Origin: Bacteroidota bacterium
GTDB taxonomy: Bacteria > Bacteroidota > Bacteroidia > Bacteroidales > Tenuifilaceae
Reading direction: 5' to 3'
Length of the DNA: 64,000 nt
Assembly (NCBI GenBank): GCA_029560875.1
Contig: JAKQKB010000235.1
Coordinates: 1 to 64,000, forward strand
Under the pieces are notes generated by a model. That model searched no databases and had not been told where the DNA came from. It worked only from the letters and a program-made list of their open reading frames with translations. The position numbers and the translations under genes were made by a program. Positions 1-64,000 of the stretch are shown here, piece after piece; position 1 is the stretch's first letter; each line of letters starts with the position of its first letter.

Positions 1-786
1 ACCAACGGTGTGCTCTGGGCGCTCGTGTGCAGGAAGTAAACTGTTGAATTCCTGAGCGATTAGTATTGCATTGAGCATTTTATCCTTTGCGTAGCCGGGG
101 TGAATGTTTCTTCCTTGTATGGTGATTTTTGCACCAGCAGCATTGAAATTCTCGAACTCTAACTCGCCAATAGCTCCTCCATCCAAAGTGTAGGCGTAAT
201 CGGCCGCAAAGCGCTTAACGTCGAAATGGTCAACTCCACGCCCTACTTCCTCATCGGCAGTAAATCCTATGCGGATTTTTCCGTGCTTGAAGTTGGGGTT
301 TTTCATTATGTACTCAACTGCAGTCATTATTTCAGCAACACCAGCTTTATCATCAGCACCAAGTAGTGTTGTCCCATCAGTTACAATTAATGTTTGCCCA
401 ATGTAGTTCTTTAACTCCGGAAATTCCTTAACTGCAAGTACAACATCTTTTTCTTTGTTTAGGACAATATCAGCACCATCGTAATTCTCTACAAATCGAG
501 GTTTAACATCTTTCCCGGGCATATCTGGAGCAGTATCTACGTGTGCTAGGAAACCGAGTGTAGGAACATTCTTGGTAGTGTTAGCAGGGATGGTGGCCAT
601 TACATAGCCAAACTCATCAATATTAACATCCTCAACGCCTAGTTCTTTTAGTTCTTTAACTAGTAGGTTGGAAAGAACCAATTGCTTTTCGGTACTAGGA
701 AATCTATCGGTTACTGTATCGTCGCTTTGGGTATCTATCTTAACATACCTTATAAAGCGGTCGACTAAATTATCTCTGTTTATCAT
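1..786 (-). CDS. pepT: Peptidase T (tripeptide aminopeptidase), C-terminus outside window
   Basis: Zinc-dependent M20-family aminopeptidase that removes the N-terminal residue from tripeptides in the cytoplasm. I translated 262 codons from the ATG at 786 down to base 1; the C-terminal part lies beyond the window. Metal-ligand motifs appear in the expected order: HVDTAPD (zinc His and Asp), GADDKAG (bridging Asp), TADEEVGRG (catalytic Glu pair) and YTLDGG (Asp). HPGYAKDKM follows in the dimerisation domain. It lies 90 bases downstream of the OPT transporter on the same strand, so uptake and hydrolysis of small peptides may be coupled, although a hairpin separates the two genes. Confidence 0.95.
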
Positions 787-820
787 ACTCTTAAAAAGTT
801 AAAAGTTATAAAGTAGAAAG

Positions 821-861
821 TTAAAAGTTAAGAGAAATGTTCAGTATCACTTAACTTTTAA
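821..861 (-). terminator. Hairpin between the OPT transporter and pepT
   Basis: A perfect 12-base inverted repeat, TTAAAAGTTAAG at 821-832 and CTTAACTTTTAA at 850-861, lies between the transporter stop and the pepT start. It is AT-rich, so it is at best a weak terminator of the transporter transcript. It also overlaps a small run of AAAGTTA repeats (about 794-832). Confidence 0.4.
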
Positions 862-875
862 TTTTTCACTGGACA

Positions 876-2864
876 CTACTCTTCCTCAGGTTTTGCTCTT
901 AAACTTTCCCAAATAATGTATCCACCAATTACAAGGAACATCACAAATCCAAGTATTTCGGCGGGGTGCGATTCAATCCATTCGGTATTTACATAGTTAA
1001 TTCCACCAAATTTCAGAACAGCGCTAATAACGCCCATTAGTGCTCCTCCAGCAATAAATCCAGACGCAATAAGTGTTCCTCGTTCCTTGCGTGCTTGGTT
1101 AACTTTAGCATTCTTAGAGCGGGTAGAAACTATATGAGCAATAATACCACCAGCCAAAAGAGGTGTATTCAATTGTAAAGGAATAAACATACCTAACGAG
1201 AAGGCTAGTGCAGGAACTCCAATCATAGTAAGAATCAACGATAGGAATGCACCCGCACCATAAAGCATCCAAGGAGCAGGTTTTCCGCTCATCATTGGCT
1301 CAATTACAGCTGCCATTGCGTTTGCTTGTGGAGCAACAAGGGCATCTTTACCTGTAAAACCGTAAGTTTTATTTAATAGAATGATAACACCACCAACAGT
1401 TGCTGCAGAAACGAATGTTCCAAGGAACTTCCAGCTCTGCTGTTTAATAGGCGATGAACCTAACCAGTAACCAATTTTTAGGTCGGTGATAAAGCCACCA
1501 GCCATCGATAGCGCAGTACATACAACTCCACCAATAATAAGCGCAGCAACCATTCCCGATGTTCCGGTCAATCCAACAGATGCCATTACAAGCGATGCGA
1601 TGATTAGAGTCATCAAAGTCATCCCCGATACTGGGTTAGTACCAACAATTGCAATAGCGTTGGCTGCTACAGTGGTGAATAGGAAGGCTATTACCATTAC
1701 AATTCCTAGTCCTATTAACGCGTGAGTTAAGTTATGTACTACTCCAAACTGGAAGAAAATGAATACAAGAATGGTTGTAAGTAGAATACCTCCAGCAATA
1801 ATTGCCATTGGAAGGTCTCTGCGGGTTCTAAGTTCTTCCTTTGAAATAGATTTATGCCCACCGAATAGTTCCGATGCAGCCAATCCAAACGCCTTTTTAA
1901 TAATTGAACTTGAGCGGATAATTCCAATGATACCCGCCATTGCAATACCACCAATACCTATAGGGCGAACGTATGTCGAGAAAATTTGCTCTGCGCTCAT
2001 ATCGCCAACTAGCAGGGTAACGTTGCTGCCAACGGTCTCAGTTAATCCGGGTGCAAAGTAGTTGATGATTGGTATAATAACGAACCAGCCAACAAACGAA
2101 CCAGCTGCAATAATTGCAGTATATTTCATTCCTATGATATAACCAATACCCATTACAGCTGCACCAACGTTTAGTTTGAAAACTAATTTCGCTTTTGCAG
2201 CAAGTACTTCACCTGCAGGTATTACGCGGGTTGTAACCACCTCGCTCCACCAACCAAAGGTTGCTATGATAAAGTCGTAAATACCGCCAATTAATCCACT
2301 AACTACAAGCAAACGGGCTTGCTTTCCACCTTTTTCGCCCGAAACAAGTACCTCGGTGGTGGCTGTAGCCTCGGGGAATGGGAATTTTCCGTGCATATCG
2401 GAAACAAAATACTTACGGAATGGAATTAGGAATAAAATACCCAAAACACCGCCAAAAAGCGATGATAGGAATACTTGGTAGAATTGTGCCTCAAGGTTTA
2501 ATATATAAAGAGCAGGAAGTGTAAAAATTGCACCAGCAACAATAACTCCTGAACTTGCCCCAATAGATTGGATAATGACATTCTCGCCAAGAGCTCCCTT
2601 GCGTTTTGCAACGGTTGACAATCCAACTGCGATAATTGCGATTGGAATAGCGGCCTCGAATACCTGACCTACCTTTAGTCCAAGATAAGCTGCTGCTGCA
2701 GAAAAAATAATTGCCATAACCAAACCCCATAAAACACTCCAAGTGTTAACCTCGGGTACCTGTTTATGGGGCGACATTATGGGTTGATACTCTTCGCCTT
2801 CCTTTAGCTCTGTGTATGCATTCTCCGGAAGACCTTTGATTTTTTCAACTGGTTCGTGCGACAT
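876..2864 (-). CDS. OPT family oligopeptide transporter
   Basis: Polytopic inner-membrane protein of 662 residues in the oligopeptide transporter (OPT) family, which takes up small peptides with protons or, in some members, metal-siderophore complexes. A short hydrophilic N-terminus with MSPHKQVPEVN leads into the first membrane segment, which carries AAYLGLKVGQVFEA, typical of bacterial OPT proteins. Further hydrophobic segments run to the C-terminus, with the family-like stretches GKFPFPEATATTEVL and GGFITDLKIGYWLGSSP. Length is normal for bacterial members. The neighbouring peptidase T supports peptides as the substrate, but this is inferred from context. Confidence 0.93.
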   Translation of the reverse strand: MSHEPVEKIKGLPENAYTELKEGEEYQPIMSPHKQVPEVNTWSVLWGLVMAIIFSAAAAYLGLKVGQVFEAAIPIAIIAVGLSTVAKRKGALGENVIIQSIGASSGVIVAGAIFTLPALYILNLEAQFYQVFLSSLFGGVLGILFLIPFRKYFVSDMHGKFPFPEATATTEVLVSGEKGGKQARLLVVSGLIGGIYDFIIATFGWWSEVVTTRVIPAGEVLAAKAKLVFKLNVGAAVMGIGYIIGMKYTAIIAAGSFVGWFVIIPIINYFAPGLTETVGSNVTLLVGDMSAEQIFSTYVRPIGIGGIAMAGIIGIIRSSSIIKKAFGLAASELFGGHKSISKEELRTRRDLPMAIIAGGILLTTILVFIFFQFGVVHNLTHALIGLGIVMVIAFLFTTVAANAIAIVGTNPVSGMTLMTLIIASLVMASVGLTGTSGMVAALIIGGVVCTALSMAGGFITDLKIGYWLGSSPIKQQSWKFLGTFVSAATVGGVIILLNKTYGFTGKDALVAPQANAMAAVIEPMMSGKPAPWMLYGAGAFLSLILTMIGVPALAFSLGMFIPLQLNTPLLAGGIIAHIVSTRSKNAKVNQARKERGTLIASGFIAGGALMGVISAVLKFGGINYVNTEWIESHPAEILGFVMFLVIGGYIIWESLRAKPEEE

Positions 2865-3018
2865 TTTTAGTTAGGTTTTAAGTTATTTGATTTTCGATTT
2901 GGTTTTTAAAATTCTGAAAGCCAAACCTACAAATTTTTGCTCAAAACATAACTGATTTTTGATAAAATGGACGTTTTGTGAATAACTTGAACTAATGCGA
3001 ATGCTTTAACGTTTTTTT

Positions 3019-3044
3019 GCGCGCGTCTTCTTTTGACGCCTGCG
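3019..3044. repeat. 25-nt hairpin repeat, copy 1
   Basis: Short imperfect hairpin with core GCGTC-TTCTTTT-GACGC just downstream of the first toxin gene. The same loop and stem recur at 3701-3726 and, inverted, at 3834-3858, with a relative at 6397-6419. Transcribed from the toxin strand it is not followed by a U run, so it is not a classical terminator. Confidence 0.6.
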
Positions 3045-3054
3045 AAAGGAGGAC

Positions 3055-3348
3055 TTATAGGTTTAGCTTTTCTGTATCCTTGTGGTTATTCCAGAATCGC
3101 AGTAGTTCAATTTCGTTACTGCCCTTATGTCGGTAGTATAATGTTATTTGCTTACAAACAACGCACTGCCTAATATTCCTATAGCCACTTTCCTTGTATT
3201 CAACTTTTTCGTCCATTAACCCAAAAAGAACCGATTCTACGTCGGATATAAAATTTATCGCTTCTTTCTCGGACCATTTTTGTAGAAGATATTCAATATT
3301 CTGATGGTAATCCTGCAATGCGGTATCAGTCCACACTAATGTCTTCAT
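3055..3348 (-). CDS. ParE/RelE-type toxin, copy 1
   Basis: A 97-residue protein of the RelE/ParE toxin superfamily, which act either as ribosome-dependent mRNA interferases or as gyrase poisons. It starts MKTLVWTDTALQDYHQNIEY, the usual first strand and helix, contains the central GYRNIRQ and ITLYYRHK strands, and ends with the ELLRFWNNHKD strand where family toxins place their C-terminal catalytic residues. Its start overlaps the antitoxin stop by four bases (ATGA), so the two are co-translated. A second copy at 6468-6761 differs at 7 of 97 residues by my count. Which activity it has cannot be decided from the sequence. Confidence 0.88.
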   Translation of the reverse strand: MKTLVWTDTALQDYHQNIEYLLQKWSEKEAINFISDVESVLFGLMDEKVEYKESGYRNIRQCVVCKQITLYYRHKGSNEIELLRFWNNHKDTEKLNL

Positions 3349-3593
3349 CGGAACAAATTTGGGTAAAGTTCCCTCGTTTTTTGCATGACACTCTCGTGGG
3401 TGTGTACGTTTCCCTTTTCGCTTGTTTCAATAGCAGCATCCAGAGCCTTTTTAATTTCTGGCGATAGGGCTTCATTACTTGCTACCTCGGCATTAATTAA
3501 CCCGATGATTTTTGTGTACAGATGCTCAAGTTTCTTGCTATCGAGGCTATCGAGTCTACGGAATAAATCAAGTTTTAGCTCAGCTGCATTCAT
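3345..3593 (-). CDS. Antitoxin of the ParE/RelE pair, copy 1
   Basis: An 82-residue acidic helical protein encoded just upstream of and overlapping the toxin, the standard layout for type II modules. An in-frame ATG lies two codons further up (3599). I chose MNAAELKLD because copy 2 at 6758-7006 has a stop directly before that methionine and homology begins there. The C-terminal segment HESVMQKTRELYPNLF would be the toxin-binding tail. A TAACTTTG -7 box lies upstream at 3616-3623 and is also kept in copy 2. By my count 11 of 82 residues differ between the copies, more divergence than between the toxins, which could limit cross-neutralisation. Confidence 0.85.
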   Translation of the reverse strand: MNAAELKLDLFRRLDSLDSKKLEHLYTKIIGLINAEVASNEALSPEIKKALDAAIETSEKGNVHTHESVMQKTRELYPNLFR

Positions 3594-3615
3594 GCTCATA
3601 CTGGTTTAGATTATA

Positions 3616-3623
3616 CAAAGTTA
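3616..3623 (-). promoter_or_regulatory. -7 box of toxin-antitoxin copy 1
   Basis: CAAAGTTA on the plus strand reads TAACTTTG on the minus strand, matching the Bacteroidota TAnnTTTG consensus. It lies 23 bases above the antitoxin start and recurs at the same relative position in copy 2. No clear -33 TTTG is visible. Confidence 0.55.
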
Positions 3624-3700
3624 AACGAAATTCTAGACATAGAGTTCTTAGTTTTTCAACCAAAAAATATTTTGGACAAAAAAGGTGAAATTTTTCTGTT

Positions 3701-3726
3701 CGCACGCGTCTTCTTTTGACACGTGC
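3701..3726. repeat. 25-nt hairpin repeat, copy 2
   Basis: GCACGCGTC, loop TTCTTTT, then GACACGTGC: a nine-base stem with one mismatch. It stands on one side of the broken toxin tail at 3744-3830, with an inverted copy of the same repeat on the other side at 3834-3858. Confidence 0.65.
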
Positions 3727-3743
3727 AAAAGCAACTAGCGAAA

Positions 3744-3830
3744 TTATAGGTTTAGCTTTCTTGTATTCTTGTGGATATTCCAAAATCGCAGTAGTTCATT
3801 ATTGTTTCCACTCTTGTGTCTTTGGTTGAT
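3744..3830 (-). pseudogene. Remnant of a third ParE/RelE-type toxin (C-terminal tail only)
   Basis: Reading the minus strand from about 3830 to the TAA at 3744-3746 gives RHKSGNNNELLRFWNIHKN followed by TRKLNL and stop. This matches the last 24 or so residues of the intact toxins at 3055 and 6468 (RHKGSNEIELLRFWNNHKD and so on). Upstream of RHK the match fades and no antitoxin is present. The piece is bracketed by inverted copies of the 25-nt hairpin at 3701 and 3834. It looks like the residue of an ancestral third module after deletion or rearrangement. Confidence 0.8.
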
Positions 3831-3833
3831 AGA

Positions 3834-3858
3834 CGCACGCGTCAAAAGAAGACGCGCG
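3834..3858. repeat. 25-nt hairpin repeat, copy 3 (inverted)
   Basis: CGCACGCGTC, loop AAAAGAA, then GACGCGCG, the inverted form of the repeats at 3019 and 3701. With copy 2 it brackets the toxin remnant. The rest of 3859-4040 holds only the promoter for the next gene. Confidence 0.6.
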
Positions 3859-3937
3859 AACAGAGGTTGGTAATAATCTATATATTGATTTTAGTCCTAA
3901 GTAATTATCCTTTAGTCAAAAAGAAATAGCAGCGGAT

Positions 3938-3967
3938 TTTGGGCTATGCTTATTTCTTATAACTTTG
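3938..3967 (+). promoter_or_regulatory. Promoter of the SprB-repeat lipoprotein
   Basis: TTTG at 3938-3941 and TAACTTTG at 3960-3967 are separated by 18 bases, close to the Bacteroidota -33/-7 layout. The coding start is about 70 bases downstream. Confidence 0.6.
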
Positions 3968-4040
3968 TATTATAGCAATAAATATTAATTTGGTAATTGA
4001 ATGTTTTTGAATCGATTATAAAACTTAAAACAATATAGCC

Positions 4041-5495
4041 ATGGGTAGATTTTCTGTTACTGTACTTGCAACAATGTTGCTTTTGTTAGTATTTGGGTGC
4101 GAGAATGATACAGCCGACACCGAACCTGTTAAGGAGTTAACCTGCGATGTTACCTCCACCAATGTTACCACTAACGGTGGGAGCGATGGTACTATTACCA
4201 TTAATGTTATAACAGGTAATAATAACTATGTTTACTCCTTGAATGGCACTAAAATTAATTACAATGGTAGATTTACCAATTTAACCGCGGGTACTTATCT
4301 AGCAAAGGTAACTGACAGTAAGAATAAGGAGTATACCAAAAGTGTAGTTATTACACAACCAAATCAATTAACAGTAACAATTACATCACAAACAAATGTA
4401 ACTTGTTATGGACGTAGTACAGGTAGTTTCACGGTAACAGCATCGGGTGAAAGTGGTAATTATGAATATAAATTAGGTAATGGAACATATCAAAATAATG
4501 GAACATTTAGTAATTTATTAGCAGGTACATATACAGTAACAGTTAAAAGTGGTAGTGTAACTACAACAAAAGATGTTACTATTACACAACCAAATCAATT
4601 ATCACTAACACAATCTAAAACAGATCCAACTACAATTGGCGGAAACGGTCAAATTACATTGACTGCCAGTGGTGGAACATTACCATATAATTATCAATTA
4701 AACAGTGGTATATTTCAATCTAGTAATATATTTAATGTAACGGCAGGTACATATACTACTACTGTAAAAGATGGGTGTAATGATACAAAAACTATTACTG
4801 ATATAGTAATATCTAATCCTGTAATTCCACCAACAGTTAGTAATTTAAGTGCATCTAATATTACGACAACTAGCGCGACAATTAATGCAGATGTTAATCC
4901 AAATGGTTCTACTACTAGTGTATATATTAAATATGGAACAAGTGCAACATCACTTACAAGCACATCTAATACCGTTACAATAAATAATAATTCAACTGTA
5001 AGTATTGATATAACAGGATTAACATCTAATACTATCTATTATTATAAGGTTTTTGCATCGAATTCTGGTGGTAATGCTACTGGTGTTGGAATTTATTCAT
5101 TTACTACAAATGTTCAAAATTATAATATTGGTGATGAATTATATGGTGGTATTATTTTTGAAATATCTGGTACATATCCAAATCAACATGGCAAAATTGT
5201 TCAAAAAACAGATGAAATTACTGATATGACATGGTATGTGGCTAAAAATTTAAATGAAAATAGAAACGGTAAAATTTGGAAAACACCAAATTGGAATGAT
5301 ATGAAATTAATATATGACAATGTATCTAATGTAACAAACCCCAAAATTACTCCATTAGTTGGTTGGTATTGGACAAATGAAACATTCTCACTTGATGCTG
5401 GACAAGGTATAGTTTTTGATACAAATTCTCCAAATAATTCCTATTCTGGTTCAAAAGATTATATTAAACACGTAAGATTAACAACTACGTTTTAA
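4041..5495 (+). CDS. Lipoprotein with SprB-like repeats, an FN3-like domain and a DUF1566-like C-terminus
   Basis: A 484-residue predicted surface lipoprotein. The signal peptide ends in the lipobox LVFGC. Three modules of about 75 residues follow (about 34-110, 111-187 and 188-262). They share the ending LTAGTYLAKVTDS or LLAGTYTVTVKSG and the linker ITQPNQL, the pattern of the SprB repeat in Bacteroidota adhesins. A fibronectin-type-III-like domain (about 265-355, with SATINADVNPNGS and TSNTIYYYKVFASNSGG) precedes a C-terminal domain opening GDELYGGIIFEI. That resembles the DUF1566/Lcl-type domain often found at the end of such proteins. From about 4330 the codons are strikingly AT-rich compared with nearby housekeeping genes. 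An adhesion role is inferred; no ligand is known. Confidence 0.8.
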   Translation: MGRFSVTVLATMLLLLVFGCENDTADTEPVKELTCDVTSTNVTTNGGSDGTITINVITGNNNYVYSLNGTKINYNGRFTNLTAGTYLAKVTDSKNKEYTKSVVITQPNQLTVTITSQTNVTCYGRSTGSFTVTASGESGNYEYKLGNGTYQNNGTFSNLLAGTYTVTVKSGSVTTTKDVTITQPNQLSLTQSKTDPTTIGGNGQITLTASGGTLPYNYQLNSGIFQSSNIFNVTAGTYTTTVKDGCNDTKTITDIVISNPVIPPTVSNLSASNITTTSATINADVNPNGSTTSVYIKYGTSATSLTSTSNTVTINNNSTVSIDITGLTSNTIYYYKVFASNSGGNATGVGIYSFTTNVQNYNIGDELYGGIIFEISGTYPNQHGKIVQKTDEITDMTWYVAKNLNENRNGKIWKTPNWNDMKLIYDNVSNVTNPKITPLVGWYWTNETFSLDAGQGIVFDTNSPNNSYSGSKDYIKHVRLTTTF

Positions 5496-5503
5496 TAAAA
5501 TAA

Positions 5504-5530
5504 AAAAGGTGGGTAAAAATCCCACCTTTT
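5504..5530 (+). terminator. Rho-independent terminator after the SprB-repeat lipoprotein
   Basis: Perfect ten-base stem AAAAGGTGGG (5504-5513) and CCCACCTTTT (5521-5530) with a seven-base loop, starting nine bases after the stop codon. Confidence 0.8.
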
Positions 5531-5565
5531 GATTAGAACTTTTCACTAAATTAAAATTATTTGTT

Positions 5566-5994
5566 ATGTCACAAGAAATTACTAACATCTTTTTGGCGGT
5601 ATCTAGTGTTGCTATTACTATTACTTTTGTACTTTCTTATTTTCAATTTAGGTATCAAAGTAAAGTTACAAATGCCGCAAATCATCTAAAAATTAGAGAA
5701 ATGTTTGGAATAGAGTCTCTAAGAATGGTTCATGGAAAACTTAGAAAGAATAATACATGGGAACCATCATCAGAGGAAGAATGGTCTATGGTTGATGATT
5801 ATTTGGGACTATTCGAAGTTTGTGAAAAATTACTACAAGATAGGACTTTAGATGAAAAATTATTTGCTAGCAGTTATGAATATAGGCTTCAAAATATTGT
5901 TGCAAATAATGTAGTTGTAGAAAAAATAAGATCTGAAAAAGAATCCTGGTCAACATTTTTAAAATTATTAAAAAGGTACAAAATTGATTTTTAG
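5566..5994 (+). CDS. Small single-pass membrane protein, function unknown
   Basis: A 142-residue protein with one N-terminal membrane segment (about 8-28, FLAVSSVAITITFVLSYFQF) and a charged helical cytoplasmic part. The pattern, a membrane anchor followed by FEVCEKLLQDRTLDEKLF and a Trp/Leu-rich end, resembles DUF4760-type proteins, but I cannot confirm this by eye. It lies 36 bases after the terminator of the lipoprotein gene, inside the segment bounded by the two toxin-antitoxin copies, and shares the low GC of that segment. No function can be assigned. Confidence 0.6.
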   Translation: MSQEITNIFLAVSSVAITITFVLSYFQFRYQSKVTNAANHLKIREMFGIESLRMVHGKLRKNNTWEPSSEEEWSMVDDYLGLFEVCEKLLQDRTLDEKLFASSYEYRLQNIVANNVVVEKIRSEKESWSTFLKLLKRYKIDF

Positions 5995-6098
5995 TTATTT
6001 GAATCAAAGGCTAATGGAAGAAAGAGTTTATTCAGTTAGTTATGAAGATGAAGTGAATAAATAATCTTTTGCATTCTATAGATTTCTAAAAAAAATAT

Positions 6099-6128
6099 AA
6101 AAGCATGCGACGTTAGTTGCGTGCTTTT
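6099..6128 (+). terminator. Rho-independent terminator after the 142-residue membrane protein
   Basis: AAAAGCATGCGAC (6099-6111), loop GTTA, GTTGCGTGCTTTT (6116-6128): a 13-base stem with G-U pairs, followed by a short T tract. Confidence 0.7.
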
Positions 6129-6168
6129 TGCGTTTTACTTTCACCACAATAGTCAGTTGCACCTTGCT

Positions 6169-6218
6169 AAGCGTAGTTTTCAAAACTACGCTTGAACAAA
6201 TGGCGGTCTCCTGACCGC
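6169..6218. repeat. Tandem hairpins, REP-like element
   Basis: Two strong hairpins ten bases apart in a 473-base gap (5995-6467) that has no convincing gene. The first has a 12-base perfect stem, AAGCGTAGTTTT and AAAACTACGCTT, around a single C (6169-6193). The second is GCGGTC-TCCT-GACCGC (6203-6218). Paired short GC-containing palindromes of this kind resemble repetitive extragenic palindromes. The function is unknown. Confidence 0.6.
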
Positions 6219-6396
6219 GTAATTACCAATTTCCATCATTTCACTTTCGTAAATATATTCAAATTCACTGTTGTCCGATAAAAATTTAAGAGAAGGGAGC
6301 CCATAAGGAACTCCCAACTCTTTTAAGTAGTTTTGTTTTTCCACAAACAGTTACTACTATGGATAAAAGTACATATTTTTTTGGCACCCCCAGTTA

Positions 6397-6419
6397 GCAT
6401 GTGTCTTTCGGACGCATGC
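6397..6419. repeat. Hairpin repeat related to the 25-nt family
   Basis: GCATGTGTC, loop TTTCG, GACGCATGC: a nine-base stem with one mismatch, about 50 bases beyond the second toxin stop. Stem arrangement and position match the hairpin beyond the first toxin (3019-3044). Confidence 0.5.
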
Positions 6420-6467
6420 ATGGTATAGCGGCGTACTTGGCTGAAGATGGAATGTAGTAGCGGAGAA

Positions 6468-6761
6468 TTATAGGCTTAGTTTTTTTGTATCCTTGTGGTT
6501 ATTCCAAAAACGGAGTAGTTCAATTTCGTTACTGCTCTTATGCCTGTAGTATAATGTTATTTGCTTACAAACAACGCATTGCCTTATATTCCTGTAGCCA
6601 CTCTCTTTGAATTCAACTTTTTCGTCTATCAACTCAAAAAGAACAGATTCAACGTCGGATATAAAGTTTAAAGCTTCTTTTTCCGACCATTTTTGTAGAA
6701 GATATTCAATGTTCTGATGGTAATCCTGCAATGCGGTATCAGTCCACACTAATGTCTTCAT
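6468..6761 (-). CDS. ParE/RelE-type toxin, copy 2
   Basis: A 97-residue toxin paralogous to the one at 3055-3348, identical at 90 of 97 positions by my count. The changes are scattered and conservative (for example EYKESG to EFKESG, HKGSN to HKSSN and KLNL to KLSL), with no frameshift. The strand order and the ELLRFWNNHKD C-terminal strand are kept, so it is probably functional. It overlaps its antitoxin by four bases. Together the two modules form direct repeats of about 550 bases, about 3.4 kb apart, flanking the lipoprotein and the small membrane protein. Confidence 0.88.
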   Translation of the reverse strand: MKTLVWTDTALQDYHQNIEYLLQKWSEKEALNFISDVESVLFELIDEKVEFKESGYRNIRQCVVCKQITLYYRHKSSNEIELLRFWNNHKDTKKLSL

Positions 6762-7006
6762 CGGAACAAATTTGGGTACAGCTCCCTCGTTTTTTGCATG
6801 GCACTCTCGTGGCTGTGAACATTCCCCTTTTCGCTTGCCTCAATGGCGGTATCTAAGGCGGCTTTAATTTCTGGCGATAGTGCTTGGTTACTCTTTAATT
6901 CGGCATTAATCAACCCAATAATTTTGGAGTATACATGCTCTAAGTTTTTACTATCGAGGCTATCGAGTCTGCGAAATAAGTCGAGTTTTAGTTCAGCGGC
7001 ATTCAT
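6758..7006 (-). CDS. Antitoxin of the ParE/RelE pair, copy 2
   Basis: An 82-residue partner of the toxin at 6468-6761. An in-frame stop directly before MNAAELKLD fixes the start. It differs from copy 1 at 11 of 82 positions by my count, mostly in the middle (LEHVYSKIIGLINAELKSNQ), while the N-terminus and the ELYPNLFR tail are unchanged. The upstream TAACTTTG box is conserved at 7028-7035. The duplicate may neutralise only its own toxin or both; sequence alone does not say. Confidence 0.85.
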   Translation of the reverse strand: MNAAELKLDLFRRLDSLDSKNLEHVYSKIIGLINAELKSNQALSPEIKAALDTAIEASEKGNVHSHESAMQKTRELYPNLFR

Positions 7007-7027
7007 GCTCTAAGGGTTTATATCATA

Positions 7028-7035
7028 CAAAGTTA
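7028..7035 (-). promoter_or_regulatory. -7 box of toxin-antitoxin copy 2
   Basis: CAAAGTTA on the plus strand (TAACTTTG on the minus strand), 22 bases above the antitoxin start and in the same context as in copy 1. The duplicated block therefore includes the promoter. Confidence 0.55.
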
Positions 7036-7294
7036 AACGAAATTTTATACATAGAGTTCTTTGTTTTTAAAGAAAAATTCTTCAGGGATTTACTTGTGGT
7101 ATAGAACTTAATCCCAACGGCTATAGCAAAATAATTAACAGGTTGTATGCAACTCAGGGCGTTGCCTTCTGTTAATGCTTTTTCACTTTTGATGCAATGT
7201 TGGCGCGCGACGACTTACTGTTGTGTGTTTTTTGCATTCCAATTCCATTGCCCTTCGCTGGAGATGTAAACTAGTTGATGTTACTTGTCACAAA

Positions 7295-8101
7295 TCACTT
7301 GTCACTCTTTTTCAGCATAATAAACCCTCCAAATCGTCCCCTATCGCCAGCGCGAGCCGAGAAGAATTCGGAATTATTGCACTTCGTGCAAACTTTGGCT
7401 ACTTCAATATTCTCAGGCTTTACACCCTGTTCAATTAGTGCACTAATGTTTGCCTCCCAAAGGTTCAATACTGGCTTTGTGTATTTAGGGTTTTGAATAA
7501 GAAGTTTATCTGTATTAATAAAGGATTCCTTTGCTTGTTCAGCCACTTCGTGTCCAACCTCATAGCAGCACGGCCCAATGGATGGACCAATACCTATTAT
7601 GATATCTTCGGGGTTGGAGTTGTATAGTTTTTTATATGATTTTATTACTTCGCCTGCAATTTTTGCTACTGTTCCTTTCCAGCCAGCGTGTGCACTAGCA
7701 ATAACATTTTTATTGGGGTCGTAGAAAAGGATTGGAACACAATCGGCCGCCTGTGCAACAATGCAAATATTTGAATGATGCGTAATCATTGCATCGGAGC
7801 AGGGTAGGGAGGAGGCTCTGTTGAAAGCACCCAGCCCTCGTTTTTCAGGACTAATGAACTCTACAATATTGCCGTGTACTTGCTCCGCAAATACATACGA
7901 ATCGGGTTTAAAGTTGAATTGTGCTGCAAGAATTTCTCGGTTTACGTTAACACCTGCTTCATCTAGGTATTCGTTCATTCCAATTGTAAATCTATTACTT
8001 CCGTTATGATTTCGGGTCGAAATGAAATGGGTTATTCTGTCCGAGAACTTGCTTAGGTTCTCGAATTGGTAATAAGGTGTTTGGGCATCAACGTAAATCA
8101 T
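7295..8101 (-). CDS. pgeF: Peptidoglycan editing factor PgeF (YfiH/laccase-domain family)
   Basis: A 268-residue cytoplasmic protein of the DUF152 family. Family members are reported as multicopper-like oxidases or purine nucleoside phosphorylases. The E. coli homologue removes wrong L-Ser from peptidoglycan precursors. Zinc/copper-site motifs are present: QAADCVPILFYD, the HAGWKGT His motif, GPSIGPCCYEVG with its Cys, and the C-terminal CTKCNNSEFFSARAGDRGRFGG. Length is normal. It is a single gene on the minus strand and its end is 290 bases from the second toxin-antitoxin pair. I chose the ATG giving MIYVDAQTPYYQFENL, which matches the usual family start. Confidence 0.92.
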   Translation of the reverse strand: MIYVDAQTPYYQFENLSKFSDRITHFISTRNHNGSNRFTIGMNEYLDEAGVNVNREILAAQFNFKPDSYVFAEQVHGNIVEFISPEKRGLGAFNRASSLPCSDAMITHHSNICIVAQAADCVPILFYDPNKNVIASAHAGWKGTVAKIAGEVIKSYKKLYNSNPEDIIIGIGPSIGPCCYEVGHEVAEQAKESFINTDKLLIQNPKYTKPVLNLWEANISALIEQGVKPENIEVAKVCTKCNNSEFFSARAGDRGRFGGFIMLKKSDK

Positions 8102-8158
8102 CTTATAATTTTTGAATCAATGTTGTTTAGTTAAGGAGATTGCCTGTGGCGAACTCAA

Positions 8159-8244
8159 AAGTGAGATTCCGCATCAAGTGCGGAATGACAAGGGATGTCC
8201 TTAACCCTTCAACTGTCATTCCTGCGAAGGCAGGAATCTCAAAC
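8159..8244. repeat. Nested inverted-repeat intergenic element
   Basis: The 8102-8476 gap contains two hairpins, ATTCCGCA-TCAAG-TGCGGAAT and ATTCCTGC-GAAG-GCAGGAAT. Their outer flanks also pair with each other: TGAGATTCC on the left with GGAATCTCA on the right, and GGAATGACA with TGTCATTCC inside. This looks like a dispersed intergenic repeat, not a gene. Confidence 0.65.
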
Positions 8245-8413
8245 TAGTCAGTATAAAAGTCTTAACTATCCAGCATCGATTTTTGAACTGCAAATGAACA
8301 TCAAAGATTTCAAATATCAAAAGTTATATCATAAAAGATTTAATTTTTAATATTCAGTTTATCAGTGTGTTATGGAATAATTATCCTGTTTTTAAAAATT
8401 ATATATTAAAATA

Positions 8414-8445
8414 ATTGACATATATAAGATAATTATATATATTTG
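8414..8445 (+). promoter_or_regulatory. Promoter of the padR operon
   Basis: TATATTTG at 8438-8445 fits the -7 consensus TAnnTTTG, and TTGA at 8414-8417 is a partial -33 element 20 bases away. Transcription would begin near 8452, upstream of the ATG at 8477. The surrounding sequence is extremely AT-rich. PadR proteins commonly repress their own operon, so an operator is likely here, but no clear dyad stands out. Confidence 0.5.
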
Positions 8446-8476
8446 TTTCATTGATAAATTGAAAAAACATGCAAAT

Positions 8477-8830
8477 ATGATTCAGAACAACTTAATTAAA
8501 GGAACGTTAAACCCAATCATCCTTAAACTTTTATCGGAGAATAAGCGGATGTACGGGTACGAGATTACGCAAAAAGTAAAAGAGTTGACCAATGGTAAAA
8601 TTGAGTTGACCTTTGGTGCACTTTATCCAATTCTGCATAAGTTGGAGCAGGAGGGAGTTGTTAGAACAGAATCGGAGGTGATTAATAACCGAAACAGAAT
8701 TTACTACTCGCTTACCGAAACAGGTAAAAACACTGCAAAGGAGAGGATTGAGGAATTGGAGGATTTTGTGAATACCATAAAGGCTTTGCTTCAACCTAAT
8801 ATGGGATTACAGTATGTACACGTTAAGTAA
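8477..8830 (+). CDS. PadR family transcriptional regulator
   Basis: A 117-residue winged-helix regulator. IQNNLIKGTLNPIILKLL followed by MYGYEITQKVKELT is the classic PadR opening. LTFGALYPILHKLEQEGVV is the recognition helix and wing, with NNRNRIYYSLTETGK after it. A TTG six codons upstream (8459) also keeps the frame; I chose the ATG because it fits the family start. Its last 17 bases overlap the next gene, so the two are translationally linked. PadR genes are often paired with HAAS-domain membrane proteins, and that is what follows here. The ligand and targets are unknown. Confidence 0.92.
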   Translation: MIQNNLIKGTLNPIILKLLSENKRMYGYEITQKVKELTNGKIELTFGALYPILHKLEQEGVVRTESEVINNRNRIYYSLTETGKNTAKERIEELEDFVNTIKALLQPNMGLQYVHVK

Positions 8831-10262
8831 GTGTCAGGTTCAGCAAATTGCTGATGATGTTGAGAATGCGAGGATTACTTTTTCACATCTGTGCGACGAT
8901 TTGATTGACCACATCTGCTGCGAGGTGGAGAACGAAATGTACGAAGGCAAAAGTTTTGATGAGGCCTATGAGATTGTGAAACAACAAACCGGAATCAAAA
9001 CTCTGCAAAAGATTCAGGAAAATACACAGTATTTAATCGATAAAAACTACCGAATTATGAAAATGACAATGAAAATTGCCGGTAATGTGTCGCTTGCATT
9101 GCTGGCATTGGCTACCCTGATGAAAATTCTTCATTTACCGGGTGCAAGTATTTTACTTCTGTTGGGATTTGTGATTTTGGGATTAGTTTTTTTCCCTTCG
9201 GCACTCTATACAAACTATAGAGATTTAGAGGGGCGAAAATCACTAGCACTTCATCTTTCCATATTTATTGGTGGATTGCTGTTTATGTTTGGGGTTTTAT
9301 TTAAGGTACTTCATTGGCCTGGCGCGGGTATGTTGCTAATTATAGGCTGGGTTTTTATTCTGTTTATTTTTCTGCCATTGCTACTTGTTAAGAAGTATCG
9401 CCAATCGGAAACTGCCAAGGATAAATGGATTGTTACTTTGGGTGTTGTTGGTTTGATAATTTTTGAGCTCTCAACAATGTTCAAACTTTTTCATTGGCCG
9501 GGTGCTGCAGTATTAATGATTCTTGGTTCAATTATACTAGTATCGGTGTTTCTACCTTTATTCACTTACTCAAAATTTAAGCAGTTAAAGCAAATTACTG
9601 GCGAGTATATTTTTTTGATAATAGGAACGATGTTTTTTATTCTGTTCAGCGTTTTACTAGCACTTAATGCTTCGAAAGATACCCTAGGAACGCTGGTGAG
9701 CGATGCCAAAAGTTCTGCTGCCATTGTTAATTACCTAGAAGCGAAGAATCAAAAGTTTTACGGCGATTTTGCCAATGCTTCCGATAGTGTTAAGGTTAAA
9801 TATAGTAAACAGGTTGATTTAATTAAGAAGGAAACCCAGAGCTTAGTTTACTTAATAGACAGCATAAAGGTTGAAATAATTGCACTTGCCGAAGGTGTTG
9901 ATAAATCTGCATCAAAACAACTCCTCGGCGACGTAACCCTGATAGGGAATAAGTCGAGCATCGATGCTGTTAGTAAGATAATGACTGGCGAAAAGGGTGC
10001 AGGAGTTTTGCTTAAAAATCAAATCAACCAGTACAAGATAGCTTTGGTTAATGCTTTTCCCGATAATACTAATTTAGCCAATAACATTTCCATTCTTCTG
10101 AATACAAACGCAATTAACGATGGTTCAGCGGTACTAAGTTGGGAGCAAATCAACTTTGATAATCAGATTACAATTGGCGCATTGGCTGTTCTTTCAGATT
10201 TGAAGAAAAGTGTAAGGCTTGTTGAATCGCAAGCCATTGTTATAGTAGGTTTCAATAAGTAA
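8814..10262 (+). CDS. Membrane protein with HAAS-like N-terminus and three GldL-like LHxPGA units
   Basis: A 482-residue protein overlapping padR by 17 bases. Residues 1-60 (LCDDLIDHICCEVENEMYEG, then SFDEAYEIVKQQTG) resemble the HAAS/DUF1700 module that accompanies PadR regulators. Three membrane units then repeat with exact 60-residue spacing: MKILHLPGA (PG near 110), FKVLHWPGA (near 170) and FKLFHWPGA (near 230). Each is followed by a hydrophobic helix ending FFPSALY, FLPLLLV or FLPLFTY. The LHWPGA signature is also found in GldL of the gliding/T9SS motor, though this is not GldL. A final membrane helix leads to a helical domain of about 190 residues, probably on the other side of the membrane. 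Function is unknown. Confidence 0.75.
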   Translation: MYTLSKCQVQQIADDVENARITFSHLCDDLIDHICCEVENEMYEGKSFDEAYEIVKQQTGIKTLQKIQENTQYLIDKNYRIMKMTMKIAGNVSLALLALATLMKILHLPGASILLLLGFVILGLVFFPSALYTNYRDLEGRKSLALHLSIFIGGLLFMFGVLFKVLHWPGAGMLLIIGWVFILFIFLPLLLVKKYRQSETAKDKWIVTLGVVGLIIFELSTMFKLFHWPGAAVLMILGSIILVSVFLPLFTYSKFKQLKQITGEYIFLIIGTMFFILFSVLLALNASKDTLGTLVSDAKSSAAIVNYLEAKNQKFYGDFANASDSVKVKYSKQVDLIKKETQSLVYLIDSIKVEIIALAEGVDKSASKQLLGDVTLIGNKSSIDAVSKIMTGEKGAGVLLKNQINQYKIALVNAFPDNTNLANNISILLNTNAINDGSAVLSWEQINFDNQITIGALAVLSDLKKSVRLVESQAIVIVGFNK

Positions 10263-10287
10263 GTTCAATAACCTAAAATCTAGCAAA

Positions 10288-11229
10288 ATGAAAAAGTTCA
10301 TCTATATATCAGGAATAGTGAGTGCAAATCTTATGTTGTTTGGTTCGCTATTAAAAGTATTGCATATGCCTGGAGCATCAATTCTGCTTTTACTATCAGT
10401 TTTTATGTTCTGTTTTATCTTTCTTCCAATGGCTTTGTATAATAACTATGTAAATCAGGATGAGAAGAAGAGTGCTTGGCTTTACATTGTTACATTCATT
10501 GTTTTCTTCGTATGTATTCTAGGAGCGTTATTTAAGATAATGCATTGGCCAGGAGCCTCCGTTTTCTTAGTTCTTGGAATTCTATCCCCATTTGTGCTGT
10601 TTTTGCCTGTTTATCTTTACCAAACTAGGAAGCCAAAGAGCAAATCGGTTAAGAATAATTTAGCAGTAATGTTTGGTTTAACCTTTTTGGCTGTATTTAA
10701 CGTTTTCCTAGCCGTAAATGTTAGCTCTAATGTGCTTAATAGCGTTGCGTTGGTGGGATATAATCAGGAAGAGTTTGTTAAATCATTGGGTAACAAAAGT
10801 GATGTTTCAACCAAAAGTAGTATAAAACTCAAGGCTTTGGAAATATCGAATTATATAGAAAAGTTAAAGCAGGAGGCAGCTAGTGAAGGCTTAGCAGATA
10901 ACGAGCGAAAAGTGTCCAACTACAGCGCATTAAGCATTGCTGATAAGGGAGCACCTGCTATATCGATATTTGTGAAGAAAGATGCCAATACGAAAAGCCA
11001 AGTGGAGGTTCTTAAAATTCAAATGGATGAGTTTTCGGATATGATTCTAAACAGTGAAAGAATAAGTCCAGAGTTGAAGGAATTAACAAATACCCTGCTT
11101 GTGTTCAATGAGGACGCTCAACTTTGGATTACCAAAGAGTTTCCAATCTATCAGAAGGTTTATGTTTACAATGCACTATGTCGCATACAGAGCAATGTGC
11201 TGTTTGTAGGTTTGGAATGCGCAAATTAA
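10288..11229 (+). CDS. Membrane protein with two GldL-like LHxPGA units
   Basis: A 313-residue paralogue of the second half of the preceding protein, 25 bases downstream and probably in the same operon. It lacks the HAAS-like part and has two 60-residue membrane units, LLKVLHMPGA (near 30) and LFKIMHWPGA (near 90). They are followed by a membrane helix ending in VFLAVNVSSN, which corresponds to VLLALNAS in the partner, and then an extramembrane helical domain of about 160 residues. The shared architecture suggests that the two proteins arose by duplication and act together. The regulator upstream suggests that their level is controlled, but no process can be named. Confidence 0.72.
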   Translation: MKKFIYISGIVSANLMLFGSLLKVLHMPGASILLLLSVFMFCFIFLPMALYNNYVNQDEKKSAWLYIVTFIVFFVCILGALFKIMHWPGASVFLVLGILSPFVLFLPVYLYQTRKPKSKSVKNNLAVMFGLTFLAVFNVFLAVNVSSNVLNSVALVGYNQEEFVKSLGNKSDVSTKSSIKLKALEISNYIEKLKQEAASEGLADNERKVSNYSALSIADKGAPAISIFVKKDANTKSQVEVLKIQMDEFSDMILNSERISPELKELTNTLLVFNEDAQLWITKEFPIYQKVYVYNALCRIQSNVLFVGLECAN

Positions 11230-11250
11230 TTAAGCGGAGTATAATGTAAC

Positions 11251-11357
11251 TGTCATTCTGAGCGCAGCGAAGAATCTCTTTATGTAGAAATCAGATTCCT
11301 CACTGTGCTCGGAACCGATCCGCCAATTGCCGGAGAGCTCAGCCGTAGGCAATGACA
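11251..11357. repeat. Dispersed TGTCATTC...AATGACA element
   Basis: A 107-base element ending in inverted TGTCATT and AATGACA, in the gap between two convergent transcription units. Its right half (GCTCGGAACCGATCCGCCAA and on to GCAATGACA) is clearly related to 25866-25957. No coding potential. This looks like a non-autonomous intergenic repeat family. Confidence 0.65.
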
Positions 11358-11394
11358 ATTAATATTTATAAACAGTTTTATTGGTTAAGAAATC

Positions 11395-12150
11395 TTACCT
11401 CTCCAACCACTCCTTAAACCCCGATACGCGCTCGCGGCTTACAATTATATCCTCGTCAGTTTTTACGGTTGGAACAATTTTTAGGCGACTGTTGGAGTAA
11501 GCCACAATATCGCGAATGGAGTTTATTCCAATAATACAGCTGCGGTTAACGCGGTAAAATTCCGATGGATTTACAACCAGTTCAATTTGGTCGAGTGTTT
11601 GGTCAATGGCGTAGTCGCGCCCCTCGGTGTTGCGTATGAAAGTAGATTTTTCCATGCTATGAAAAAAGGCAATATCGCTGCAGTTAATCATCTTAAGGTG
11701 CTCGCCAACCTTTACCAAAAACCTGGATTTATAGTTGTTGCTTAGCTGGTTTATCAGCGTTGTAATTTGGCTTGAATCAATGGTTGTAGCGGTGTTTCTG
11801 GTGTTTTCAAATTTATCGATAGCCGTTTTTAGCTCATTCTCATTCACTGGCTTAAGCAGATAATCGATACTGTTAACCTTGAAAGCCTTAAGCGCATACT
11901 CGTTATATGCAGTGGTGAATATTACCGGAAAATCGATTTTCACCTGCTCAAAAATCTCGAAGCTAATGCCATCGGCCAGCTGAATATCGAAAAAAGCAAG
12001 TTGAGGATGAGGATTCTGTTTCAGCCATTTAACTGCCGATGATACAGAATCAAACACTGCAAGTAAATTGTAATCTGGTCGAATGGAATTGACCATTTTA
12101 GCAAGGCTATCTGCTGTTAAGCGCTCATCTTCAACAATTAAATACTTCAT
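11395..12150 (-). CDS. LytTR family response regulator
   Basis: A 251-residue cytoplasmic two-component regulator. The receiver domain (about 1-120) has the acidic pair VEDE, the phospho-acceptor Asp in FFDIQLADG, TTAYNEYALKAF and the lysine in DYLLKPV. The LytTR DNA-binding domain (about 145-251) includes FYRVNRSCIIGINSI, a typical core. It is the last gene of a tight block, kinase (12735-13775) to methyltransferase-like gene (12166-12723) to this gene, with gaps of 11 and 15 bases. It is presumably phosphorylated by that kinase. Direct targets are unknown; the TonB receptor block upstream is a reasonable candidate. Confidence 0.93.
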   Translation of the reverse strand: MKYLIVEDERLTADSLAKMVNSIRPDYNLLAVFDSVSSAVKWLKQNPHPQLAFFDIQLADGISFEIFEQVKIDFPVIFTTAYNEYALKAFKVNSIDYLLKPVNENELKTAIDKFENTRNTATTIDSSQITTLINQLSNNYKSRFLVKVGEHLKMINCSDIAFFHSMEKSTFIRNTEGRDYAIDQTLDQIELVVNPSEFYRVNRSCIIGINSIRDIVAYSNSRLKIVPTVKTDEDIIVSRERVSGFKEWLER

Positions 12151-12165
12151 TGGTTAGAACTATTT

Positions 12166-12723
12166 TTAAATTAATCCTGGAATTAGTTTCTTAGTGTTCT
12201 TCTTGTAATTTGAATACTCATCTCCAAATTCTGTGAGTAGAATTTCCTCTTCAACCTTAATTCTGTAGAGAATAGCAAGAAACATTGGAATTGTAATGAT
12301 CAAAATAGAGATATAACTATTCATACTAACAGAGAACCCAAACATTATAAACAAGAGTCCAAAATAACTGGGGTGACGAACATACTTGTAAACCCCATCG
12401 GTTTTAAGTTTATGGTTGTTTGCAATGGCCACATTAACTGTAAAAGCACTACTTAGCTGAATGATTGAAATCCAACGAATAGTTGCACCTAAAAGAATTA
12501 TAGTGACTCCAGCAAAAGCAACGACATAATTAAAGAGGGTCCAGATTCTATAGTTTGCAAAAGTAAATCCGAATGTAAAGCATAGGGTGATGATTACCCA
12601 AAGTAAAACTAAAGAACCTTTGTCGTTTTTACGCTTCGAATCAATTTTTTTTGAACGTTTAACAAGCATCAAGGCAAATTCTGAAAGAAAAAATAGTATC
12701 GATAGTAATATTAAGTATTTCAT
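12166..12723 (-). CDS. Isoprenylcysteine carboxyl methyltransferase (ICMT)-like membrane protein
   Basis: A 185-residue polytopic membrane protein. The C-terminal half carries the PEMT/ICMT S-adenosylmethionine-site pattern: DGVYKYVRHPSYFGLLFIMF, then a VEEEILLTEFGDEYSNYKKN stretch and LIPGLI at the end. Four or five hydrophobic segments are visible. Bacterial relatives methylate small lipids or lipid-like substrates, but most have no known substrate. It sits between the histidine kinase and its response regulator with gaps of 11 and 15 bases. This is an unusual insertion in a two-component operon and hints at a role in the signal pathway or its output. Confidence 0.85.
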   Translation of the reverse strand: MKYLILLSILFFLSEFALMLVKRSKKIDSKRKNDKGSLVLLWVIITLCFTFGFTFANYRIWTLFNYVVAFAGVTIILLGATIRWISIIQLSSAFTVNVAIANNHKLKTDGVYKYVRHPSYFGLLFIMFGFSVSMNSYISILIITIPMFLAILYRIKVEEEILLTEFGDEYSNYKKNTKKLIPGLI

Positions 12724-12734
12724 TTTTCTTTGTA

Positions 12735-13775
12735 TTAAGAAATGGATTTAACAATAGGAATTTTTACTGTAAAGTAATTCTCATCCTGATCAATTTCCAT
12801 AGGATGTTGAGAAATGTACTCGTATCTTTTGCTAATAGTTTCGAGCCCTATTCCGTTTGAGTCCTGAATAATTCTACGTTTTTGTAGGTTGTTTTGAACT
12901 ACTATAAAATTGTTTTCCCTCCATAGTTTTACAGTTAGAGGTTTTTCCTCTGATATTATGTTATGCTTAAAGCAATTTTCCAAAAGGGTTTGAAGGGAGA
13001 GAGGAATGATGAAGCCCGAAAAGTCAGTAATATCGATATGTATTTTTAAACTCTCCCCGTGGCGCATTTGGTGAAGATTGATGTAAGATTTTATAAACCG
13101 TATTTCTTCGTCCAAGGGAACCAATTCCTTATCTTTTTGGTCGAGCACGTAACGGTAAATATTAGAAAATTGTTGAATGAAAAGCTTTGCTTTTGCCGTA
13201 TCGGTATCGACCAATGAGCTTAGTACGCTTAAACTATTGAAAAGAAAGTGTGGATTAACTTGACTTTTAAGTGCGTCGTAGCGTAATTGAATGGCTTCTT
13301 GCTTCAATTTTTCCTCATTTATTGCCGATATTCGCCACCATTTAAAGAAATAGGCTAGGTAAAAGCTAGTGGTAATGACTAATGAGATTAAAAAAGTAAT
13401 AACCATTTGCGAAATCCAACGTCCTAGATTATCGAAAATATTTATATTGAAAACGAAGTGTAAAAAGAGATAATTAATTGTAATAATGGCAAGAACAGTG
13501 TAAATAACCGAAAATATAGAGTTTAAAGTAAAAGTAAGTTTAGGATTTTTTTTCCATGGGAAATACAAATTTCCTAGCCATCCAATAAACTGATTTCCTT
13601 TCCAAAGAGAATAACCTATAGAGAAACCATACAGAAGATTTTTATATGCCGTGCTAAAATTTGTAAATAAGTAATTGCCTGCAAAAATGTAAGTTATTAA
13701 TGCACTAAAAAAAAGTGTTATTAAAACATCTTTGCATTCGCGAAGTGATATGCGAATAATTTCCTTTGAGTTCAT
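12735..13775 (-). CDS. LytS/YehU-type sensor histidine kinase
   Basis: A 346-residue membrane kinase with about four N-terminal membrane segments (to about residue 155) and no obvious periplasmic sensor domain. The cytoplasmic part holds the His_kinase motif, ALKSQVNPHFLFNSLSVLS with the phospho-accepting His, then LPLDEEIRFIKSYINLHQMR-like sequence and the ATP-binding LLENCFKHN (N box) and GIGLETISKRYEYI (G box). The signal is probably sensed in the membrane or through a partner. The TPR-like protein and TonB receptor encoded upstream on the same strand are candidates. Confidence 0.92.
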   Translation of the reverse strand: MNSKEIIRISLRECKDVLITLFFSALITYIFAGNYLFTNFSTAYKNLLYGFSIGYSLWKGNQFIGWLGNLYFPWKKNPKLTFTLNSIFSVIYTVLAIITINYLFLHFVFNINIFDNLGRWISQMVITFLISLVITTSFYLAYFFKWWRISAINEEKLKQEAIQLRYDALKSQVNPHFLFNSLSVLSSLVDTDTAKAKLFIQQFSNIYRYVLDQKDKELVPLDEEIRFIKSYINLHQMRHGESLKIHIDITDFSGFIIPLSLQTLLENCFKHNIISEEKPLTVKLWRENNFIVVQNNLQKRRIIQDSNGIGLETISKRYEYISQHPMEIDQDENYFTVKIPIVKSIS

Positions 13776-13809
13776 CTTAAGGTTTTTAAATAATTATAAC
13801 TTTTTTAAT

Positions 13810-13838
13810 CCCCTAAAGGGTTTCTAACCCTTTAGGGG
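13810..13838. terminator. Strong hairpin between the TPR-like gene and the kinase
   Basis: Perfect 13-base stem CCCCTAAAGGGTT (13810-13822) and AACCCTTTAGGGG (13826-13838) with a three-base loop. On the minus strand it is followed by an A-rich, not U-rich, stretch, so factor-independent termination would be inefficient. It could attenuate or stabilise a transcript running from the TPR-like gene into the kinase operon. Confidence 0.5.
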
Positions 13839-13875
13839 TAATATTGCCTATCAATAATACGATTTATGGCTAAAG

Positions 13876-14523
13876 TTAACTATTTTCCTTTAAGCAGGCA
13901 TCAATCATGCGTTGATTCGATTTTGAACCCCATTTAGGAGCAATGCCAGTTTTTCCGTTTTCACTTTCGAACAATCCCTTTGCCTCTTGAAATTTTGGTA
14001 GTGCATTTTTACTCCCACCACCAAACATTTTTGGGGTGTAGAAAATATTCTGACCTAGTAGGAATAGTGCTCTTGGATTTTTTGGATTTTCTTTTACAGC
14101 ATTTTCAAGTATTTCGGATGCTTTTTGTGAGTAGGTCATGCCACGCATTGCGTTAACTTGAATTCTACCCTGATAAAGAAAACCCTGTATTGCATAAAGT
14201 TCCGACTTATCGCCATTTACCTCTAGTGCTTTATCAATACTTTTTTGTGCTATATCCAACAAAGCATCTTTCTTGTCACCATCCTTTTCCCTGAAGCTTA
14301 GGTTAATGTTCAAGAATGCATGGTAGTAAAACGGCTCCCATTTTGTAGTTTCGGTGGTTGCAATTCTCTCAAATCTGCTTGCTACTGTTTGTAGGTCAGT
14401 TGTTGTTTTAGCGCTATCGTACATTGTGAGAGTTTCAAGCATAGCGTTTTCAAAACTTGGTTGTTGTGCCATTGCAGTTCCTAATACCATTAGAATTGCT
14501 GCTGTTAAAATTGTACTTTTCAT
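13876..14523 (-). CDS. Periplasmic TPR-like protein
   Basis: A 215-residue secreted protein with a signal peptide (LTAAILMVLGTAMAQ) and helical repeats resembling tetratricopeptide units. Visible hairpins include YHAFLNINLSFREKDGDKKD, SIDKALEVNGDKSELYAIQG and ASEILENAVKENPKNPRALF. A GGGSKNALPKFQEAKGLFES segment lies near the end. It sits between the TonB receptor gene (172 bases upstream) and the histidine kinase (about 100 bases downstream), all on the minus strand. A link between receptor and kinase is possible but unproven. It is not recognisable as a named family. Confidence 0.7.
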   Translation of the reverse strand: MKSTILTAAILMVLGTAMAQQPSFENAMLETLTMYDSAKTTTDLQTVASRFERIATTETTKWEPFYYHAFLNINLSFREKDGDKKDALLDIAQKSIDKALEVNGDKSELYAIQGFLYQGRIQVNAMRGMTYSQKASEILENAVKENPKNPRALFLLGQNIFYTPKMFGGGSKNALPKFQEAKGLFESENGKTGIAPKWGSKSNQRMIDACLKENS

Positions 14524-14527
14524 TTTT

Positions 14528-14600
14528 GTTGAGTGATTAAGTGATTATGTTATTGAGTAATTGAGTTGTTAAGTGATTGAGTAATTTAGTTAATGGATTA
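14528..14600. repeat. Degenerate short repeats between receptor and TPR gene
   Basis: Irregular copies of GTGATTAAG, TTATTGAGTAATTGAG and AAGTGATTGAG fill the gap between the TonB receptor and the TPR-like gene. It is low-complexity, possibly slippage-prone sequence with no ORF. Confidence 0.45.
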
Positions 14601-14695
14601 TCTGGTGGTTTATTGATTAAACTGCTGGTTAATTGACCTAATAACTTATTCTCTTAATGACTGATTAACCCGCTAACTAGTAGTATTATCTAAGA

Positions 14696-16831
14696 TTAAA
14701 GAGTGATAAATATTCCTAGGAAGTAGAACCTTTTACTATCGTTTTTGAGCGGAAAGGCTTCGTAAACTCCTTCGGTGTTGGGTTGACTATAGTAACGGTA
14801 ACCGTATATATTATCGCGACCCAATAGATTATTTACCGATGCATAGATAATTGCTGATTTACCAAAGATTGTTCGTAAATGGCTACAGTTTATGCTGATA
14901 TCGTGGTAAAATGGTGCACGGCCATCCATAAACTCTGTGCTATTTGGGTTATTGTAAGGGCGACCGGTTGAGAACGTGGTCGATAATCCAAACTGTGTGG
15001 TAATGCTTTGCACCCATTTCTTTGCCACAAAACTGGCCGAGTGAGTTGGTGCGAACGATGGTGTTACCATTTCTGGGTAGTAGCGATATTTGCGTTTAGA
15101 GTCCACGTACGAGTATGATACCCAAAATTCAAGTGTTCTAAATGTCATTCGGTCGCGGTAGAATACATCAATACCCTGTGAATGTCCTCCTCCTGAATTC
15201 TTGTAGAAATCGCCATTCCAGTACTCCTCAGGGTTGTAGGTTACCAAATCTTTGTAATCTTTCCTGTAGGCTTCTACTCTAATTATTCTATTACTTTTTT
15301 CCCATTGGTAGTTGGCAATATAGTGGTCGGCTTTTTCAAAATTCAAGTTATGGGTAAAGCGTAGCAAATCCTCCTCGGGTGTTTGATAAAAGTTGCCGTA
15401 TGCAAGTGATATTTGCGACGAGTTAGTGATTTTTACAGCAGCCGATAGTCGTGCTCCTACATTCGATTTGTTGAGTAAACTGCTATACTCACCTCTAACT
15501 CCAGCCCTAAGGGCTAATTTGGCGATTGGCCGATAATCGCCCTCAGCGTACACAGCCGAGTTAAAATCATCGAAATGGCTATTGTTGCTGAAAGTGGTTG
15601 CAGTTTCGGTATAATCCTGATTGAAACTGTTGAATGTCTCCTCGGCTCCAAACAGTACCGATGCATTCTCGCTAAAACTCTTCTTTAAGGTGATTTTTGC
15701 CTGCAGGTTTTTGTTCGATTCATTTACCTGGAACGCCTGTAGGTTGAGGTTATTCTTATCATAAGTAAAGGCCATCCCACTTTTTAAAGTCCACCCTTTA
15801 CCAAATTTGTCTGTGTACGATAGGTTAGAGTAGCTATTCTTGTTTTCAAGGGCAATATTCGACATTGAGCCCGGAGTTGTTAAATCGGGGTATTTTAAGC
15901 CGAACTCTGTTCCTGAGTAAGTGCTGAAGAGTTTCAACATTCCTTGATTGCCAATTTTTTGACGAGTAACTAATGTTAATCCAACAGACTCAGGGTATTT
16001 ATTCATCTCAAAACGTTGGGTGGTAAGTTTTGAGTATGGAGCAAGGTTAAAGTACTCAACACCAGCCGATATTGAAGAGTTTTCGGACTTGATTGTTTGG
16101 GTAACACCACCACCAACAGTCATCAACGAAATATCCGTTTGGTTTTTTTGTGGTAGTGAATTAGAGTTTAATATTAGTGCCGAAGATAGAGCCTGGCCAT
16201 ACTCTGCAGAGTAACCTCCAGTGCTGAATGTTGTTCCGCTAAATAGGAATGGAGAGAAACGTCCACGGCTGGGTAAATCGGGAACGTTGGAACTGTATGG
16301 TTTCTTTGAGAGTAAACCATCAATAAAGGTTTTGCTCTCGTATCCATCGCCACCACGAACAAACAGGCGACCATCCTCGCCAATGGTTGCTGTACCAGGT
16401 AGCGATGTTAACGCTCCGTAAATATCGCCAGTGGCGCTAGGTGTTGTTACAATATCGAGAGGTTGAAGAGTTACACTACGTTTCCTATCGGCAGTTTCGA
16501 AAGTGCCAGCCGATATTACAACACCCTCAATTTGATTTGCGTTCTCCTTAAGTTTAAAGTTGATTTCAGTTTGACCTTTTGTAGTGTTTACCTGAGTCTC
16601 CTGATTGATGTAGCCCATATAGGTGGCAATCAGTGTAGGATTTTCGGTGTTTACTTTTAGGGAATAATTTCCAATAGAGTCGGTTACGACACCGTCGTAG
16701 GTTCCTTTAACAATAATATTGGCACCAACCAGTGGGTTTCCATTTTTATCGGTAATTTTTCCTTTAACTATAACTTGTGCATTAACACTTATTGAAATGA
16801 TTATTAATGCTGCTGATAAAATGTTTTTCAT
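14696..16831 (-). CDS. TonB-dependent outer-membrane receptor with carboxypeptidase-like domain
   Basis: A 711-residue outer-membrane protein. The signal peptide (ILSAALIIISISVNA) is followed by a carboxypeptidase-regulatory-like domain (about 20-105, GKITDKNGNPLVGANIIVKG). A plug domain follows (about 115-240, with YGALTSLPGTATIGEDGRLF, then VRGGDGYESKTFIDG). The rest is a 22-strand-type barrel that ends at an aromatic and hydrophobic C-terminus (YFLGIFITL). It is shorter than SusC-type receptors, no SusD neighbour is present, and the substrate cannot be predicted. The gene has its own terminator-bounded upstream edge (16889-16923). The TPR-like protein, kinase, ICMT-like protein and LytTR regulator follow on the same strand. 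Confidence 0.9.
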   Translation of the reverse strand: MKNILSAALIIISISVNAQVIVKGKITDKNGNPLVGANIIVKGTYDGVVTDSIGNYSLKVNTENPTLIATYMGYINQETQVNTTKGQTEINFKLKENANQIEGVVISAGTFETADRKRSVTLQPLDIVTTPSATGDIYGALTSLPGTATIGEDGRLFVRGGDGYESKTFIDGLLSKKPYSSNVPDLPSRGRFSPFLFSGTTFSTGGYSAEYGQALSSALILNSNSLPQKNQTDISLMTVGGGVTQTIKSENSSISAGVEYFNLAPYSKLTTQRFEMNKYPESVGLTLVTRQKIGNQGMLKLFSTYSGTEFGLKYPDLTTPGSMSNIALENKNSYSNLSYTDKFGKGWTLKSGMAFTYDKNNLNLQAFQVNESNKNLQAKITLKKSFSENASVLFGAEETFNSFNQDYTETATTFSNNSHFDDFNSAVYAEGDYRPIAKLALRAGVRGEYSSLLNKSNVGARLSAAVKITNSSQISLAYGNFYQTPEEDLLRFTHNLNFEKADHYIANYQWEKSNRIIRVEAYRKDYKDLVTYNPEEYWNGDFYKNSGGGHSQGIDVFYRDRMTFRTLEFWVSYSYVDSKRKYRYYPEMVTPSFAPTHSASFVAKKWVQSITTQFGLSTTFSTGRPYNNPNSTEFMDGRAPFYHDISINCSHLRTIFGKSAIIYASVNNLLGRDNIYGYRYYSQPNTEGVYEAFPLKNDSKRFYFLGIFITL

Positions 16832-16888
16832 TGTTTCCGTCTTTTACATTGTTTCTGAAACAAAATTGCAGCATCCAAATTATGATTG

Positions 16889-16923
16889 AAAAAAAATCCC
16901 GATGAGCTGTTGAATCATCGGGA
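16889..16923 (-). terminator. Rho-independent terminator of the gene at 16954
   Basis: TCCCGATGA (16897-16905) and TCATCGGGA (16915-16923) form a nine-base perfect stem. On the minus strand it is followed by eight U residues. Confidence 0.85.
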
Positions 16924-16953
16924 CGAGTTGTAAAAATATTAATATGATTTGTT

Positions 16954-17511
16954 TTAATCCCACATAGCAGTGATTTTCGATGAGAGTTGATTTCCATCTA
17001 CTTTATTCTCAACTTCAACTTTTAAAGGTGATTTTAGCGTTATCTCAAGGGTATGCTCTATCCAACCAGCAATTCGTTCCATTATTAATTTCTCGTTTGG
17101 GTGAAATTTAGCCAATTGGAGAACCGTTTTTTTCTCAGCATTTTCTATCACCTTAATATCTGCGGGTTGGTAATATGTTGAGAAAATATTGGAAGCACGA
17201 CTTAACACAAAATGCGGAGAACTAATCCTTACAAATATCTTGTAAATTCCCTTGAGCGCAATATCGGAACTGAACCGTCCAATTTCGCGAGCAGCCATAG
17301 TGTTATCGCCACCATAAAACAAGTCGGCCACTTTCTGTGTTGGAATAATAACAGATTCCATTAATGGGTACCAGGTTGTGGCGTAAATAGGCTGTTCTAT
17401 TATATGTCTCGATGATTCGGGTAACGATTTAACCCACTCGTTATAACGGTTGTAGAAATTTGCCTTTACAAAATCGGGTGTGGCTTTTACGGCTGAACCT
17501 TTAATTTCCAT
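16954..17511 (-). CDS. Hypothetical protein, DUF2378-like pattern
   Basis: A 185-residue soluble protein with no signal peptide or membrane segment. I do not firmly recognise it. Features are an N-terminal helical part (FVKANFYNRYNEWVKSLP), AREIGRF, then a beta-rich region with FSTYYQPADIKVIENAEK and IAGWIEHTLEITLKSP. The order, a conserved G-R pair and then a strand-rich domain with a Gly-Trp motif, recalls DUF2378-type proteins of myxobacteria, but this is a weak impression. It is transcribed alone, diverging from the hemerythrin gene 154 bases away, and ends at a strong terminator. Confidence 0.6.
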   Translation of the reverse strand: MEIKGSAVKATPDFVKANFYNRYNEWVKSLPESSRHIIEQPIYATTWYPLMESVIIPTQKVADLFYGGDNTMAAREIGRFSSDIALKGIYKIFVRISSPHFVLSRASNIFSTYYQPADIKVIENAEKKTVLQLAKFHPNEKLIMERIAGWIEHTLEITLKSPLKVEVENKVDGNQLSSKITAMWD

Positions 17512-17665
17512 AAGTTTAATTATTTATTCCCTTTACTAAAGTAACAACTTTATTTAGATATGCAAAATCCCAACTAAACAAATTTATACAATCGCTTTAT
17601 ACGCCTGTTTAGCGTTGAACTATTTTCAACTAATTGTGTTAAGAGAGCAAACCTAGTTAATACAG

Positions 17666-18358
17666 ATGAAGTCAAATTTTACTCGTGAGCATAGGATGGC
17701 CGAATTGGTTCTATCCAACTATAATTTACTACCCATAATTAATCGATTTGGAATTAGGCTGGGATTCAGGGATAAAACCGTTGAGCAGATTTGTAAGGAG
17801 AGTGAAGTGAATCCAGATTTCTTTTTGGCCATTATAAATACATACATCAACCCTGATTTTTTACCCGATTCTGGTTTAGTTAATGTTCCCGTAACCTCAA
17901 TTGTCGATTATTTGCAGCAAACCCACAGGTATTACATCGATTATAATGTGCCCGAGATTGAGCGCTTGCTTAACCTGCTTCTTAAAAGTTCAAGTTCTAA
18001 AAATCTGCAACTTATAGAGAAGTTCTACTTGGATTATAAGGTTGAACTGATAGAACATATTCAGAACGAGGAGGTCAAAGTTTTTCCTTATGTGCTGAAT
18101 CTTGTAAATGAGCGAAAGCGCATACAAAATTATAGTATTCATGATTTTGTGCGTGAGCATACCGATTTGGATGAGAAACTTTCCGATTTGCGGAACCTTA
18201 TTATAAAATTCCTTGAACCAACTTATGACGATAATTACTGTAACGACTTTCTTTATGCTCTCCAGCGTTTTGAGGACGATTTGAAGGACCACGCCCGTAT
18301 TGAGGATAAAATACTTGTTCCAATAGTCGCTAAAATTGAGGAAGAGTTGAATGATTAG
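17666..18358 (+). CDS. Hemerythrin-domain protein (RIC/ScdA-like)
   Basis: A 230-residue cytoplasmic protein. Residues about 1-70 resemble the DUF542 N-terminus of iron-sulphur repair (RIC) proteins, but the family's Cys pair is absent; the region here reads NRFGIRLGFRDKTVEQIC. The rest is a hemerythrin four-helix domain with candidate di-iron ligands: H in QQTHRYYI, H and E in ELIEHIQNEEVKVFPY, H in FVREHTDLDEKL, and H and E near the end in DLKDHARIEDKILVP. Such proteins sense or store oxygen, nitric oxide or iron. It overlaps the LuxR-type gene by eight bases, so the two are probably expressed together as sensor and regulator. Confidence 0.85.
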   Translation: MKSNFTREHRMAELVLSNYNLLPIINRFGIRLGFRDKTVEQICKESEVNPDFFLAIINTYINPDFLPDSGLVNVPVTSIVDYLQQTHRYYIDYNVPEIERLLNLLLKSSSSKNLQLIEKFYLDYKVELIEHIQNEEVKVFPYVLNLVNERKRIQNYSIHDFVREHTDLDEKLSDLRNLIIKFLEPTYDDNYCNDFLYALQRFEDDLKDHARIEDKILVPIVAKIEEELND

Positions 18359-18926
18359 TGGTGTTGTAATAGTGGTTCATTCGAACGATATCGTTCGTAA
18401 GGGATTGTCATCCATAGTGCGTGGCATTGCTGGTGTTAGGGTAGTGGAGCAGGCTGTTTTTGGCGACTTTGATTTTCGCGCTACCGATATACTTGGATAC
18501 ATGATTGAACCTTCAGCATTAAGCCACTTCAAAAAGTTGGGAGGAGTTTGTGCCAAGAGCAAACCAAAAGGAATTCTTATATGTGTTGATAGTAAACGAA
18601 TTGATTCCGATTTGCCGTTTATAGAAACAAATTTTTCTTCAGATAGGATTATCGATATCGTTACAGAGACCTTTACAGCCTCAAAAACATCTTCAGAGAA
18701 TAAGGATAACGAGTTATCCTCGCGCGAGGTTGATGTGCTGAAATGTGTTGCCCTTGGTATGTCCAACAAGGAAATTGCCGATAAGTTATTTATTAGCATT
18801 CATACAGTAATTACTCATCGTAAGAATATTACTGCAAAGCTCGATATTAAGTCTGCCTCAGGCCTAACTATTTATGCTATTATGGAAGGGTATATTGAGC
18901 CAAGTTCAATAGATATTAGGGGATAA
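18351..18926 (+). CDS. LuxR-type helix-turn-helix regulator with degenerate receiver
   Basis: A 191-residue protein whose C-terminal 65 residues form a clear GerE/LuxR domain: LSSREVDVLKCVALGMSNKE, then IADKLFISIHTVITHRKNI and KLDIKSASGLTIYAIMEG. The N-terminal 120 residues look like a reduced receiver-like fold (VVIVVHSNDIVRKGLSSIVR) without a convincing phospho-acceptor Asp, so it may not be phosphorylated. Its start overlaps the hemerythrin gene, which suggests that the diiron protein supplies the signal. Candidate targets are unknown. Confidence 0.88.
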   Translation: MISGVVIVVHSNDIVRKGLSSIVRGIAGVRVVEQAVFGDFDFRATDILGYMIEPSALSHFKKLGGVCAKSKPKGILICVDSKRIDSDLPFIETNFSSDRIIDIVTETFTASKTSSENKDNELSSREVDVLKCVALGMSNKEIADKLFISIHTVITHRKNITAKLDIKSASGLTIYAIMEGYIEPSSIDIRG

Positions 18927-19044
18927 GTTTGCAGTTAATGTATTTCCTATAGAGAACCTTAAATCTCTCCGAAGCAATGATAAGATTTTTAAGATATTTG
19001 TTGACAATTATGGATGAAAAAGTTTTTTGTTTAAAATGAGTTCT

Positions 19045-20259
19045 TTACAGTGATTGAATGTATGCCGCAGGTGAGTCTAGTACATGAACTCTATCTGTTG
19101 CGTTTTCTTTAATTGTAGTATTATCAAGCAAAATATCAACAACATCGTTGGTGATATTGGCAGGAACACTAATTGCGCTTCGGATTAACGAAAGTGGAAT
19201 GTTCGTTTCTTTTTCGTTTAGCTGAGGAACAATCCTGGTGGTTACAGCTCCTGTTGCTCCAACCTTTAAACAGGCTTCCCTTAAAACTTCTATTCTTTCT
19301 TCGTCAGATACTATTGATATTTCGCAGTTATCCTGAGGAAGTATTGAACTGTTGACTTTATTATCTTCAATTTCAGCATCTAATCGTTTTCTCCAGTTTG
19401 TCCCAGCCTTAAGTTGGTCAATGGCGGCAATTATTTGCTCTATGCTAGCGGCGTATTTTTGTTTACCAATCCTTAATCGGGTGTCAATAAACCCAAAGGA
19501 AACAGGTGTTTGGTAGATAAATCCACGGCCAGGTTTATCTAATCGTCCTTGTTCTATAAGTAGTCGGATTATACTGTTGGAATCCTGCTCGGGCATAATC
19601 AAATGCACAATCTCTTTTTCTGGAGGAATCGTAATTCTTATCAATCCTAATTGGTCGCGTATGTCGTTTCCTGTACCCGAGGTAATTAATGGAACGCAAA
19701 TGCCCAATTCAAGAGCAATTTTTGCCAACATTTCGCCACTACCAGGGTTTGATAAAACACATATAACATAGGCAAGTTTATTGAGAATAGGGATATCGTG
19801 GGTATTGATATCTAAATTAACCATCGCGCCTAAGTTTGGCATTGGAGGCTCTTTGCTGAATTCCATCAAGTCCTGCGAAAATATTGTGCCTCGTCCTGGA
19901 AGGTATAGTTCGGCATACTCAATTAATGTTTCAATAACCGAGTATGAGCTTTCCCGAGGTACAGTAAATCTAAATATTGTAACCGGAGAACTTTGTAGTT
20001 GCTTTATATCGCCAGGCAATCCAAGTGAACGGGGTTTTATAAATTCACGGACAGTTCTACCGCTTTCGGTATATGCTGTTATACCTACCTTTTGTAAAAA
20101 ATCGGTAACCTTATCGCTTAATAATTGGTTGATAATGCATGTTATTCTGCTTACTCTATGAGGAGTATAAATGCCTTTCGCCATTTGTGTTCTCCATACT
20201 GTTCTTGAGGGAGAGAACACTTTCTCTTTGGTTGTATTTTCGCTACTCATTTGCATCAT
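19045..20259 (-). CDS. Protein with three PII-like (GlnB-fold) domains
   Basis: A 404-residue cytoplasmic protein built of three units with the PII secondary-structure order. Unit A is about 38-132 (RITCIINQLL; IFRFTVPRES; LPGRGTIFSQDLMEF). Unit B is about 160-256 (LAYVICVLSNPG; KEIVHLIMPEQDS; LDKPGRGFIYQTP). Unit C is about 311-400 and the most divergent. Units A and B share a PGRG-x-IF/Y ending that resembles the GDGKIF segment before the last PII strand, while the T-loop region is shortened or altered. The gene overlaps the DUF1538 gene by 17 bases. PII-like proteins usually bind nucleotides and control a membrane partner, which is the inferred role here. Confidence 0.8.
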   Translation of the reverse strand: MMQMSSENTTKEKVFSPSRTVWRTQMAKGIYTPHRVSRITCIINQLLSDKVTDFLQKVGITAYTESGRTVREFIKPRSLGLPGDIKQLQSSPVTIFRFTVPRESSYSVIETLIEYAELYLPGRGTIFSQDLMEFSKEPPMPNLGAMVNLDINTHDIPILNKLAYVICVLSNPGSGEMLAKIALELGICVPLITSGTGNDIRDQLGLIRITIPPEKEIVHLIMPEQDSNSIIRLLIEQGRLDKPGRGFIYQTPVSFGFIDTRLRIGKQKYAASIEQIIAAIDQLKAGTNWRKRLDAEIEDNKVNSSILPQDNCEISIVSDEERIEVLREACLKVGATGAVTTRIVPQLNEKETNIPLSLIRSAISVPANITNDVVDILLDNTTIKENATDRVHVLDSPAAYIQSL

Positions 20260-22309
20260 CCTTTAAGTTGTTCGAAATTGATTTACGCTGCTTAGCCCTA
20301 GCAATCAAACCAAATAGTAATACGGTGATAATTGGGAAAGCAGAGGCCAGAGCAAGTACCCCGAATCCATCCGATATGCTTAGTACACCACCAATGCTCA
20401 ATCCCATGGCAAGAACTAGAGGTACGGTAACTGGTCCGGTTGTTACTCCACCGCTATCCCATGCAATTGCGGTAAATTCCTCTTCGCTAAGTATTGTAAG
20501 CGGAATAAGTAGAATGTACGATGGAACAATCAACCATATTAAAGGTAAATCGAAAAGTATTCTGCTGAAACCGAGCACAATTCCAATTCCTACGCCAATA
20601 GAAACCACTTGTACTATTTGTGCTCGTTTAATGGCTCCAACAGTTAGCCCTTCAACGGTTATTCCTAGTGCATTTAAGGCAGGTTCAGCCATTGTAGCGC
20701 CATAGCCCATTCCAAAAGCAAACACTAGCACTAAAATTAATCCAAGAACGGTTAGTTTGCTTTTAAATAGTGGTGGTTGTGTAATAATATGTTCGTAGCG
20801 GTTATTGGCTTTGTCTAATCTGTCCGCTTTGAATTCGATAGGTTTTGGTTTTCCTTCTTCAAGTATATTGAAAAAGCTTTTTTGTGTACCATCGGTGGCT
20901 ATGCCTTTATAAACCAAGGATGTGTCAAAGTTGTTAATTACAACCCTGTCGACAAACTTTTCCTCCTTTGCAAAAGCTCGTGGCAATTGAGCCCCAACTT
21001 CGCCTCCCAGCGATGCAAGACCAAGTTTTATTCCTGAGGTTAAAAGCGTCATCCCTATAAGAGTGAAAACAATACCGAGTACTATCTCATCTTTGTACTT
21101 AAGTTTTTCCCTAAGTAGAATAAGCACAAGTACGAGAAGGATTGATAGGGGAATTACTGCTCTTATTCCAGAAATTGTTTCAACTTTCAGTGTTTCCTTA
21201 AACGAAGAGGTTGCAATAGGTTCAGGTGTGTCGGATAAATTTACATTTGAGAGAAGATTTCGTTCATAATCCGATGCTTTTTGAACTAACCAAGTTGAAA
21301 GGCTAATGCTACCAAGTATGGCTTTGCTATTTTCAGGATTATTCGCCAATGATTTTATTGCCGATTCATACTCTTGAACAGAACCATAAAGCGCTTTTCG
21401 GGCATTCTCTGACCCAAGTGTATAGGCGTGTGTTTGCAATTTCTCAACATCGCCAAATACATGTTTTGCTTGTTCTCTGTTTGCAGATGAAAAGAACTCT
21501 GTTTCAGATGTAGGATTTGGGGCTTTAATGTTCAGCGTAAAACCTAAAATTAAAACTGCAAGAACAGGAAACGCTGATGCCAAAAGAATTATTCCAAATC
21601 CGCCGCTAGAGCCTTTCCCCTGGCTCGATGCTCGTGATACGCCAATACCCAATGCTAAAACCAATGGTACAGTTACTGCTCCAGTAGTTACTGCTCCACA
21701 ATCCCATGCTAATCCAATAATCTTCGTAAGGTTATCGTTAAGTGATGCAATAATAGATAGTACGAGGATTAAAGGAATGATTGTGAATATCAATATTTTT
21801 ATGGAGAAGTTATAGTGAAACTTAAACATCCCTAAAGCCACAGCAATTCCAACTCCAATACCTACGGAAAGAACAAGCCATTCGGCATACCTGTTTAGTA
21901 GCATGAAAAGTAAAGGTGAATCCCACGCAGTTACAGTTGCACCTGCTGTTTTTAATGCGCTAATGGCGGGTTCGGCAAGTGTTGCACCAAATCCAAGTAT
22001 CAATCCAAAAACTGCAATTATTGAAATTCCTACTTTAGTGGGTAGTTTTACCCCAACTCTTTCGCCAAGAGGCATTAATCCCAGAATTAATCCTTCGAGG
22101 AAAAATGCAAGCCCAAAAACTACAAGCGCTATTCCTCCTGCAGTACCTAATGCATTTGCAAGCGGAACGCCAAGGATTAAAGTTTGAAATACAACAAGGT
22201 AAATTATAATAAATGCTACAGATTTTATTTGTTCAAAAATACGCACTCTGGCATAAGCCAGAAGCATATTTATTGCGTCTAAGAACGGTACGCTTTTTCG
22301 CTTTATCAT
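20243..22309 (-). CDS. DUF1538 membrane protein with internal duplication
   Basis: A 688-residue polytopic protein with two related halves. Half 1 holds LEGLILGLMPLGERVGVKLP, GFGATLAEPAISAL, WDCGAVTTGAVTVPLVLALG and LLASAFPVLAVLILG. Half 2 holds LLTSGIKLGLASLGGEVGAQ, GYGATMAEPALNAL, WDSGGVTTGPVTVPLVLAMG and LALASAFPIITVLLFG. The repeated GATxAEPAL and GxVTTGxVTVPLVLA motifs sit at or in membrane helices, as in transporters with inverted or tandem repeats. A soluble segment of about 130 residues separates the halves. It probably moves an ion or small solute. It overlaps a triple PII-like protein that may regulate it. The transported molecule is unknown. Confidence 0.87.
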   Translation of the reverse strand: MIKRKSVPFLDAINMLLAYARVRIFEQIKSVAFIIIYLVVFQTLILGVPLANALGTAGGIALVVFGLAFFLEGLILGLMPLGERVGVKLPTKVGISIIAVFGLILGFGATLAEPAISALKTAGATVTAWDSPLLFMLLNRYAEWLVLSVGIGVGIAVALGMFKFHYNFSIKILIFTIIPLILVLSIIASLNDNLTKIIGLAWDCGAVTTGAVTVPLVLALGIGVSRASSQGKGSSGGFGIILLASAFPVLAVLILGFTLNIKAPNPTSETEFFSSANREQAKHVFGDVEKLQTHAYTLGSENARKALYGSVQEYESAIKSLANNPENSKAILGSISLSTWLVQKASDYERNLLSNVNLSDTPEPIATSSFKETLKVETISGIRAVIPLSILLVLVLILLREKLKYKDEIVLGIVFTLIGMTLLTSGIKLGLASLGGEVGAQLPRAFAKEEKFVDRVVINNFDTSLVYKGIATDGTQKSFFNILEEGKPKPIEFKADRLDKANNRYEHIITQPPLFKSKLTVLGLILVLVFAFGMGYGATMAEPALNALGITVEGLTVGAIKRAQIVQVVSIGVGIGIVLGFSRILFDLPLIWLIVPSYILLIPLTILSEEEFTAIAWDSGGVTTGPVTVPLVLAMGLSIGGVLSISDGFGVLALASAFPIITVLLFGLIARAKQRKSISNNLKDDANE

Positions 22310-22403
22310 AATGCAGTATTTATAGAATTGGTCTATAAATATACAACTTTATAATTATTTGCCAAAGATTGAACAGGTTACATGACTCACATTGGGTGGG
22401 TTT

Positions 22404-25292
22404 TTATTTTCCACAAATCTGACTATACGGGCAAACTTTGCAGTTCTCGGTTTTGTCGGTTTGGGTGAAATCAACCTCGGGGTTGAATATTTCGGTAACT
22501 AAACCATGGAGCAACTCCCTGAATGGCTGTGCATAGTTCTCGTAAGATTGAACCTCTTCCTTTGTCCCCCTTTTATCGAATGTTTGGTAAAGTACCGGGG
22601 TGTAATCCCTGGAGCTATTCCTCACAAACCAAAGGTTTGGGGCAATTTGGCTTGGTCGGAACTTACTTATCTTCCCAAATATCTCCGCGTAGGTGAAAAT
22701 TTGAAAAACACCATCCAGCTCCTTGCTCTGCAATAGGTCAGCAATGCTCTTGAACCTATCCTTTTTGATATCGTACTTACCCGTTTTAAAGTCTACAATG
22801 CGGAACTGGCTATCTACTTGCTCAATCCTATCGATACGCCCTCCTATTCGCACTTTGGTATCTTTGCCCTGAACCGTAATGGGAACATCGACAATAACTT
22901 CCTGCTCGGTGCTGAAAATTGAGTATGGTACTCTGTTGGTATCCACTGCAAGCATTTGGAATATCATCCATTTAATACGTTCCAGAATTAGTGCATTACG
23001 GCCAATCAGTATATCGTCAATTTTGTCGATATCGAGTTTATAGTTCTCAGCAAATGCAATGCGTACAGCGTTGTTTATTAAATCGATGTTACCGCTTAGT
23101 TCCTCCAGCTTTTCCTTGGTAACACTACTGGCTATATCCTTATAAATTAGCTCAACAGCGCGGTGTAGGATTGTTCCAACGCCACGCTCATCCATTGCCT
23201 CCTCCATCTCCTCGGGTTCCTCTATATTGGCTATTTTGTTGAAGAAGAAACGGAGCGAGCAGTTCTTATAGCTCGATAGAGCCGTAGGTGAGAGGTATTT
23301 CCCTTCCTTTTCGGTAACAACGTACTTGCCTAGGATTGATAGGATTTTATCGGTTTTCTTTACTGCGATTGTAGGTTCTGGCGTTAAACCCAGGTCGAAC
23401 TTAACCCTGATTCTATCAATATTTAGCCCCGATTCCATTATCAGCTGAAGGATATACCGGCTCATTTCGCCTGAGCGTGTGCCTTCGGCCTTATCGGTGT
23501 AAACTAGGTAGATATTGTTGGCACGCTGTATTAGCCGGTAGAAGTAATAGGCGTAAATGGCATTTTGATGCCTATAATCGGGCAATCCGTAAGCAAAGCG
23601 AAGACTGGGAGTGATAAACGATGGCTTATGGGCAACTCCGGGCAGAACGCTATCGTTCATCGATAGAATTACAACATTCTCGAAATCGAGCGTACGGGTT
23701 TCGAGGAATCCCATTAGCTGAACACCAGCAAGCGGCTCGCCCGAGAACGATACACGCTGCTCGGCCATTGCTTTACGGAAAAGCGCACGGTAAATTTTGG
23801 GGTTGATATCACCTTCAAATTCGGGTAAAACATCGCCCAACCTATTCAGTGCTTTAAATACCGTGAAAAGGAATTCTAGTTCAAGCCTGATGTTTCCGCT
23901 TAGCTCATTGCTGCTATGCTTTAAACCATTGGAAATATCCTTTACAAGCGCCGCTAGGTAACTATTTAGGTTGATACCGCTTTTTTCTAGAGTGAATATC
24001 TTTGTAAAGGTTGGGTTGATGCTTAGGGTAGCGGTGTCGATGTTGATTAACTTACGCTCTACTATTCGGTTCAGTAGTTTAGTAGAGTCGTCGCTGGCTA
24101 TCTGCTTAATGTAAGGATGCGTTAGTATATTCTGAACATCGCGGTAGTAGAACTTTGAGTCGTTGCCACTTTGGCGGGCGTTGGTTTGTAGACCAATAAG
24201 GTTATCGATAAGGCTGTAGGCCGCGGTATCCCGAATGGGGTAACCCATAGTGATATTTACCTCATCCAGCTCATCGGGCAGTGCCGATAGAACCGGGAGC
24301 AGAAGTTGCTCCTCGGGTAAAACCAAGGCCGTGTTGATATCAATTTTAGTGGTGCTGGTTTTTAAATTTGACAGAATATCGGGGATTAGCTTTGCCTGTG
24401 CCACATTGGATGGCGATGCGACAAGCTTAATGCTTTTACTTGTACTGAAATTGCTGAAATGCTCGTGGCTAAGGCTATTGGGGAACTCCTTCAGGTTATC
24501 GGCCATAAACATTGCGGCCTCGTTCCTGTTATTGTCGCCCTGCATATAGTACTTGTCGTAATCCCAGTAAAACAGAGCGTTTTCGAATCGTTTTAGGTGA
24601 TGAAAAAGAACCCTCTCGCAGCTATTCAGGGCGTTGAAACCAACCAGCGCATACTTGCCAGTCACCATTGATTGTTTGGTATTCTTCAACTTTTCGGCGG
24701 CCACTCTGTAGGCTAAGCCTTCGTAGGCTATTCCTTGTGTAATAAGCGAAGTGGAGAATTGATTGTAGATTCCGCCTAGTTTTTCCCAAATGTCGGAGTA
24801 ACGCGAACGGATATGCGAGTCGGCAGTATCGTTCAGCAGGTTCAAAAAATTCTGTAGGGCCTTAAGGTGTTCCTCGTCAAACTCATCGAACTTCTTGTCA
24901 ATCTCCTTTAAATCCTTAACGTTGGCGAATATCTTCGACGAATCCACCAGGTACTTATCCACCTGGTCGAAGTCCGAAATCATTACGTTTCCCCAAAAGA
25001 AAAAATCGTCGAACGATTCCTGACTACCTGTGGCTATCTGGTACTGCTTGTAAAGTTGATGGTTAAGCAAAAGTGGGTCGGTAGGTTTTAGCTCCGCTAC
25101 AGCAAACATCAAATCGTTGATAGTGGTAACCTTGGGTTGCCAAATGGGCTTGCTCAACCCAGTTGCAAGGTACTTGGTGAAGAACAACGATGCCCTTCGG
25201 TTCGGAAAAACGAGGTTAACCTCGGAGATATCATCGCCGAAAACTCTATATAAATCCTTGGCAACTAAGCTGAGAAATGGTTCCATTATCAA
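22404..25292 (-). CDS. addB: AddB-like helicase-nuclease subunit
   Basis: A 962-residue protein of the AddB family, part of the AddAB complex that resects DNA double-strand ends for recombination. The N-terminal helicase-like domain has VFPNRRASLFFTKYLA where a Walker A motif would be, so it is presumably inactive as a motor. The C-terminal PD-(D/E)XK nuclease carries RIGGRIDRIEQ and IVDFKTGKYD. One cysteine in SYKNCSLRFFF plus three in CKVCPYSQIC near the C-terminus fit the AddB iron-sulphur cluster. No AddA is in the window. It begins nine bases after the VirK-like gene on the same strand. Confidence 0.87.
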   Translation of the reverse strand: MIMEPFLSLVAKDLYRVFGDDISEVNLVFPNRRASLFFTKYLATGLSKPIWQPKVTTINDLMFAVAELKPTDPLLLNHQLYKQYQIATGSQESFDDFFFWGNVMISDFDQVDKYLVDSSKIFANVKDLKEIDKKFDEFDEEHLKALQNFLNLLNDTADSHIRSRYSDIWEKLGGIYNQFSTSLITQGIAYEGLAYRVAAEKLKNTKQSMVTGKYALVGFNALNSCERVLFHHLKRFENALFYWDYDKYYMQGDNNRNEAAMFMADNLKEFPNSLSHEHFSNFSTSKSIKLVASPSNVAQAKLIPDILSNLKTSTTKIDINTALVLPEEQLLLPVLSALPDELDEVNITMGYPIRDTAAYSLIDNLIGLQTNARQSGNDSKFYYRDVQNILTHPYIKQIASDDSTKLLNRIVERKLINIDTATLSINPTFTKIFTLEKSGINLNSYLAALVKDISNGLKHSSNELSGNIRLELEFLFTVFKALNRLGDVLPEFEGDINPKIYRALFRKAMAEQRVSFSGEPLAGVQLMGFLETRTLDFENVVILSMNDSVLPGVAHKPSFITPSLRFAYGLPDYRHQNAIYAYYFYRLIQRANNIYLVYTDKAEGTRSGEMSRYILQLIMESGLNIDRIRVKFDLGLTPEPTIAVKKTDKILSILGKYVVTEKEGKYLSPTALSSYKNCSLRFFFNKIANIEEPEEMEEAMDERGVGTILHRAVELIYKDIASSVTKEKLEELSGNIDLINNAVRIAFAENYKLDIDKIDDILIGRNALILERIKWMIFQMLAVDTNRVPYSIFSTEQEVIVDVPITVQGKDTKVRIGGRIDRIEQVDSQFRIVDFKTGKYDIKKDRFKSIADLLQSKELDGVFQIFTYAEIFGKISKFRPSQIAPNLWFVRNSSRDYTPVLYQTFDKRGTKEEVQSYENYAQPFRELLHGLVTEIFNPEVDFTQTDKTENCKVCPYSQICGK

Positions 25293-25301
25293 TCCTTACA
25301 A

Positions 25302-25778
25302 TTACTGTTTGTAAAAGAATATGGCCTGTTCGGTTTTTGGGTCGCCAAATGTGGTGAAAAAGTTCTCGCTCATTAGCTCTTCCTGCGTATTTGGGTCGAT
25401 ATACATTACCGTAACCTTAACTTTGCCGGTAGATTCTATTCGGAATTTTCCGTAGTTATACACAAATCCCTTTCCTTTAGGGTTCATAATCAACTTATTC
25501 TCAGAGAAAACCACAAAGGCATTCTCGTTACCCCTAACGGCTTTGGGGGCAAAATACTCGTAGGTATCAATGGTCATTCCTCCAATGGCATCGGGCGATT
25601 TATCTTCAACCTCATTGTCGGAAATTAGGGTGCATTTGCCGTAGTGAATAATAACCCTAACCTGTTCGCCGCTATTAAGTGCGGTCATTAACTCGTCAAA
25701 GTTTTTTAGCGATTTTGGCTGTGCAAGTAAGTTTGAACTAATAAGAGCCAATGCAAAGAAGAATACTATTTTTTTCAT
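25302..25778 (-). CDS. Secreted VirK-family protein
   Basis: A 158-residue exported protein with a clear signal peptide (KKIVFFFALALISSNLLA). The mature part starts KSLKNFDELMTALNSGEQVR and continues VIIHYGKCTL, the pattern of the VirK family (a 'Leu-x-x-Gly, Val, ... Cys' opening). Strand-rich segments and an FRIESTGKVKVTVMYIDPN region follow. VirK proteins are periplasmic and of unclear function. It lies just upstream of the addB-like gene, probably as a chance co-transcription partner. Confidence 0.65.
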   Translation of the reverse strand: MKKIVFFFALALISSNLLAQPKSLKNFDELMTALNSGEQVRVIIHYGKCTLISDNEVEDKSPDAIGGMTIDTYEYFAPKAVRGNENAFVVFSENKLIMNPKGKGFVYNYGKFRIESTGKVKVTVMYIDPNTQEELMSENFFTTFGDPKTEQAIFFYKQ

Positions 25779-25865
25779 TGAAGTTAGATTATAAAATTAA
25801 GTTTGAATTAAAAGTAATACAAATTGTTTAAAAGTGATTCCAAAATTCTATTCTGATTTAGATTT

Positions 25866-25957
25866 TGTCATCCCGAACTTGTTGAGGGATTTAGATTTCT
25901 AACTAGCGCTCGAAACCGAGCCGCCAAGTGGCGATGAGCTCGCCGAAGGCAATGACA
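25866..25957. repeat. Dispersed TGTCAT...AATGACA element, second copy
   Basis: A 92-base element in the gap before the radical SAM gene, with TGTCATCCCGAACTTGTTGA at the left end and AATGACA at the right. Its right half (GCTCGAAACCGAGCCGCCAA and on to GCAATGACA) matches the element at 11251-11357. Confidence 0.65.
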
Positions 25958-25976
25958 TAGTAGAGTTTCTTCACCA

Positions 25977-26918
25977 TCAACTAAATAGCCGTCCCTGCCA
26001 AGTATTCCGCTGTTCAAGAATTTTTTCGAGCATAACCATTAGCTGGTCGGTACGATAGTTTCCCCAGGGTGGCGTAGCCAAGTATCGGGGAGGAGCCTCG
26101 CCAGTAAAGCGTTCTACTACAAAAGTGGGATTGAGTTGCTCCAGAAAATCAACCATAAAGTTGAAATACTCCTCCATTCCGAACAGGTTGAACATTGAAG
26201 GATTCTGCTGATACTGCAACTCCATGGCAGTCCCTTTGATTATCTGTAGTTGATGAAACTTGATGGTGCTAAGCGGAAGTTTAGAGAGTATAGCTGCCTC
26301 GGCCATCATTTCATCGCGCGATTCGCCTGGTAGGCCAAAAATTATATGTGCTCCTGTTTTAATGCCTCGCTTATGGGTTTCCTCTATGGCCCAAACCGAT
26401 TTTTCGAAGTTGTGTCCACGGTTAATCATCTCCAGCGTTTTGTTGTAGCAACTTTCCACTCCGTACTCAAGTGCTATGTAATATTTTTTGGAAAGTTCCT
26501 GAAAGTAGTCGAGTTTTTGCTCATCAACGCAATCAGGGCGAGTGCCAATAACCAATCCAATAATTTTAGGATTTGAAAGCGCCTCGGAGTATAGTTTCTC
26601 CAACTTATCCAAAGGAGCGTGAGTGTTGGAGAATGCCTGAAAGTAGGCTAAATATCTATCGGCCCTACGATAACGCACAGCATGAAACTCAATGCCCTCA
26701 TCAATTTGCTGGGTTATTGATTTTGATGGGGTGCAGTAGCTTGGGTTAAAGGCATCGTTGTTGCAGTAGGTGCAACCTCCGGTTGCAACAGTGCCATCGC
26801 GGTTTGGACACGTAAAACCCGCATCGATAGTGAGTTTTTGAACGCGTCCACCAAACTCGCGCTTAAAGTAATTTGAGTAGCTGTTAAATCGCCTATTATC
26901 GCCCCAAGGGTATGACAT
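25977..26918 (-). CDS. TIGR01212 family radical SAM protein (YhcC-like)
   Basis: A 313-residue radical S-adenosylmethionine enzyme. Near the start LTIDAGFTCPNRDGTVATGG leads into CTYCNN, the three-cysteine iron-sulphur motif in the unusual form typical of this family. Downstream are the TRPDC, YGVESCYNKTLEMINRGH and IFGLPGESRDEMM segments of the Elp3-like core. A start at 26978 would add 20 residues made by heptamer repeat sequence, so I chose MSYPWGDNRRFNSYSNYFK at 26918, which is the family start. The substrate is not established. Confidence 0.9.
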   Translation of the reverse strand: MSYPWGDNRRFNSYSNYFKREFGGRVQKLTIDAGFTCPNRDGTVATGGCTYCNNDAFNPSYCTPSKSITQQIDEGIEFHAVRYRRADRYLAYFQAFSNTHAPLDKLEKLYSEALSNPKIIGLVIGTRPDCVDEQKLDYFQELSKKYYIALEYGVESCYNKTLEMINRGHNFEKSVWAIEETHKRGIKTGAHIIFGLPGESRDEMMAEAAILSKLPLSTIKFHQLQIIKGTAMELQYQQNPSMFNLFGMEEYFNFMVDFLEQLNPTFVVERFTGEAPPRYLATPPWGNYRTDQLMVMLEKILEQRNTWQGRLFS

Positions 26919-26920
26919 TT

Positions 26921-26959
26921 TCGTTGTTCGTTGTTCGTTGTTTGTTGTTCGTTGATGGT
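26921..26959. repeat. Heptamer tandem repeat next to the radical SAM start codon
   Basis: About five imperfect copies of TTGTTCG (with one TTGTTTG) lie directly upstream of the ATG at 26918. In the minus-strand frame they encode the RTTNNEQ-type residues of a spurious extension. Copy-number changes would alter leader length, or frame if an upstream start were used. Confidence 0.7.
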
Positions 26960-27002
26960 TGATTGAAAAGAGGTGCAATTTATAGAAAAAACATGGAACA
27001 CT

Positions 27003-27884
27003 TCATTCTGATATTTTCTGAGTCATATAAAGGACGTATTTCTGTCCTTCCAGTTTGTGGTAGTATATAATTTGGTTATCGGGCGATATAGTTGCAGCCT
27101 CAACAAACCCTTCAATCATATCAATTCTGTATGGCTTTCGGAATGGTTCATTTACACTTTCGCGTGTAGAAACATAAATTTTGGGCATTGATGTTTCAGA
27201 AATTGGAGCATCAACCCTTGTGAAGTAAAGTTCAAGCATATCGGATGATAGGCAAGCGGCATATTCCAAGGCTGAAGTATTGATGTTTTTGAGTAAATCC
27301 GAATTTATTCTTTGAAAACCAATGTCAGTTTTTTCTGCAATTGCGATATCGGCTTCATATGGGCCACCATTCTCGTCGAATCGTCCATCTACAAAGTATA
27401 GGAAGTTCCCGTCCTTGCTCACTTCTACATCGAAATTTACCCAACCAGCCTGATTTTTAGAGATACCTGTAACTAGAGTAATATTGGAAATGCTATCGTT
27501 CTCAAATTGTCCAGTGTAAATAGTGGCGAGTGTTTGGTTATAGCTACGAGTTGAAACAAAGTAAAAAGCATTGGAGTTATCCATTGTGGCCACACCATCT
27601 AAACTCTCGGTGTTAACCCCTTTGAGTTCTCCTTGATATTCGAATGTTATATCATTAATTCGCTTTGCAAAATGTAAATTGGTATTTACAGAGGGGTGGT
27701 TGGAGTTATTAAAGAATAAGGTTTCTCCATTGGATGCAAGGAACGGTTCCATTATATCGGCACTATATCCATTTATGGTTACAAGTTGTGGTTGCCCAAA
27801 TGTTATTAATCGGGAATTGGATTCCGATTCGTTCTTTGAACAAGCAGAAAGTACGATTAGTATGTAAAATACCCCATGTTTCAT
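27003..27884 (-). CDS. TolB/PD40-type beta-propeller lipoprotein
   Basis: A 293-residue lipoprotein with a very short signal peptide ending in the lipobox VLSAC. The body has propeller-blade signatures resembling PD40/TolB repeats: MEPFLASNGETLFFNNSNHP, VSKDGNFLYFVDGRF, LSSDMLELYFTRVDAP and ISPDNQIIYYHKL. Four to five blades fit a small or partner-dependent propeller. A TAGATTTG box lies only four bases above the ATG, implying a leaderless or nearly leaderless message. Its role, probably binding a ligand or protein at the cell envelope, is unknown. Confidence 0.8.
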   Translation of the reverse strand: MKHGVFYILIVLSACSKNESESNSRLITFGQPQLVTINGYSADIMEPFLASNGETLFFNNSNHPSVNTNLHFAKRINDITFEYQGELKGVNTESLDGVATMDNSNAFYFVSTRSYNQTLATIYTGQFENDSISNITLVTGISKNQAGWVNFDVEVSKDGNFLYFVDGRFDENGGPYEADIAIAEKTDIGFQRINSDLLKNINTSALEYAACLSSDMLELYFTRVDAPISETSMPKIYVSTRESVNEPFRKPYRIDMIEGFVEAATISPDNQIIYYHKLEGQKYVLYMTQKISE

Positions 27885-27888
27885 TAAG

Positions 27889-27920
27889 CAAATCTACAAA
27901 AGTTGATGGTAAAAAAACAA
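27889..27920 (-). promoter_or_regulatory. Promoter of the propeller lipoprotein
   Basis: On the minus strand TTTG (27917-27920) and TAGATTTG (27889-27896) are 20 bases apart, an excellent Bacteroidota promoter. The -7 box ends four bases before the ATG at 27884, so transcription should start at or next to the start codon. Its -33 part overlaps the terminator of the preceding gene. Confidence 0.55.
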
Positions 27921-27948
27921 AAACCACCCCAAAATTTGGAGTGGTTTT
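27920..27948 (-). terminator. Rho-independent terminator of terB
   Basis: AAAACCACCCCAAA and TTTGGAGTGGTTTT form a 14-base stem with one G-U type mismatch. On the minus strand it runs into a U-rich tract. It ends transcripts from the TerB gene. Confidence 0.8.
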
Positions 27949-27970
27949 CAACATGCCTAGGAATAAATTC

Positions 27971-28396
27971 TTAAGCCTTATTTTTTAGGATAATTACTTC
28001 GATGATTTTTTGTGATTGCTCATCGGAAATACCCATTTTACTCTTAAGCATAGCAATAACTGCTTCTTCCTCTTTTTCAACAGAACCATCGGCTAGAACA
28101 AAGTCAACAGCGTTGGTGTAAACGGTTGGGCGTAGTTCGGCAGGAATTTTATCCACAGCCTTATCAAGTAAGCCTTCAAGGCTCTTGGTTTCCTTAAGGA
28201 TGCGTTGAATTTTCTTCATAGCATCTCTTAAATCGAACTTACGGAAAGTTGGACGGCTTGCAAGTAAATTTATAAGGTTGATTTCCTCCTCAGGTGCAAT
28301 TTCACCATCAGCAGCCATACAAGCAAAAATAATTGCGAAAAACGCTTCTTTTTCATTTGAGATTTCAGCAGAACCTCCAAGGTTGAATAGTCCCAT
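27971..28396 (-). CDS. TerB family protein
   Basis: A 141-residue helical cytoplasmic protein of the TerB/DjlA-like family. The two characteristic metal-binding-type helix starts are visible: MAADGEIAPEEEINLI and FVLADGSVEKEEEAVIAML, each with an acidic cluster. The family is linked to tellurite resistance and to envelope-associated signalling complexes, but isolated members like this one have no defined role. It is a single gene with its own promoter (TACTTTTG at 28429-28436) and terminator. Confidence 0.85.
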   Translation of the reverse strand: MGLFNLGGSAEISNEKEAFFAIIFACMAADGEIAPEEEINLINLLASRPTFRKFDLRDAMKKIQRILKETKSLEGLLDKAVDKIPAELRPTVYTNAVDFVLADGSVEKEEEAVIAMLKSKMGISDEQSQKIIEVIILKNKA

Positions 28397-28428
28397 AGTA
28401 TTTGTTATTGAGTTTTATAATCGGAGTG

Positions 28429-28436
28429 CAAAAGTA
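28429..28436 (-). promoter_or_regulatory. -7 box of terB
   Basis: CAAAAGTA on the plus strand reads TACTTTTG on the minus strand, 32 bases above the TerB start. A CAAA at 28462-28465 is a poorly spaced candidate -33 element. Confidence 0.4.
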
Positions 28437-28520
28437 TTACAATATTCGAAAATTGAATTCTCAAATTGTAAATACAGCGATAGGGTTCTATTAAAAAATA
28501 TTAAAACGGGGGAGAGGAGT

Positions 28521-29765
28521 TTATTTCTTTTTTGATTTATGCTTTTTTCGTTGTTTTGCCTCATACTCGTTAATATCATCAAGTAACGATTTCCAATCGT
28601 GGGAGGATTCCTCCGAAACATCAACTGTGGCTTCGTACTCACCTTCGGTAAAGTGCATTATAGATATCGGTTTGCTTAAGTATGTTTCAATTTCAGCGAG
28701 TATTTCTTTTTCCTCAGTACTGCAAAAGGATACAGCTTTGCCTTTTTGGTTACCACGACCTGTGCGACCCACACGATGTACATAGTTTTCTGATACTTCA
28801 GGTAAATCGTAGTTTATAACAAATTCAACATTGGGAATATCAACGCCACGTGCACTAACATCAGTGGCAATTAGAACTCGGTTTTTTCCCGATTTAAAAT
28901 TGTCCATAATGGAAGAGCGTTCCTTCTGGTCTTTTCCGCTATGAATAGTTTGGCTGGAGATATTGACTCTTTCTAGCGCTTTAAGCACTCTTTCGGCTCT
29001 AACCTTAGTGCGAACAAATACTAGTATTTTACTATCGGGGTTTTCGTTAATAAAACGTTCTAGGAAGAAACGTTTATCGTCCATTTCCACAAACGCAACT
29101 GAATGGTCGATGTTTTTTGATACAGGGTCTTTAGGTGATATATGTATTCGAACGGCGTGGCGAACTAAGCCGTAGGCTAAATCTTTAATTCGCTCATTAA
29201 TGGTTGCCGAAAAGAATAATGTTTGGCGGTTTCTGGGGATTCGTCGTATCAACTGTTCCATATCATTTATAAAGCCTAGCTCAAGCATATGGTCGGCTTC
29301 GTCAATAATAAGAATCTCCACATTTTTAAACGATAAAAAACCTTGGCTAGCGAGGTCGAACATTCTTCCTGGGGTTGCAACTAAAACATCCGTTCCATTC
29401 TTAAGAAGCGATATTTGCTTGTCTTGTTCAACACCGCCATAAACGCCAACAACATGTAGACCTAACCCCGTTATGAGTTGCTTGAAAACCTCGGATACTT
29501 GAATGGCCAATTCGTGGGTTGGAACCATCACTAAGCATCGGGTTGAATATTGTTCCTTCAGAACTTTTCGAGTTGCAAGTAGTTGTATAACAGGAATTGC
29601 GAATGCTGCCGTTTTTCCTGTTCCGGTTTGTGCTATAGCCAAAACATCTTCACCTTTCAAGGTAGGAGGGATGGCCTTAAATTGTATATCGGTTGGTCGT
29701 TTAAATCCAAGTGTTTCGAGATTACGCTTGAGCGCAGGTATTAAATTGTACTGTTCAAACTTCAT
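28521..29765 (-). CDS. DEAD-box RNA helicase (RhlE-like)
   Basis: A 414-residue ATP-dependent RNA helicase with all core motifs in order: the Q motif (FKRPTDIQFKAIP), AQTGTGKT (I), PTHELAIQ (Ia), TPGR (Ib), DEAD (II), SAT (III), the ARGVDIPNVEFVINYDLPE region (V) and HRVGRTGR (VI). The short lysine-rich C-terminal tail (EAKQRKKHKSKKK) is usual for RhlE-type helicases that help ribosome assembly and RNA turnover. It is a single gene with its own good promoter at 29846-29876. Confidence 0.94.
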   Translation of the reverse strand: MKFEQYNLIPALKRNLETLGFKRPTDIQFKAIPPTLKGEDVLAIAQTGTGKTAAFAIPVIQLLATRKVLKEQYSTRCLVMVPTHELAIQVSEVFKQLITGLGLHVVGVYGGVEQDKQISLLKNGTDVLVATPGRMFDLASQGFLSFKNVEILIIDEADHMLELGFINDMEQLIRRIPRNRQTLFFSATINERIKDLAYGLVRHAVRIHISPKDPVSKNIDHSVAFVEMDDKRFFLERFINENPDSKILVFVRTKVRAERVLKALERVNISSQTIHSGKDQKERSSIMDNFKSGKNRVLIATDVSARGVDIPNVEFVINYDLPEVSENYVHRVGRTGRGNQKGKAVSFCSTEEKEILAEIETYLSKPISIMHFTEGEYEATVDVSEESSHDWKSLLDDINEYEAKQRKKHKSKKK

Positions 29766-29845
29766 AAGTATTTGAGTATATTCCTTTTGCTAGAGTTTAA
29801 TTAGCCAATTGGAAATTGTTTTAAACAGTATTCCTATTGCTGATG

Positions 29846-29876
29846 CAAAACTACTAAAAAACGAGAATTGTGCAAA
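29846..29876 (-). promoter_or_regulatory. Promoter of the DEAD-box helicase
   Basis: TTTG (29873-29876) and TAGTTTTG (29846-29853) on the minus strand, 19 bases apart, match the Bacteroidota consensus closely. A leader of about 70 bases precedes the start codon at 29765, long enough to be regulated, as is common for cold-inducible helicases. Confidence 0.65.
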
Positions 29877-29984
29877 TTAAAGAGATGCTAGAGTCTCTTT
29901 AACTTATGATATGGTTTGATTTTCAGAGTATTTTAGAAATAAGTTAAATTGTTATTTGTGGTATGATATTTAGGAAATAAAGTT

Positions 29985-29992
29985 TATTTTTG
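29985..29992 (+). promoter_or_regulatory. -7 box of the lipoprotein at 30025
   Basis: TATTTTTG fits TAnnTTTG and lies about 30 bases above the ATG. The -33 element is not clear. Confidence 0.4.
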
Positions 29993-30024
29993 CATTTTAA
30001 AAGTGTAGATTAACAATAAAATAT

Positions 30025-30510
30025 ATGTTAAACAAATTAAGTTATTTAACTCTGTTGCTACTATTGGGTTGTGCTTCTCAAAAGAAACAAGTGGAGAATA
30101 TCGAAAATAAATTTGATCATGAGATAGATATTGTTGTTGATAGCTTTAAAGGCAATGATGGTTTAAGTTTTATAGTTCAAAATAAATCAAACGGACAGGT
30201 TTTTGTTCATAATCACAGGCAAACTCATATTGAAAAGTTTGATGGAGTGAACTGGGTGAAATTAAGAATATTAAATTGTCCGTGCGGTGCACCGTGTGCT
30301 AGACCTACTGAATTTATTGAGATTGCTAAAGAAGGAAGTTTTGCATTTAGATGGGACAGAGCGGAGAGTTGGTGTGGAGAAAAGAATTCCTATGGTATTC
30401 CCGAATCTATGAAGCAATCTGTAACTGCTGGACTTTATCGAATAATGGTTGTTTTTAGTGTTGATCAAAGAAATACTAAAGCCTTTTACAAAGAATTTAA
30501 TGTAAATTAA
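30025..30510 (+). CDS. Small lipoprotein of unknown function
   Basis: A 161-residue lipoprotein (LSYLTLLLLLGC lipobox). The mature part looks like a beta-sandwich domain: IDIVVDSFKGNDGLSFIVQN, EKFDGVNWVKLRILNCPCGA, then IAKEGSFAFRWDRAESWCGE and AGLYRIMVVFSV. It resembles the Ig-like domains of unknown function seen in periplasmic proteins. Two cysteine-containing segments (CPCGAPC and WCG) could form disulphides. It starts just upstream of the broken T9SS gene (ten-base gap), so the two are probably in one transcript. Confidence 0.6.
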   Translation: MLNKLSYLTLLLLLGCASQKKQVENIENKFDHEIDIVVDSFKGNDGLSFIVQNKSNGQVFVHNHRQTHIEKFDGVNWVKLRILNCPCGAPCARPTEFIEIAKEGSFAFRWDRAESWCGEKNSYGIPESMKQSVTAGLYRIMVVFSVDQRNTKAFYKEFNVN

Positions 30511-30520
30511 TTATAAATTC

Positions 30521-33157
30521 ATGAAAAAAGTAATTTTATTAAGCATGCTGAGCCTTTTGCCCGTGCTTTTATTCTCTCAAGTTTGGAGGGATGCCTTCTA
30601 TTCAACTTCGAATGACTCCAAAAGTGCTATGAACTTTTATGAGATTCAAAAGAATTTCAATGAGTATTGGAGCAAGTATGATGTTAAGGGTGGATTTTAT
30701 TATGTTGATGGAAAGAAGAAAAAAGCTCCGGGGTGGAAGCAGTTTAAGCGTTGGGAATGGTTTTGGGAAACTAGAATAGATGTTAAAACGGGAGCATTTC
30801 CTAGTTTTGACAAAATGCTTCTTCATGAAGAGATTAGAAGCATGGGATATAAATCTGATGAATCAAATTGGGTATCCATGGGGCCTAATTCTTCTAATGG
30901 CGGTTATGCTGGTATAGGAAGAATAAACTGTATAGCGTTTCATCCAAGTGATAAAAATACTTTTTGGATAGGAGCTCCATCTGGTGGACTATGGAAAACA
31001 ACTAATGGAGGTAGTTCTTGGACCGTTTTAACGGATAATCTTCCTGTTATTGGAGTAAGTGAGATATTTATTCCAAATGATTATGCTACTTCCAAAACAA
31101 TTTATATAGCTACTGGGGATAGAGATGCCGGTGATAATTATTCCATCGGCGTTCTTAAATCAACTGATGATGGACAAAATTGGCAGGCAACAGGTTTAAC
31201 TTTTAATGTTGCTAATAGATATAGAATAGTCAGAATGCTAGTTCATCCAACGCAGCAAAATATTATGTATGTTGCAACAAATGGTGGTATTTTCAAATCT
31301 ACTAATAGTGGTACTGATTGGTCTTTGATTCAAAGTGGAGTTTTCTTTGATATGGAATTTAAGGCTGGTTCAGAAGATACTGAACTTTATGCCGCAAGTC
31401 GTTATTATGTTAGTTCTGGTGTAGATTATCCTGCTAGAATTTTTAAAACGACAAATGCTGGCACAAGTTGGACAACCGTTCATACATTCTCAAATTCAAT
31501 TTACAGAGTTGAGTTGGATGCTGCCAAATCAGATCCAAATATTGTGTATGCACTAGCATCAACAATGGATGGCGGTATGGAAGGGTTTTACAAGTCAACA
31601 AATAGTGGCGATAGTTTTTCTATGGTTTATGACGGTACTATTTCTGGTAAAAATTTGCTTAACTAGCATGCAGAATCTACTGATATTGATGGACAAGGAT
31701 GGTATGATTTAACTTTGTCTGTTTCTCCAGCTAATGCTAATACAATCTATTTGGGCGGAATAAATTCTTGGAAATCAACCGATGGTGGTGTGAACTGGAC
31801 AATTATTAACCATTGGTATGGTGGAGATGGCGCTCCTGCTGTACACGCTGATAAGCATTACATGGAGTATCAAGATAATAATACTTTTTTTGAAGCCAAT
31901 GATGGTGGAATTTACAAAACAACAGATGGAGGTGCTTCTTGGGTAGATTTGACTAATTCCATGGTAATAAGCCAAATCTACAAATTAGGCGTCTCGCAAA
32001 CAGTTAAGGATGCTGTTATTGCTGGCTTACAAGATAATGGGAGCAAGTTAATATACAACAGTAGTTGGCGTGATGTAAAAGGTGGCGATGGAATGGAGTG
32101 CTTGATTGATTATACTAATGTTAGTATACAATATGCAACGTATGCAAATGGTCAAATTGATAGGACTACTGATCGCTGGACCAACCAACAAAATGTGGTG
32201 GATATAACAGATAATATTCCTGGAGGACCGGCAGGAGCATGGGTTACACCTTATGTTATTGACCCTGTAAGTAGTCAAACATTATATTTAGGATATGCTG
32301 ATGTATGGAAAACTACTAATAGGGGAAATTCGTGGACGAAGATTTCGAATCTTAATCTTACTGAAAATAAGATTAGATCAATGGCTATCGCACCTTCGAA
32401 TAATCAAACACTATATATTACAGATTTAACTTCTTTTTATAGAACAACAAACGGTGGTACTAATTGGACAAATCTAACGGCTAGTTTACCTTTACAGCCA
32501 GCGGCCAATTTTTCCGTAACATATATAACTGTTGACGCTTATAATGCACAAAAACTTTGGATAACATATGGTGGATATAATGCAACAAAGGTTTACGAAT
32601 CGACAAACGGCGGTCAAAACTGGACTGATATTTCTGCTGGTTTGCCATTGGTACCTGCGAACACTATTGTTCAGAACAAATTATCTGCAACTCAGCATCT
32701 TTATGTAGGAACTGATGTAGGTGTGTATGTTAAGAAAGGAACTGAGAATTGGACTTTGTTTAGCAATAATTTGCCATCAGTGATAGTTAACGAACTGGAA
32801 ATTTATTACGATGCAACACCAGCAAATAGTGTACTTTACGCTGCTACTTATGGTCGTGGGTTGTGGAAATCAAATTTGGCATCCTTTACTGTTGGTGTTG
32901 AATCTGAAGGATTTGATAATTCAGATATTAAATTTTATCCTAACCCTAGTAATGGTTTCGTTAACGTTAAGTTCTTTATGAACTATAAAGTGGCTAATGT
33001 TACCGTTATGGATATGCTTGGTAAAGTTGTTCACCAGGAGCAAATTATTGGAGAAGGAGAGAAGGAAATTAACTTATCGCATCTTGCAAAGAGTGTTTAT
33101 CTTGTTAAGATGAATTTAGACGGAAAAGATATTATCTCAAAGTTAGTTATTGAATAA
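30521..33157 (+). pseudogene. T9SS-secreted BNR/sortilin-like propeller protein, broken by an in-frame stop
   Basis: A coding region of about 878 codons in one frame, interrupted by a single TAG at 31664-31666. The 5' part (30521-31666) has a signal peptide (ILLSMLSLLPVLLFS) and BNR-like blades such as GGLWKTTNGGSSW, VLKSTDDGQNW and IFKTTNAGTSW. Translation after the TAG continues without any shift as HAESTDIDGQGWYDLTLSVS, with further blades (TTDGGASW, TTNRGNSW). It ends in a type A T9SS sorting domain (KFYPNPSNGFVNVKF, then SVYLVKMNLDGKDI). The codon was probably TGG, since a Trp is expected in this family after NLL-x, so one base change would explain it. A TTG at 31715 could restart translation, but without a signal peptide. 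Sequencing error is also possible. Confidence 0.8.
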
Positions 33158-33178
33158 AGAGATAATTCATAAATAGCG

Positions 33179-33212
33179 AAAGGGCATCAGTGTAACTGAT
33201 GCCCTTTTTGTT
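33179..33212 (+). terminator. Rho-independent terminator after the T9SS propeller gene
   Basis: AAAGGGCATCAGT and ACTGATGCCCTTT form a perfect 13-base stem with a three-base loop, followed by Ts. It lies 22 bases after the stop codon, which suggests that the full gene was one unit. Confidence 0.9.
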
Positions 33213-33228
33213 GAATGTTAATTTAAAT

Positions 33229-35934
33229 CTATTTTGAGAATACTATTTGACCTGAATCTGTAGTTTTTTCGTTTAAAGTAAGTCTATAGATATAAACTCC
33301 ATATTCTACAATTTGGTTTGTATTATTTGTTCCATCCCATTTTGCAGTATATTTTCCTGGTAACATTTTCTTATTTAGCAGTGTTTTAACTAATTGCCCG
33401 TTGATGTTGTAAATTGATATATTGATGTTATCCTCCTTACTTAAATTAAAATCTATTTTAACTTCATTGTTAAATGGATTTGGATAAATACTGATATTCA
33501 GATTATTCCTTTTAATATCTTCAATTCCTGTTGGATTGTTAAGTTTAGTTATGCTTGTTGTAACTATATCTCCTGTAGGGATACTAACACAAACATAGCA
33601 AGTTGCTGTCGTTTCTGATTCTAATACTTGCTCTAGTGTTCCATTGGTTACAGAGTACCCATATTGACTTAAGGGCATAATGAATTTAACCAAGCCGTTA
33701 CTGAACGATTGACTGTACTTATTGTTGATTGTTGCCGAAACAAAATCTAGTGAACCGTTATTGGCAGTATTAAAGTTTATAGTTAACATATCACCGTTGG
33801 AGTGTGTGCGAGTTGTGCTTTGGGGTTGTAGTGTACCATTGTTTACGCGTATAACGCGGAAAGCCCTTGTGCTATCGCAAACCGCAGCTGTTGCTATATT
33901 GTAAGGAGTTGTGGTGATGCTTCCAATGTCGAAGTGCTTGTGTCCCCAAAGGGCCATATCAACTCCAAGGGCTGTTAGATTTAGTTCCGATTTAAAATCG
34001 TAGTGGTAAAACAGTACCTTTTTTTTACTGCCTGCAGCAGCAAGGTCGTTCTGTAACCAGGTTATTTGTGATGGAATAAAACTTTCTGCGCCATAAACAT
34101 CGTACATATAACTATCGTAATTATCGTAAGCCTCTAGTCCTGTGAAGTGGATATTTCCGTAATCGAAACTATAATCGTGTGTGTAGTACTCTGCTCTGGT
34201 TGGGGGTATTTGTGGCTGTCGCCAGCCAAAGAAACGCCACCACTCTTTTCTAGAGGTTCCTTGTGGAGGGGGCGTGGCAGTCCATCCTCCCAAATCGTGG
34301 TTGCCGGGAACTAAGTAAACGGGAACTTCAAACTTCTTGAGCATCTCAATAGCGCGAGTGTGGTTTCGTCGACATTCAAAGTCTTCTAACTCACCCTCGT
34401 TAATTAGGTCGCCTGTAAGAAGTACAAACTCAGGACGTATTAGGTTTATATCTTTTATTACTTCGTATAAATCGTTTAGTTCTGATTCATCAGTACTTGA
34501 CCCTGTATCTTCATAGAAAAGATGGGTTGGTAAATGGGTATCAGTTAAATGCACAAAGTAGTAGGAGTCCTTGTAGCTGTCTATTACCCTAACGGCATTG
34601 GTAACATCATCCAATATACCGCCCGATGCTCTTACCCTTAAATCGTAAAGTTCATATAAATCAATATTTGGTATTGTTGTGGTTAGGGTCCAGTGTTGTA
34701 AATCCGAGTTATAATTAGATTGTGTTATAGAAAGCGGTACCGTTTTCTCTTCGTAAATAAGTTCTGCGTTCCAGTCCGTTGTGGTTGGCTCTGCAAAGCA
34801 GGTTATGTTTAACTGCTCACCAGGAGTTACTATGGACGGAATGTTCAGCAATGGGCGTTGAACCACTGTTATGGTATCGCCAATTGGAGTTGAGCATATC
34901 TGGTACAGAACATTTCCTGCCGATAGCAAAGTTATTTCAGAGCCATTTACAGTTGGATGGTTGAATTGAATATTAGCATTACCGCTTGCTAAGGGTTTTA
35001 ACTTTAAGTTTACTAGAATATCTGTACTACTCAATGGTATATTCCCGTTATAATTTAGTACAATACTCCCGCTGGTTGATATATCAGTTATGGTTCCAGT
35101 CTCCGATAATGTGCCTGTTAGGTTAAAGCCTCTATACTCAAAAATTGCTGGGTTGTACTGTAATTTCATCGAATAGGAAGTTGCCGTTATGGATTCATTG
35201 AAAACTGATATTTTTATTGGTAGTTCGAATTCGTCGTTATTGTACAATGTTTTATTATCAAAGGAAAGAACAATTGCATTTGTGTTTGGTACTATATCAT
35301 TCCCTGACCTTGGATTAAGCGATATAGAGCCATAGTGTATTCCAACAACTCCAGTTATAGAGTTAAATGGATAGTTCACTACCAATGGAAAGTTATCGTT
35401 TTTAAGGTTGTAAATTCCCGGACGTATTTCGCACGCGCCACTTCCATCATTAACTGACCAATTACCATAATTATCGAAAGTTGTAGTTGCGGTACAATTG
35501 TTTACTTCAACAAGAACACCCTCATACGCCTCGGATTTTACTTGGGTGGTTGTTATTTTAGTGGCAGGAGGCAGAGCGTTATTTGAATTAATCACGCTAA
35601 ACGAGGTTAAGGTTGAAATCTCTGTGTACCCATTATATTCTATTACTTTTCCAGTAATTAAAATGCTATCGCCAATGCTGGGAACATTGCTTTTGTCGTA
35701 AACAAAAACACCATTCCAGGCACCACCCTTTGAGGACGATACAAAGTATCGACCGTCTGTAAAGTTTGTAGCAGTTACAATGCCACCAGTAGTAACTGTT
35801 TCGTTAATTTTAAGTGATGGGTATGTGTTGTTTGTTCCTGCAATGGTTGTATACTGTATATCGTAAATGCTGGTTTGTGCAACTGCAAGTTTGATAAAAA
35901 GTAAACCAATTGTTGTTAATAAACTTTTTCTCAT
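33229..35934 (-). CDS. T9SS metallophosphoesterase with OB-fold and cohesin-like domains
   Basis: A protein of about 901 residues. I start at 35934 (MRKSLLTTIGLLFIKLAVAQ), where the signal peptide begins. A further 14 codons upstream are open but not signal-like. Order: an OB-fold-like domain (about 20-215, with TTGGIVTATNFTDGRYFVSS), a cohesin-like beta-sandwich (about 215-345, SMKLQYNPAIFEYRGF), then a calcineurin-type phosphoesterase. That domain has VHLTDTHLPT, LLTGDLINEGE, LVPGNHDLGG, LFYHYDF and LWGHKHFD, all the expected metal ligands. The C-terminus is a FlgD-like T9SS sorting domain (ISIYPNPFNNEVKIDFNLS). It probably acts outside the cell on phosphodiesters; the substrate is unknown. 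Confidence 0.88.
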   Translation of the reverse strand: MRKSLLTTIGLLFIKLAVAQTSIYDIQYTTIAGTNNTYPSLKINETVTTGGIVTATNFTDGRYFVSSSKGGAWNGVFVYDKSNVPSIGDSILITGKVIEYNGYTEISTLTSFSVINSNNALPPATKITTTQVKSEAYEGVLVEVNNCTATTTFDNYGNWSVNDGSGACEIRPGIYNLKNDNFPLVVNYPFNSITGVVGIHYGSISLNPRSGNDIVPNTNAIVLSFDNKTLYNNDEFELPIKISVFNESITATSYSMKLQYNPAIFEYRGFNLTGTLSETGTITDISTSGSIVLNYNGNIPLSSTDILVNLKLKPLASGNANIQFNHPTVNGSEITLLSAGNVLYQICSTPIGDTITVVQRPLLNIPSIVTPGEQLNITCFAEPTTTDWNAELIYEEKTVPLSITQSNYNSDLQHWTLTTTIPNIDLYELYDLRVRASGGILDDVTNAVRVIDSYKDSYYFVHLTDTHLPTHLFYEDTGSSTDESELNDLYEVIKDINLIRPEFVLLTGDLINEGELEDFECRRNHTRAIEMLKKFEVPVYLVPGNHDLGGWTATPPPQGTSRKEWWRFFGWRQPQIPPTRAEYYTHDYSFDYGNIHFTGLEAYDNYDSYMYDVYGAESFIPSQITWLQNDLAAAGSKKKVLFYHYDFKSELNLTALGVDMALWGHKHFDIGSITTTPYNIATAAVCDSTRAFRVIRVNNGTLQPQSTTRTHSNGDMLTINFNTANNGSLDFVSATINNKYSQSFSNGLVKFIMPLSQYGYSVTNGTLEQVLESETTATCYVCVSIPTGDIVTTSITKLNNPTGIEDIKRNNLNISIYPNPFNNEVKIDFNLSKEDNINISIYNINGQLVKTLLNKKMLPGKYTAKWDGTNNTNQIVEYGVYIYRLTLNEKTTDSGQIVFSK

Positions 35935-36133
35935 TGTGTTATTTGTATTTTGATTTTGTAAAGGTACAAATTTCAATAGTTAAACATTATGCATGTAATC
36001 TTTTACTGTATAGATACTCATTAAGTAGAAAAATGTTTTAGTTTTAACTAATTATCTGGATTAAAGTGAAGATGTTAGTTTTTTAAGTGTTATTTTGACG
36101 TTGAATTGGGTGGGTAGTTTAAAATCATTATTC

Positions 36134-36141
36134 TAAATTTG
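36134..36141 (+). promoter_or_regulatory. -7 box of topB
   Basis: TAAATTTG fits TAnnTTTG and ends 22 bases before the GTG start. A TTGG at 36106-36109 is a loosely spaced -33 candidate. Confidence 0.4.
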
Positions 36142-36163
36142 GCGATAAATTGATAGTTTACCA

Positions 36164-38314
36164 GTGAAAGTTTGTATAGCGGAGAAACCCAGTGTAGCAA
36201 AGGAAATTGCACGTATTTTGAAAGCCGTAAACCGTAAGGATGGTTATTTCGAGGGGAATGGCTATCAGGTTACTTGGACTTTTGGCCATTTGTGTACGCT
36301 TAAAAACCCCGACGATTACACTCCCGATTGGAAGCCTTGGCGAATGAATGCCTTGCCAATGATTCCTCCTCGGTTTGGCATTAAATTAATTGATAACGAT
36401 GGTATTCAAAAACAGTTTAATACCATAAAGAAGTTGATTTCCGAGTGCGATGAGGTTATTAACTGTGGTGATGCTGGAATTGAAGGGGAACTAATTCAGC
36501 GCTGGGTGCTAACAAAAGCGGAGTGCACAAAACCGTTGAAACGGTTGTGGATTTCGTCGATGACTGACGAGGCTATACTGGAGGGTTTTGAAAAACTAAA
36601 GGACGGAAAAGATTTTGAACGGTTGTATGCCGCAGGCAACGCTCGTGCCATTGGCGATTGGCTTTTAGGAATGAATGCTAGCCGATTATACACCTTAAAG
36701 TATGCCAACGGAAAAGGTGTTTTATCTATAGGCCGAGTTCAAACCCCTACCCTAGCCTTGATAGTTCGAAGATTTGAGGAGATTCAAAATTTTGTTCCAA
36801 AGCCATTTTGGGAGATAAAAACAAACTATCGTGGTGTAATCTTCAACTCTACAATTGGGCGGTTTAATTCTGTTGAAGAAGCAGCGAAGGTAATTGAGGA
36901 GATAAAAACAAACCTTTTCGAGATTGTTTCCTTTGAGCAGAAAAAGGGCAATGAAGCACCACCAAAACTGTTCGATTTAACCGCACTACAGGTTGAATGT
37001 AACAAGAAATTCAGCTACACCGCCGACGATACGTTGAAACACATCCAAAGCCTTTACGAGAAAAAGATGGTTACCTATCCTCGCGTAGATACCACCTTTT
37101 TACCCAACGATATGTACCCAAAAATTGAGGGAATACTTAAGAATATGGAGCCATATGCAAATTTTACCGCTCCGTTGCTGGGTAAACCAATCAAAAAAAG
37201 CAAAAAGGTTTTCGACGATGCAAAAATTACCGACCACCACGCTATAATACCCACAGGTGTTAAGCCATCGGGGTTGGCTCTGGAGGAGAAACGAGTTTAC
37301 GATATCATTGCGCGCCGCTTTATTGCGGTATTCTACCCCGATTGTGTGGTTTCAAACACCACCGTAATTGGCGACGTGGCCTCGTACGAATTTAAAGCCA
37401 CCGGAAAAGTAATACTTGAGGATGGCTGGCGGGTACTTTATCCCAAAAAGGAAAACGAGAAAGAATCTGAGGCAGAAAGCGACGAGGAACAAATTATGCC
37501 TCATTTTGAAAAGGGTGAAAAAGGTGAACACACTCCAGATTTGCTCGAGAAGCAAACACAACCACCAAAAATGCATACCGAGGCAACATTGCTTAGAGCA
37601 ATGGAAACAGCAGGTAAGCAGGTTGAGGATGATGAACTACGCGAGTTGATGAAGGAGAATGGCATTGGCCGTCCATCGACCCGTGCAAATATTATTGAGA
37701 CGCTTTTCAAACGAAAATTCGTTATCCGCGAAAAGAAAAACCTTGTTCCAACTCAAACAGGAATACAGCTAATCCATACAATTCAGAACGAATTGCTTAA
37801 ATCGGCGGAACTAACGGGTTTATGGGAGAAAAAATTGCGTCAAATTGAAAAGGGCGAGTACGATGCAAAGGCTTTTCTGGACGAAATGAAAGAGATGGTT
37901 ACTCAACTAGTTATTGAAGTGAAACAAGAGAATAACCGAAAAATTGATATTGTGCAGCTTGAGCAAGAGGAGGAAAAATCTGAAAAAGAGAGTAAAACTA
38001 AATCTTCAGAAACAAAAAAAACATCACCCAAAAAGAGTAAACCCAAAGACGATGAGCCGGCAGTAATTTATTGCCCCAAATGCAAAAAAGGAACTATGCT
38101 TAAGGGCAAAACAGCATTTGGATGTAGCGAGTACAAAGGTGGATGCACCTTCAAGGTAATGTTTGAACAGTACGGCAAAACTCTTACCGATAAACAAATC
38201 CAAATGCTTCTACAAAAAGGAAAATCAGCAAAGATTAAGGGCTTTAGCGTTAATGGAGAAATAGTTGATTCGGTTTTAACTTTGGATTCAGAGTTTAATG
38301 TAGTCCTTGAATAG
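36164..38314 (+). CDS. topB: DNA topoisomerase III
   Basis: A 716-residue type IA topoisomerase that relaxes and decatenates DNA. It starts with GTG (KVCIAEKPSVAKEIARIL, the Toprim glutamate motif). NCGDAGIEGELIQRW is the Toprim acidic cluster. The active tyrosine is in KMVTYPRVDTTFLP. GIGRPSTRANIIETLFKRKF is the conserved C-terminal core segment. A linker of about 40 charged residues leads to a C4-type zinc finger (YCPKCKKGTMLKGKTAFGCS, then GGC). Length is usual for Bacteroidota TopB. It converges on the DCC gene with a six-base gap. Confidence 0.95.
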   Translation: MKVCIAEKPSVAKEIARILKAVNRKDGYFEGNGYQVTWTFGHLCTLKNPDDYTPDWKPWRMNALPMIPPRFGIKLIDNDGIQKQFNTIKKLISECDEVINCGDAGIEGELIQRWVLTKAECTKPLKRLWISSMTDEAILEGFEKLKDGKDFERLYAAGNARAIGDWLLGMNASRLYTLKYANGKGVLSIGRVQTPTLALIVRRFEEIQNFVPKPFWEIKTNYRGVIFNSTIGRFNSVEEAAKVIEEIKTNLFEIVSFEQKKGNEAPPKLFDLTALQVECNKKFSYTADDTLKHIQSLYEKKMVTYPRVDTTFLPNDMYPKIEGILKNMEPYANFTAPLLGKPIKKSKKVFDDAKITDHHAIIPTGVKPSGLALEEKRVYDIIARRFIAVFYPDCVVSNTTVIGDVASYEFKATGKVILEDGWRVLYPKKENEKESEAESDEEQIMPHFEKGEKGEHTPDLLEKQTQPPKMHTEATLLRAMETAGKQVEDDELRELMKENGIGRPSTRANIIETLFKRKFVIREKKNLVPTQTGIQLIHTIQNELLKSAELTGLWEKKLRQIEKGEYDAKAFLDEMKEMVTQLVIEVKQENNRKIDIVQLEQEEEKSEKESKTKSSETKKTSPKKSKPKDDEPAVIYCPKCKKGTMLKGKTAFGCSEYKGGCTFKVMFEQYGKTLTDKQIQMLLQKGKSAKIKGFSVNGEIVDSVLTLDSEFNVVLE

Positions 38315-38320
38315 CATTGC

Positions 38321-38710
38321 CTATTCTATAAATCTCCCTTTTAAGTCTCCCGAAGGAAGTGTACATGTATCTAACTTGCCAAACCAGCGGTAACGGTTTT
38401 TTGCTATAAAACCATAGACGTAATTACGAATAAATGGTGGAATAATAAAAAAGCAAACGGCCAAAGAATAAGGAAGGCCTAGTCCTCGTGCAATATGCAA
38501 AACTGCGGATGATTTTGTGTAAACTTTTCCATATTTAATAAGAATAACAGTATTTAGGTCAGCAAGGTTTAGTCCATACTTTTTTTCGATGTACTGCGCA
38601 TAGTCTGATTGTAACGCAGCAAATCTAAAACGCTTCTTTTTGTCGCGCTTAATAATAAATTTTACAAGCCCATTGCATAGGTTACAAACACCATCGAAGA
38701 TAATTACCAT
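38321..38710 (-). CDS. DCC-family thiol-disulphide oxidoreductase-like protein (DUF393)
   Basis: A 129-residue protein with the family's namesake opening VIIFDGVCNLCNGLVKFII (Asp, then a CxxC pair), FRFAALQSDYAQ, and YTKSSAVLHIARGLGLPYSL in the middle. A KNRYRWFGKLDTCTLPSGDLKGRF end is typical. The family has a thioredoxin-like fold and a redox role is likely, but no substrate is known. It is the last gene of a three-gene set with DoxX-like and SRPBCC genes (gaps 43 and 26 bases). Confidence 0.9.
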   Translation of the reverse strand: MVIIFDGVCNLCNGLVKFIIKRDKKKRFRFAALQSDYAQYIEKKYGLNLADLNTVILIKYGKVYTKSSAVLHIARGLGLPYSLAVCFFIIPPFIRNYVYGFIAKNRYRWFGKLDTCTLPSGDLKGRFIE

Positions 38711-38736
38711 AATTAAACTCGATAATCAGTTAAATG

Positions 38737-39207
38737 TTAAACAACGACCTTTCCAAAAAGTTTTTCCAAAGCAACCCTGCGGTATTCAAAAATATCTTCT
38801 AGTTTTTTACTGATTACTAAGCCATTGGCAAGACTCCCAATAAAACCCAAGGGAGGTTTATAGGAGACAATATCGGTCATTAAGACACCATTAGAATGCG
38901 GTTCAATTAAATGCTGATGGTGCCAGAATTTATAGGGCCCTACACGTTGCTCATCAATAAAATATTTTCTCTCAACAAGTTGAGATATTTCAGTAACCCA
39001 AGTAGTAGGTATTCCGAGTAAAGGTCTAACCCTGTATTCAATTATCATTCCCGTATAGATTTTATTGGGGATATGCTGAGAAAGTATATCAAAACCCATC
39101 CCTGGAGGAGTTATCAACTTTAAATTCTGAGGAGCTGAAATAAAGTCCCATACAGTATCAATACTTGTTGGAATTATCTGTTTTTTATGTAGTTGATAGA
39201 AACCCAT
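38737..39207 (-). CDS. SRPBCC (START-like) ligand-binding protein
   Basis: A 156-residue cytoplasmic protein of the polyketide-cyclase/SRPBCC superfamily. It has a helix-grip opening (TSIDTVWDFISAPQNLKLIT), RPLLGIPTTWVTEISQLVER in the middle and a C-terminal helix. Many such proteins bind a hydrophobic ligand. It lies between the DoxX-like and DCC-family genes, a combination that hints at a membrane redox or quinone-related role, but this is only context. Confidence 0.82.
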   Translation of the reverse strand: MGFYQLHKKQIIPTSIDTVWDFISAPQNLKLITPPGMGFDILSQHIPNKIYTGMIIEYRVRPLLGIPTTWVTEISQLVERKYFIDEQRVGPYKFWHHQHLIEPHSNGVLMTDIVSYKPPLGFIGSLANGLVISKKLEDIFEYRRVALEKLFGKVVV

Positions 39208-39250
39208 TGTAATTAAATTAATTAAAAATGGTTTGTTAAATAAGGAGCAT

Positions 39251-39721
39251 TTATGTGACTATTTTTCCTCCTCTTACTGTTGAGCCAAGTACTATTCCAG
39301 CACTTATAATCACAATATTTTTAACAATATACTGTCCCTCAAGTGTTAGAGAGATTGGGAAAATATGGAAAACCTCACCTGGAAATAAAAAGATAGGTGA
39401 GAAAGTTCCCAACATCTGCAGGTAAAGCAAAAGAAGCGTTTCCCGCATAAACAAATTAAACAAAAGCCCTATACCAATAAGAACCTCCCATGTTGCCAGT
39501 CCATAAATTATTATTTTAGTTGGAATAAGGTTAAATGAAAGTGTGCTTATGGTTTTTATTGCTAAATCTTCGGCAGGACTCATTCCTTCAAAGTATTTAA
39601 GCGCTCCAAACCACAGGAAAATAATACCAATACTAATCCTCAACATAAATAGTCCATGCTTTGCCATCCATTTTATGACAGCGGCATCAACTCTTTCAAA
39701 TGTTTTACCACGAAAATTCAT
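39251..39721 (-). CDS. DoxX/DUF417-like membrane protein
   Basis: A 156-residue integral membrane protein with four predicted helices (LFMLRISIGIIFLWFGALKY near the start, then TWEVLIGIGLLFNLF and others). The FLWFGALKYFEGMSPAEDLA segment is typical of YkgB/DUF417 in the DoxX superfamily. These proteins are linked to quinone or thiosulphate oxidation, or to redox stress. It is the first gene of the set that continues with SRPBCC and DCC-family genes. Substrate and role are unknown. Confidence 0.83.
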   Translation of the reverse strand: MNFRGKTFERVDAAVIKWMAKHGLFMLRISIGIIFLWFGALKYFEGMSPAEDLAIKTISTLSFNLIPTKIIIYGLATWEVLIGIGLLFNLFMRETLLLLYLQMLGTFSPIFLFPGEVFHIFPISLTLEGQYIVKNIVIISAGIVLGSTVRGGKIVT

Positions 39722-39788
39722 TTTTGTTTAATTTAAATTATATTTAAATAAACATAAATTAATCCTCTTAGTTCAATCTTAATAAAAA

Positions 39789-39815
39789 AAGCACGCAACC
39801 TAAAGGTGCGTGCTT
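39789..39815 (-). terminator. Rho-independent terminator of the TlpA-like gene
   Basis: AAGCACGCA and TGCGTGCTT form a nine-base stem. On the minus strand it is followed by a run of U residues. It lies 23 bases beyond the stop of the TlpA-like gene. Confidence 0.85.
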
Positions 39816-39837
39816 CTGATGATATCAGGAATAACAA

Positions 39838-41223
39838 TTATAACTTTGCCAAATTCTCGTCAAGTAATGGACGAATCTCATCTGATGATGGACGTGGAGC
39901 GTTTGGTTTTAGTATGTTTCCGTTAGCATCAATTAGGAAAAATGTTGGAATGCCTCGTATTTGGTAGTTGGTTGCTACAAACGATTTCCAAGCACCCTCG
40001 CCATAAAGTTGAACACCTTTCATGCTTTGCTCCTTAACCATTTTTTGCCAAGCTGTTTTGTTATCGTCTAGCGAAATGCTAACAAAAACAACTTTTTTAC
40101 CATGGTAATCTTTCTCTAGGGCTTGTAGGAATGGCAATTCGTAACGGCAAGGGCCGCACCAAGTTGCCCAAAAATCAATATAAACCAGTTTGCCCTTGAA
40201 ATCTTCAAGTGAGTATTCTTTTCCATTAATATCGGTGTACTTGAAAACTGGAGCTACTGCACCAGGAGCTAAAAGCATCTTTTTATCAAATTTGCCTTTT
40301 ACAATATTTGCATACTCGGGGGTTTGGCACTTAGCAAGATAGTTTTGAATAACATCGTTAAGTAGGTAGAAATCACCAAAACTCAAATCATCCTCCATAA
40401 GGTTCATCTTAACGTAATCGCGAACTGTAGGGTTTGTTACAAAACTATCAACAGCGGCAAATACAATAGGCAGGCGTTCAGTAGCAGGTTTTTCTGAAAT
40501 TTCTTTATAGTTTGGTAATTTGCTTAATTTCAATTCAATGTATGTATTCAGAAGGTTGGCATAATCGTCAAACATTAGGTGATTTGCATTATTTACATCA
40601 AGTTCATTTAAGAATGAGAAATCTGCGCTATCGGCATTGAACTCCTTATCGTTAAGATATGCGAAGTAACGAGGGTAGTTATTCTTAATACTCATAATAG
40701 TGTATTTAGCCCTCATCTTTTCCATTTCAACAATTAACTTGGCTTCACCCTTAATTGAGTCGATATTTGAGTTTAAGATTCCTTGAATAGAGTCGAGTTT
40801 TTGGTTGAATTTATCGGTAGTTAAGGAGTATAGTTCTTGGTAATTCTTAAGTATTTCCTTTACAGTAGCATTACCCTTATACAGATTGCTGTTAACCAGT
40901 TGTTGGTCGCCCATAAATTTTGGGCCATTCATAGGTTCTTTAACATCCAACTCAAAATAGCTGCTATCGCCAGGGTTCATGTAAACAAGGGTTTGCATAC
41001 GTGAGTTCACAAATTTGTAAAGTTGAGGCTCGCTAATAGTTGTTTTGAAAATAAACTCTCCATTTGAGCCAATATACAATGTGTCGGTAATACCCTTTGA
41101 CATTACTAAAATTGTAGAATCGGCTGTATTCACATATTTCCCAGCAACAGTTGCCTCTTTAGGGCCCTTTGTTCCACATGCAACCATAGCTGGAAGCGCC
41201 AGTAATAGTAAGTATTTTCTCAT
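39838..41223 (-). CDS. TlpA-like thioredoxin lipoprotein
   Basis: A 461-residue lipoprotein (start at 41223, lipobox PAMVAC). An upstream methionine at 41250 would add nine residues before the signal peptide, and I judge it wrong. The N-terminal part is a DUF4369-like beta-domain (VAGKYVNTADSTILVMSKG) and a helical middle. The C-terminal 140 residues are a thioredoxin fold with WATWCGPCRYELPFLQAL and YQIRGIPTFFLIDANG (cis-proline). It would reduce disulphides or assist haem/protein maturation at the envelope. This domain order is common in Bacteroidota. Confidence 0.9.
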   Translation of the reverse strand: MRKYLLLLALPAMVACGTKGPKEATVAGKYVNTADSTILVMSKGITDTLYIGSNGEFIFKTTISEPQLYKFVNSRMQTLVYMNPGDSSYFELDVKEPMNGPKFMGDQQLVNSNLYKGNATVKEILKNYQELYSLTTDKFNQKLDSIQGILNSNIDSIKGEAKLIVEMEKMRAKYTIMSIKNNYPRYFAYLNDKEFNADSADFSFLNELDVNNANHLMFDDYANLLNTYIELKLSKLPNYKEISEKPATERLPIVFAAVDSFVTNPTVRDYVKMNLMEDDLSFGDFYLLNDVIQNYLAKCQTPEYANIVKGKFDKKMLLAPGAVAPVFKYTDINGKEYSLEDFKGKLVYIDFWATWCGPCRYELPFLQALEKDYHGKKVVFVSISLDDNKTAWQKMVKEQSMKGVQLYGEGAWKSFVATNYQIRGIPTFFLIDANGNILKPNAPRPSSDEIRPLLDENLAKL

Positions 41224-41371
41224 TTTTGTAAGTATTGGTTTTTTAGTCAATTAATTTTCCGAAGTTAGAAATATTTTATGAATTTGATGAGTTGATTACC
41301 TTGAGATTTAATCTCATGATTCAATCTAATAGAGAATTTCTAAGTTGATATTTGTGCAAGGTTGTAAAACT

Positions 41372-41405
41372 TTCCCTTCAAAAAAACTAACTTTGCTCAG
41401 CGCTA
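41372..41405 (+). promoter_or_regulatory. Promoter of recF
   Basis: TAACTTTG at 41398-41405 is a full -7 match. A TTGT at 41372-41375 is a partial -33 element at somewhat long spacing. The start codon is 28 bases downstream. Confidence 0.5.
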
Positions 41406-41433
41406 AAAGTTTGATATTTTTTGTTGAGTAGAT

Positions 41434-42546
41434 ATGCATTTAAGAAGTTTAACGGCAATAAATTTTAAATCGTTCAAGCAGTTGGAGTTGGAGTTTAATT
41501 CAAAAATCAACTGTTTTGTGGGCGATAATGGTCAGGGTAAAACAAACCTGCTCGATGCTATTTACTACCTATCGATGTGCAAAAGTGCGTTTAATCCCAA
41601 CGATAATCAGGTTGTAAATCACGGTGAGAACTTTTTTGTTATTCAGGGTAAATACAGCCGAAAGGAGATTGATGAGAGCATTTACTGCGGATTTAAGCAA
41701 TCTGAAGGGAAGGTTTTCCGAAGGAATGGCAAGGATTACGAACGCTTAGCCGACCATATTGGTTTTTTGCCTGTGGTAATGGTTTCGCCAGCCGACTCGG
41801 CTTTAATAGAGGAGTCGGGTGAGGAGCGCCGTAAGTATATGAACAGTGTAATATCTCAGTTCGACAAAGTATACTTGGACGAGGTAATGCGTTACAACAG
41901 GGCGCTGGCTCAACGTAATAGTTTTCTTAAGAATTACCGTGGAGGGGCTTTTAGCTACGATATAATTGAGGCCATTGATGAGCAGCTTGTGCAGTACGGC
42001 AAAATAATTCACACAAAACGTCAGGAGTTTATTGGGCAGTTAATTCCAATTTTTCAGGAATATTACTCTAGGGTATCGGGTGGTGCTGAGGTTGTTTCGT
42101 TGAGTTATCGCTCGCAACTTAATAGTAACGATTTGCACGATTTGCTGAAAGCAAATATTGAAAAGGACAGGGCTCTACAGTACACATCGGTTGGCATTCA
42201 TCGCGATGATATTGTTCTTAATATCGATGGTTACCCTATTCGGCGCGAGGGCTCGCAGGGACAACAGAAAACTTACCTTATTGCTCTTAAGTTGGCTCAG
42301 TTCGATTTTCTATCCAAAGTATCGGAGATTAAGCCTTTGTTATTGCTCGACGATATTTTTGATAAACTCGATATAAAGCGGGTAGAACAATTGGTTAGGC
42401 TTGTGGCTCTCGATGGATTTGGCCAAATATTCATTACCGATACCAATAAGAACAGGATTGATGAGATTTTGACCCGAATTAATTCTGGCTATTGTCTTTT
42501 TAAAGTTGATGCTGGGGATGTTTCTTTACAGTCTGAAAAGCATTAA
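41434..42546 (+). CDS. recF: DNA replication and repair protein RecF
   Basis: A 370-residue SMC-like ATPase that helps load RecA at gaps with RecO and RecR. The N-terminus HLRSLTAINFKSFKQLELEF precedes Walker A GDNGQGKTN. The family signature region GSQGQQKTYLIALKLAQF precedes Walker B LLLLDDIFDKLD. GIHRDDIVLNIDGYPIRREG is the conserved lobe. Length is usual. It is followed by the DUF721 gene after 42 bases, a common pairing. Confidence 0.94.
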   Translation: MHLRSLTAINFKSFKQLELEFNSKINCFVGDNGQGKTNLLDAIYYLSMCKSAFNPNDNQVVNHGENFFVIQGKYSRKEIDESIYCGFKQSEGKVFRRNGKDYERLADHIGFLPVVMVSPADSALIEESGEERRKYMNSVISQFDKVYLDEVMRYNRALAQRNSFLKNYRGGAFSYDIIEAIDEQLVQYGKIIHTKRQEFIGQLIPIFQEYYSRVSGGAEVVSLSYRSQLNSNDLHDLLKANIEKDRALQYTSVGIHRDDIVLNIDGYPIRREGSQGQQKTYLIALKLAQFDFLSKVSEIKPLLLLDDIFDKLDIKRVEQLVRLVALDGFGQIFITDTNKNRIDEILTRINSGYCLFKVDAGDVSLQSEKH

Positions 42547-42588
42547 TTTAGAATTTGGTTATTTGAAACTAAAAACACTTCCATATCA

Positions 42589-42879
42589 ATGAGCGACCAT
42601 AATACAAAATCTCTTGGCGATGCAATAAAAGCTTTTATTGCCACAATGAAATGGGAGGATAAACTAAGCGAAGCTTCCATTGGTAACGATTGGGAGGCTA
42701 TTATGGGAAAGCAAATCGCTGCGCTCACTACAAGCATCCAACTCAAGGGCGGTGTTTTGACAATTTCGCTTAAATCGGCCGCTTTGCGCTACGAGTTTCA
42801 AATGCGCAAACAGCAACTTATTGATAGGGTAAATGGCTATTACGGCTCAAACATTGTAAAGCAGGTTGTGCTTCGCTAG
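42589..42879 (+). CDS. DUF721 (DciA-like) protein
   Basis: A 96-residue protein of the DUF721 family. Members of this family (DciA) help load the replicative helicase in many bacteria. It has the typical SLGDAIKAFIATMKWEDKLS opening, W (EAIMGKQIAALT) and a KH-like strand and helix region (GVLTISLKSAALRYEFQMRK). The position after recF is usual for this family. Its stop codon overlaps that of the convergent ndk gene by four bases. Confidence 0.86.
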   Translation: MSDHNTKSLGDAIKAFIATMKWEDKLSEASIGNDWEAIMGKQIAALTTSIQLKGGVLTISLKSAALRYEFQMRKQQLIDRVNGYYGSNIVKQVVLR

Positions 42880-43295
42880 TAAATTTCCCGTTTCGAGAAA
42901 AAGAAACTCCACTCACGTTCAGCGTTCTCGTAACTATCCGAGGCATGAATTGCATTTTGCGTTGTGTTGGTCGCGTAAAGTTTTCGTATAGTTCCTTCTG
43001 CGGCTTGAGTTGGGTCTGTTTTTCCTATTAACTCACGCAACGTTTCAACCGCATTGGCACGCTCCAGAACCATTGCCATTACTGGGCCTGAACTTATAAA
43101 CGTGGTAAGTCGGTCAAAGAATTCTTTTCCCTGATGAATATCGTAGAACTGTTCAGCCTTACCTTTGGTAAGCATGGTAATTTTAATACCCCTAATTTTA
43201 AACCCTGCTTTAAGGATTTCTAGTAGAATATCGCTAACGCAATCCTTTTTAAAGGAATCGGGTTTAATCATACAGAAAGTAAAGCGTGTGTTCAT
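42876..43295 (-). CDS. ndk: Nucleoside-diphosphate kinase
   Basis: A 139-residue enzyme that transfers the terminal phosphate of ATP to other nucleoside diphosphates. It opens TFCMIKPDSFKKDCVSDILL. It has the conserved GPVMAMVLERANAVETLREL region and the active-site histidine in NAIHASDSYENAEREWSFFF. Length and motifs are normal. It converges on the DUF721 gene (shared CTAG at the stops). Confidence 0.95.
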   Translation of the reverse strand: MNTRFTFCMIKPDSFKKDCVSDILLEILKAGFKIRGIKITMLTKGKAEQFYDIHQGKEFFDRLTTFISSGPVMAMVLERANAVETLRELIGKTDPTQAAEGTIRKLYATNTTQNAIHASDSYENAEREWSFFFSKREIY

Positions 43296-43344
43296 AGTTC
43301 AAATTTTTTCTAAGTTAAATAATTTTATACATCAATGCAAAGGC

Positions 43345-43352
43345 TATCTTTG
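43345..43352 (+). promoter_or_regulatory. -7 box upstream of nrnA
   Basis: TATCTTTG matches TAnnTTTG and ends 27 bases before the ATG at 43380. Confidence 0.45.
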
Positions 43353-43379
43353 TATCATAATAAATTTTAATTTGAGTTG

Positions 43380-44411
43380 ATGCATTTAAATTTTGATATA
43401 CAATCACTTAAAAAAGTAAAGGAATTACTTAAAAATTCCCAGAATATTGTATTAACTACGCATCACAATCCCGATGGCGATGCCATTGGCTCCGTGCTGG
43501 GTTTTTATCACTCACTTAAATCAATTGGAGTTAATACTTCTGTGGTAATTCCAAATGGTTTTCCGGAATTTTTGGGTTGGTTACCAGGTGTTGATGTTGT
43601 TTCTAAGTATTCGCATCAAAAAGAAGTTGCTACGGCAACTTTACAGAATGCCGATATCATTTTTTGTTTGGATTTTAATGGTTTCCGACGTACTGAAACA
43701 ATGGAGAAACCATTGGCTGAGTCAAAAGCAATTAAAGTGCTTATCGACCATCATCCAGAACCCGAAAGTATGTTCGATTATTCTTTCTCATTTACCGAGG
43801 TAAGTTCCACTGCAGAGTTAGTTTTTGAGGTTTTATCGGAAATGTTTGGTTCCGATTGTGTAAATAGCGATGCAGCCGAGTGCTTATATGTAGGTATGAT
43901 GACCGATACAGGCTCGTTTAGCTATGCGTGTTCTCGCGAACGCACTTTTGCTATTGCAGGAAAATTGGTTGAGAAGGGGGTAAATGTTGAAAGGGTTCAG
44001 GGGTTAGTCTATAATAATTTCTCTGCGAAAAGAATGCAGCTATTGGGTTACTGCCTAGCTGAGAAGATGAAAGTATTTCCTGAGCATAATGCTGCCTATA
44101 TTTGGCTAACAAAGGACGAGTTGAAAAAATACAAGCACCAGAATGGCGATACCGAGGGTTTTGTGAACTATCCACTATCAATAAAAGGGGTTGTTTTTTC
44201 GGTGCTATTCATGGAGAACGATGGTTTTATAAAAGTATCGTTACGCTCCAGAGGCACATTCCCCGTTAATGAGTTCTCAAAGAGATACTATAATGGAGGT
44301 GGTCATACCAATGCCGCTGGTGGTAAATCGTTTACATCAATGGGTGAGGCCATAACCAAATTCGAGGAGTTGCTGGTTGAGTATTCATCTAAGTTGAACG
44401 CATCAAAATAA
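43380..44411 (+). CDS. nrnA: DHH/DHHA1 phosphoesterase NrnA (oligoribonuclease/pAp phosphatase type)
   Basis: A 343-residue cytoplasmic enzyme of the DHH family that degrades short RNA or pAp. A TTG codon directly before the ATG is open, but I take the ATG. Motifs: VLTTHHNPDGDAIGSVLG (I), IIFCLDFNG (II), VLIDHHPEP (the DHH-type motif III), MTDTGSFSYACS (IV) and the glycine-rich NEFSKRYYNGGGHTNAAGGK at the end, which is DHHA1. It is 13 bases upstream of the FKBP lipoprotein cluster, an arrangement that, from memory, I associate with gldI regions of gliding Bacteroidota. Confidence 0.92.
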   Translation: MHLNFDIQSLKKVKELLKNSQNIVLTTHHNPDGDAIGSVLGFYHSLKSIGVNTSVVIPNGFPEFLGWLPGVDVVSKYSHQKEVATATLQNADIIFCLDFNGFRRTETMEKPLAESKAIKVLIDHHPEPESMFDYSFSFTEVSSTAELVFEVLSEMFGSDCVNSDAAECLYVGMMTDTGSFSYACSRERTFAIAGKLVEKGVNVERVQGLVYNNFSAKRMQLLGYCLAEKMKVFPEHNAAYIWLTKDELKKYKHQNGDTEGFVNYPLSIKGVVFSVLFMENDGFIKVSLRSRGTFPVNEFSKRYYNGGGHTNAAGGKSFTSMGEAITKFEELLVEYSSKLNASK

Positions 44412-44424
44412 TTAAGATTGATAT

Positions 44425-44955
44425 ATGAAGGTTTTAAGGTGGGTAATAGTTTTCCTGATAATTTCTTCAATAGCTTGTAAGTCTAAGGATAATAAGGGTA
44501 ATGCTACAAAGTTTGATTCACAAACCAAGGAGGCTTTGGAGCGTGTAAATAGGGTTTTAATTAAGGAGGATAGGGAGCAGATTGAGGCTTTTATTAAACG
44601 AAATAAATTGGAGGGCATTACTGAAAGTCCAACAGGATTATTCTACCTTATTTGGGGCGATGCAGATGGAATAGCAGTAAAAACAGGTTATTTGGTTGAG
44701 TACAGTTATAAGGTTACTTTGCTCGATGGCACTTTATGCTATCAATCTAAACCCGACTCGTTAGGCACATTTGTAGTTGGTAGAGGTGGAGTGGAGGCTG
44801 GGCTGGAAGAAGGCGTTTTACTAATGAAGGAGGGGCAAAAGGCCAAATTCATTATGCCACCACATTTAGCGCACGGTTTAATTGGCGATGCCAATAGAAT
44901 ACCCGCAAGGGCAATCATTGTATACGATATAGAATTGTTAAAGGTAAACCCTTGA
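44425..44955 (+). CDS. FKBP-type lipoprotein 1 (GldI-like)
   Basis: A 176-residue lipoprotein (FLIISSIAC lipobox). It has a helical spacer (about 25-65, EALERVNRVLIKEDREQIEA) and one FKBP domain. The domain has VEYSYKVTLLDGTLCYQSKP, GLEEGVLLMKEGQKAKFIMP and a C-terminal strand IIVYDIELL. In the active-site positions the FD pair is replaced (LCYQ) and the usual HYG-type loop reads LAHGLIG, so isomerase activity is uncertain. Its position after the nrnA gene resembles that of gldI, so the name fits by context only. Confidence 0.82.
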   Translation: MKVLRWVIVFLIISSIACKSKDNKGNATKFDSQTKEALERVNRVLIKEDREQIEAFIKRNKLEGITESPTGLFYLIWGDADGIAVKTGYLVEYSYKVTLLDGTLCYQSKPDSLGTFVVGRGGVEAGLEEGVLLMKEGQKAKFIMPPHLAHGLIGDANRIPARAIIVYDIELLKVNP

Positions 44956-45003
44956 AAATTGAATTGTTTGGTTAACTTTACACCTGCAAAAACAAAAAAT
45001 TAA

Positions 45004-45891
45004 ATGAGGTTAACATCACGTTTAATAATTATTGCCTGGTTTTTGGTGCTTTGCAGTTGCTCCAATAAATCAAAGTTATTTCCTGGCTTTTCCGTATCGG
45101 AAACTGGAATTCATTACAAGTTGATAAGTTTAGGCGATGGTGCTGTAAAAGCAAGCCCATCGAACTATATCACTATCAATATTGCTTATAGAACAAAAGC
45201 CGATTCTTTGTTTTTTCAGGGTGTTCGTCAGTTTCAGTTAACAGAACCACACTATGCAGGCTCTATAGATGAGTGTTTTCTTATGTTAGCATCGGGCGAT
45301 AGCGGTGCATTTTATATAAATGCCAGTCCATTTTTTACCCAAACACTGGAAACCGAGTTGCCTAAATTTATTATACCCGATGATTTTATGAGGGTTGATA
45401 TTAAGATGTTGGAGATAAAAACTGCCGATGAGTTTCAGCATGAGATGGAAGCATTTATGTCGTGGATTGACGATTTTGGCGATTACGAAAAGGTTATTAT
45501 TAAGCAATTTATGGATGGTCAAAAACTATCCATAGAGCCAACTGAATCGGGTTTATACATTGTACCACAAATTCAAACTGCCAGAGATATTGTAGAAACT
45601 GGCGATACTATAACAGTTCATTACGAAGGACGTTTCTTTAATGGAAAAATATTCGATTCAACTCGAAAGCGGAATGAGCCATTCCAATTTGTTTATGGAC
45701 AAAAATGGCAGGTTATTCCAGGATTGGAGGAGGCTATTGGAAGGATGCGTGAAGGCGAAAAATCGATGTTAATTGTTCCTTCTCAACTTGCGTTTGGAGA
45801 GCAAGGTAATTCTAGTGGGATAATTCCTGCATTTACTTCGGTTGTATTTGAGTTGGAGATTGTTGAGGTTAAAAAAGGTATTAAGGAATGA
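45004..45891 (+). CDS. FKBP-type lipoprotein 2 (degenerate plus intact FKBP domain)
   Basis: A 295-residue lipoprotein (FLVLCSC lipobox). The N-terminal half (about 25-140) looks like a worn-out FKBP domain with no recognisable pocket. The C-terminal half (about 170-290) is well conserved. It has ITVHYEGRFFNGKIFDSTRK, PFQFVYGQKWQVIPGLEEAI, LAFGEQG and IIPAFTSVVFELEI, keeping the Tyr, Phe-Asp, Val-Ile and aromatic pocket residues. So this is the member most likely to be a working prolyl isomerase. It overlaps the next gene by four bases. Confidence 0.88.
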   Translation: MRLTSRLIIIAWFLVLCSCSNKSKLFPGFSVSETGIHYKLISLGDGAVKASPSNYITINIAYRTKADSLFFQGVRQFQLTEPHYAGSIDECFLMLASGDSGAFYINASPFFTQTLETELPKFIIPDDFMRVDIKMLEIKTADEFQHEMEAFMSWIDDFGDYEKVIIKQFMDGQKLSIEPTESGLYIVPQIQTARDIVETGDTITVHYEGRFFNGKIFDSTRKRNEPFQFVYGQKWQVIPGLEEAIGRMREGEKSMLIVPSQLAFGEQGNSSGIIPAFTSVVFELEIVEVKKGIKE

Positions 45892-46784
45892 TGAGTGATT
45901 CTAGATTTATCTGTGGTTACTTTCTTGTTGGGCTACTTTCTTTTTTGTCTGCTTGCGATAACTCCCTTGAAGATGATAAACGTTATGCTGAGGAAAAGAC
46001 AATAGAGAGTTTTATATCTACCAACAAATTGACATACACCAAATCCGATGGTGTTTATCATATTGCAACTGAGCCTTCGTATGGCTACGAAGTTAATGAT
46101 GGTGATACGGTTAAGTTCTGGTATGTAGGATACACGTTAAGCGGCTTAGTTTTTGAAACCAATGTAGAATCCGTTGCAATTGAAGAAAATCTTAATACAG
46201 AGGTTCGTAGTTTTGAACCTTTAAGAGTTATTGCAGGTGAAACAGATTTAATAACTGGTCTGAAAAGAGGATTGTTGCTAACCCGTTTAAATCAAACCTC
46301 AACTATAATTTTTACTTCCGATTTGGGTTTTAAAGGGCAAATTGTTGGCCCAATTGATGCTTGGTCGCCGTTAGCATACGATATTGAAGTTATTTACGTT
46401 AATGGTAAGGGAATACAAACGGAAAAACAGTTGTTAGAAGCAATGGATTTGTCGAGTTATAATTTGCATAGCACCGGACTTTATTACAAGTATTTGATTG
46501 ATACTTCAAGTACCCGACCCGTTAGCACAAGTACTGTTTACGGTTGGTATAAAATTACTTTACCTAGCGGAGAAGTAGTTGAAGAGGTTTCAACACTAAA
46601 CGCAACTATTAACTTGTCTGAAACAAATATGGGAGCTATTAAAAAAGGTTTTATGTTGCTTTCTTTGGGTGGTAGCGCAGAGTTTATAGCCCCATCACCA
46701 ATGGGATATGGCAAAAAAGGTAATGATGTTGTTTCCCCCTACCAACCTATAGCAATTTCAATGCGATTGGATAGTATTAAGTAA
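45888..46784 (+). CDS. FKBP-type lipoprotein 3 (two degenerate domains)
   Basis: A 298-residue lipoprotein (LVGLLSFLSAC lipobox). The first FKBP-like half has VKFWYVGYTLSGLVFETNVE and LKRGLLLTRLNQTSTIIFTS, keeping the fold but with substituted pocket residues. The second half is further reduced (VYGWYKITLPSGEVVEEVST; MGAIKKGFMLLSLGGSAEFI; MGYGKKGNDV). The lack of the FD pair and other pocket residues suggests a binding or chaperone role, not catalysis. The start overlaps the stop of the preceding gene, so it is part of the same operon. Confidence 0.8.
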   Translation: MMSDSRFICGYFLVGLLSFLSACDNSLEDDKRYAEEKTIESFISTNKLTYTKSDGVYHIATEPSYGYEVNDGDTVKFWYVGYTLSGLVFETNVESVAIEENLNTEVRSFEPLRVIAGETDLITGLKRGLLLTRLNQTSTIIFTSDLGFKGQIVGPIDAWSPLAYDIEVIYVNGKGIQTEKQLLEAMDLSSYNLHSTGLYYKYLIDTSSTRPVSTSTVYGWYKITLPSGEVVEEVSTLNATINLSETNMGAIKKGFMLLSLGGSAEFIAPSPMGYGKKGNDVVSPYQPIAISMRLDSIK

Positions 46785-46813
46785 TTTTAAGATAAAGAAT
46801 CAAAATCAAAGAT

Positions 46814-46821
46814 TATATTTG
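46814..46821 (+). promoter_or_regulatory. -7 box within the FKBP cluster
   Basis: TATATTTG matches TAnnTTTG and lies 20 bases before the ATG of FKBP lipoprotein 4. The last gene may therefore also be transcribed separately. Confidence 0.5.
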
Positions 46822-46841
46822 CGCAATTATTCGAAGAAATT

Positions 46842-47849
46842 ATGAAGAGTTTAAAGTACGTTTTATTAACACTTTTAGCAGTAGGGTTATTCTTTGCTTG
46901 TGATAGAGAATTCTCCGATTTAGAGGGAGATGAGATGGCTAAGTTGAATGCTTGGGTTCAGGTTAATAATATTCCTGCAGAAGCATTAAAACCAAGTGGA
47001 CTATATTACATAAGCATCCAAGAAGGAGCAGACTTAAGTCCTGAGAGTGGTGATTATGTTATTTATTCATACAAAGAAAAGAAACTTGATGGTGTTATTG
47101 TCGATTCCGACAGTTCTTATATTGCCAAACTTTACGATTTATTTGAGATTAATTATCATTATACCCCAGTTTTCACGAAGTTCGATAACTCGAATATGGT
47201 TGTTGAGGGCTATAATCGATATATGTTGGAAGGATTGTACGAGGGACTTAGCTATATGAAGGAGGGAGGAAAGGCTACCTTGATAATTCCGTCTTCGTTA
47301 GCATATGGTAGTTCTGGGAGAATTATTAATCAAAATACAAAAATTAATTCTTTTGAGTCTTTAATTTATGAGGTTGAGTTGCATAAGGTGGTTAAGAACC
47401 CCAGAAATTATGAGAAAAGTATTCTTCAGGCATATATAGATGCTAACTATTCTGGCTTGGAACAAATTAATGATAGTATATATTACGTTCAACTAGCACC
47501 TCCCACGGCCGATACTGTTACAGTTGGGAAAGACTCTGTTGTTTATGTATACTATAAAGGAATGTTTTTAGATGGCTTTGTATTTGATACTAATATTGAT
47601 AGTGTAGCTACAAAGTTGGGACGAACCTTTAGTAGTGAGGACTCCTTGAAAGTTACTATTGGTCAAGGTGTTGTTGCTGGCTTTAGCCAAGCATTAACTC
47701 AAATGAAAAAAGGAGAATGGGGAAGAGCTATACTTCCTTCTTATTGCGGTTACGATTCAACCGGGAATAGTAGTATTCCGCCTTTTACCCCTTTGATTTT
47801 TGATATCTATTTTAGCAGTAAAGTTGTGCAGAAGAAGCCATCAGAATAA
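46842..47849 (+). CDS. FKBP-type lipoprotein 4 (two FKBP domains)
   Basis: A 335-residue lipoprotein (LLTLLAVGLFFAC lipobox). The first domain (about 60-190) keeps YEGLSYMKEGGKATLIIPSS and LAYG, but its FD site reads VDSD and is expanded by insertions. The second domain (about 220-330) is well kept: VVYVYYKGMFLDGFVFDTNI, VVAGFSQALTQMKKGEWGRA and SIPPFTPLIFDIYF, with the FD pair intact. Catalysis is therefore most likely in the second domain. The gene converges with rsmI, with a nine-base overlap. Confidence 0.86.
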   Translation: MKSLKYVLLTLLAVGLFFACDREFSDLEGDEMAKLNAWVQVNNIPAEALKPSGLYYISIQEGADLSPESGDYVIYSYKEKKLDGVIVDSDSSYIAKLYDLFEINYHYTPVFTKFDNSNMVVEGYNRYMLEGLYEGLSYMKEGGKATLIIPSSLAYGSSGRIINQNTKINSFESLIYEVELHKVVKNPRNYEKSILQAYIDANYSGLEQINDSIYYVQLAPPTADTVTVGKDSVVYVYYKGMFLDGFVFDTNIDSVATKLGRTFSSEDSLKVTIGQGVVAGFSQALTQMKKGEWGRAILPSYCGYDSTGNSSIPPFTPLIFDIYFSSKVVQKKPSE

Positions 47850-48548
47850 AACTGCAAACACAGTATTTTTCTTATTAATATTAGGGATTGGAACTTTTTT
47901 CCAATCCTTTATTTTTTTAGTGAGTATCAGTTCATCTGCAGTGGTTAGTTCGCAGCCTATTGTAAGGAATGTTTCATCGGAGCAGGTTTGTAGCAAATCT
48001 TTGAATAAAGACACGTTGCGGTAGGGAGCCTCAATGAATAGTTGAGTTTGGTTCTCAACCCTTGAGCGGTGCTCCAGTTGCTTTATGCGTTTTTTGCGTT
48101 CCTCTGGTTTTATAGGTAAGTATCCCACAAATGAAAAGTTTTGACCATTCAAACCGCTGGCCATTAGTGTTAGCAGAATGGAGTTTGGGCCAACAAGTGG
48201 AATTACCTTTATTCCTTTTCGGTGTGCAGCAGCAACTAACAACGAACCTGGGTCGGCAACTGCAGGGACTCCCGCTTCTGATAGTAAGCCTAAATCGTTT
48301 CCGTTCAGTATTGGCGCAAGCATTTTTTCAATCTCAGTTGGTGATGTATGCTCATTCAGCTCGAAAAATTCAAGGTTATCAATTGGTGTTAAAACTCCAA
48401 TTTTCGATAAATATCTACGCGCAGTTCTTAATTCCTCAACCACAAAGTGCTTAAGTTCCTTGGTAATATCAATAACTTTCGATGGTATAACAGTGTCCGT
48501 TTCGGGTGTTCCAATTGTTGTTGGAATTAGGTATAGTTTTCCGTTCAT
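47841..48548 (-). CDS. rsmI: RsmI-type ribosomal RNA methyltransferase
   Basis: A 235-residue SAM-dependent enzyme of the tetrapyrrole-methylase fold. The family 2'-O-methylates C1402 of 16S rRNA. It has the GLLSEAGVPAVADPGSLLVA signature, IKVIPLVGPNSILLTLMASG, and FIEAPYRNVSLFKDLLQTC near the C-terminus. It is the shorter Bacteroidota form of RsmI. The 3' end overlaps the stop of FKBP lipoprotein 4. Confidence 0.88.
   Translation of the reverse strand: MNGKLYLIPTTIGTPETDTVIPSKVIDITKELKHFVVEELRTARRYLSKIGVLTPIDNLEFFELNEHTSPTEIEKMLAPILNGNDLGLLSEAGVPAVADPGSLLVAAAHRKGIKVIPLVGPNSILLTLMASGLNGQNFSFVGYLPIKPEERKKRIKQLEHRSRVENQTQLFIEAPYRNVSLFKDLLQTCSDETFLTIGCELTTADELILTKKIKDWKKVPIPNINKKNTVFAVLF
47883..47912 (+). 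terminator. Terminator of the FKBP cluster, inside the antisense rsmI 3' end
   Basis: GGATTGGAA and TTCCAATCC form a nine-base stem followed on the plus strand by a T-rich stretch. It sits about 35 bases beyond the stop of FKBP lipoprotein 4 and inside the antisense coding end of rsmI. Coordinates are good to about one base. Confidence 0.6.
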
Positions 48549-48610
48549 AGTTCTCGCTTATTCAATCTATCTAACTATATTTACTAAAATTTTGCACTAA
48601 GGTAATTGGA

Positions 48611-49525
48611 ATGATTAGAATTATAAAGCAAATTCTTTTAAATAGAAACACAATACTTGTTTTTGCAGTTCTTGCAGGTATTCTTATTGGCGACAAGGCC
48701 TCATCCCTAAAGGATTTAACGTTTCCTGCGTTGGCAATTACAATGACATTCTCTATGACCGGCATGAGAATGAGCCAGGTAAAGGATTTAAATGGTGTGT
48801 ACAAGCCATTCTTGATGGGAATTTTATTGAATTACGGGCTATTTAGCCTTGTTCTTATTCCATTAGCTTATTGGTTTATGCCAACTCCTGAACTATTCTA
48901 TGGATTTGTTGTGATTGCAGCAGCACCACCAGGCGTGGCTATAATTCCATTTTCGTATATCCTAAAGGGCGATGTTATTTACGCAATTATTGGAGTTGTT
49001 GGCGCTTTCCTTGGTTCGATATTTATTGCACCATTGCTGGTAAATGTTTTTGCTGCATCCAAGGGAATTAATTCTTGGGATTTATTTATAATGATGGTTC
49101 AGCTAGTTGTTGCCCCATTAATTATTTCGCGTTTTTTACTTTGGAAGCCTTTGTTTAAATATATTGAACCAATTCGTGGAAAAGTGGTGGATTGGGGTTT
49201 TGCAGTGCTAATTTTTGTTGCAGTTGGTATAAATCGAGAGGTTTTCTTTACTGAGCCGTTGCTGCTAGTTAAGGTTTCGCTAATACTTTTGATAGCAACT
49301 TTTGTGCTGGGATATGTTTATACTAAAATAGCCGACAAGGCTGGTGTTTCACAAAGTATAGTCACCTCCCAGTCGATGCTTGTTGCCATTAAGAGTTCAG
49401 GATTTTCGGTTTTTACAGCGATTACATTGTTTGGGAAGGAAGCCGCTATACCATCGGCAGTAATGGCTGTGGTGGTTTTATTATATTTGATTTACTTATC
49501 GCTTAAAAGTAAAGTAATAGGGTGA
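48611..49525 (+). CDS. Bile acid:sodium symporter (BASS/SBF) family transporter
   Basis: A 304-residue membrane protein with about nine or ten hydrophobic segments. The pattern VVIAAAPPGVAIIPFSYILK followed by GD is typical of the BASS/SBF and ACR3-like fold. SMLVAIKSSGFSVFTAITLF resembles the second crossover helix. The substrate (bile-acid-like, pantothenate, sulphate or other organic anion with sodium) cannot be chosen. It overlaps the MBL gene by four bases, so the two are one operon. Confidence 0.82.
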   Translation: MIRIIKQILLNRNTILVFAVLAGILIGDKASSLKDLTFPALAITMTFSMTGMRMSQVKDLNGVYKPFLMGILLNYGLFSLVLIPLAYWFMPTPELFYGFVVIAAAPPGVAIIPFSYILKGDVIYAIIGVVGAFLGSIFIAPLLVNVFAASKGINSWDLFIMMVQLVVAPLIISRFLLWKPLFKYIEPIRGKVVDWGFAVLIFVAVGINREVFFTEPLLLVKVSLILLIATFVLGYVYTKIADKAGVSQSIVTSQSMLVAIKSSGFSVFTAITLFGKEAAIPSAVMAVVVLLYLIYLSLKSKVIG

Positions 49526-50283
49526 AACTAACTTTTTTGGGAACGGGAACTTCGCAGGGTGTGCCAGTTATAGCATGCTCTTGTCCTGTTTGTCAATCGG
49601 TCGATACACGCGATAAAAGGCTACGAACGGCTGCTCTTATAGAGCATAATGGTATTACCATTGCAATTGATGCGGGACCCGATTTTCGCCAGCAGATGCT
49701 TCGGGCAAAGGTCAAAAACCTCGATGCAATTTTGGTTACACACGAGCATCGCGACCATATTTCAGGTTTGGACGATGTTAGAGCTTTCAACTGGATCAAC
49801 AAACGCCCAATGGATATCTGGGGCGAACCACGAGTGCTCGATGCCATTAGAACAGAGTACTCCTACGTTTTTGCTGAGCATAAGTATCCGGGTATTCCTG
49901 AGATTTGTTTAAATGAGATAGATGGTCAACCTATTGATATTATGGGGTTGAAGATTATTCCTGTTAGGGCATATCACTATAAATTACCAATATACGGTTT
50001 TCGGATAGGAGATTTAACCTACATTACCGATGCCAATTTTATTGCAGAGGAGGAGAAGGAGAAAATTGTAGGTTCAAAATATTTGGTAATTAACGCCTTG
50101 CGTATGCAAAAACATCTATCGCACTACTCGCTGCCCGAAGCACTAAAGTTGATAGCCGAACTTGGCCCCCGTAAGGCATATATTATTCACGTTAGCCATC
50201 AAATGGGTCTTTACAAGGACATTGCCGCTCAACTGCCCGAGAATGTTTGCTTGGCGTACGATGAGTTAACCGTGGAGTGTTAG
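49522..50283 (+). CDS. MBL-fold metallo-hydrolase (PhnP-like)
   Basis: A 253-residue cytoplasmic hydrolase. It starts with GTG, giving MKLTFLGTGTSQGVP. The conserved CSCPVCQS zinc-type element and THEHRDHISG metal motif are both present; further ligands are seen in YITDANF and IIHVSHQMG. The overall organisation matches PhnP-type phosphodiesterases (cyclic phosphate hydrolysis). It overlaps the transporter gene upstream and shares a TTAG at the stop with the convergent MFS gene. Confidence 0.88.
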   Translation: MKLTFLGTGTSQGVPVIACSCPVCQSVDTRDKRLRTAALIEHNGITIAIDAGPDFRQQMLRAKVKNLDAILVTHEHRDHISGLDDVRAFNWINKRPMDIWGEPRVLDAIRTEYSYVFAEHKYPGIPEICLNEIDGQPIDIMGLKIIPVRAYHYKLPIYGFRIGDLTYITDANFIAEEEKEKIVGSKYLVINALRMQKHLSHYSLPEALKLIAELGPRKAYIIHVSHQMGLYKDIAAQLPENVCLAYDELTVEC

Positions 50284-51458
50284 TTTTTCTTCTTAAAATA
50301 GAAAAGGAAGAATAAGCTGAATAAAGACAGAATAAAGAAAATTACCCCAGCAATTACCAACGCATGAGTAAGGCTTAACTTATCGGTAAGCCATCCGTAG
50401 AAAGGTCCCCAAATAGAGAATATTATTCTTATAGTAAAATTTCGTACCGAAAGAATGGTTGCCCGCATATTTGATGGTGCTAGGCGATTTATTCCATCCT
50501 TTAGAATTGGAGTAGCAATTCCTCTGGCGATGTAAAAGATTATAAATAGCGATAATGCCCAGAGCTGAGGAATAATTCCTACCAAAATAAAACCAAGACC
50601 TAGCGCTACACTAAGTGCAATAACCAATGGCTTTCGGCCAAATTTTATTTCGGCTTTGTAGGCGTACATAGCGGCAACACCTACAATTAAATTCAATCCT
50701 GTCCAGATAATCCCAAACGACTCAACCTTAACATCGGCTCTAATTAACCATGGTTGAACAAACCAAGCCATGGTTAGTGTTGATGCTCCCACAACCGAGG
50801 AGTATATTATGTTCCAGCGTAGCTCAACATTATCTGTTAGCGAGTAGCGAACAATTCCAACTATTTGCTTCCAGTTTAAATCCACCCTGTTTTGGTTGAT
50901 TTTAGGCTCAATTATTGTCATTGCTGCAGGAACTGCCAAGAATGCTATAAATGTTTGTCCATAGTACGGGTAACGTAAACTTAATGCAGCCAATAAGCCC
51001 CCAATAATACCTGCTGCAGCCTCAGCAAAGTTACCGACCGATGTCATTCGTCCCTCGTGCTTTAGGTAGTCGTCCTGCTTACCATCATCCAGAAGTGAGT
51101 CGTAGAGTAGGGCAGAGTCTGCACCCGAAATCATACTTTGTCCAAAGCCAAGTATTATCTCAGCAACCATAAATCCGATAAAACCTGCCGAGAAGGAGTA
51201 TGTTGCGTATCCTGCAAAACCGAGTATTGCTCCAGCAATTAGTGTGTTTTTTCGTCCAAGAGCATCGGCAAAGTAACCCGAGGGAATTTCGAGCAGTACT
51301 ATTGATAACGAGTAAATACTTTGTAGGATAAAAACTTCCTTAATGCTCAATCCATTGTTCTGGTAGAAAAGCACCACAATGGGCATTACAAGCATAAACC
51401 AATGCGATATCTTAAGGATATAGAGTCGCCATAGGTTATGTTGGTAGGTTGTTTGCAT
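50280..51458 (-). CDS. MFS transporter
   Basis: A 392-residue inner-membrane transporter with about 12 helices. The family-like sequence YFADALGRKNTLIAGAILGF (loop 2-3 motif A) is present. A TTG-started extension to 51467 would overlap the -7 box TATATTTG at 51465-51472, so I take the ATG at 51458. That leaves almost no untranslated leader. The substrate is unknown. Confidence 0.82.
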   Translation of the reverse strand: MQTTYQHNLWRLYILKISHWFMLVMPIVVLFYQNNGLSIKEVFILQSIYSLSIVLLEIPSGYFADALGRKNTLIAGAILGFAGYATYSFSAGFIGFMVAEIILGFGQSMISGADSALLYDSLLDDGKQDDYLKHEGRMTSVGNFAEAAAGIIGGLLAALSLRYPYYGQTFIAFLAVPAAMTIIEPKINQNRVDLNWKQIVGIVRYSLTDNVELRWNIIYSSVVGASTLTMAWFVQPWLIRADVKVESFGIIWTGLNLIVGVAAMYAYKAEIKFGRKPLVIALSVALGLGFILVGIIPQLWALSLFIIFYIARGIATPILKDGINRLAPSNMRATILSVRNFTIRIIFSIWGPFYGWLTDKLSLTHALVIAGVIFFILSLFSLFFLFYFKKKN

Positions 51459-51464
51459 CGGGTG

Positions 51465-51472
51465 CAAATATA
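51465..51472 (-). promoter_or_regulatory. -7 box immediately before the MFS start codon
   Basis: TATATTTG on the minus strand ends six bases above the ATG at 51458. Transcription would therefore begin near the start codon. A -33 element is poor (TAAA around 51491). Confidence 0.45.
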
Positions 51473-51512
51473 TTACAACAAATCCATTTGTAAATCATAC
51501 AATATAAAAGAA

Positions 51513-51547
51513 AAACTCCTTCAGGGTATAGAACCCTAAAGGAGTTT
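51513..51547 (-). terminator. Rho-independent terminator of the S9 peptidase
   Basis: AAACTCCTT and AAGGAGTTT, with inner AGGGT and ACCCT also pairing, followed on the minus strand by a U-rich tract. It lies 22 bases beyond the stop of the S9 peptidase. Confidence 0.85.
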
Positions 51548-51568
51548 GCTCAAAATATCAATAAGAAA

Positions 51569-53467
51569 TTATTCTGCTGTTTTACTTTCTTCCTTAAGGT
51601 ATTTATCCAAAAAGTCAAGAATAGCTTTGTACCCTTTTATCTCGTTCTCCTTTTTAACAAATCCGTGACCTTCGTCGGGGAAAATAACATATTCCACAGG
51701 AACGCCATTCTTTTTAATTGCTTCAACAATCTCATCGGATTCTACCTGAAGTACACGTGGGTCGTTGGCACCTTGAAGCACCATTACAGGATTCTTTACA
51801 TTATTGGCGTGGAATAGTGGCGAAATGTTGTAAAGACGAACAGAATCTGCTGTAGTTGGGTCGCCCATCTCTGCATACAATGCATTTTTGAAAGATGCCC
51901 AGAATGGAGGAATGGATTTTAGGGTACGTAACCAGTTGGTAACACCAAAAAGGTTAACTCCAACCTTAAACTCATCGGGTTTAGAGGTCATCGCAGCCAT
52001 AGTCATAAATCCACCGTACGAACCACCAATAATTCCAATTTTATCGGCATCAATGTATTCTAAAGATTGAAGGTACTTTTTACCATAAACACAGTCCATA
52101 AGGTCCTTATCTCCGTGATTTTGGTCGTCCATTTTGTAGAACGTTTGTCCATATCCACTGCTACCCCTGTTATTTACGGCTAAAATTGCGTAGCCATTGT
52201 TGGTAAGATATTGAATTAGTGCGAAGTATCCCACTCTGGATTGTCCACCAGGGCCACCGTGTACCCAAATAAGTGCAGGTACTTTATTCTTTTCAGTGGC
52301 ATCGAGCGGTTTGTAGAATATTGCAGGAATATCCAATCCATCGAACGATTTGTAGCGAACAACCTCTGCTGCAACAAGTTGATTTTGGTCGATTTCAGGA
52401 TTTAGGCTATTGGTAAGGCGTTTGAGCTCTTTGGTTTCCATGTTGTAGAAGTAGATATCGGCTGGCGACTTTGATGTACCTGCGCTAATACGCATATACT
52501 TTTCGCTATCGGATATCTCAATAGAAATAATATCACCATCGGCAATTGCAGGCGATTCAACTTTTTGACCAGTTTTGTGGTCGAATAGTTTCAGAGTATT
52601 CTTTCCATCCTCGTTAATGGCAATTACCCTATACTTTTCGTAACGCGATAGAAAGAAGTTAATTACATCCCAGTTGGTTTCAAAAACAGTATTTCTTTCG
52701 CCAGTTTCAAGATTGTACGATACCAAGTACTGAAACTCCTTTTGGCTATTTGTGGTGTAGTACAAATACTTACCATTTAAAGAAAATCCTCTGGCAACAT
52801 AAGAGCCTGGTTGTTCAGGAATGGATATCTCCTTTTGCTCTTTAGTTAATCGGTTTACTAGGTATAGTTTATTGTCATTAGTGGTGATACTTTCAACCAA
52901 AACAACGTACTTCTCGTCCCACGAAATCTCGTTAACACTCAATCCTTTATCATTCTGATACAGTAACTTGGCTTTCCAGGTTTTTGTGTCCATGATGTAA
53001 AGGTCAAAGAAGCGAGGGTCGCGTTTGGTTGAAAGGAAATAGAAGGCAGTTTTTTCTTTATTCCAACCAACAAATCCAGTTTTGGCTTTTTCTTCGGGTG
53101 TTAGGTCTGTAGATGTGCCATCCTCGTTCAAAAGGTAGATGTGGTCAATTTCATTACCACCTTTATCGGCTGAGTAAAGAATTTTATTGGTACCTGGCAC
53201 ATAATCAATTGCAAAGTACGACTCTTGGGTAGAGTTGGTAAGTTGCTTTTGGGTTCCATCGGCAATACTAACCTCATAAAGGTTGTATATTCCCGATTCA
53301 TTGCTAGTGTACAAAAGCCGAGTTTCATCCTCAGAAAATTTTCCTCCATATACCTGTTTGTTCTTGTAGAACTGCTCAATGGAGTACTTTGTAACCACTG
53401 GCTCCTTTTTACAAGAATAAAGGAAGATTGGAATTACAAGAACAATTAAAAAAATAACTCTCTTCAT
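51569..53467 (-). CDS. S9 family prolyl oligopeptidase-type lipoprotein
   Basis: A 632-residue serine peptidase with a lipoprotein signal (VIPIFLYSC). The N-terminal half is a beta-propeller with blades such as IYNLYEVSIADGTQKQLTNS. The C-terminal alpha/beta-hydrolase domain has the oxyanion region PALIWVHGGPGGQS, the nucleophile Ser in GIIGGSYGGFMTM, Asp in QGANDPRV and His in FPDEGHGFVKK. This is the complete DPP/prolyl-oligopeptidase triad. It would process peptides in the periplasm or at the surface. Confidence 0.93.
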   Translation of the reverse strand: MKRVIFLIVLVIPIFLYSCKKEPVVTKYSIEQFYKNKQVYGGKFSEDETRLLYTSNESGIYNLYEVSIADGTQKQLTNSTQESYFAIDYVPGTNKILYSADKGGNEIDHIYLLNEDGTSTDLTPEEKAKTGFVGWNKEKTAFYFLSTKRDPRFFDLYIMDTKTWKAKLLYQNDKGLSVNEISWDEKYVVLVESITTNDNKLYLVNRLTKEQKEISIPEQPGSYVARGFSLNGKYLYYTTNSQKEFQYLVSYNLETGERNTVFETNWDVINFFLSRYEKYRVIAINEDGKNTLKLFDHKTGQKVESPAIADGDIISIEISDSEKYMRISAGTSKSPADIYFYNMETKELKRLTNSLNPEIDQNQLVAAEVVRYKSFDGLDIPAIFYKPLDATEKNKVPALIWVHGGPGGQSRVGYFALIQYLTNNGYAILAVNNRGSSGYGQTFYKMDDQNHGDKDLMDCVYGKKYLQSLEYIDADKIGIIGGSYGGFMTMAAMTSKPDEFKVGVNLFGVTNWLRTLKSIPPFWASFKNALYAEMGDPTTADSVRLYNISPLFHANNVKNPVMVLQGANDPRVLQVESDEIVEAIKKNGVPVEYVIFPDEGHGFVKKENEIKGYKAILDFLDKYLKEESKTAE

Positions 53468-53760
53468 ACTAATTAGTTTTTAGTTGATTGCTACTATGAC
53501 TCAAGCAAATGATTTATGTTTAATTAATATACAATTAAATATAGTTGACATACTTGGTAACATTTCTGCCTAAAATGCAATGAAAATCAATACTTATAAG
53601 TAATGCTATACCAAAACTAACAACGAAGCAGAACCTCAATATCACCTAACAATTTAACTAATTATACGGCAATAGTCCAATGTAGTATATTGGTTTTAGC
53701 TTTTATTATGATTATCAAAAGGATATTTAACTTATTGCATTCTGATTGATGCTTGAAAAA

Positions 53761-53793
53761 AAAAGGTTATCGCGTAGTATTCGATAACTTTTT
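53761..53793 (-). terminator. Terminator of the amidohydrolase gene
   Basis: GGTTATCG and CGATAACT with flanking A and T runs form an imperfect stem of about ten bases, some 20 bases beyond the stop of the amidohydrolase gene. The remaining part of the 53468-53813 gap shows no gene. Confidence 0.6.
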
Positions 53794-53813
53794 ATGTTTT
53801 CTGTTGACTAAAA

Positions 53814-55148
53814 CTATTCCTCCATATCAATTTTAGCAGGATTCCTTTTGAATAGCTTTCCGCTTTTAATTACTCTTCGGGTGCTAGCAAAGTTTTTATA
53901 ATCGTCAATTGGATTCTGGTCATAAATAATTAGGTCGGCTTTTTTGCCAATTTCAATGCTCCCGAATCGATTATCAATTTTTAGAACTTTAGCGGCATTT
54001 AGGGTTGATATTTTGATGATATCTGATGCCGAAATACCAGCCTCAGCAAGCAATAGTTGCTCAGAAATAAAGGCCATACCTCCATTTTCAGTATTTGTTC
54101 CAATTCTAAGTGATGTGCCTGAATTGTGAATGCGTTTAACAAAACTTAGTAGGTGATTGAAACTATAAGTAATTCTGTGCTTTAGTTCTTTCGATAGTTT
54201 GAATTGATTCTGATTGTTCGATTCCATATGACTCATATCGGTGTATTGAGCCATGGAGTTTAACTTGGTTGATATTGAAATAGGGCTCTTGCTAAGTTTG
54301 TTAGCAAGCGTGTCGAGCAATGCAGGGTTATTTTCAACAATGTACTTGAATGCCTCCAAAGCATAAATTTCCTCTGGAACATCAACATTTCCGTAAACAT
54401 TCTCAACTTGATTTAGAAGAAGTTTTTTGTCGAAATTCTTCTCAAAAGAGTTGATTATAGAACTGTATATGTACTCGATGTTAACATAATTATTATCACT
54501 AAATGAGTTTATTGGTTTTATAAAGACATCGATTCCTTTTTGCGATGCCATTTCAATAATGTTCTTAGTTAGGCCATTATTTTTATCGTTGTTTATGTAA
54601 ATATGATTCACTCCTATGGACGATAAATCGCTAAGCAGCACATCAATACTTTTGGACGATTGCTCAATATCCGAGAAAGTATAGGCAACAATTAAATCCG
54701 AAAATTTTGGGTTTGCCTGCCATTTAACCATTTGACTAGCCCAGTTAAAGTCCTTTGTCATATCAACAATGGTTGTAATACCATAAGGTAAATAGTTTTT
54801 AGAGCATTTACTCCGGTAAAAGTTGGTCAGGATTTTTGGATGATTATCGGCATTCTTATGCGTGCTGTATATCGCCTTTTCGAAGTTAATATGTGTATCG
54901 ATGTTTCCTGGAGTAACCAGTCTACCATCGGCGTCAACAACCTTTTTTGTTCTAACTGGTTCGTCGGAGTTGATAATACCAACAATTGAATCACCATTTA
55001 TGAGTATAGTTTTACCAGTGGTTACCTCTCCAGTTTTGGTATCAAAAATTGCAGCGTTTTCAACAATTAAGTCGTAGCGAATTGGACGATTGCAGGAAAA
55101 TACAGTAAGCGCTAAAGTTGATATTATCAAAAGCCGATAGTATTTCAT
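53814..55148 (-). CDS. Amidohydrolase-like lipoprotein with substituted metal-site residues
   Basis: A 444-residue lipoprotein (LALTVFSC lipobox) of the amidohydrolase superfamily. The composite N-terminal strand domain (YDLIVENAAIFDTKTGEVTT), the TIM-barrel sequence with LPYGITTIVDMTKDF, and the C-terminal IEIGKKADLIIYDQNPIDD all fit. But the metal ligands are largely replaced. The HxH site reads DTHINF (residues 84-89; Asn at 88), the barrel His is replaced in VFIKPIN (Lys 211), and the Asp usually found after GT is Asn (GTNTENG, 352). It may be a non-catalytic binder or use another chemistry. Confidence 0.78.
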   Translation of the reverse strand: MKYYRLLIISTLALTVFSCNRPIRYDLIVENAAIFDTKTGEVTTGKTILINGDSIVGIINSDEPVRTKKVVDADGRLVTPGNIDTHINFEKAIYSTHKNADNHPKILTNFYRSKCSKNYLPYGITTIVDMTKDFNWASQMVKWQANPKFSDLIVAYTFSDIEQSSKSIDVLLSDLSSIGVNHIYINNDKNNGLTKNIIEMASQKGIDVFIKPINSFSDNNYVNIEYIYSSIINSFEKNFDKKLLLNQVENVYGNVDVPEEIYALEAFKYIVENNPALLDTLANKLSKSPISISTKLNSMAQYTDMSHMESNNQNQFKLSKELKHRITYSFNHLLSFVKRIHNSGTSLRIGTNTENGGMAFISEQLLLAEAGISASDIIKISTLNAAKVLKIDNRFGSIEIGKKADLIIYDQNPIDDYKNFASTRRVIKSGKLFKRNPAKIDMEE

Positions 55149-55257
55149 TTTAGTTTGGATTAAGGTTCTAAAAGCGGGTTAAAGTTAAAAAATCACTTCA
55201 ATATTTGTACTTAGGTTTATTGAAAAAGTCTATTTCTAGGTTAAAAGCATAAAGTTA

Positions 55258-55465
55258 AAGGAGGTATCGATGCGTGAAATAGAATATAAGCGGGTGGGGA
55301 ATGGCAAAACTGCGAGCCGGAGTTGGAGTGAATGCATGAAGACTTTGAATTTCGCAAAAGGGGCTTGCCTACTTTTGAAGAAATTCTTGACTTCTTGCAG
55401 AGCGGGTGGAAGCATAGTTTTGCCTTGACTTTTTGCTTACTTTTTTGTTAAGAAAAAAGTAAGGA
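55258..55465. repeat. Non-coding repeat region with inverted GGCAAAACT and a terminal hairpin
   Basis: The 55149-55592 gap holds no good ORF. A GCGGGTGG motif occurs twice (near 55290 and 55402). The nine-base inverted repeat GGCAAAACT (55303-55311) and AGTTTTGCC (55416-55424) encloses the middle. At the right edge CTTACTTTTTT and AAAAAAGTAAG form a strong hairpin (55436-55465). It may be a decayed or non-autonomous mobile element. Confidence 0.5.
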
Positions 55466-55543
55466 TACAAATAATAAAACATGCTAATAGCGAGATGTAT
55501 TATTAAGTGTTATTTGTCGGCAAACATATAATTTATGTATTAA

Positions 55544-55574
55544 AAAGGGCTGTAGACAAAATCTACAGCCCTTT
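55544..55574 (-). terminator. Terminator of the M3 peptidase
   Basis: AAAGGGCTGTAGA and TCTACAGCCCTTT form a perfect 13-base stem with a five-base loop, about 20 bases beyond the stop. The following U run is short on the minus strand. Confidence 0.8.
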
Positions 55575-55592
55575 AAAACTAAAAGTTATGGT

Positions 55593-57698
55593 TTATTTAA
55601 GTCCTCTTTTCTTTAGTAATGGCTCAATAGAAGGCTCTTTACCACGGAATTTGTTGTACTGTATCATTCCCTCGTCGTTTCCACCTTCGGTAAGAATGAA
55701 TTTACGGAGCTTACGAGCTATCTCAGGATTGTAAAGGTTGCCAGTTTCAGCAAATGCATTGAATGCATCAGTATCAAGTACTGCAGCCCAAAGGTAAACA
55801 TAATAACCTGCTGCATAACCCCCGATTATATGGTTAAAGTATGTAGTCCTGTAGCGTGGATAAATTTCGTCCATTAGTTTGATTTTCTGCATGGAGTTCT
55901 TCTCGAATTCCAATACATCAACTTTTTGTGGTTCACTGAAACTATGCCAATCAAGGTCTAGAATCGATGCTGCAATATACTCAACAGTCTCAAATGCTTG
56001 GTTGAAGGTCATGCTGTTTTGTAAGCGTTTTACCAAATCCTCGGGCATGGTAGCGCCAGTTTTATAATGCTTTGCGTAAACCTTTAATACCTCAGGTTCG
56101 CCAGCCCAGTTTTCCATAACTTGCGATGGAAGTTCAACCATATCGCGGGCTAAATTACCAGCTATTCTATCATACTCACCATCGGTGAATAACCCATGTA
56201 GTGCATGGCCAAACTCGTGGAATAGGGTATTTACTTCGTCCCATGAGAGTAGGGCAGGAGCATCGGCTGTTGGGCGGGTAAAGTTGCATACAATAGTTAC
56301 AATGGGCTCAATCTTTTTACCATTCTCGTAGGTTTGTTGGCGGAATCGTCCACACCAAGCGCCAACTCGTTTGCTTGGTCTTGGATGATAATCTAAATAT
56401 AGTAAACCAACGTGCTTACCATCCTTTTCTTTAACCTCGAACACTTCAACCTCTGAGTGATAAATAGGTAAATCGGTGCGTTTTGTGAACGATAGTCCGT
56501 AAAGTTGACCGGCAACGTAGAACATTCCATTACGAACATTCTCCAAAGCAAAGTAAGGCCTTAACTCAGACTCATCGAGGTTGAATTTTTCCTTTTTAAG
56601 TTTCTCTGCGTAGTACCACCAATCCCAAGCTGCTAGTTTAAAGTTGCCACCTTCGCGGTCGATAATTTGTTGCATTTCATCGCGGTCGCGTTTTGCTGCA
56701 ACCATGGCTGGCTCCATCACTTTGTTTAGGAAGTCGTAAACTGCCTCAGGTGTTTTAGCCATATTGTTGCTGATGATGTACTCAGCGTAATTCTTGTACC
56801 CTAAAAGTTTTGCCCGCTCAGCACGAAGATTCGCAATTTCAAGGATGATTTCTTTGGTGTCGAACTCGTTATTATTGTTGCCACGCATTAGGTAGCCCAT
56901 ATAGAGTTTTTCCCTTAATTCGCGCTTTTGCGAGTACTGTAGGAAAGGAATCATACTTGGTTTTTGAAGGGTAAAAACCCACTTACCTTCTAGACCAAAT
57001 TGTTTTGCATCTATTGCAGCAGCATCAATAATATCTTTCGATAAACCGACTAAATCAGCCTCATTATCAATTACCAGTTTGAAATTCTTATTGGTTTCGT
57101 CGAGTAAATTTTCGCCAAACTTCAATCCCAATTTGGACGATTTCTGGTTAATCTCACGGAGTTTTGCTTTATCAGCATCATTTAAATCGGCGCCGCTTCT
57201 TACAAAGTCGTTGTAGTATTTTTCAACGGTACGTTTCTGTAAATCGGTAAGGTTAGCCTTATCTCTATTCAAATAAACGGCTTTAATACGTTGGAAAAGT
57301 TTATCGTTGAGGTTTATATTGTCGCGGTGTTCTGTAGTTAAGGGAGATATTTCGCGGGCAATTTTTTGAAGTTCTGGCGATGTGTTTGCGCCATTCAATC
57401 CGTAAAATACGCTTCCAACTTTCGATAGTAGTCTTCCTGATTTATCGAGTGCAAGAATTGTATTTTCAAAAGTGGCTGGTTCAGCATTATTGATAATGGC
57501 ATCAATTTCGGCTTTTTGCTCAGCTATTCCTTGTTTGAATGCTGGCACATAGTGCTCGAAATCAATTAAATCGAAAGGTGGAACCTTGAACGGTGTTGTG
57601 TACTCACTTAGGAAAGGATTTGGTCTTTTCGACTCCTGTGAGTTAGCGTTTCCTGCTATTAGCATAGTTGCAAGAATTAACAAACTTAATCGTTTCAT
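55593..57698 (-). CDS. M3 family metallopeptidase (peptidyl-dipeptidase Dcp type)
   Basis: A 701-residue zinc oligopeptidase with a signal peptide (LSLLILATMLIAGNANS), so it acts in the periplasm. The active site is TLFHEFGHALHGLFTDGEYD with the HExxH motif (HEFGH), and the downstream region ARDMVELPSQVMENW carries the third ligand glutamate region typical of M3. DWWYYAEKLKKEKFNLDESE matches conserved family sequence. Together with PepT, the OPT transporter and the S9 enzyme it fits a peptide-based nutrition. Confidence 0.94.
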   Translation of the reverse strand: MKRLSLLILATMLIAGNANSQESKRPNPFLSEYTTPFKVPPFDLIDFEHYVPAFKQGIAEQKAEIDAIINNAEPATFENTILALDKSGRLLSKVGSVFYGLNGANTSPELQKIAREISPLTTEHRDNINLNDKLFQRIKAVYLNRDKANLTDLQKRTVEKYYNDFVRSGADLNDADKAKLREINQKSSKLGLKFGENLLDETNKNFKLVIDNEADLVGLSKDIIDAAAIDAKQFGLEGKWVFTLQKPSMIPFLQYSQKRELREKLYMGYLMRGNNNNEFDTKEIILEIANLRAERAKLLGYKNYAEYIISNNMAKTPEAVYDFLNKVMEPAMVAAKRDRDEMQQIIDREGGNFKLAAWDWWYYAEKLKKEKFNLDESELRPYFALENVRNGMFYVAGQLYGLSFTKRTDLPIYHSEVEVFEVKEKDGKHVGLLYLDYHPRPSKRVGAWCGRFRQQTYENGKKIEPIVTIVCNFTRPTADAPALLSWDEVNTLFHEFGHALHGLFTDGEYDRIAGNLARDMVELPSQVMENWAGEPEVLKVYAKHYKTGATMPEDLVKRLQNSMTFNQAFETVEYIAASILDLDWHSFSEPQKVDVLEFEKNSMQKIKLMDEIYPRYRTTYFNHIIGGYAAGYYVYLWAAVLDTDAFNAFAETGNLYNPEIARKLRKFILTEGGNDEGMIQYNKFRGKEPSIEPLLKKRGLK

Positions 57699-57804
57699 AA
57701 TTTTTATTGTAGGTTAATAGATTATCAAACATCAATTTTTTTGATGCAATATAGCGCATTAGGTTTAATCAATAAAATTAAGCGGATATTGAAAGTCTAT
57801 TAAC

Positions 57805-58431
57805 TTATTTCTTCATATAATCTTTAAAGATTTTCTCAAACTTTTCAATTTTAGGAGTGATTGTCATCCTGCAATACGGCTGATTTTTGTTGTTGGCGTA
57901 GTAATCTTGATGGTAATCTTCTGCCTTAAAAAATACTACATAGGGCTCAATTTCCGTTACAATAGGGCTATTCCAAATCCCCGCATCATTTAACTTCTTT
58001 TTGATTTCTTCTGCGGTTGTTTTTTGTGTATCGGAATGATAGAATATAACGGACCTGTATTGGGTTCCAATATCGGCACCTTGTCTATTTAAGGTTGTAG
58101 GGTCATGGGTTTTGAAGTAAACCTCCAGAATTTTAGAGAAAGGTATCTTTGAGGGATTAAATGTAACCTGAATAACCTCTGCGTGTCCAGTATTTCCTTC
58201 GCAAACTGCTTTGTAGGTGGGATTCTTAACAATGCCACCAGAGTAGCCCGATTCTACTTTAATTACTCCATCGAGCCTACTAAAAATGGCTTCAACACAC
58301 CAGAAGCATCCAGCTCCCAATGTGGCAACTTCAATCTGTTTTTCGGACATATTTTTATTGTTTTTATTTGTTTGAGCAGTTGATATGCTTGAAATAAATA
58401 GCATAAATGATATAGTAACTAATCGTAACAT
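57805..58431 (-). CDS. msrA: Exported peptide-methionine (S)-S-oxide reductase
   Basis: A 208-residue MsrA that reduces methionine sulphoxide. It has a signal peptide (LVTISFMLFISSISTAQ), so it acts outside the cytoplasm. The active-site motif is LGAGCFWCVEAIF (nucleophile Cys). GYSGGIVKNPTYKAVCEGNT and GHAEVIQVTFNP follow, then YHQDYYANN. Length and motifs are usual; no fused MsrB domain is present. Confidence 0.95.
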   Translation of the reverse strand: MLRLVTISFMLFISSISTAQTNKNNKNMSEKQIEVATLGAGCFWCVEAIFSRLDGVIKVESGYSGGIVKNPTYKAVCEGNTGHAEVIQVTFNPSKIPFSKILEVYFKTHDPTTLNRQGADIGTQYRSVIFYHSDTQKTTAEEIKKKLNDAGIWNSPIVTEIEPYVVFFKAEDYHQDYYANNKNQPYCRMTITPKIEKFEKIFKDYMKK

Positions 58432-58489
58432 AGTTTTTAGAATTTAGTTAATAACACACCTATCGGTTACATTGTTCATAAAAATAAAA

Positions 58490-58515
58490 GAGTGAAGATT
58501 TTCACATCTTCACTC
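58490..58515 (-). terminator. Terminator of the DUF5916 gene
   Basis: GAGTGAAGAT and ATCTTCACTC form a ten-base perfect stem with a six-base loop. On the minus strand a U-rich tract follows. Confidence 0.85.
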
Positions 58516-58580
58516 CATAATTGTTTTTGATAAGTTTTTGAATTGACTTTTCTAAAAATCTAGGGTCTAATCCATTCGTT

Positions 58581-61229
58581 CTAATTAAATCTGTAAGAGA
58601 ATTTTACTAGGAATATATTGTGAGGGTGTGTATCGTAAAGGTTATCCATGTCGTTATTGAGCGATGTGCTGTAAACCGATTCGGATGTTTGTTTACTCAT
58701 GGTCCAAACAAAGAATACGGTTGAACCAGGTCTGTACTCCCAACGAACTATAAGGTTCGATTGAAAATCCATAAAGTTGAAGTTTCTGTTGTCGAACGAA
58801 TAGTCGGTTGTTCCATCTGTGTTTTCATCAACTAAATAAGTTTCATTATTGGCATCATAGTTAATTTGAGAAGGTAACAGTTGGTAAAATCTTTTGGAGT
58901 AATTATTTGCATCAGGGTCGATAATGTATTTGAAATCGTGATATTTTCCAGATGCAAAGAATGGTCGACCATAGTACTGAACCGAAAGGTTTGGATTAAT
59001 ACTATACTCCAATCGGAGAGATAGAGATAGCGTTTGCTGATTAATAGTTCCTCTCATATAGCGGATTACATTGCCATTATTGTCTTCAACGTTAGTTACG
59101 TATTGTAAGTCGTTTCTGGATTCGGAATAGTTTGGACTTAATCTGATTGTAAGACTATTGGTGGGTTTGTACGATAATGTTGCATAAAATCCTTGGTATT
59201 TACTGTAATTTACATCACCGTATTGTGTATTTCCGCCAAAATCAACGGTAACCTTTTTACGTTGGTCGCTGCTTAGGTTGAACCATGCATTCCAGCTACC
59301 AGGGGTTCTAAGCATTGGTCCACCCCTTAGTGCGTGTGAACTTAAATTCTCCCCACTTCTATTTATACCACCTCCAAAGCCCCAGTAGTTTGTGAACTGA
59401 AGGTAAAAGTTAATATTTCCGCCTTTATAGGTCGATTGACCTCCAAAATTCCATCCAGTCCATTGGTTAAAGTTTAAATTGATATTGCGGAAGATAAATT
59501 TGGGTTCCCAGTAGCGTAATCCAACCCAAACAACCTGAAAGATATCATCAACACTCTCGGTATACCCAATATCATTTATTTCTAATTGGGGTGATTTCCA
59601 CGATAACATTCCCATATATCGCAAATGTCCTTCGCCAATTTTTCCAATTTGAATACCTCCACCAGTTCCTGTTAGTGAGTTACGCGATGAGTCAAGGCTA
59701 ACGTAGTTTGCATCTGGTCGTTGAAAGTATCTTGCCGATGAGCGTTGGGTTTGCACTATTGCTTCTTCGGTTCCGTTTACATGGCTAAAGTAAAATTTTG
59801 CCCCCCATAGGTATTTTTTATTGGCCCACATGTGCTGTAGGTCAAGACCTCCAGTAAAAGCATTGCGATGTAGGTAATCTTCGGTTTCCGTGGTTAATTG
59901 CCTATTTGTAGAAGTGAAAATACCAGATACAATAGTGTTTCCTTTATTAAGTTCTTGTCTTAAACTGCCAACAGTATAGTTGGTTAATGGTTCTACAATT
60001 TGAACGCTTCTGTTTCCAATACTGTCAATTCTGGCAAACGAGTTTGCGGTTAAACTCTCAAGAACTCCGATAGACATGCCGTTGTTAGTTCGTCCTGTAA
60101 TTTTTGCAGCACCCAATATGGCTGTATTTGATGGCATTTTTAAATATTCATCGTCATCAATATCAGGATATATTTGGGGTGAACGGCCAATTCTGCGTGA
60201 ATAGAATAGATTTTGCGAGGCCAAATCGCCATCACCAAACATTAGCCCGAAACTTAGCATGTTGTTACCCTCAATAAAGAATGGTCTTTTCTCCTCAAAG
60301 TAGGTTTCAAATGCCGAAAGATTTATTTGTGATGGGTCCGATTCTACTTGTCCAAAATCAGGATTTACAGTTAAGTCTAAGGTAAAGTTGTTGGTTAAAC
60401 CAATTTTTGCATCAACGCCTGCATTTAAATCATTACGTTTACCAGTAACAAAAGGATTACCTATTTCTTTCTTGAAACTTTCAGTTTTTGCCACAAAGTA
60501 TGGCGCTACCTCAATTTGCCGTTTTGGTGTTAATCCATGCAACCCGTTCATTTCCCCAAACATATGAACAAATCCAGGAGCATCTTTGGGAACGTGTTGC
60601 CACATCGATTGTTCCTGATTTCTATGGATGTATCGGGCAACCTGTAACCCCCAGGTTAAATCACCTGTATTTGCAAATCGAAGTTGGTTTAGCGGAATTT
60701 TCATTTCTGCAGTCCAACCATCTGGTGTGCGTGCAGTTTTAACCCACCAAATAGGATTCCAGTTGTTGTCTTCCTTGTCACCATTCTCCATCATTACAAG
60801 GTCGTTTTTAACTCCCGACACACTAACACAATAAATAAACGCGGTACGCTTATCAAAATAGGAGTCTATTCCTATTGCAACCCAATCACCTTCTACTGCA
60901 TCACGTTGGGTAACTCTCGATACTATTGCCTCTGGGTTATTGTCAAGCATTCTGAAGGCTGCGTATAGGAAATCTTTGTCGTAGTATATCTTAAATTCAG
61001 TAGGTTGTGTGGGCTGGACACCATTATAAGGTTCGTGCTGGGTAAAATTTCCTTCCCATTCGCCTTTTTGCCAAATTTTGTCGTCGAGAATCCCATCAAT
61101 TATGGGTGGTGTGGGATTTATAGGATTTGCTTTGTATAGTCTTTTTGGTTCATCTATTCCATAACTTAGTATTGTGCAGAGTGATAAAAAGAACATTATC
61201 CACAGTGCTTTTTTTATGTTACCAGCCAT
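58581..61229 (-). CDS. DUF5916 outer-membrane protein with CBM9-like domain
   Basis: An 882-residue protein. I start at 61229 (MAGNIKKALWIMFFLSLC), where the signal peptide begins; 18 upstream residues are open but not signal-like. After the signal, a carbohydrate-binding-module-9-like domain (about 30-215; PTPPIIDGILDDKIWQKGEW and FKIYYDKDFLYAAFRMLDNN) precedes the DUF5916 region, which ends as a beta-barrel (IFLVKFSYRFN). This family is common in Bacteroidota. A role in binding or taking up a glycan or peptide at the surface is inferred. Confidence 0.88.
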   Translation of the reverse strand: MAGNIKKALWIMFFLSLCTILSYGIDEPKRLYKANPINPTPPIIDGILDDKIWQKGEWEGNFTQHEPYNGVQPTQPTEFKIYYDKDFLYAAFRMLDNNPEAIVSRVTQRDAVEGDWVAIGIDSYFDKRTAFIYCVSVSGVKNDLVMMENGDKEDNNWNPIWWVKTARTPDGWTAEMKIPLNQLRFANTGDLTWGLQVARYIHRNQEQSMWQHVPKDAPGFVHMFGEMNGLHGLTPKRQIEVAPYFVAKTESFKKEIGNPFVTGKRNDLNAGVDAKIGLTNNFTLDLTVNPDFGQVESDPSQINLSAFETYFEEKRPFFIEGNNMLSFGLMFGDGDLASQNLFYSRRIGRSPQIYPDIDDDEYLKMPSNTAILGAAKITGRTNNGMSIGVLESLTANSFARIDSIGNRSVQIVEPLTNYTVGSLRQELNKGNTIVSGIFTSTNRQLTTETEDYLHRNAFTGGLDLQHMWANKKYLWGAKFYFSHVNGTEEAIVQTQRSSARYFQRPDANYVSLDSSRNSLTGTGGGIQIGKIGEGHLRYMGMLSWKSPQLEINDIGYTESVDDIFQVVWVGLRYWEPKFIFRNINLNFNQWTGWNFGGQSTYKGGNINFYLQFTNYWGFGGGINRSGENLSSHALRGGPMLRTPGSWNAWFNLSSDQRKKVTVDFGGNTQYGDVNYSKYQGFYATLSYKPTNSLTIRLSPNYSESRNDLQYVTNVEDNNGNVIRYMRGTINQQTLSLSLRLEYSINPNLSVQYYGRPFFASGKYHDFKYIIDPDANNYSKRFYQLLPSQINYDANNETYLVDENTDGTTDYSFDNRNFNFMDFQSNLIVRWEYRPGSTVFFVWTMSKQTSESVYSTSLNNDMDNLYDTHPHNIFLVKFSYRFN

Positions 61230-61344
61230 AAAATTAGGTTTAGGTTTATTAAACAGACGACCATTGAAAAACAAGTGCTGCAAATGCTACCTTGCTTTTA
61301 TGTTAAGATCTGTTAAACCCAATAAACCCTATACATTTTAACAC

Positions 61345-61821
61345 TTAAAATGCTGATATGCCAGGATAGTTTAGTTCTTTAATGGCTTTCTCCTGCGGAT
61401 AGATAAAATACTTCACTTCGGCCTCACTGCATAAAACTCCCGTGCCATCGTATAGTTCTGTATGGATTGTGGCTATTCTTTTCTCTACGTGTTTTATTTT
61501 TCCAAGAATCTTTATTTCTCCTTTTTCAATTATCACAGGTTTCCTGTAGGTTACATTGAGGTTTGTAGTTACTCCTGCTGTTTCTAAAAGAATATATATA
61601 CACCAACTGGCTACCTCATCCATTAAGGTAGATTGGATACCACCATGAAGAACTCCTGCATAACCTTGGTAAAACTCGTGGGCAAGCCAACTCGTTTCAA
61701 CGGTTTTCGTCTCTTCATCGTACCAAAAGGTTAAATTTAAACCAATAGGGTTCCTTGTTGAACAACAAAAGCATTTATGGTCAGGAAGTTGTGCGTATGG
61801 ATTGTTGAGTTTTCTTTTCAT
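61345..61821 (-). CDS. PaaI-family hotdog-fold thioesterase
   Basis: A 158-residue cytoplasmic protein with the hotdog fold. GYAGVLHGGIQSTLMDEVAS is the helix and active-site region (HGG...DE pair), and NLNVTYRKPVIIEKGEIKIL is the following strand region. An N-terminal CFCCSTRNPIGLNL motif is typical of this subgroup. It would hydrolyse acyl-CoA thioesters; the chain is unknown. It is divergent from the TetR regulator, 121 bases away, which might control it. Confidence 0.85.
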   Translation of the reverse strand: MKRKLNNPYAQLPDHKCFCCSTRNPIGLNLTFWYDEETKTVETSWLAHEFYQGYAGVLHGGIQSTLMDEVASWCIYILLETAGVTTNLNVTYRKPVIIEKGEIKILGKIKHVEKRIATIHTELYDGTGVLCSEAEVKYFIYPQEKAIKELNYPGISAF

Positions 61822-61919
61822 GTTCCGAATATTTGACTCTTAAGGTTTTATTTTGCAATTTTAAAAACTATTTAACAAAACAACTGTTAAAAACGTATGT
61901 TTATTTTAAACTCATTTTC

Positions 61920-61927
61920 TAACTTTG
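61920..61927 (+). promoter_or_regulatory. -7 box of the TetR regulator
   Basis: TAACTTTG is a full match to TAnnTTTG. It contains the TTG that opens the longest frame at 61925, so that codon cannot be the start; translation must begin at 61943, leaving a leader of about ten bases. Confidence 0.6.
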
Positions 61928-61942
61928 AGAAAAAATAACGAT

Positions 61943-62554
61943 ATGGACTCCAAACAAGGAAATGCAACCCGTTTGAAGTTAATGGAAACAGCCCGAGAAC
62001 TCTTTATTGCTAAAGGAGTTGATAGGGTAGGGGTACGTGAAATTGCTACAAAGGCAGGTGTTAACCTTTCATTAATGAATTACTACTTTCAGAGTAAAGA
62101 GAATTTACTTGAACAGATATTTGAAACTTCCATTAAGGAGGATGGACAACGGCTCCGTCAGATCCTTAATACCGATAAGCCTTTAGAGCAAAAAATCAAA
62201 GAGTATGTTTATGAGTACATTGAGGTGTTGAGCAACGATCCTTTGCTAGTTCCTTTTGTATTATCAATAATTAATAGGAATGCAGAGCAGGCTCCTCGCT
62301 TAAAATCTGTTCATACACTATACAATACCGAAGCATTTTCCAAGCAAATCAAGACTGAGGTTGATAAGGGTAACATAAAACCTGTTGACCCAGAGCAGTT
62401 TTATATTAGTATGGTTTCATTAATACTTTTCCCATTTGCAATTAAACCCTTGGTGAAATACAGGCTAGGTTTAGCCGACGAAGAGATGGCCAAGGTGTTA
62501 AAATCCAGAAAGGAACATGTTTACGAAATGCTAATGGCCAGTTTAAAGAAGTAA
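61943..62554 (+). CDS. TetR/AcrR family transcriptional regulator
   Basis: A 203-residue regulator. The N-terminal helix-turn-helix reads ATRLKLMETARELFIAKGVD, then VREIATKAGVNLSLMNYYFQ and SKENLLEQIF. The C-terminal ligand domain is helical and of unknown specificity. I chose the ATG at 61943 because the upstream TTG is inside the -7 box. The divergent thioesterase gene (61345-61821) is the likeliest target. Confidence 0.93.
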   Translation: MDSKQGNATRLKLMETARELFIAKGVDRVGVREIATKAGVNLSLMNYYFQSKENLLEQIFETSIKEDGQRLRQILNTDKPLEQKIKEYVYEYIEVLSNDPLLVPFVLSIINRNAEQAPRLKSVHTLYNTEAFSKQIKTEVDKGNIKPVDPEQFYISMVSLILFPFAIKPLVKYRLGLADEEMAKVLKSRKEHVYEMLMASLKK

Positions 62555-62582
62555 TTCTTTCAATAATTATAATTTAACACAT

Positions 62583-62608
62583 GGGAGTTTTTTCGACTCC
62601 CTTTTTTT
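62583..62608 (+). terminator. Rho-independent terminator of the TetR gene
   Basis: GGGAGT and ACTCCC form a six-base stem with loop TTTTTCG, followed by seven Ts. Confidence 0.85.
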
Positions 62609-62803
62609 GTTGCAGTAGGTTTTTTTTAAGCCAATATGAATACTAATTTTCCTAAAATATGCATGCTTGCTTGCATACCATGAAAGAAATTTGGTGATTA
62701 GAAAAAATAATTAAGTATCAATTACCTACCAAATTACATTGATTTTCTTTAATAAAGCGCTAACTTTATTCTTTGTTACCCCATTAGTTTAAAATAATTC
62801 AAG

Positions 62804-64000
62804 ATGAAACGAGAAAAGTATATTCCATTCGATAAGGAATTTCTACTTGAACAACAATTCGTTGATTTTAATGCTGATAAAAAAGAAGCCGAGGATTTAA
62901 AAAAATTCTTTGATATACTCGAGCATTACTTTCACTACGAAGCATTCAATCTTAACCGTAAATTAAAACAGAACTATGCCTTGTTCGATCCTGATTTAAC
63001 CGCAAAAGAGCGTGAAGGATTTATTGGGAAAAGTGACCTTTCAGTTTTTAAAGAAAATCTTTATAAAGTTGTTGAGCGAGGAAATTATGTTCAGGTTGAT
63101 AGGGAAACAATTGATGAAGCTTTCAAAAATTCTGATTTGATAGGTTTGAAGCTCGCAATTGATTTTAATGATTTTAGAGATTACGGGATATTTGTTCGAG
63201 GGCATCATAAAACGAAGGAGAAGGTTACACGGTTTTTCATTTTCAAAAAAGAAATTGAATTTGAGTACTACGATCGAGTAATGATTTACTTAAACTATAA
63301 CGACGCAAATTACTTTAACGAAAAGAATATCCGCCTAAGCAAATTACCGTTCGATCCAGGATGTATCGTATTAAAAATTTTCAAACGTGTTCCAAAAAAC
63401 GATCTTGAAACTATATTTCCAAATGCAGTACCCAAAATGTCTAATATTGATAAAATACTGTTTTGGGTACCAGGTATTGGTGGTGGAATTTCGCTGTTAG
63501 CATCAAAAGTAATACCCGCATTAGTTGCAATGTATGGAGCGTACAAATCAGGCGAAGCAATAGATTTGCTGGACAGCAAAACCTCCCTTAATCAGGGGCT
63601 AATTGCACTTGGAGTACTGGGTGGCTACTTGTTCCGACAGTACAGTAGTTTTGTGAATAAGAAAATTAAATATTCCAAAATGCTCTCGGATAGTCTTTAT
63701 TTTAAGAATTTAGGAAATAATAGTGGAGCATTTTACTCATTACTAAACTCTTCGGAGGAAGAGGAGTTAAAGGAAACAATTTTAGCTTATTCCTTCTTAA
63801 ATAGAAGCAAGAGTCCGTTAACGGCAAAGGAACTCGATAGCCAAATTGAATCATGGTTTAAGACTAAGCATAATACAGATCTCGATTTTGATGTTGAGGA
63901 TGCACTATACAAATTGCAAAGTATTGGTCTCGGTTCTGAAACTAATGGTAAATGGAAGGTAATTCCTTTGGGCGAAGCACTCATCCGAATAGATGAAATA
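62804..64000 (+). CDS. DUF3754 (TMEM143-like) membrane protein, C-terminus outside window
   Basis: I translated 399 codons from the ATG at 62804 to the window end; the gene continues. Soluble N-terminal part: REKYIPFDKEFLLEQQFVDF, FFDILEHYFHYEAFNLNRKL and LKIFKRVPKNDLETIFPNA. Two membrane segments follow (around ILFWVPGIGGGISLLASKVI and GLIALGVLGGYLFRQYSSFV). A C-terminal part follows, with SLYFKNLGNNSGAFYSLLNS and ETILAYSFL. This layout matches DUF3754/TMEM143-like proteins, whose function is unknown. Confidence 0.8.
   Translation, partial: MKREKYIPFDKEFLLEQQFVDFNADKKEAEDLKKFFDILEHYFHYEAFNLNRKLKQNYALFDPDLTAKEREGFIGKSDLSVFKENLYKVVERGNYVQVDRETIDEAFKNSDLIGLKLAIDFNDFRDYGIFVRGHHKTKEKVTRFFIFKKEIEFEYYDRVMIYLNYNDANYFNEKNIRLSKLPFDPGCIVLKIFKRVPKNDLETIFPNAVPKMSNIDKILFWVPGIGGGISLLASKVIPALVAMYGAYKSGEAIDLLDSKTSLNQGLIALGVLGGYLFRQYSSFVNKKIKYSKMLSDSLYFKNLGNNSGAFYSLLNSSEEEELKETILAYSFLNRSKSPLTAKELDSQIESWFKTKHNTDLDFDVEDALYKLQSIGLGSETNGKWKVIPLGEALIRIDEI

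Follow-up and report, generated by a model that had tools for sequence, protein, structure and literature searches.

The closest described relatives of the proteins considered here belong to the canonical T9SS/gliding motor GldLM (PorLM), a GldL5GldM2 complex in which each GldL chain contributes a single wheel hairpin. Glu49 of GldL is reported to be essential and strictly conserved (PMC8986121), and GldM has an 18-nm shaft according to PMC9389320. A second described system is the HAAS-PadR dyad, for which PMC11237479 reports a conserved GxP motif in helix 3 of HAAS; the main text of that paper mentions neither GldL nor GldM. The window, meaning the whole stretch of DNA analysed (64,000 nucleotides from a Bacteroidota genome), holds a three-gene unit, padR-ORF1-ORF2 (Table 1), whose two larger products are fused, rearranged relatives of GldL and GldM.

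Table 1. Features of the padR-ORF1-ORF2 locus, with positions in the window.
Feature	Position	Strand	Basis or remark
AT-rich stretch upstream of padR	8411..8445	+	candidate promoter/operator, from sequence
padR	8477..8830	+	winged-helix regulator, ATG start; TTG start at 8459 also possible
ORF1, 482 aa	8814..10262	+	N-module, three GldL units, GldM helix, D1
ORF1 N-module, residues 1-76	8814..9041	+	PadR-associated four-helix module, HAAS-like by context only
ORF1 GldL unit 1, residues 77-137	9042..9224	+	unit HMM 6e-21; AF2 hairpin 77-105/111-137
ORF1 GldL unit 2, residues 144-197	9243..9404	+	unit HMM 3e-20; AF2 hairpin 144-165/171-197
ORF1 GldL unit 3, residues 201-258	9414..9587	+	unit HMM 6e-20; AF2 hairpin 201-225/231-258
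ORF1 axle helix and periplasmic D1, residues 263-482	9600..10259	+	GldM_1st, PorM fold
ORF2, 313 aa	10288..11229	+	two GldL units, GldM helix, D1
ORF2 GldL unit 1, residues 2-56	10291..10455	+	unit HMM 2e-20; AF2 hairpin 2-24/30-56
ORF2 GldL unit 2, residues 60-113	10465..10626	+	unit HMM 5e-23; AF2 hairpin 60-85/90-113
ORF2 axle helix and D1, residues 120-313	10645..11226	+	hhalign to canonical GldM, PorM fold

An earlier note on this DNA had counted three repeats in the 482-residue protein and two in the 313-residue protein, spaced by exactly 60 residues in both; the open reading frames, Pfam GldL_N and the unit HMM agree with the count, and the motif histidines (107, 167 and 227 in ORF1; 26 and 86 in ORF2) with the spacing. 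The 60-residue repeats are GldL_N hairpins, each with a KxxH-PGA loop. The five units of the window align over about 50 residues, so that the alignment with each other and with GldL that the note had set as a check extends well past the six-residue motif; they match the unit HMM at 5e-23 to 6e-20, values that are not independent, the HMM having been seeded with these same units. Pfam GldL_N, which is independent of it, matches ORF1 at E=1.9e-11 in three stretches and ORF2 at E=2.6e-15 in two; it is found in 29/29 proteins of a set of 26 ORF1 and 3 single-gene products and in 25/25 ORF2 proteins, and GldL chains of the PDB are also matched by profile. Counting the window among the loci, 50 of 60 ORF1 intervals measure 60 residues (8 measure 58, and 2 measure 63), as do 20 of 27 ORF2 intervals (the other 7 measure 59). 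The loop lysine of GldL is kept in 194/206 pooled units (arginine in 10) and the histidine in 202/206, and held-out HMMs assign 140 of 144 units to their own position among the five.

The note had proposed a GldL-like, repeat-built family; the likeness to GldL stands, but these are not GldL-only proteins, since a GldM part that it had missed is fused behind the units. In both chains the units are followed by a transmembrane helix and then by a periplasmic D1 domain of the GldM/PorM fold. ORF1 matches Pfam GldM_1st (E=2.6e-18, residues 307-475); the ORF2 of the window has no Pfam match to a GldM domain, and its kinship is shown by profile and by fold. The single-chain predictions that the note had called for give hairpins and a PorM-like D1 in both proteins: against PorM 7cmg_A, ORF1 reaches Z=23.8 with an rmsd of 1.6 over 183 residues and ORF2 Z=16.5 with an rmsd of 2.8 (residues 147-313), while ORF2 also matches 7sat_B (Z=15.6 over residues 117-313). 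When sets of C-terminal sequences are aligned with canonical GldM profile to profile (hhalign), Prob is 99.85 for ORF1 (27 sequences), 99.74 for ORF2 (25 sequences) and 99.22 for the single-gene form (28 sequences), against 0.4 for an unrelated control. PDB profile searches at E<=0.1 return, for each profile, 12 distinct sequences that are either GldM/PorM (8) or GldL/PorL (4); the motor entries comprise two GldM and five GldL chains, and no MotAB or ExbBD chain is among the matches. A tail of more than 120 residues follows the units in 27/30 ORF1 and 25/27 ORF2 proteins. GldM_1st is recognised at E<=0.1 in 23 of the 29 ORF1 and single-gene proteins and in 15/25 ORF2, and an HMM of canonical GldM at E<=1e-3 matches 22/30 ORF1 and 21/27 ORF2; the remaining 8/30 and 6/27, some of them truncated, give a weak GldM signal below that cut-off. 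In a tree of the M domain, built with 24 of 48 canonical GldM rows, the two-gene loci make up one clade, within which ORF1 and ORF2 largely fall into separate groups whose subclades match. The proteins score under the NCBIfam equivalog cut-offs (56.5 bits against 180 for GldM; 28.6 and 34.9 against 68.3 for GldL), and the shaft domains D2-D4 of GldM are missing, as ORF1 and ORF2 both end after D1.

The regulator is a PadR by its winged helix (Pfam PF03551, E=1.7e-20, 73.2 bits against a cut-off of 27), and its gene overlaps ORF1, as the earlier note had described, by 17 nt. Its conservation in related genomes, again a check set beforehand, is nearly without exception visible in full: a PadR gene lies directly upstream of ORF1 in 34/34 loci, whole in 33 and cut by a contig end in one (L042, where the end of the PadR frame is seen before the contig stops). 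Besides PadR, no neighbour family recurs in more than 4 of the 34 loci, whose flanks are of unequal length. Genes for a laccase-domain protein and a LytTR protein, considered as functional neighbours, flank the unit in the window and in two close relatives only (3/34 loci) and were therefore set aside as local synteny. Upstream of padR lies an imperfect 13-nt inverted repeat (8411-8423/8424-8436), a candidate operator, together with TTGACA (8415-8420) and TAtaTTTG (8438-8445), which we take to be promoter-like motifs of a candidate promoter.

The N-module of ORF1, predicted by AF2 as helices 6-18, 24-43, 48-58 and 61-75, had been called HAAS-like. By context this description is sound: a stand-alone PadR is encoded next door, the module is N-terminal to multi-transmembrane domains, and two further loci (L172/L173) have this module joined to MacB/FtsX, again next to PadR. 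By sequence it fails, and an assignment to HAAS on that ground was rejected: Pfam HAAS (PF22564) is not among the five families that ORF1 matches at E<=1, profile-profile comparison with 10 HAAS sequences from relatives gives Prob 0.1-2.3, and the GxP motif of helix 3 is absent, the consensus there being GIKxLxxIQ. None of the fold matches listed covers the N-module, so fold comparison is uninformative either way.

ORF1 has three units and ORF2 two in 28/28 loci with both genes (27/27 plus L169), whose proteins share as little as 28% (ORF1) and 23% (ORF2) identity with those of the window; in sum, counted at gene level, the window locus encodes five wheel units and two axles, making 12 transmembrane helices. 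The commoner relatives consist of one gene with two units and mostly one axle behind a similar PadR. The single-gene arrangement of PadR, N-module and two units was found in 48 further loci: two-unit single genes are seen in 28/28 of L068-L095 (PadR in 26/28), and 20/20 of L136-L155 have two-unit proteins and none a three-unit protein (PadR in 20/20, a recognised GldM-type tail in 17/20). One locus (L151) has two adjacent two-unit genes, a few others join two units and GldM to a SpoIIE phosphatase instead, and a single chain with five units is absent from the loci read. A homodimer of the single-gene form (two units, one axle) would be 4:2, which counts against a universal five; five units are not obligatory in the wider family. 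A profile match to the N-module or unit at E<=1e-8 occurs in 94/295 genomes of the class, some of these being partial matches to hairpins alone, and among 395 Bacteroidota genomes an ORF2 match at E<=1e-25 was found only in the window's own genome, leaving aside one single-gene protein. Given such rarity of the 3+2 form, its strict conservation may partly reflect one common origin.

These numbers bear on whether the sum of five means anything. It could be the accident of one old duplication, with ORF1 and ORF2 working separately, for instance as homodimers, as their single-gene relatives must. The much greater abundance of two-unit single-gene relatives speaks for such an accident, as does L059, a three-unit ORF1 with room downstream and no ORF2 beside it. 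(A search of the L059 genome for ORF2 gave, besides ORF1 itself and canonical gldM and gldL, a 266-aa protein, unlinked and encoded on another contig, that has two GldL units and in which no D1 or GldM-like tail was recognised.) Against it stand the constancy of 3+2 in every two-gene locus despite that degree of divergence, the adjacency of the genes and the correspondence of the ORF1 and ORF2 subclades, and we consider a meaningless sum unlikely.

Much the same standing, improbable on present evidence, is given to a role as brake or assembly factor, in which the fused subunits would co-assemble or compete with canonical GldL and GldM in a dose set by PadR. The window genome has canonical gldL and gldM on another contig (C123, at about 95-97 kb) with gldN on the same contig; no gliding-motor gene was seen near the locus, as the earlier note had remarked. 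Canonical GldM is present in at least 273/295 genomes of the class at E<=1e-30, a lower bound because in G045, counted as lacking GldM, a match that is split does exceed the cut-off, so that a partner would nearly always be available. Since almost every genome sampled has the motor, co-occurrence with it is uninformative; an argument for independence from T9SS built on GldM-less genomes was likewise abandoned, as in a looser search G045 has both GldM and GldN over the cut-offs. What speaks against a brake is that the units at the five positions differ from one another and have diverged from GldL, that 3+2 already makes a full set, and that the SpoIIE fusion and the PadR-linked modules point to signalling.

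The catalytic residues of GldLM have been lost. At the position of GldL Glu49, glutamate is found in 0/206 pooled units (one a gap); in this pool the second batch was taken without L059 and L062-L065, already in the first batch, and without L067 and L082, so that the 206 include neither the units of L067, a 3+2 locus identical with L169, nor those of the two L082 proteins. Glutamate is present in 46/46 canonical GldLs chosen without using it, a control drawn from 52 ORFs after six non-canonical ones were left out (L013, L019, two of L026 and two of L027). Proline occupies the position in unit 2 of 27/27 ORF2 proteins. An acid in TM2 occurs in 2/206 units, and an acidic residue in TM1 in 11/30 ORF1 units 3, 2/27 ORF2 units 1 and 5/27 ORF2 units 2. 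The arginine that precedes the transmembrane helix of GldM, which we take to be residue 9, is missing from the fused family (0/80 axles); it is present in 48/48 canonical GldM rows, a circular count, as the rows were picked by a motif containing that arginine. With no GldL glutamate, no GldM arginine and no other conserved acid in the helices, the ORF1/ORF2 assembly is, judging from these residues, probably not a proton motor; the retention of the loop lysine and histidine makes some ion-related role conceivable. An ion-driven motor that uses a different conduction path and performs mechanical work in the envelope, PadR doing no more than regulate its expression, would fit the overall composition of the 5:2 motor, the kept loop and the TM1 acids of some units, but is the least likely of the alternatives, given that the reportedly essential Glu49 (PMC8986121) and Arg9 are gone throughout, that TM2 is almost free of acids and that, with both chains ending after D1, the long GldM shaft (PMC9389320) is missing.

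The reading we prefer, and place just on the probable side, is that of a motor-derived, probably non-motor membrane sensor that controls PadR and forms a 5:2 complex from two chains. We infer that ORF1 and ORF2 most likely form, in a 1:1 ratio, a pseudo-5:2 complex resembling GldL5GldM2, in which the periplasmic pair of D1 domains would sense the state of the envelope or a partner and the axle would move within the wheel; the cytoplasmic N-module before wheel unit 1 would then bind or release the co-encoded PadR, a putative regulator that probably acts on transcription of genes including its own operon. A broader proposition, held tentatively and somewhat short of probable, is that a 5:2 rotary motor has here become a receptor: five wheel units and two axles, joined in two obligate partner chains at fixed, non-equivalent positions and devoid of proton-carrying residues, would pass a periplasmic signal by axle-in-wheel movement to a PadR repressor, and Bacteroidota would reuse the module with several outputs (PadR with the N-module, SpoIIE phosphatase). 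The earlier suggestion of a possibly undescribed system is in keeping with the literature searched, in which no paper describes a GldL-GldM fused family beside PadR. If true, this would be the first wheel-and-axle motor within that literature to be retained for its scaffold and no longer for its motor function, and signal transduction on a motor scaffold would be a class absent from it; Bacteroidota envelope signalling would gain a sensor module that is so far unannotated. The 3+2 gene layout makes the number and asymmetry of subunits in 5:2 complexes accessible to genetics, as the five wheel positions are singly mutable, which is not possible in homopentameric motors.

In comparison with GldLM/PorLM, the wheel hairpin, axle helix and D1 are homologous by Pfam, profile-profile alignment, PDB profiles and fold, and ORF1 plus ORF2 add up, by gene-level count, to five wheel units and two axles. 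By contrast, they fuse GldL and GldM in two chains (3+1 and 2+1), carry three or two hairpins per chain where GldL has one, lack Glu49, Arg9, GldM D2-D4 and the cytoplasmic tail of GldL, have a PadR of their own and sit outside the gldKLMN cluster. MotAB and ExbBD share the wheel-and-axle membrane plan as outlined in PMC9389320 and, unlike ORF1/ORF2, use separate chains and ion-carrying acid residues (PMC9389320). With the HAAS-PadR dyad as presented in PMC11237479, the locus shares a small helical cytoplasmic N-terminal module on a multi-transmembrane protein whose gene directly follows that of a stand-alone PadR, and the MacB/FtsX fusion, an architecture listed there for HAAS, recurs with the N-module; unlike HAAS, the ORF1 module has neither a Pfam HAAS match nor GxP.

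Both the repeats and the tails of the two proteins encoded behind padR can be assigned: the repeats of ORF1 and ORF2 are GldL hairpins (units of about 60 residues), and the tails, each made of a GldM-type helix (the axle) and the first periplasmic GldM domain (D1), are GldM. The GldL likeness read from the sequence in the earlier note is borne out by Pfam in both proteins, although the GldM domain of ORF1 had been missed. Because their scores lie far under the NCBIfam equivalog cut-offs for GldL and GldM, ORF1 and ORF2 are relatives of these proteins rather than canonical subunits; the canonical GldL/GldM genes of the same genome are located on another contig (C123). Convergent to ORF2 on the minus strand (11395-13775) lie genes for a LytTR response regulator, an ICMT-like methyltransferase and a histidine kinase (PF06580); of the 34 loci compared, only the window and two close relatives of it carry the LytTR gene. 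Two small overlapping ORFs of 97 and 82 aa on the minus strand (6468-7006) have the look of a ParE/RelE-type toxin-antitoxin pair.

Genes of the padR locus in the window and SpoIIE fusion genes at loci from other genomes
Feature	Location	Strand	Content
padR	8477-8830	+	Pfam PadR E=1.7e-20
ORF1	8814-10262	+	17-nt overlap with padR; Pfam GldL_N E=1.9e-11, GldM_1st E=2.6e-18 (residues 307-475)
ORF2	10288-11229	+	starts 25 nt beyond ORF1; Pfam GldL_N E=2.6e-15
SpoIIE fusion	L159:298-2445		two GldL units, GldM domain, extra helix and SpoIIE phosphatase in one chain
SpoIIE fusion	L160:2746-4899		same
SpoIIE fusion	L161:908-3184		same
SpoIIE fusion	L162:946-3012		same

AlphaFold2 predicts three helical hairpins followed by a long helix and a helical domain for ORF1 (mean pLDDT 86.7, pTM 0.54, 29-row alignment), and two hairpins followed by the same kind of helix and domain for ORF2 (mean pLDDT 79.4, pTM 0.56, 25-row alignment). 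In Foldseek, GldM/PorM chains fill ranks 1-18 for ORF1 (best E=1.2e-6) and ranks 1-12 for ORF2 (best E=8.3e-3, none at E<=0.001), and VIA-align superposes ORF1 on PorM 7cmg over 183 residues (Z=23.8, rmsd 1.6) and ORF2 over 157 (Z=16.5, rmsd 2.8). A profile search of PDB sequences at E<=0.1 returned for each ORF 12 distinct sequences, eight GldM/PorM and four GldL/PorL, and nothing else; the motor entries among these matches contain two GldM and five GldL chains. The C-terminal parts align with canonical GldM in hhalign with Prob 99.85 (ORF1), 99.74 (ORF2) and 99.22 (single-gene relatives, padR-linked loci with one fusion gene), against 0.4 for the control, the four-helix N-terminal module of ORF1 (N-module, residues 1-76). 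Individually, 22/30 ORF1 and 21/27 ORF2 proteins match the canonical-GldM HMM at E<=1e-3, some of the remainder being truncated.

A scan with a profile of the N-module plus two units over a genome collection described as 84,980 species yielded 33 loci, every one from Bacteroidota MAG records, or 34 counting the window. The PadR neighbour pointed out in the earlier note is conserved, standing whole and immediately upstream in 33 of the 34 loci, and in the last (L042) a cut PadR-like frame end is visible by eye at the contig end. Every other neighbour family is confined to at most 4 of the 34 loci, whose flanks are of unequal length, and the conserved unit is therefore padR-ORF1-ORF2. PadR accompanies 26 of the 28 single-gene loci L068-L095, with none found at L081 and the L090 locus ending; in a further set (L136-L155) PadR is found in 20/20 and a GldM-type tail is recognised in 17/20. 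At E<=1e-8 the same profile matches 94/295 genomes of the class, some over the hairpins alone. Several variants were also seen: short proteins (195-229 aa) behind PadR that combine the N-module with one or two recognisable GldL units and lack a GldM domain (L163-L168); PadR, N-module, one recognised unit and the first and second GldM domains, a fusion with more of the GldM shaft kept (L156:2825-4498); and a divergent 431-aa protein (L215:1499-2794, genome G045) that ends in a GldM-like tail and in which an HMM detects two units, one of them weak, while a further unit may be made out by eye; PadR was not seen beside it.

The HAAS-like start proposed for ORF1 holds by position and context but not by sequence. 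MacB/FtsX proteins encoded next to PadR also carry the N-module in front (E=4e-20 and 9e-18), an arrangement reported for HAAS (PMC11237479). As the context matches and the sequence does not, the N-module is HAAS-like by context and is not assigned to HAAS.

Exactly three units are present in ORF1 of 30/34 loci, and ORF2, present in 27 of these 30, always has two; the scan query did not contain ORF2, so the count of two there was arrived at independently. Where ORF2 is missing, L046 and L049 stop at the contig end and L059 has room for it. Unlinked to this locus, the L059 genome encodes a possible partner of 266 aa (L224:2470-3270), which carries two GldL units and in which no GldM tail was recognised. 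The remaining four loci (L062-L065) each carry only one such gene, of two units, and L169 is a 28th locus of the three-plus-two form. Past the units, 27/30 ORF1 and 25/27 ORF2 proteins continue with a tail of over 120 aa. When half of the loci served as HMM training set, 140/144 held-out units of these loci fell into their own position of five (29/30, 29/30 and 28/30 for ORF1; 27/27 and 27/27 for ORF2): each of the five positions is an old lineage of its own. For the GldM-like domain, a tree of 104 rows built by a quick method sets apart canonical GldM (99), a single-gene clade (96) and a two-gene clade (96), within which ORF1 and ORF2 groups with matching subclades mostly separate, with weak support at their bases (86 and 80); the exceptions are both L052 genes, L059 ORF1 and the singles L062-L064.

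TM2 of Flavobacterium johnsoniae GldL carries a strictly conserved Glu49 that is required for use of the proton gradient (PMC8986121). At this position Glu occurs in 0/206 units (one gap), mostly replaced by Leu, Ile or Phe, and by Pro in 27/27 second units of ORF2, while 46/46 canonical GldLs picked by the unit HMM carry Glu there. Acidic residues anywhere in TM2 are found in only 2/206 units, and in TM1 in 11/30 third units of ORF1 and in 2/27 and 5/27 of the ORF2 units. The Arg preceding the GldM helix is missing from 80/80 axles; the loop Lys and His of GldL are retained in 194/206 and 202/206 units. We take these positions to be F. johnsoniae Arg9, Lys27 and His30.

The membrane part is also joined to SpoIIE. 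Pfam recognises the phosphatase in L159, L161 and L162, all three that were scanned, and L160 aligns with these over its full length; Glu is missing from the seven units examined in these four fusions. Six of 295 class genomes, the four query sources included, match the membrane part at E<=1e-100, SpoIIE itself being established only in the four query sources. A putative further chain of GldL units, D1 and SpoIIE is seen at L216:1685-3826, and at L158:3683-5044 two units are joined directly to SpoIIE with no recognised D1, the gene being divergent from a neighbouring PadR/N-module/two-unit gene. Stand-alone 144-aa proteins with two GldL-type hairpins and no GldM part occur at L175:2276-2710 and L019:1504-1938, and small matches of this kind are present in other class genomes.

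A sensor would be expected to show just this, a single membrane module joined to two kinds of regulatory output, and, because the proton residue is lost as well, sensing is favoured over force generation. Canonical GldM is found in at least 273 of the 295 sampled genomes, and co-occurrence therefore does not tell whether this is a sensor in its own right or a modulator acting on the canonical motor. A literature search, in which subscription literature was thinly covered, returned no paper on GldL-GldM fusions or on PadR- or SpoIIE-linked GldL. The three-plus-two form is uncommon: among 395 genomes of the phylum, ORF2 of this type was matched at E<=1e-25 only in the window's own genome, the sole other match being a single-gene protein. 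Most chains of the wider family have two units and one axle, so the assembly that works in them must be a 4:2 or some other one, and a count of five cannot hold as a family-wide rule. Counted over the genes ORF1 and ORF2, five units and two axles add up to the 5:2 composition given for the GldLM motor (PMC9389320); in contrast to canonical GldL and GldM, the fusions carry units devoid of the proton-site Glu and axles devoid of the Arg before the helix.
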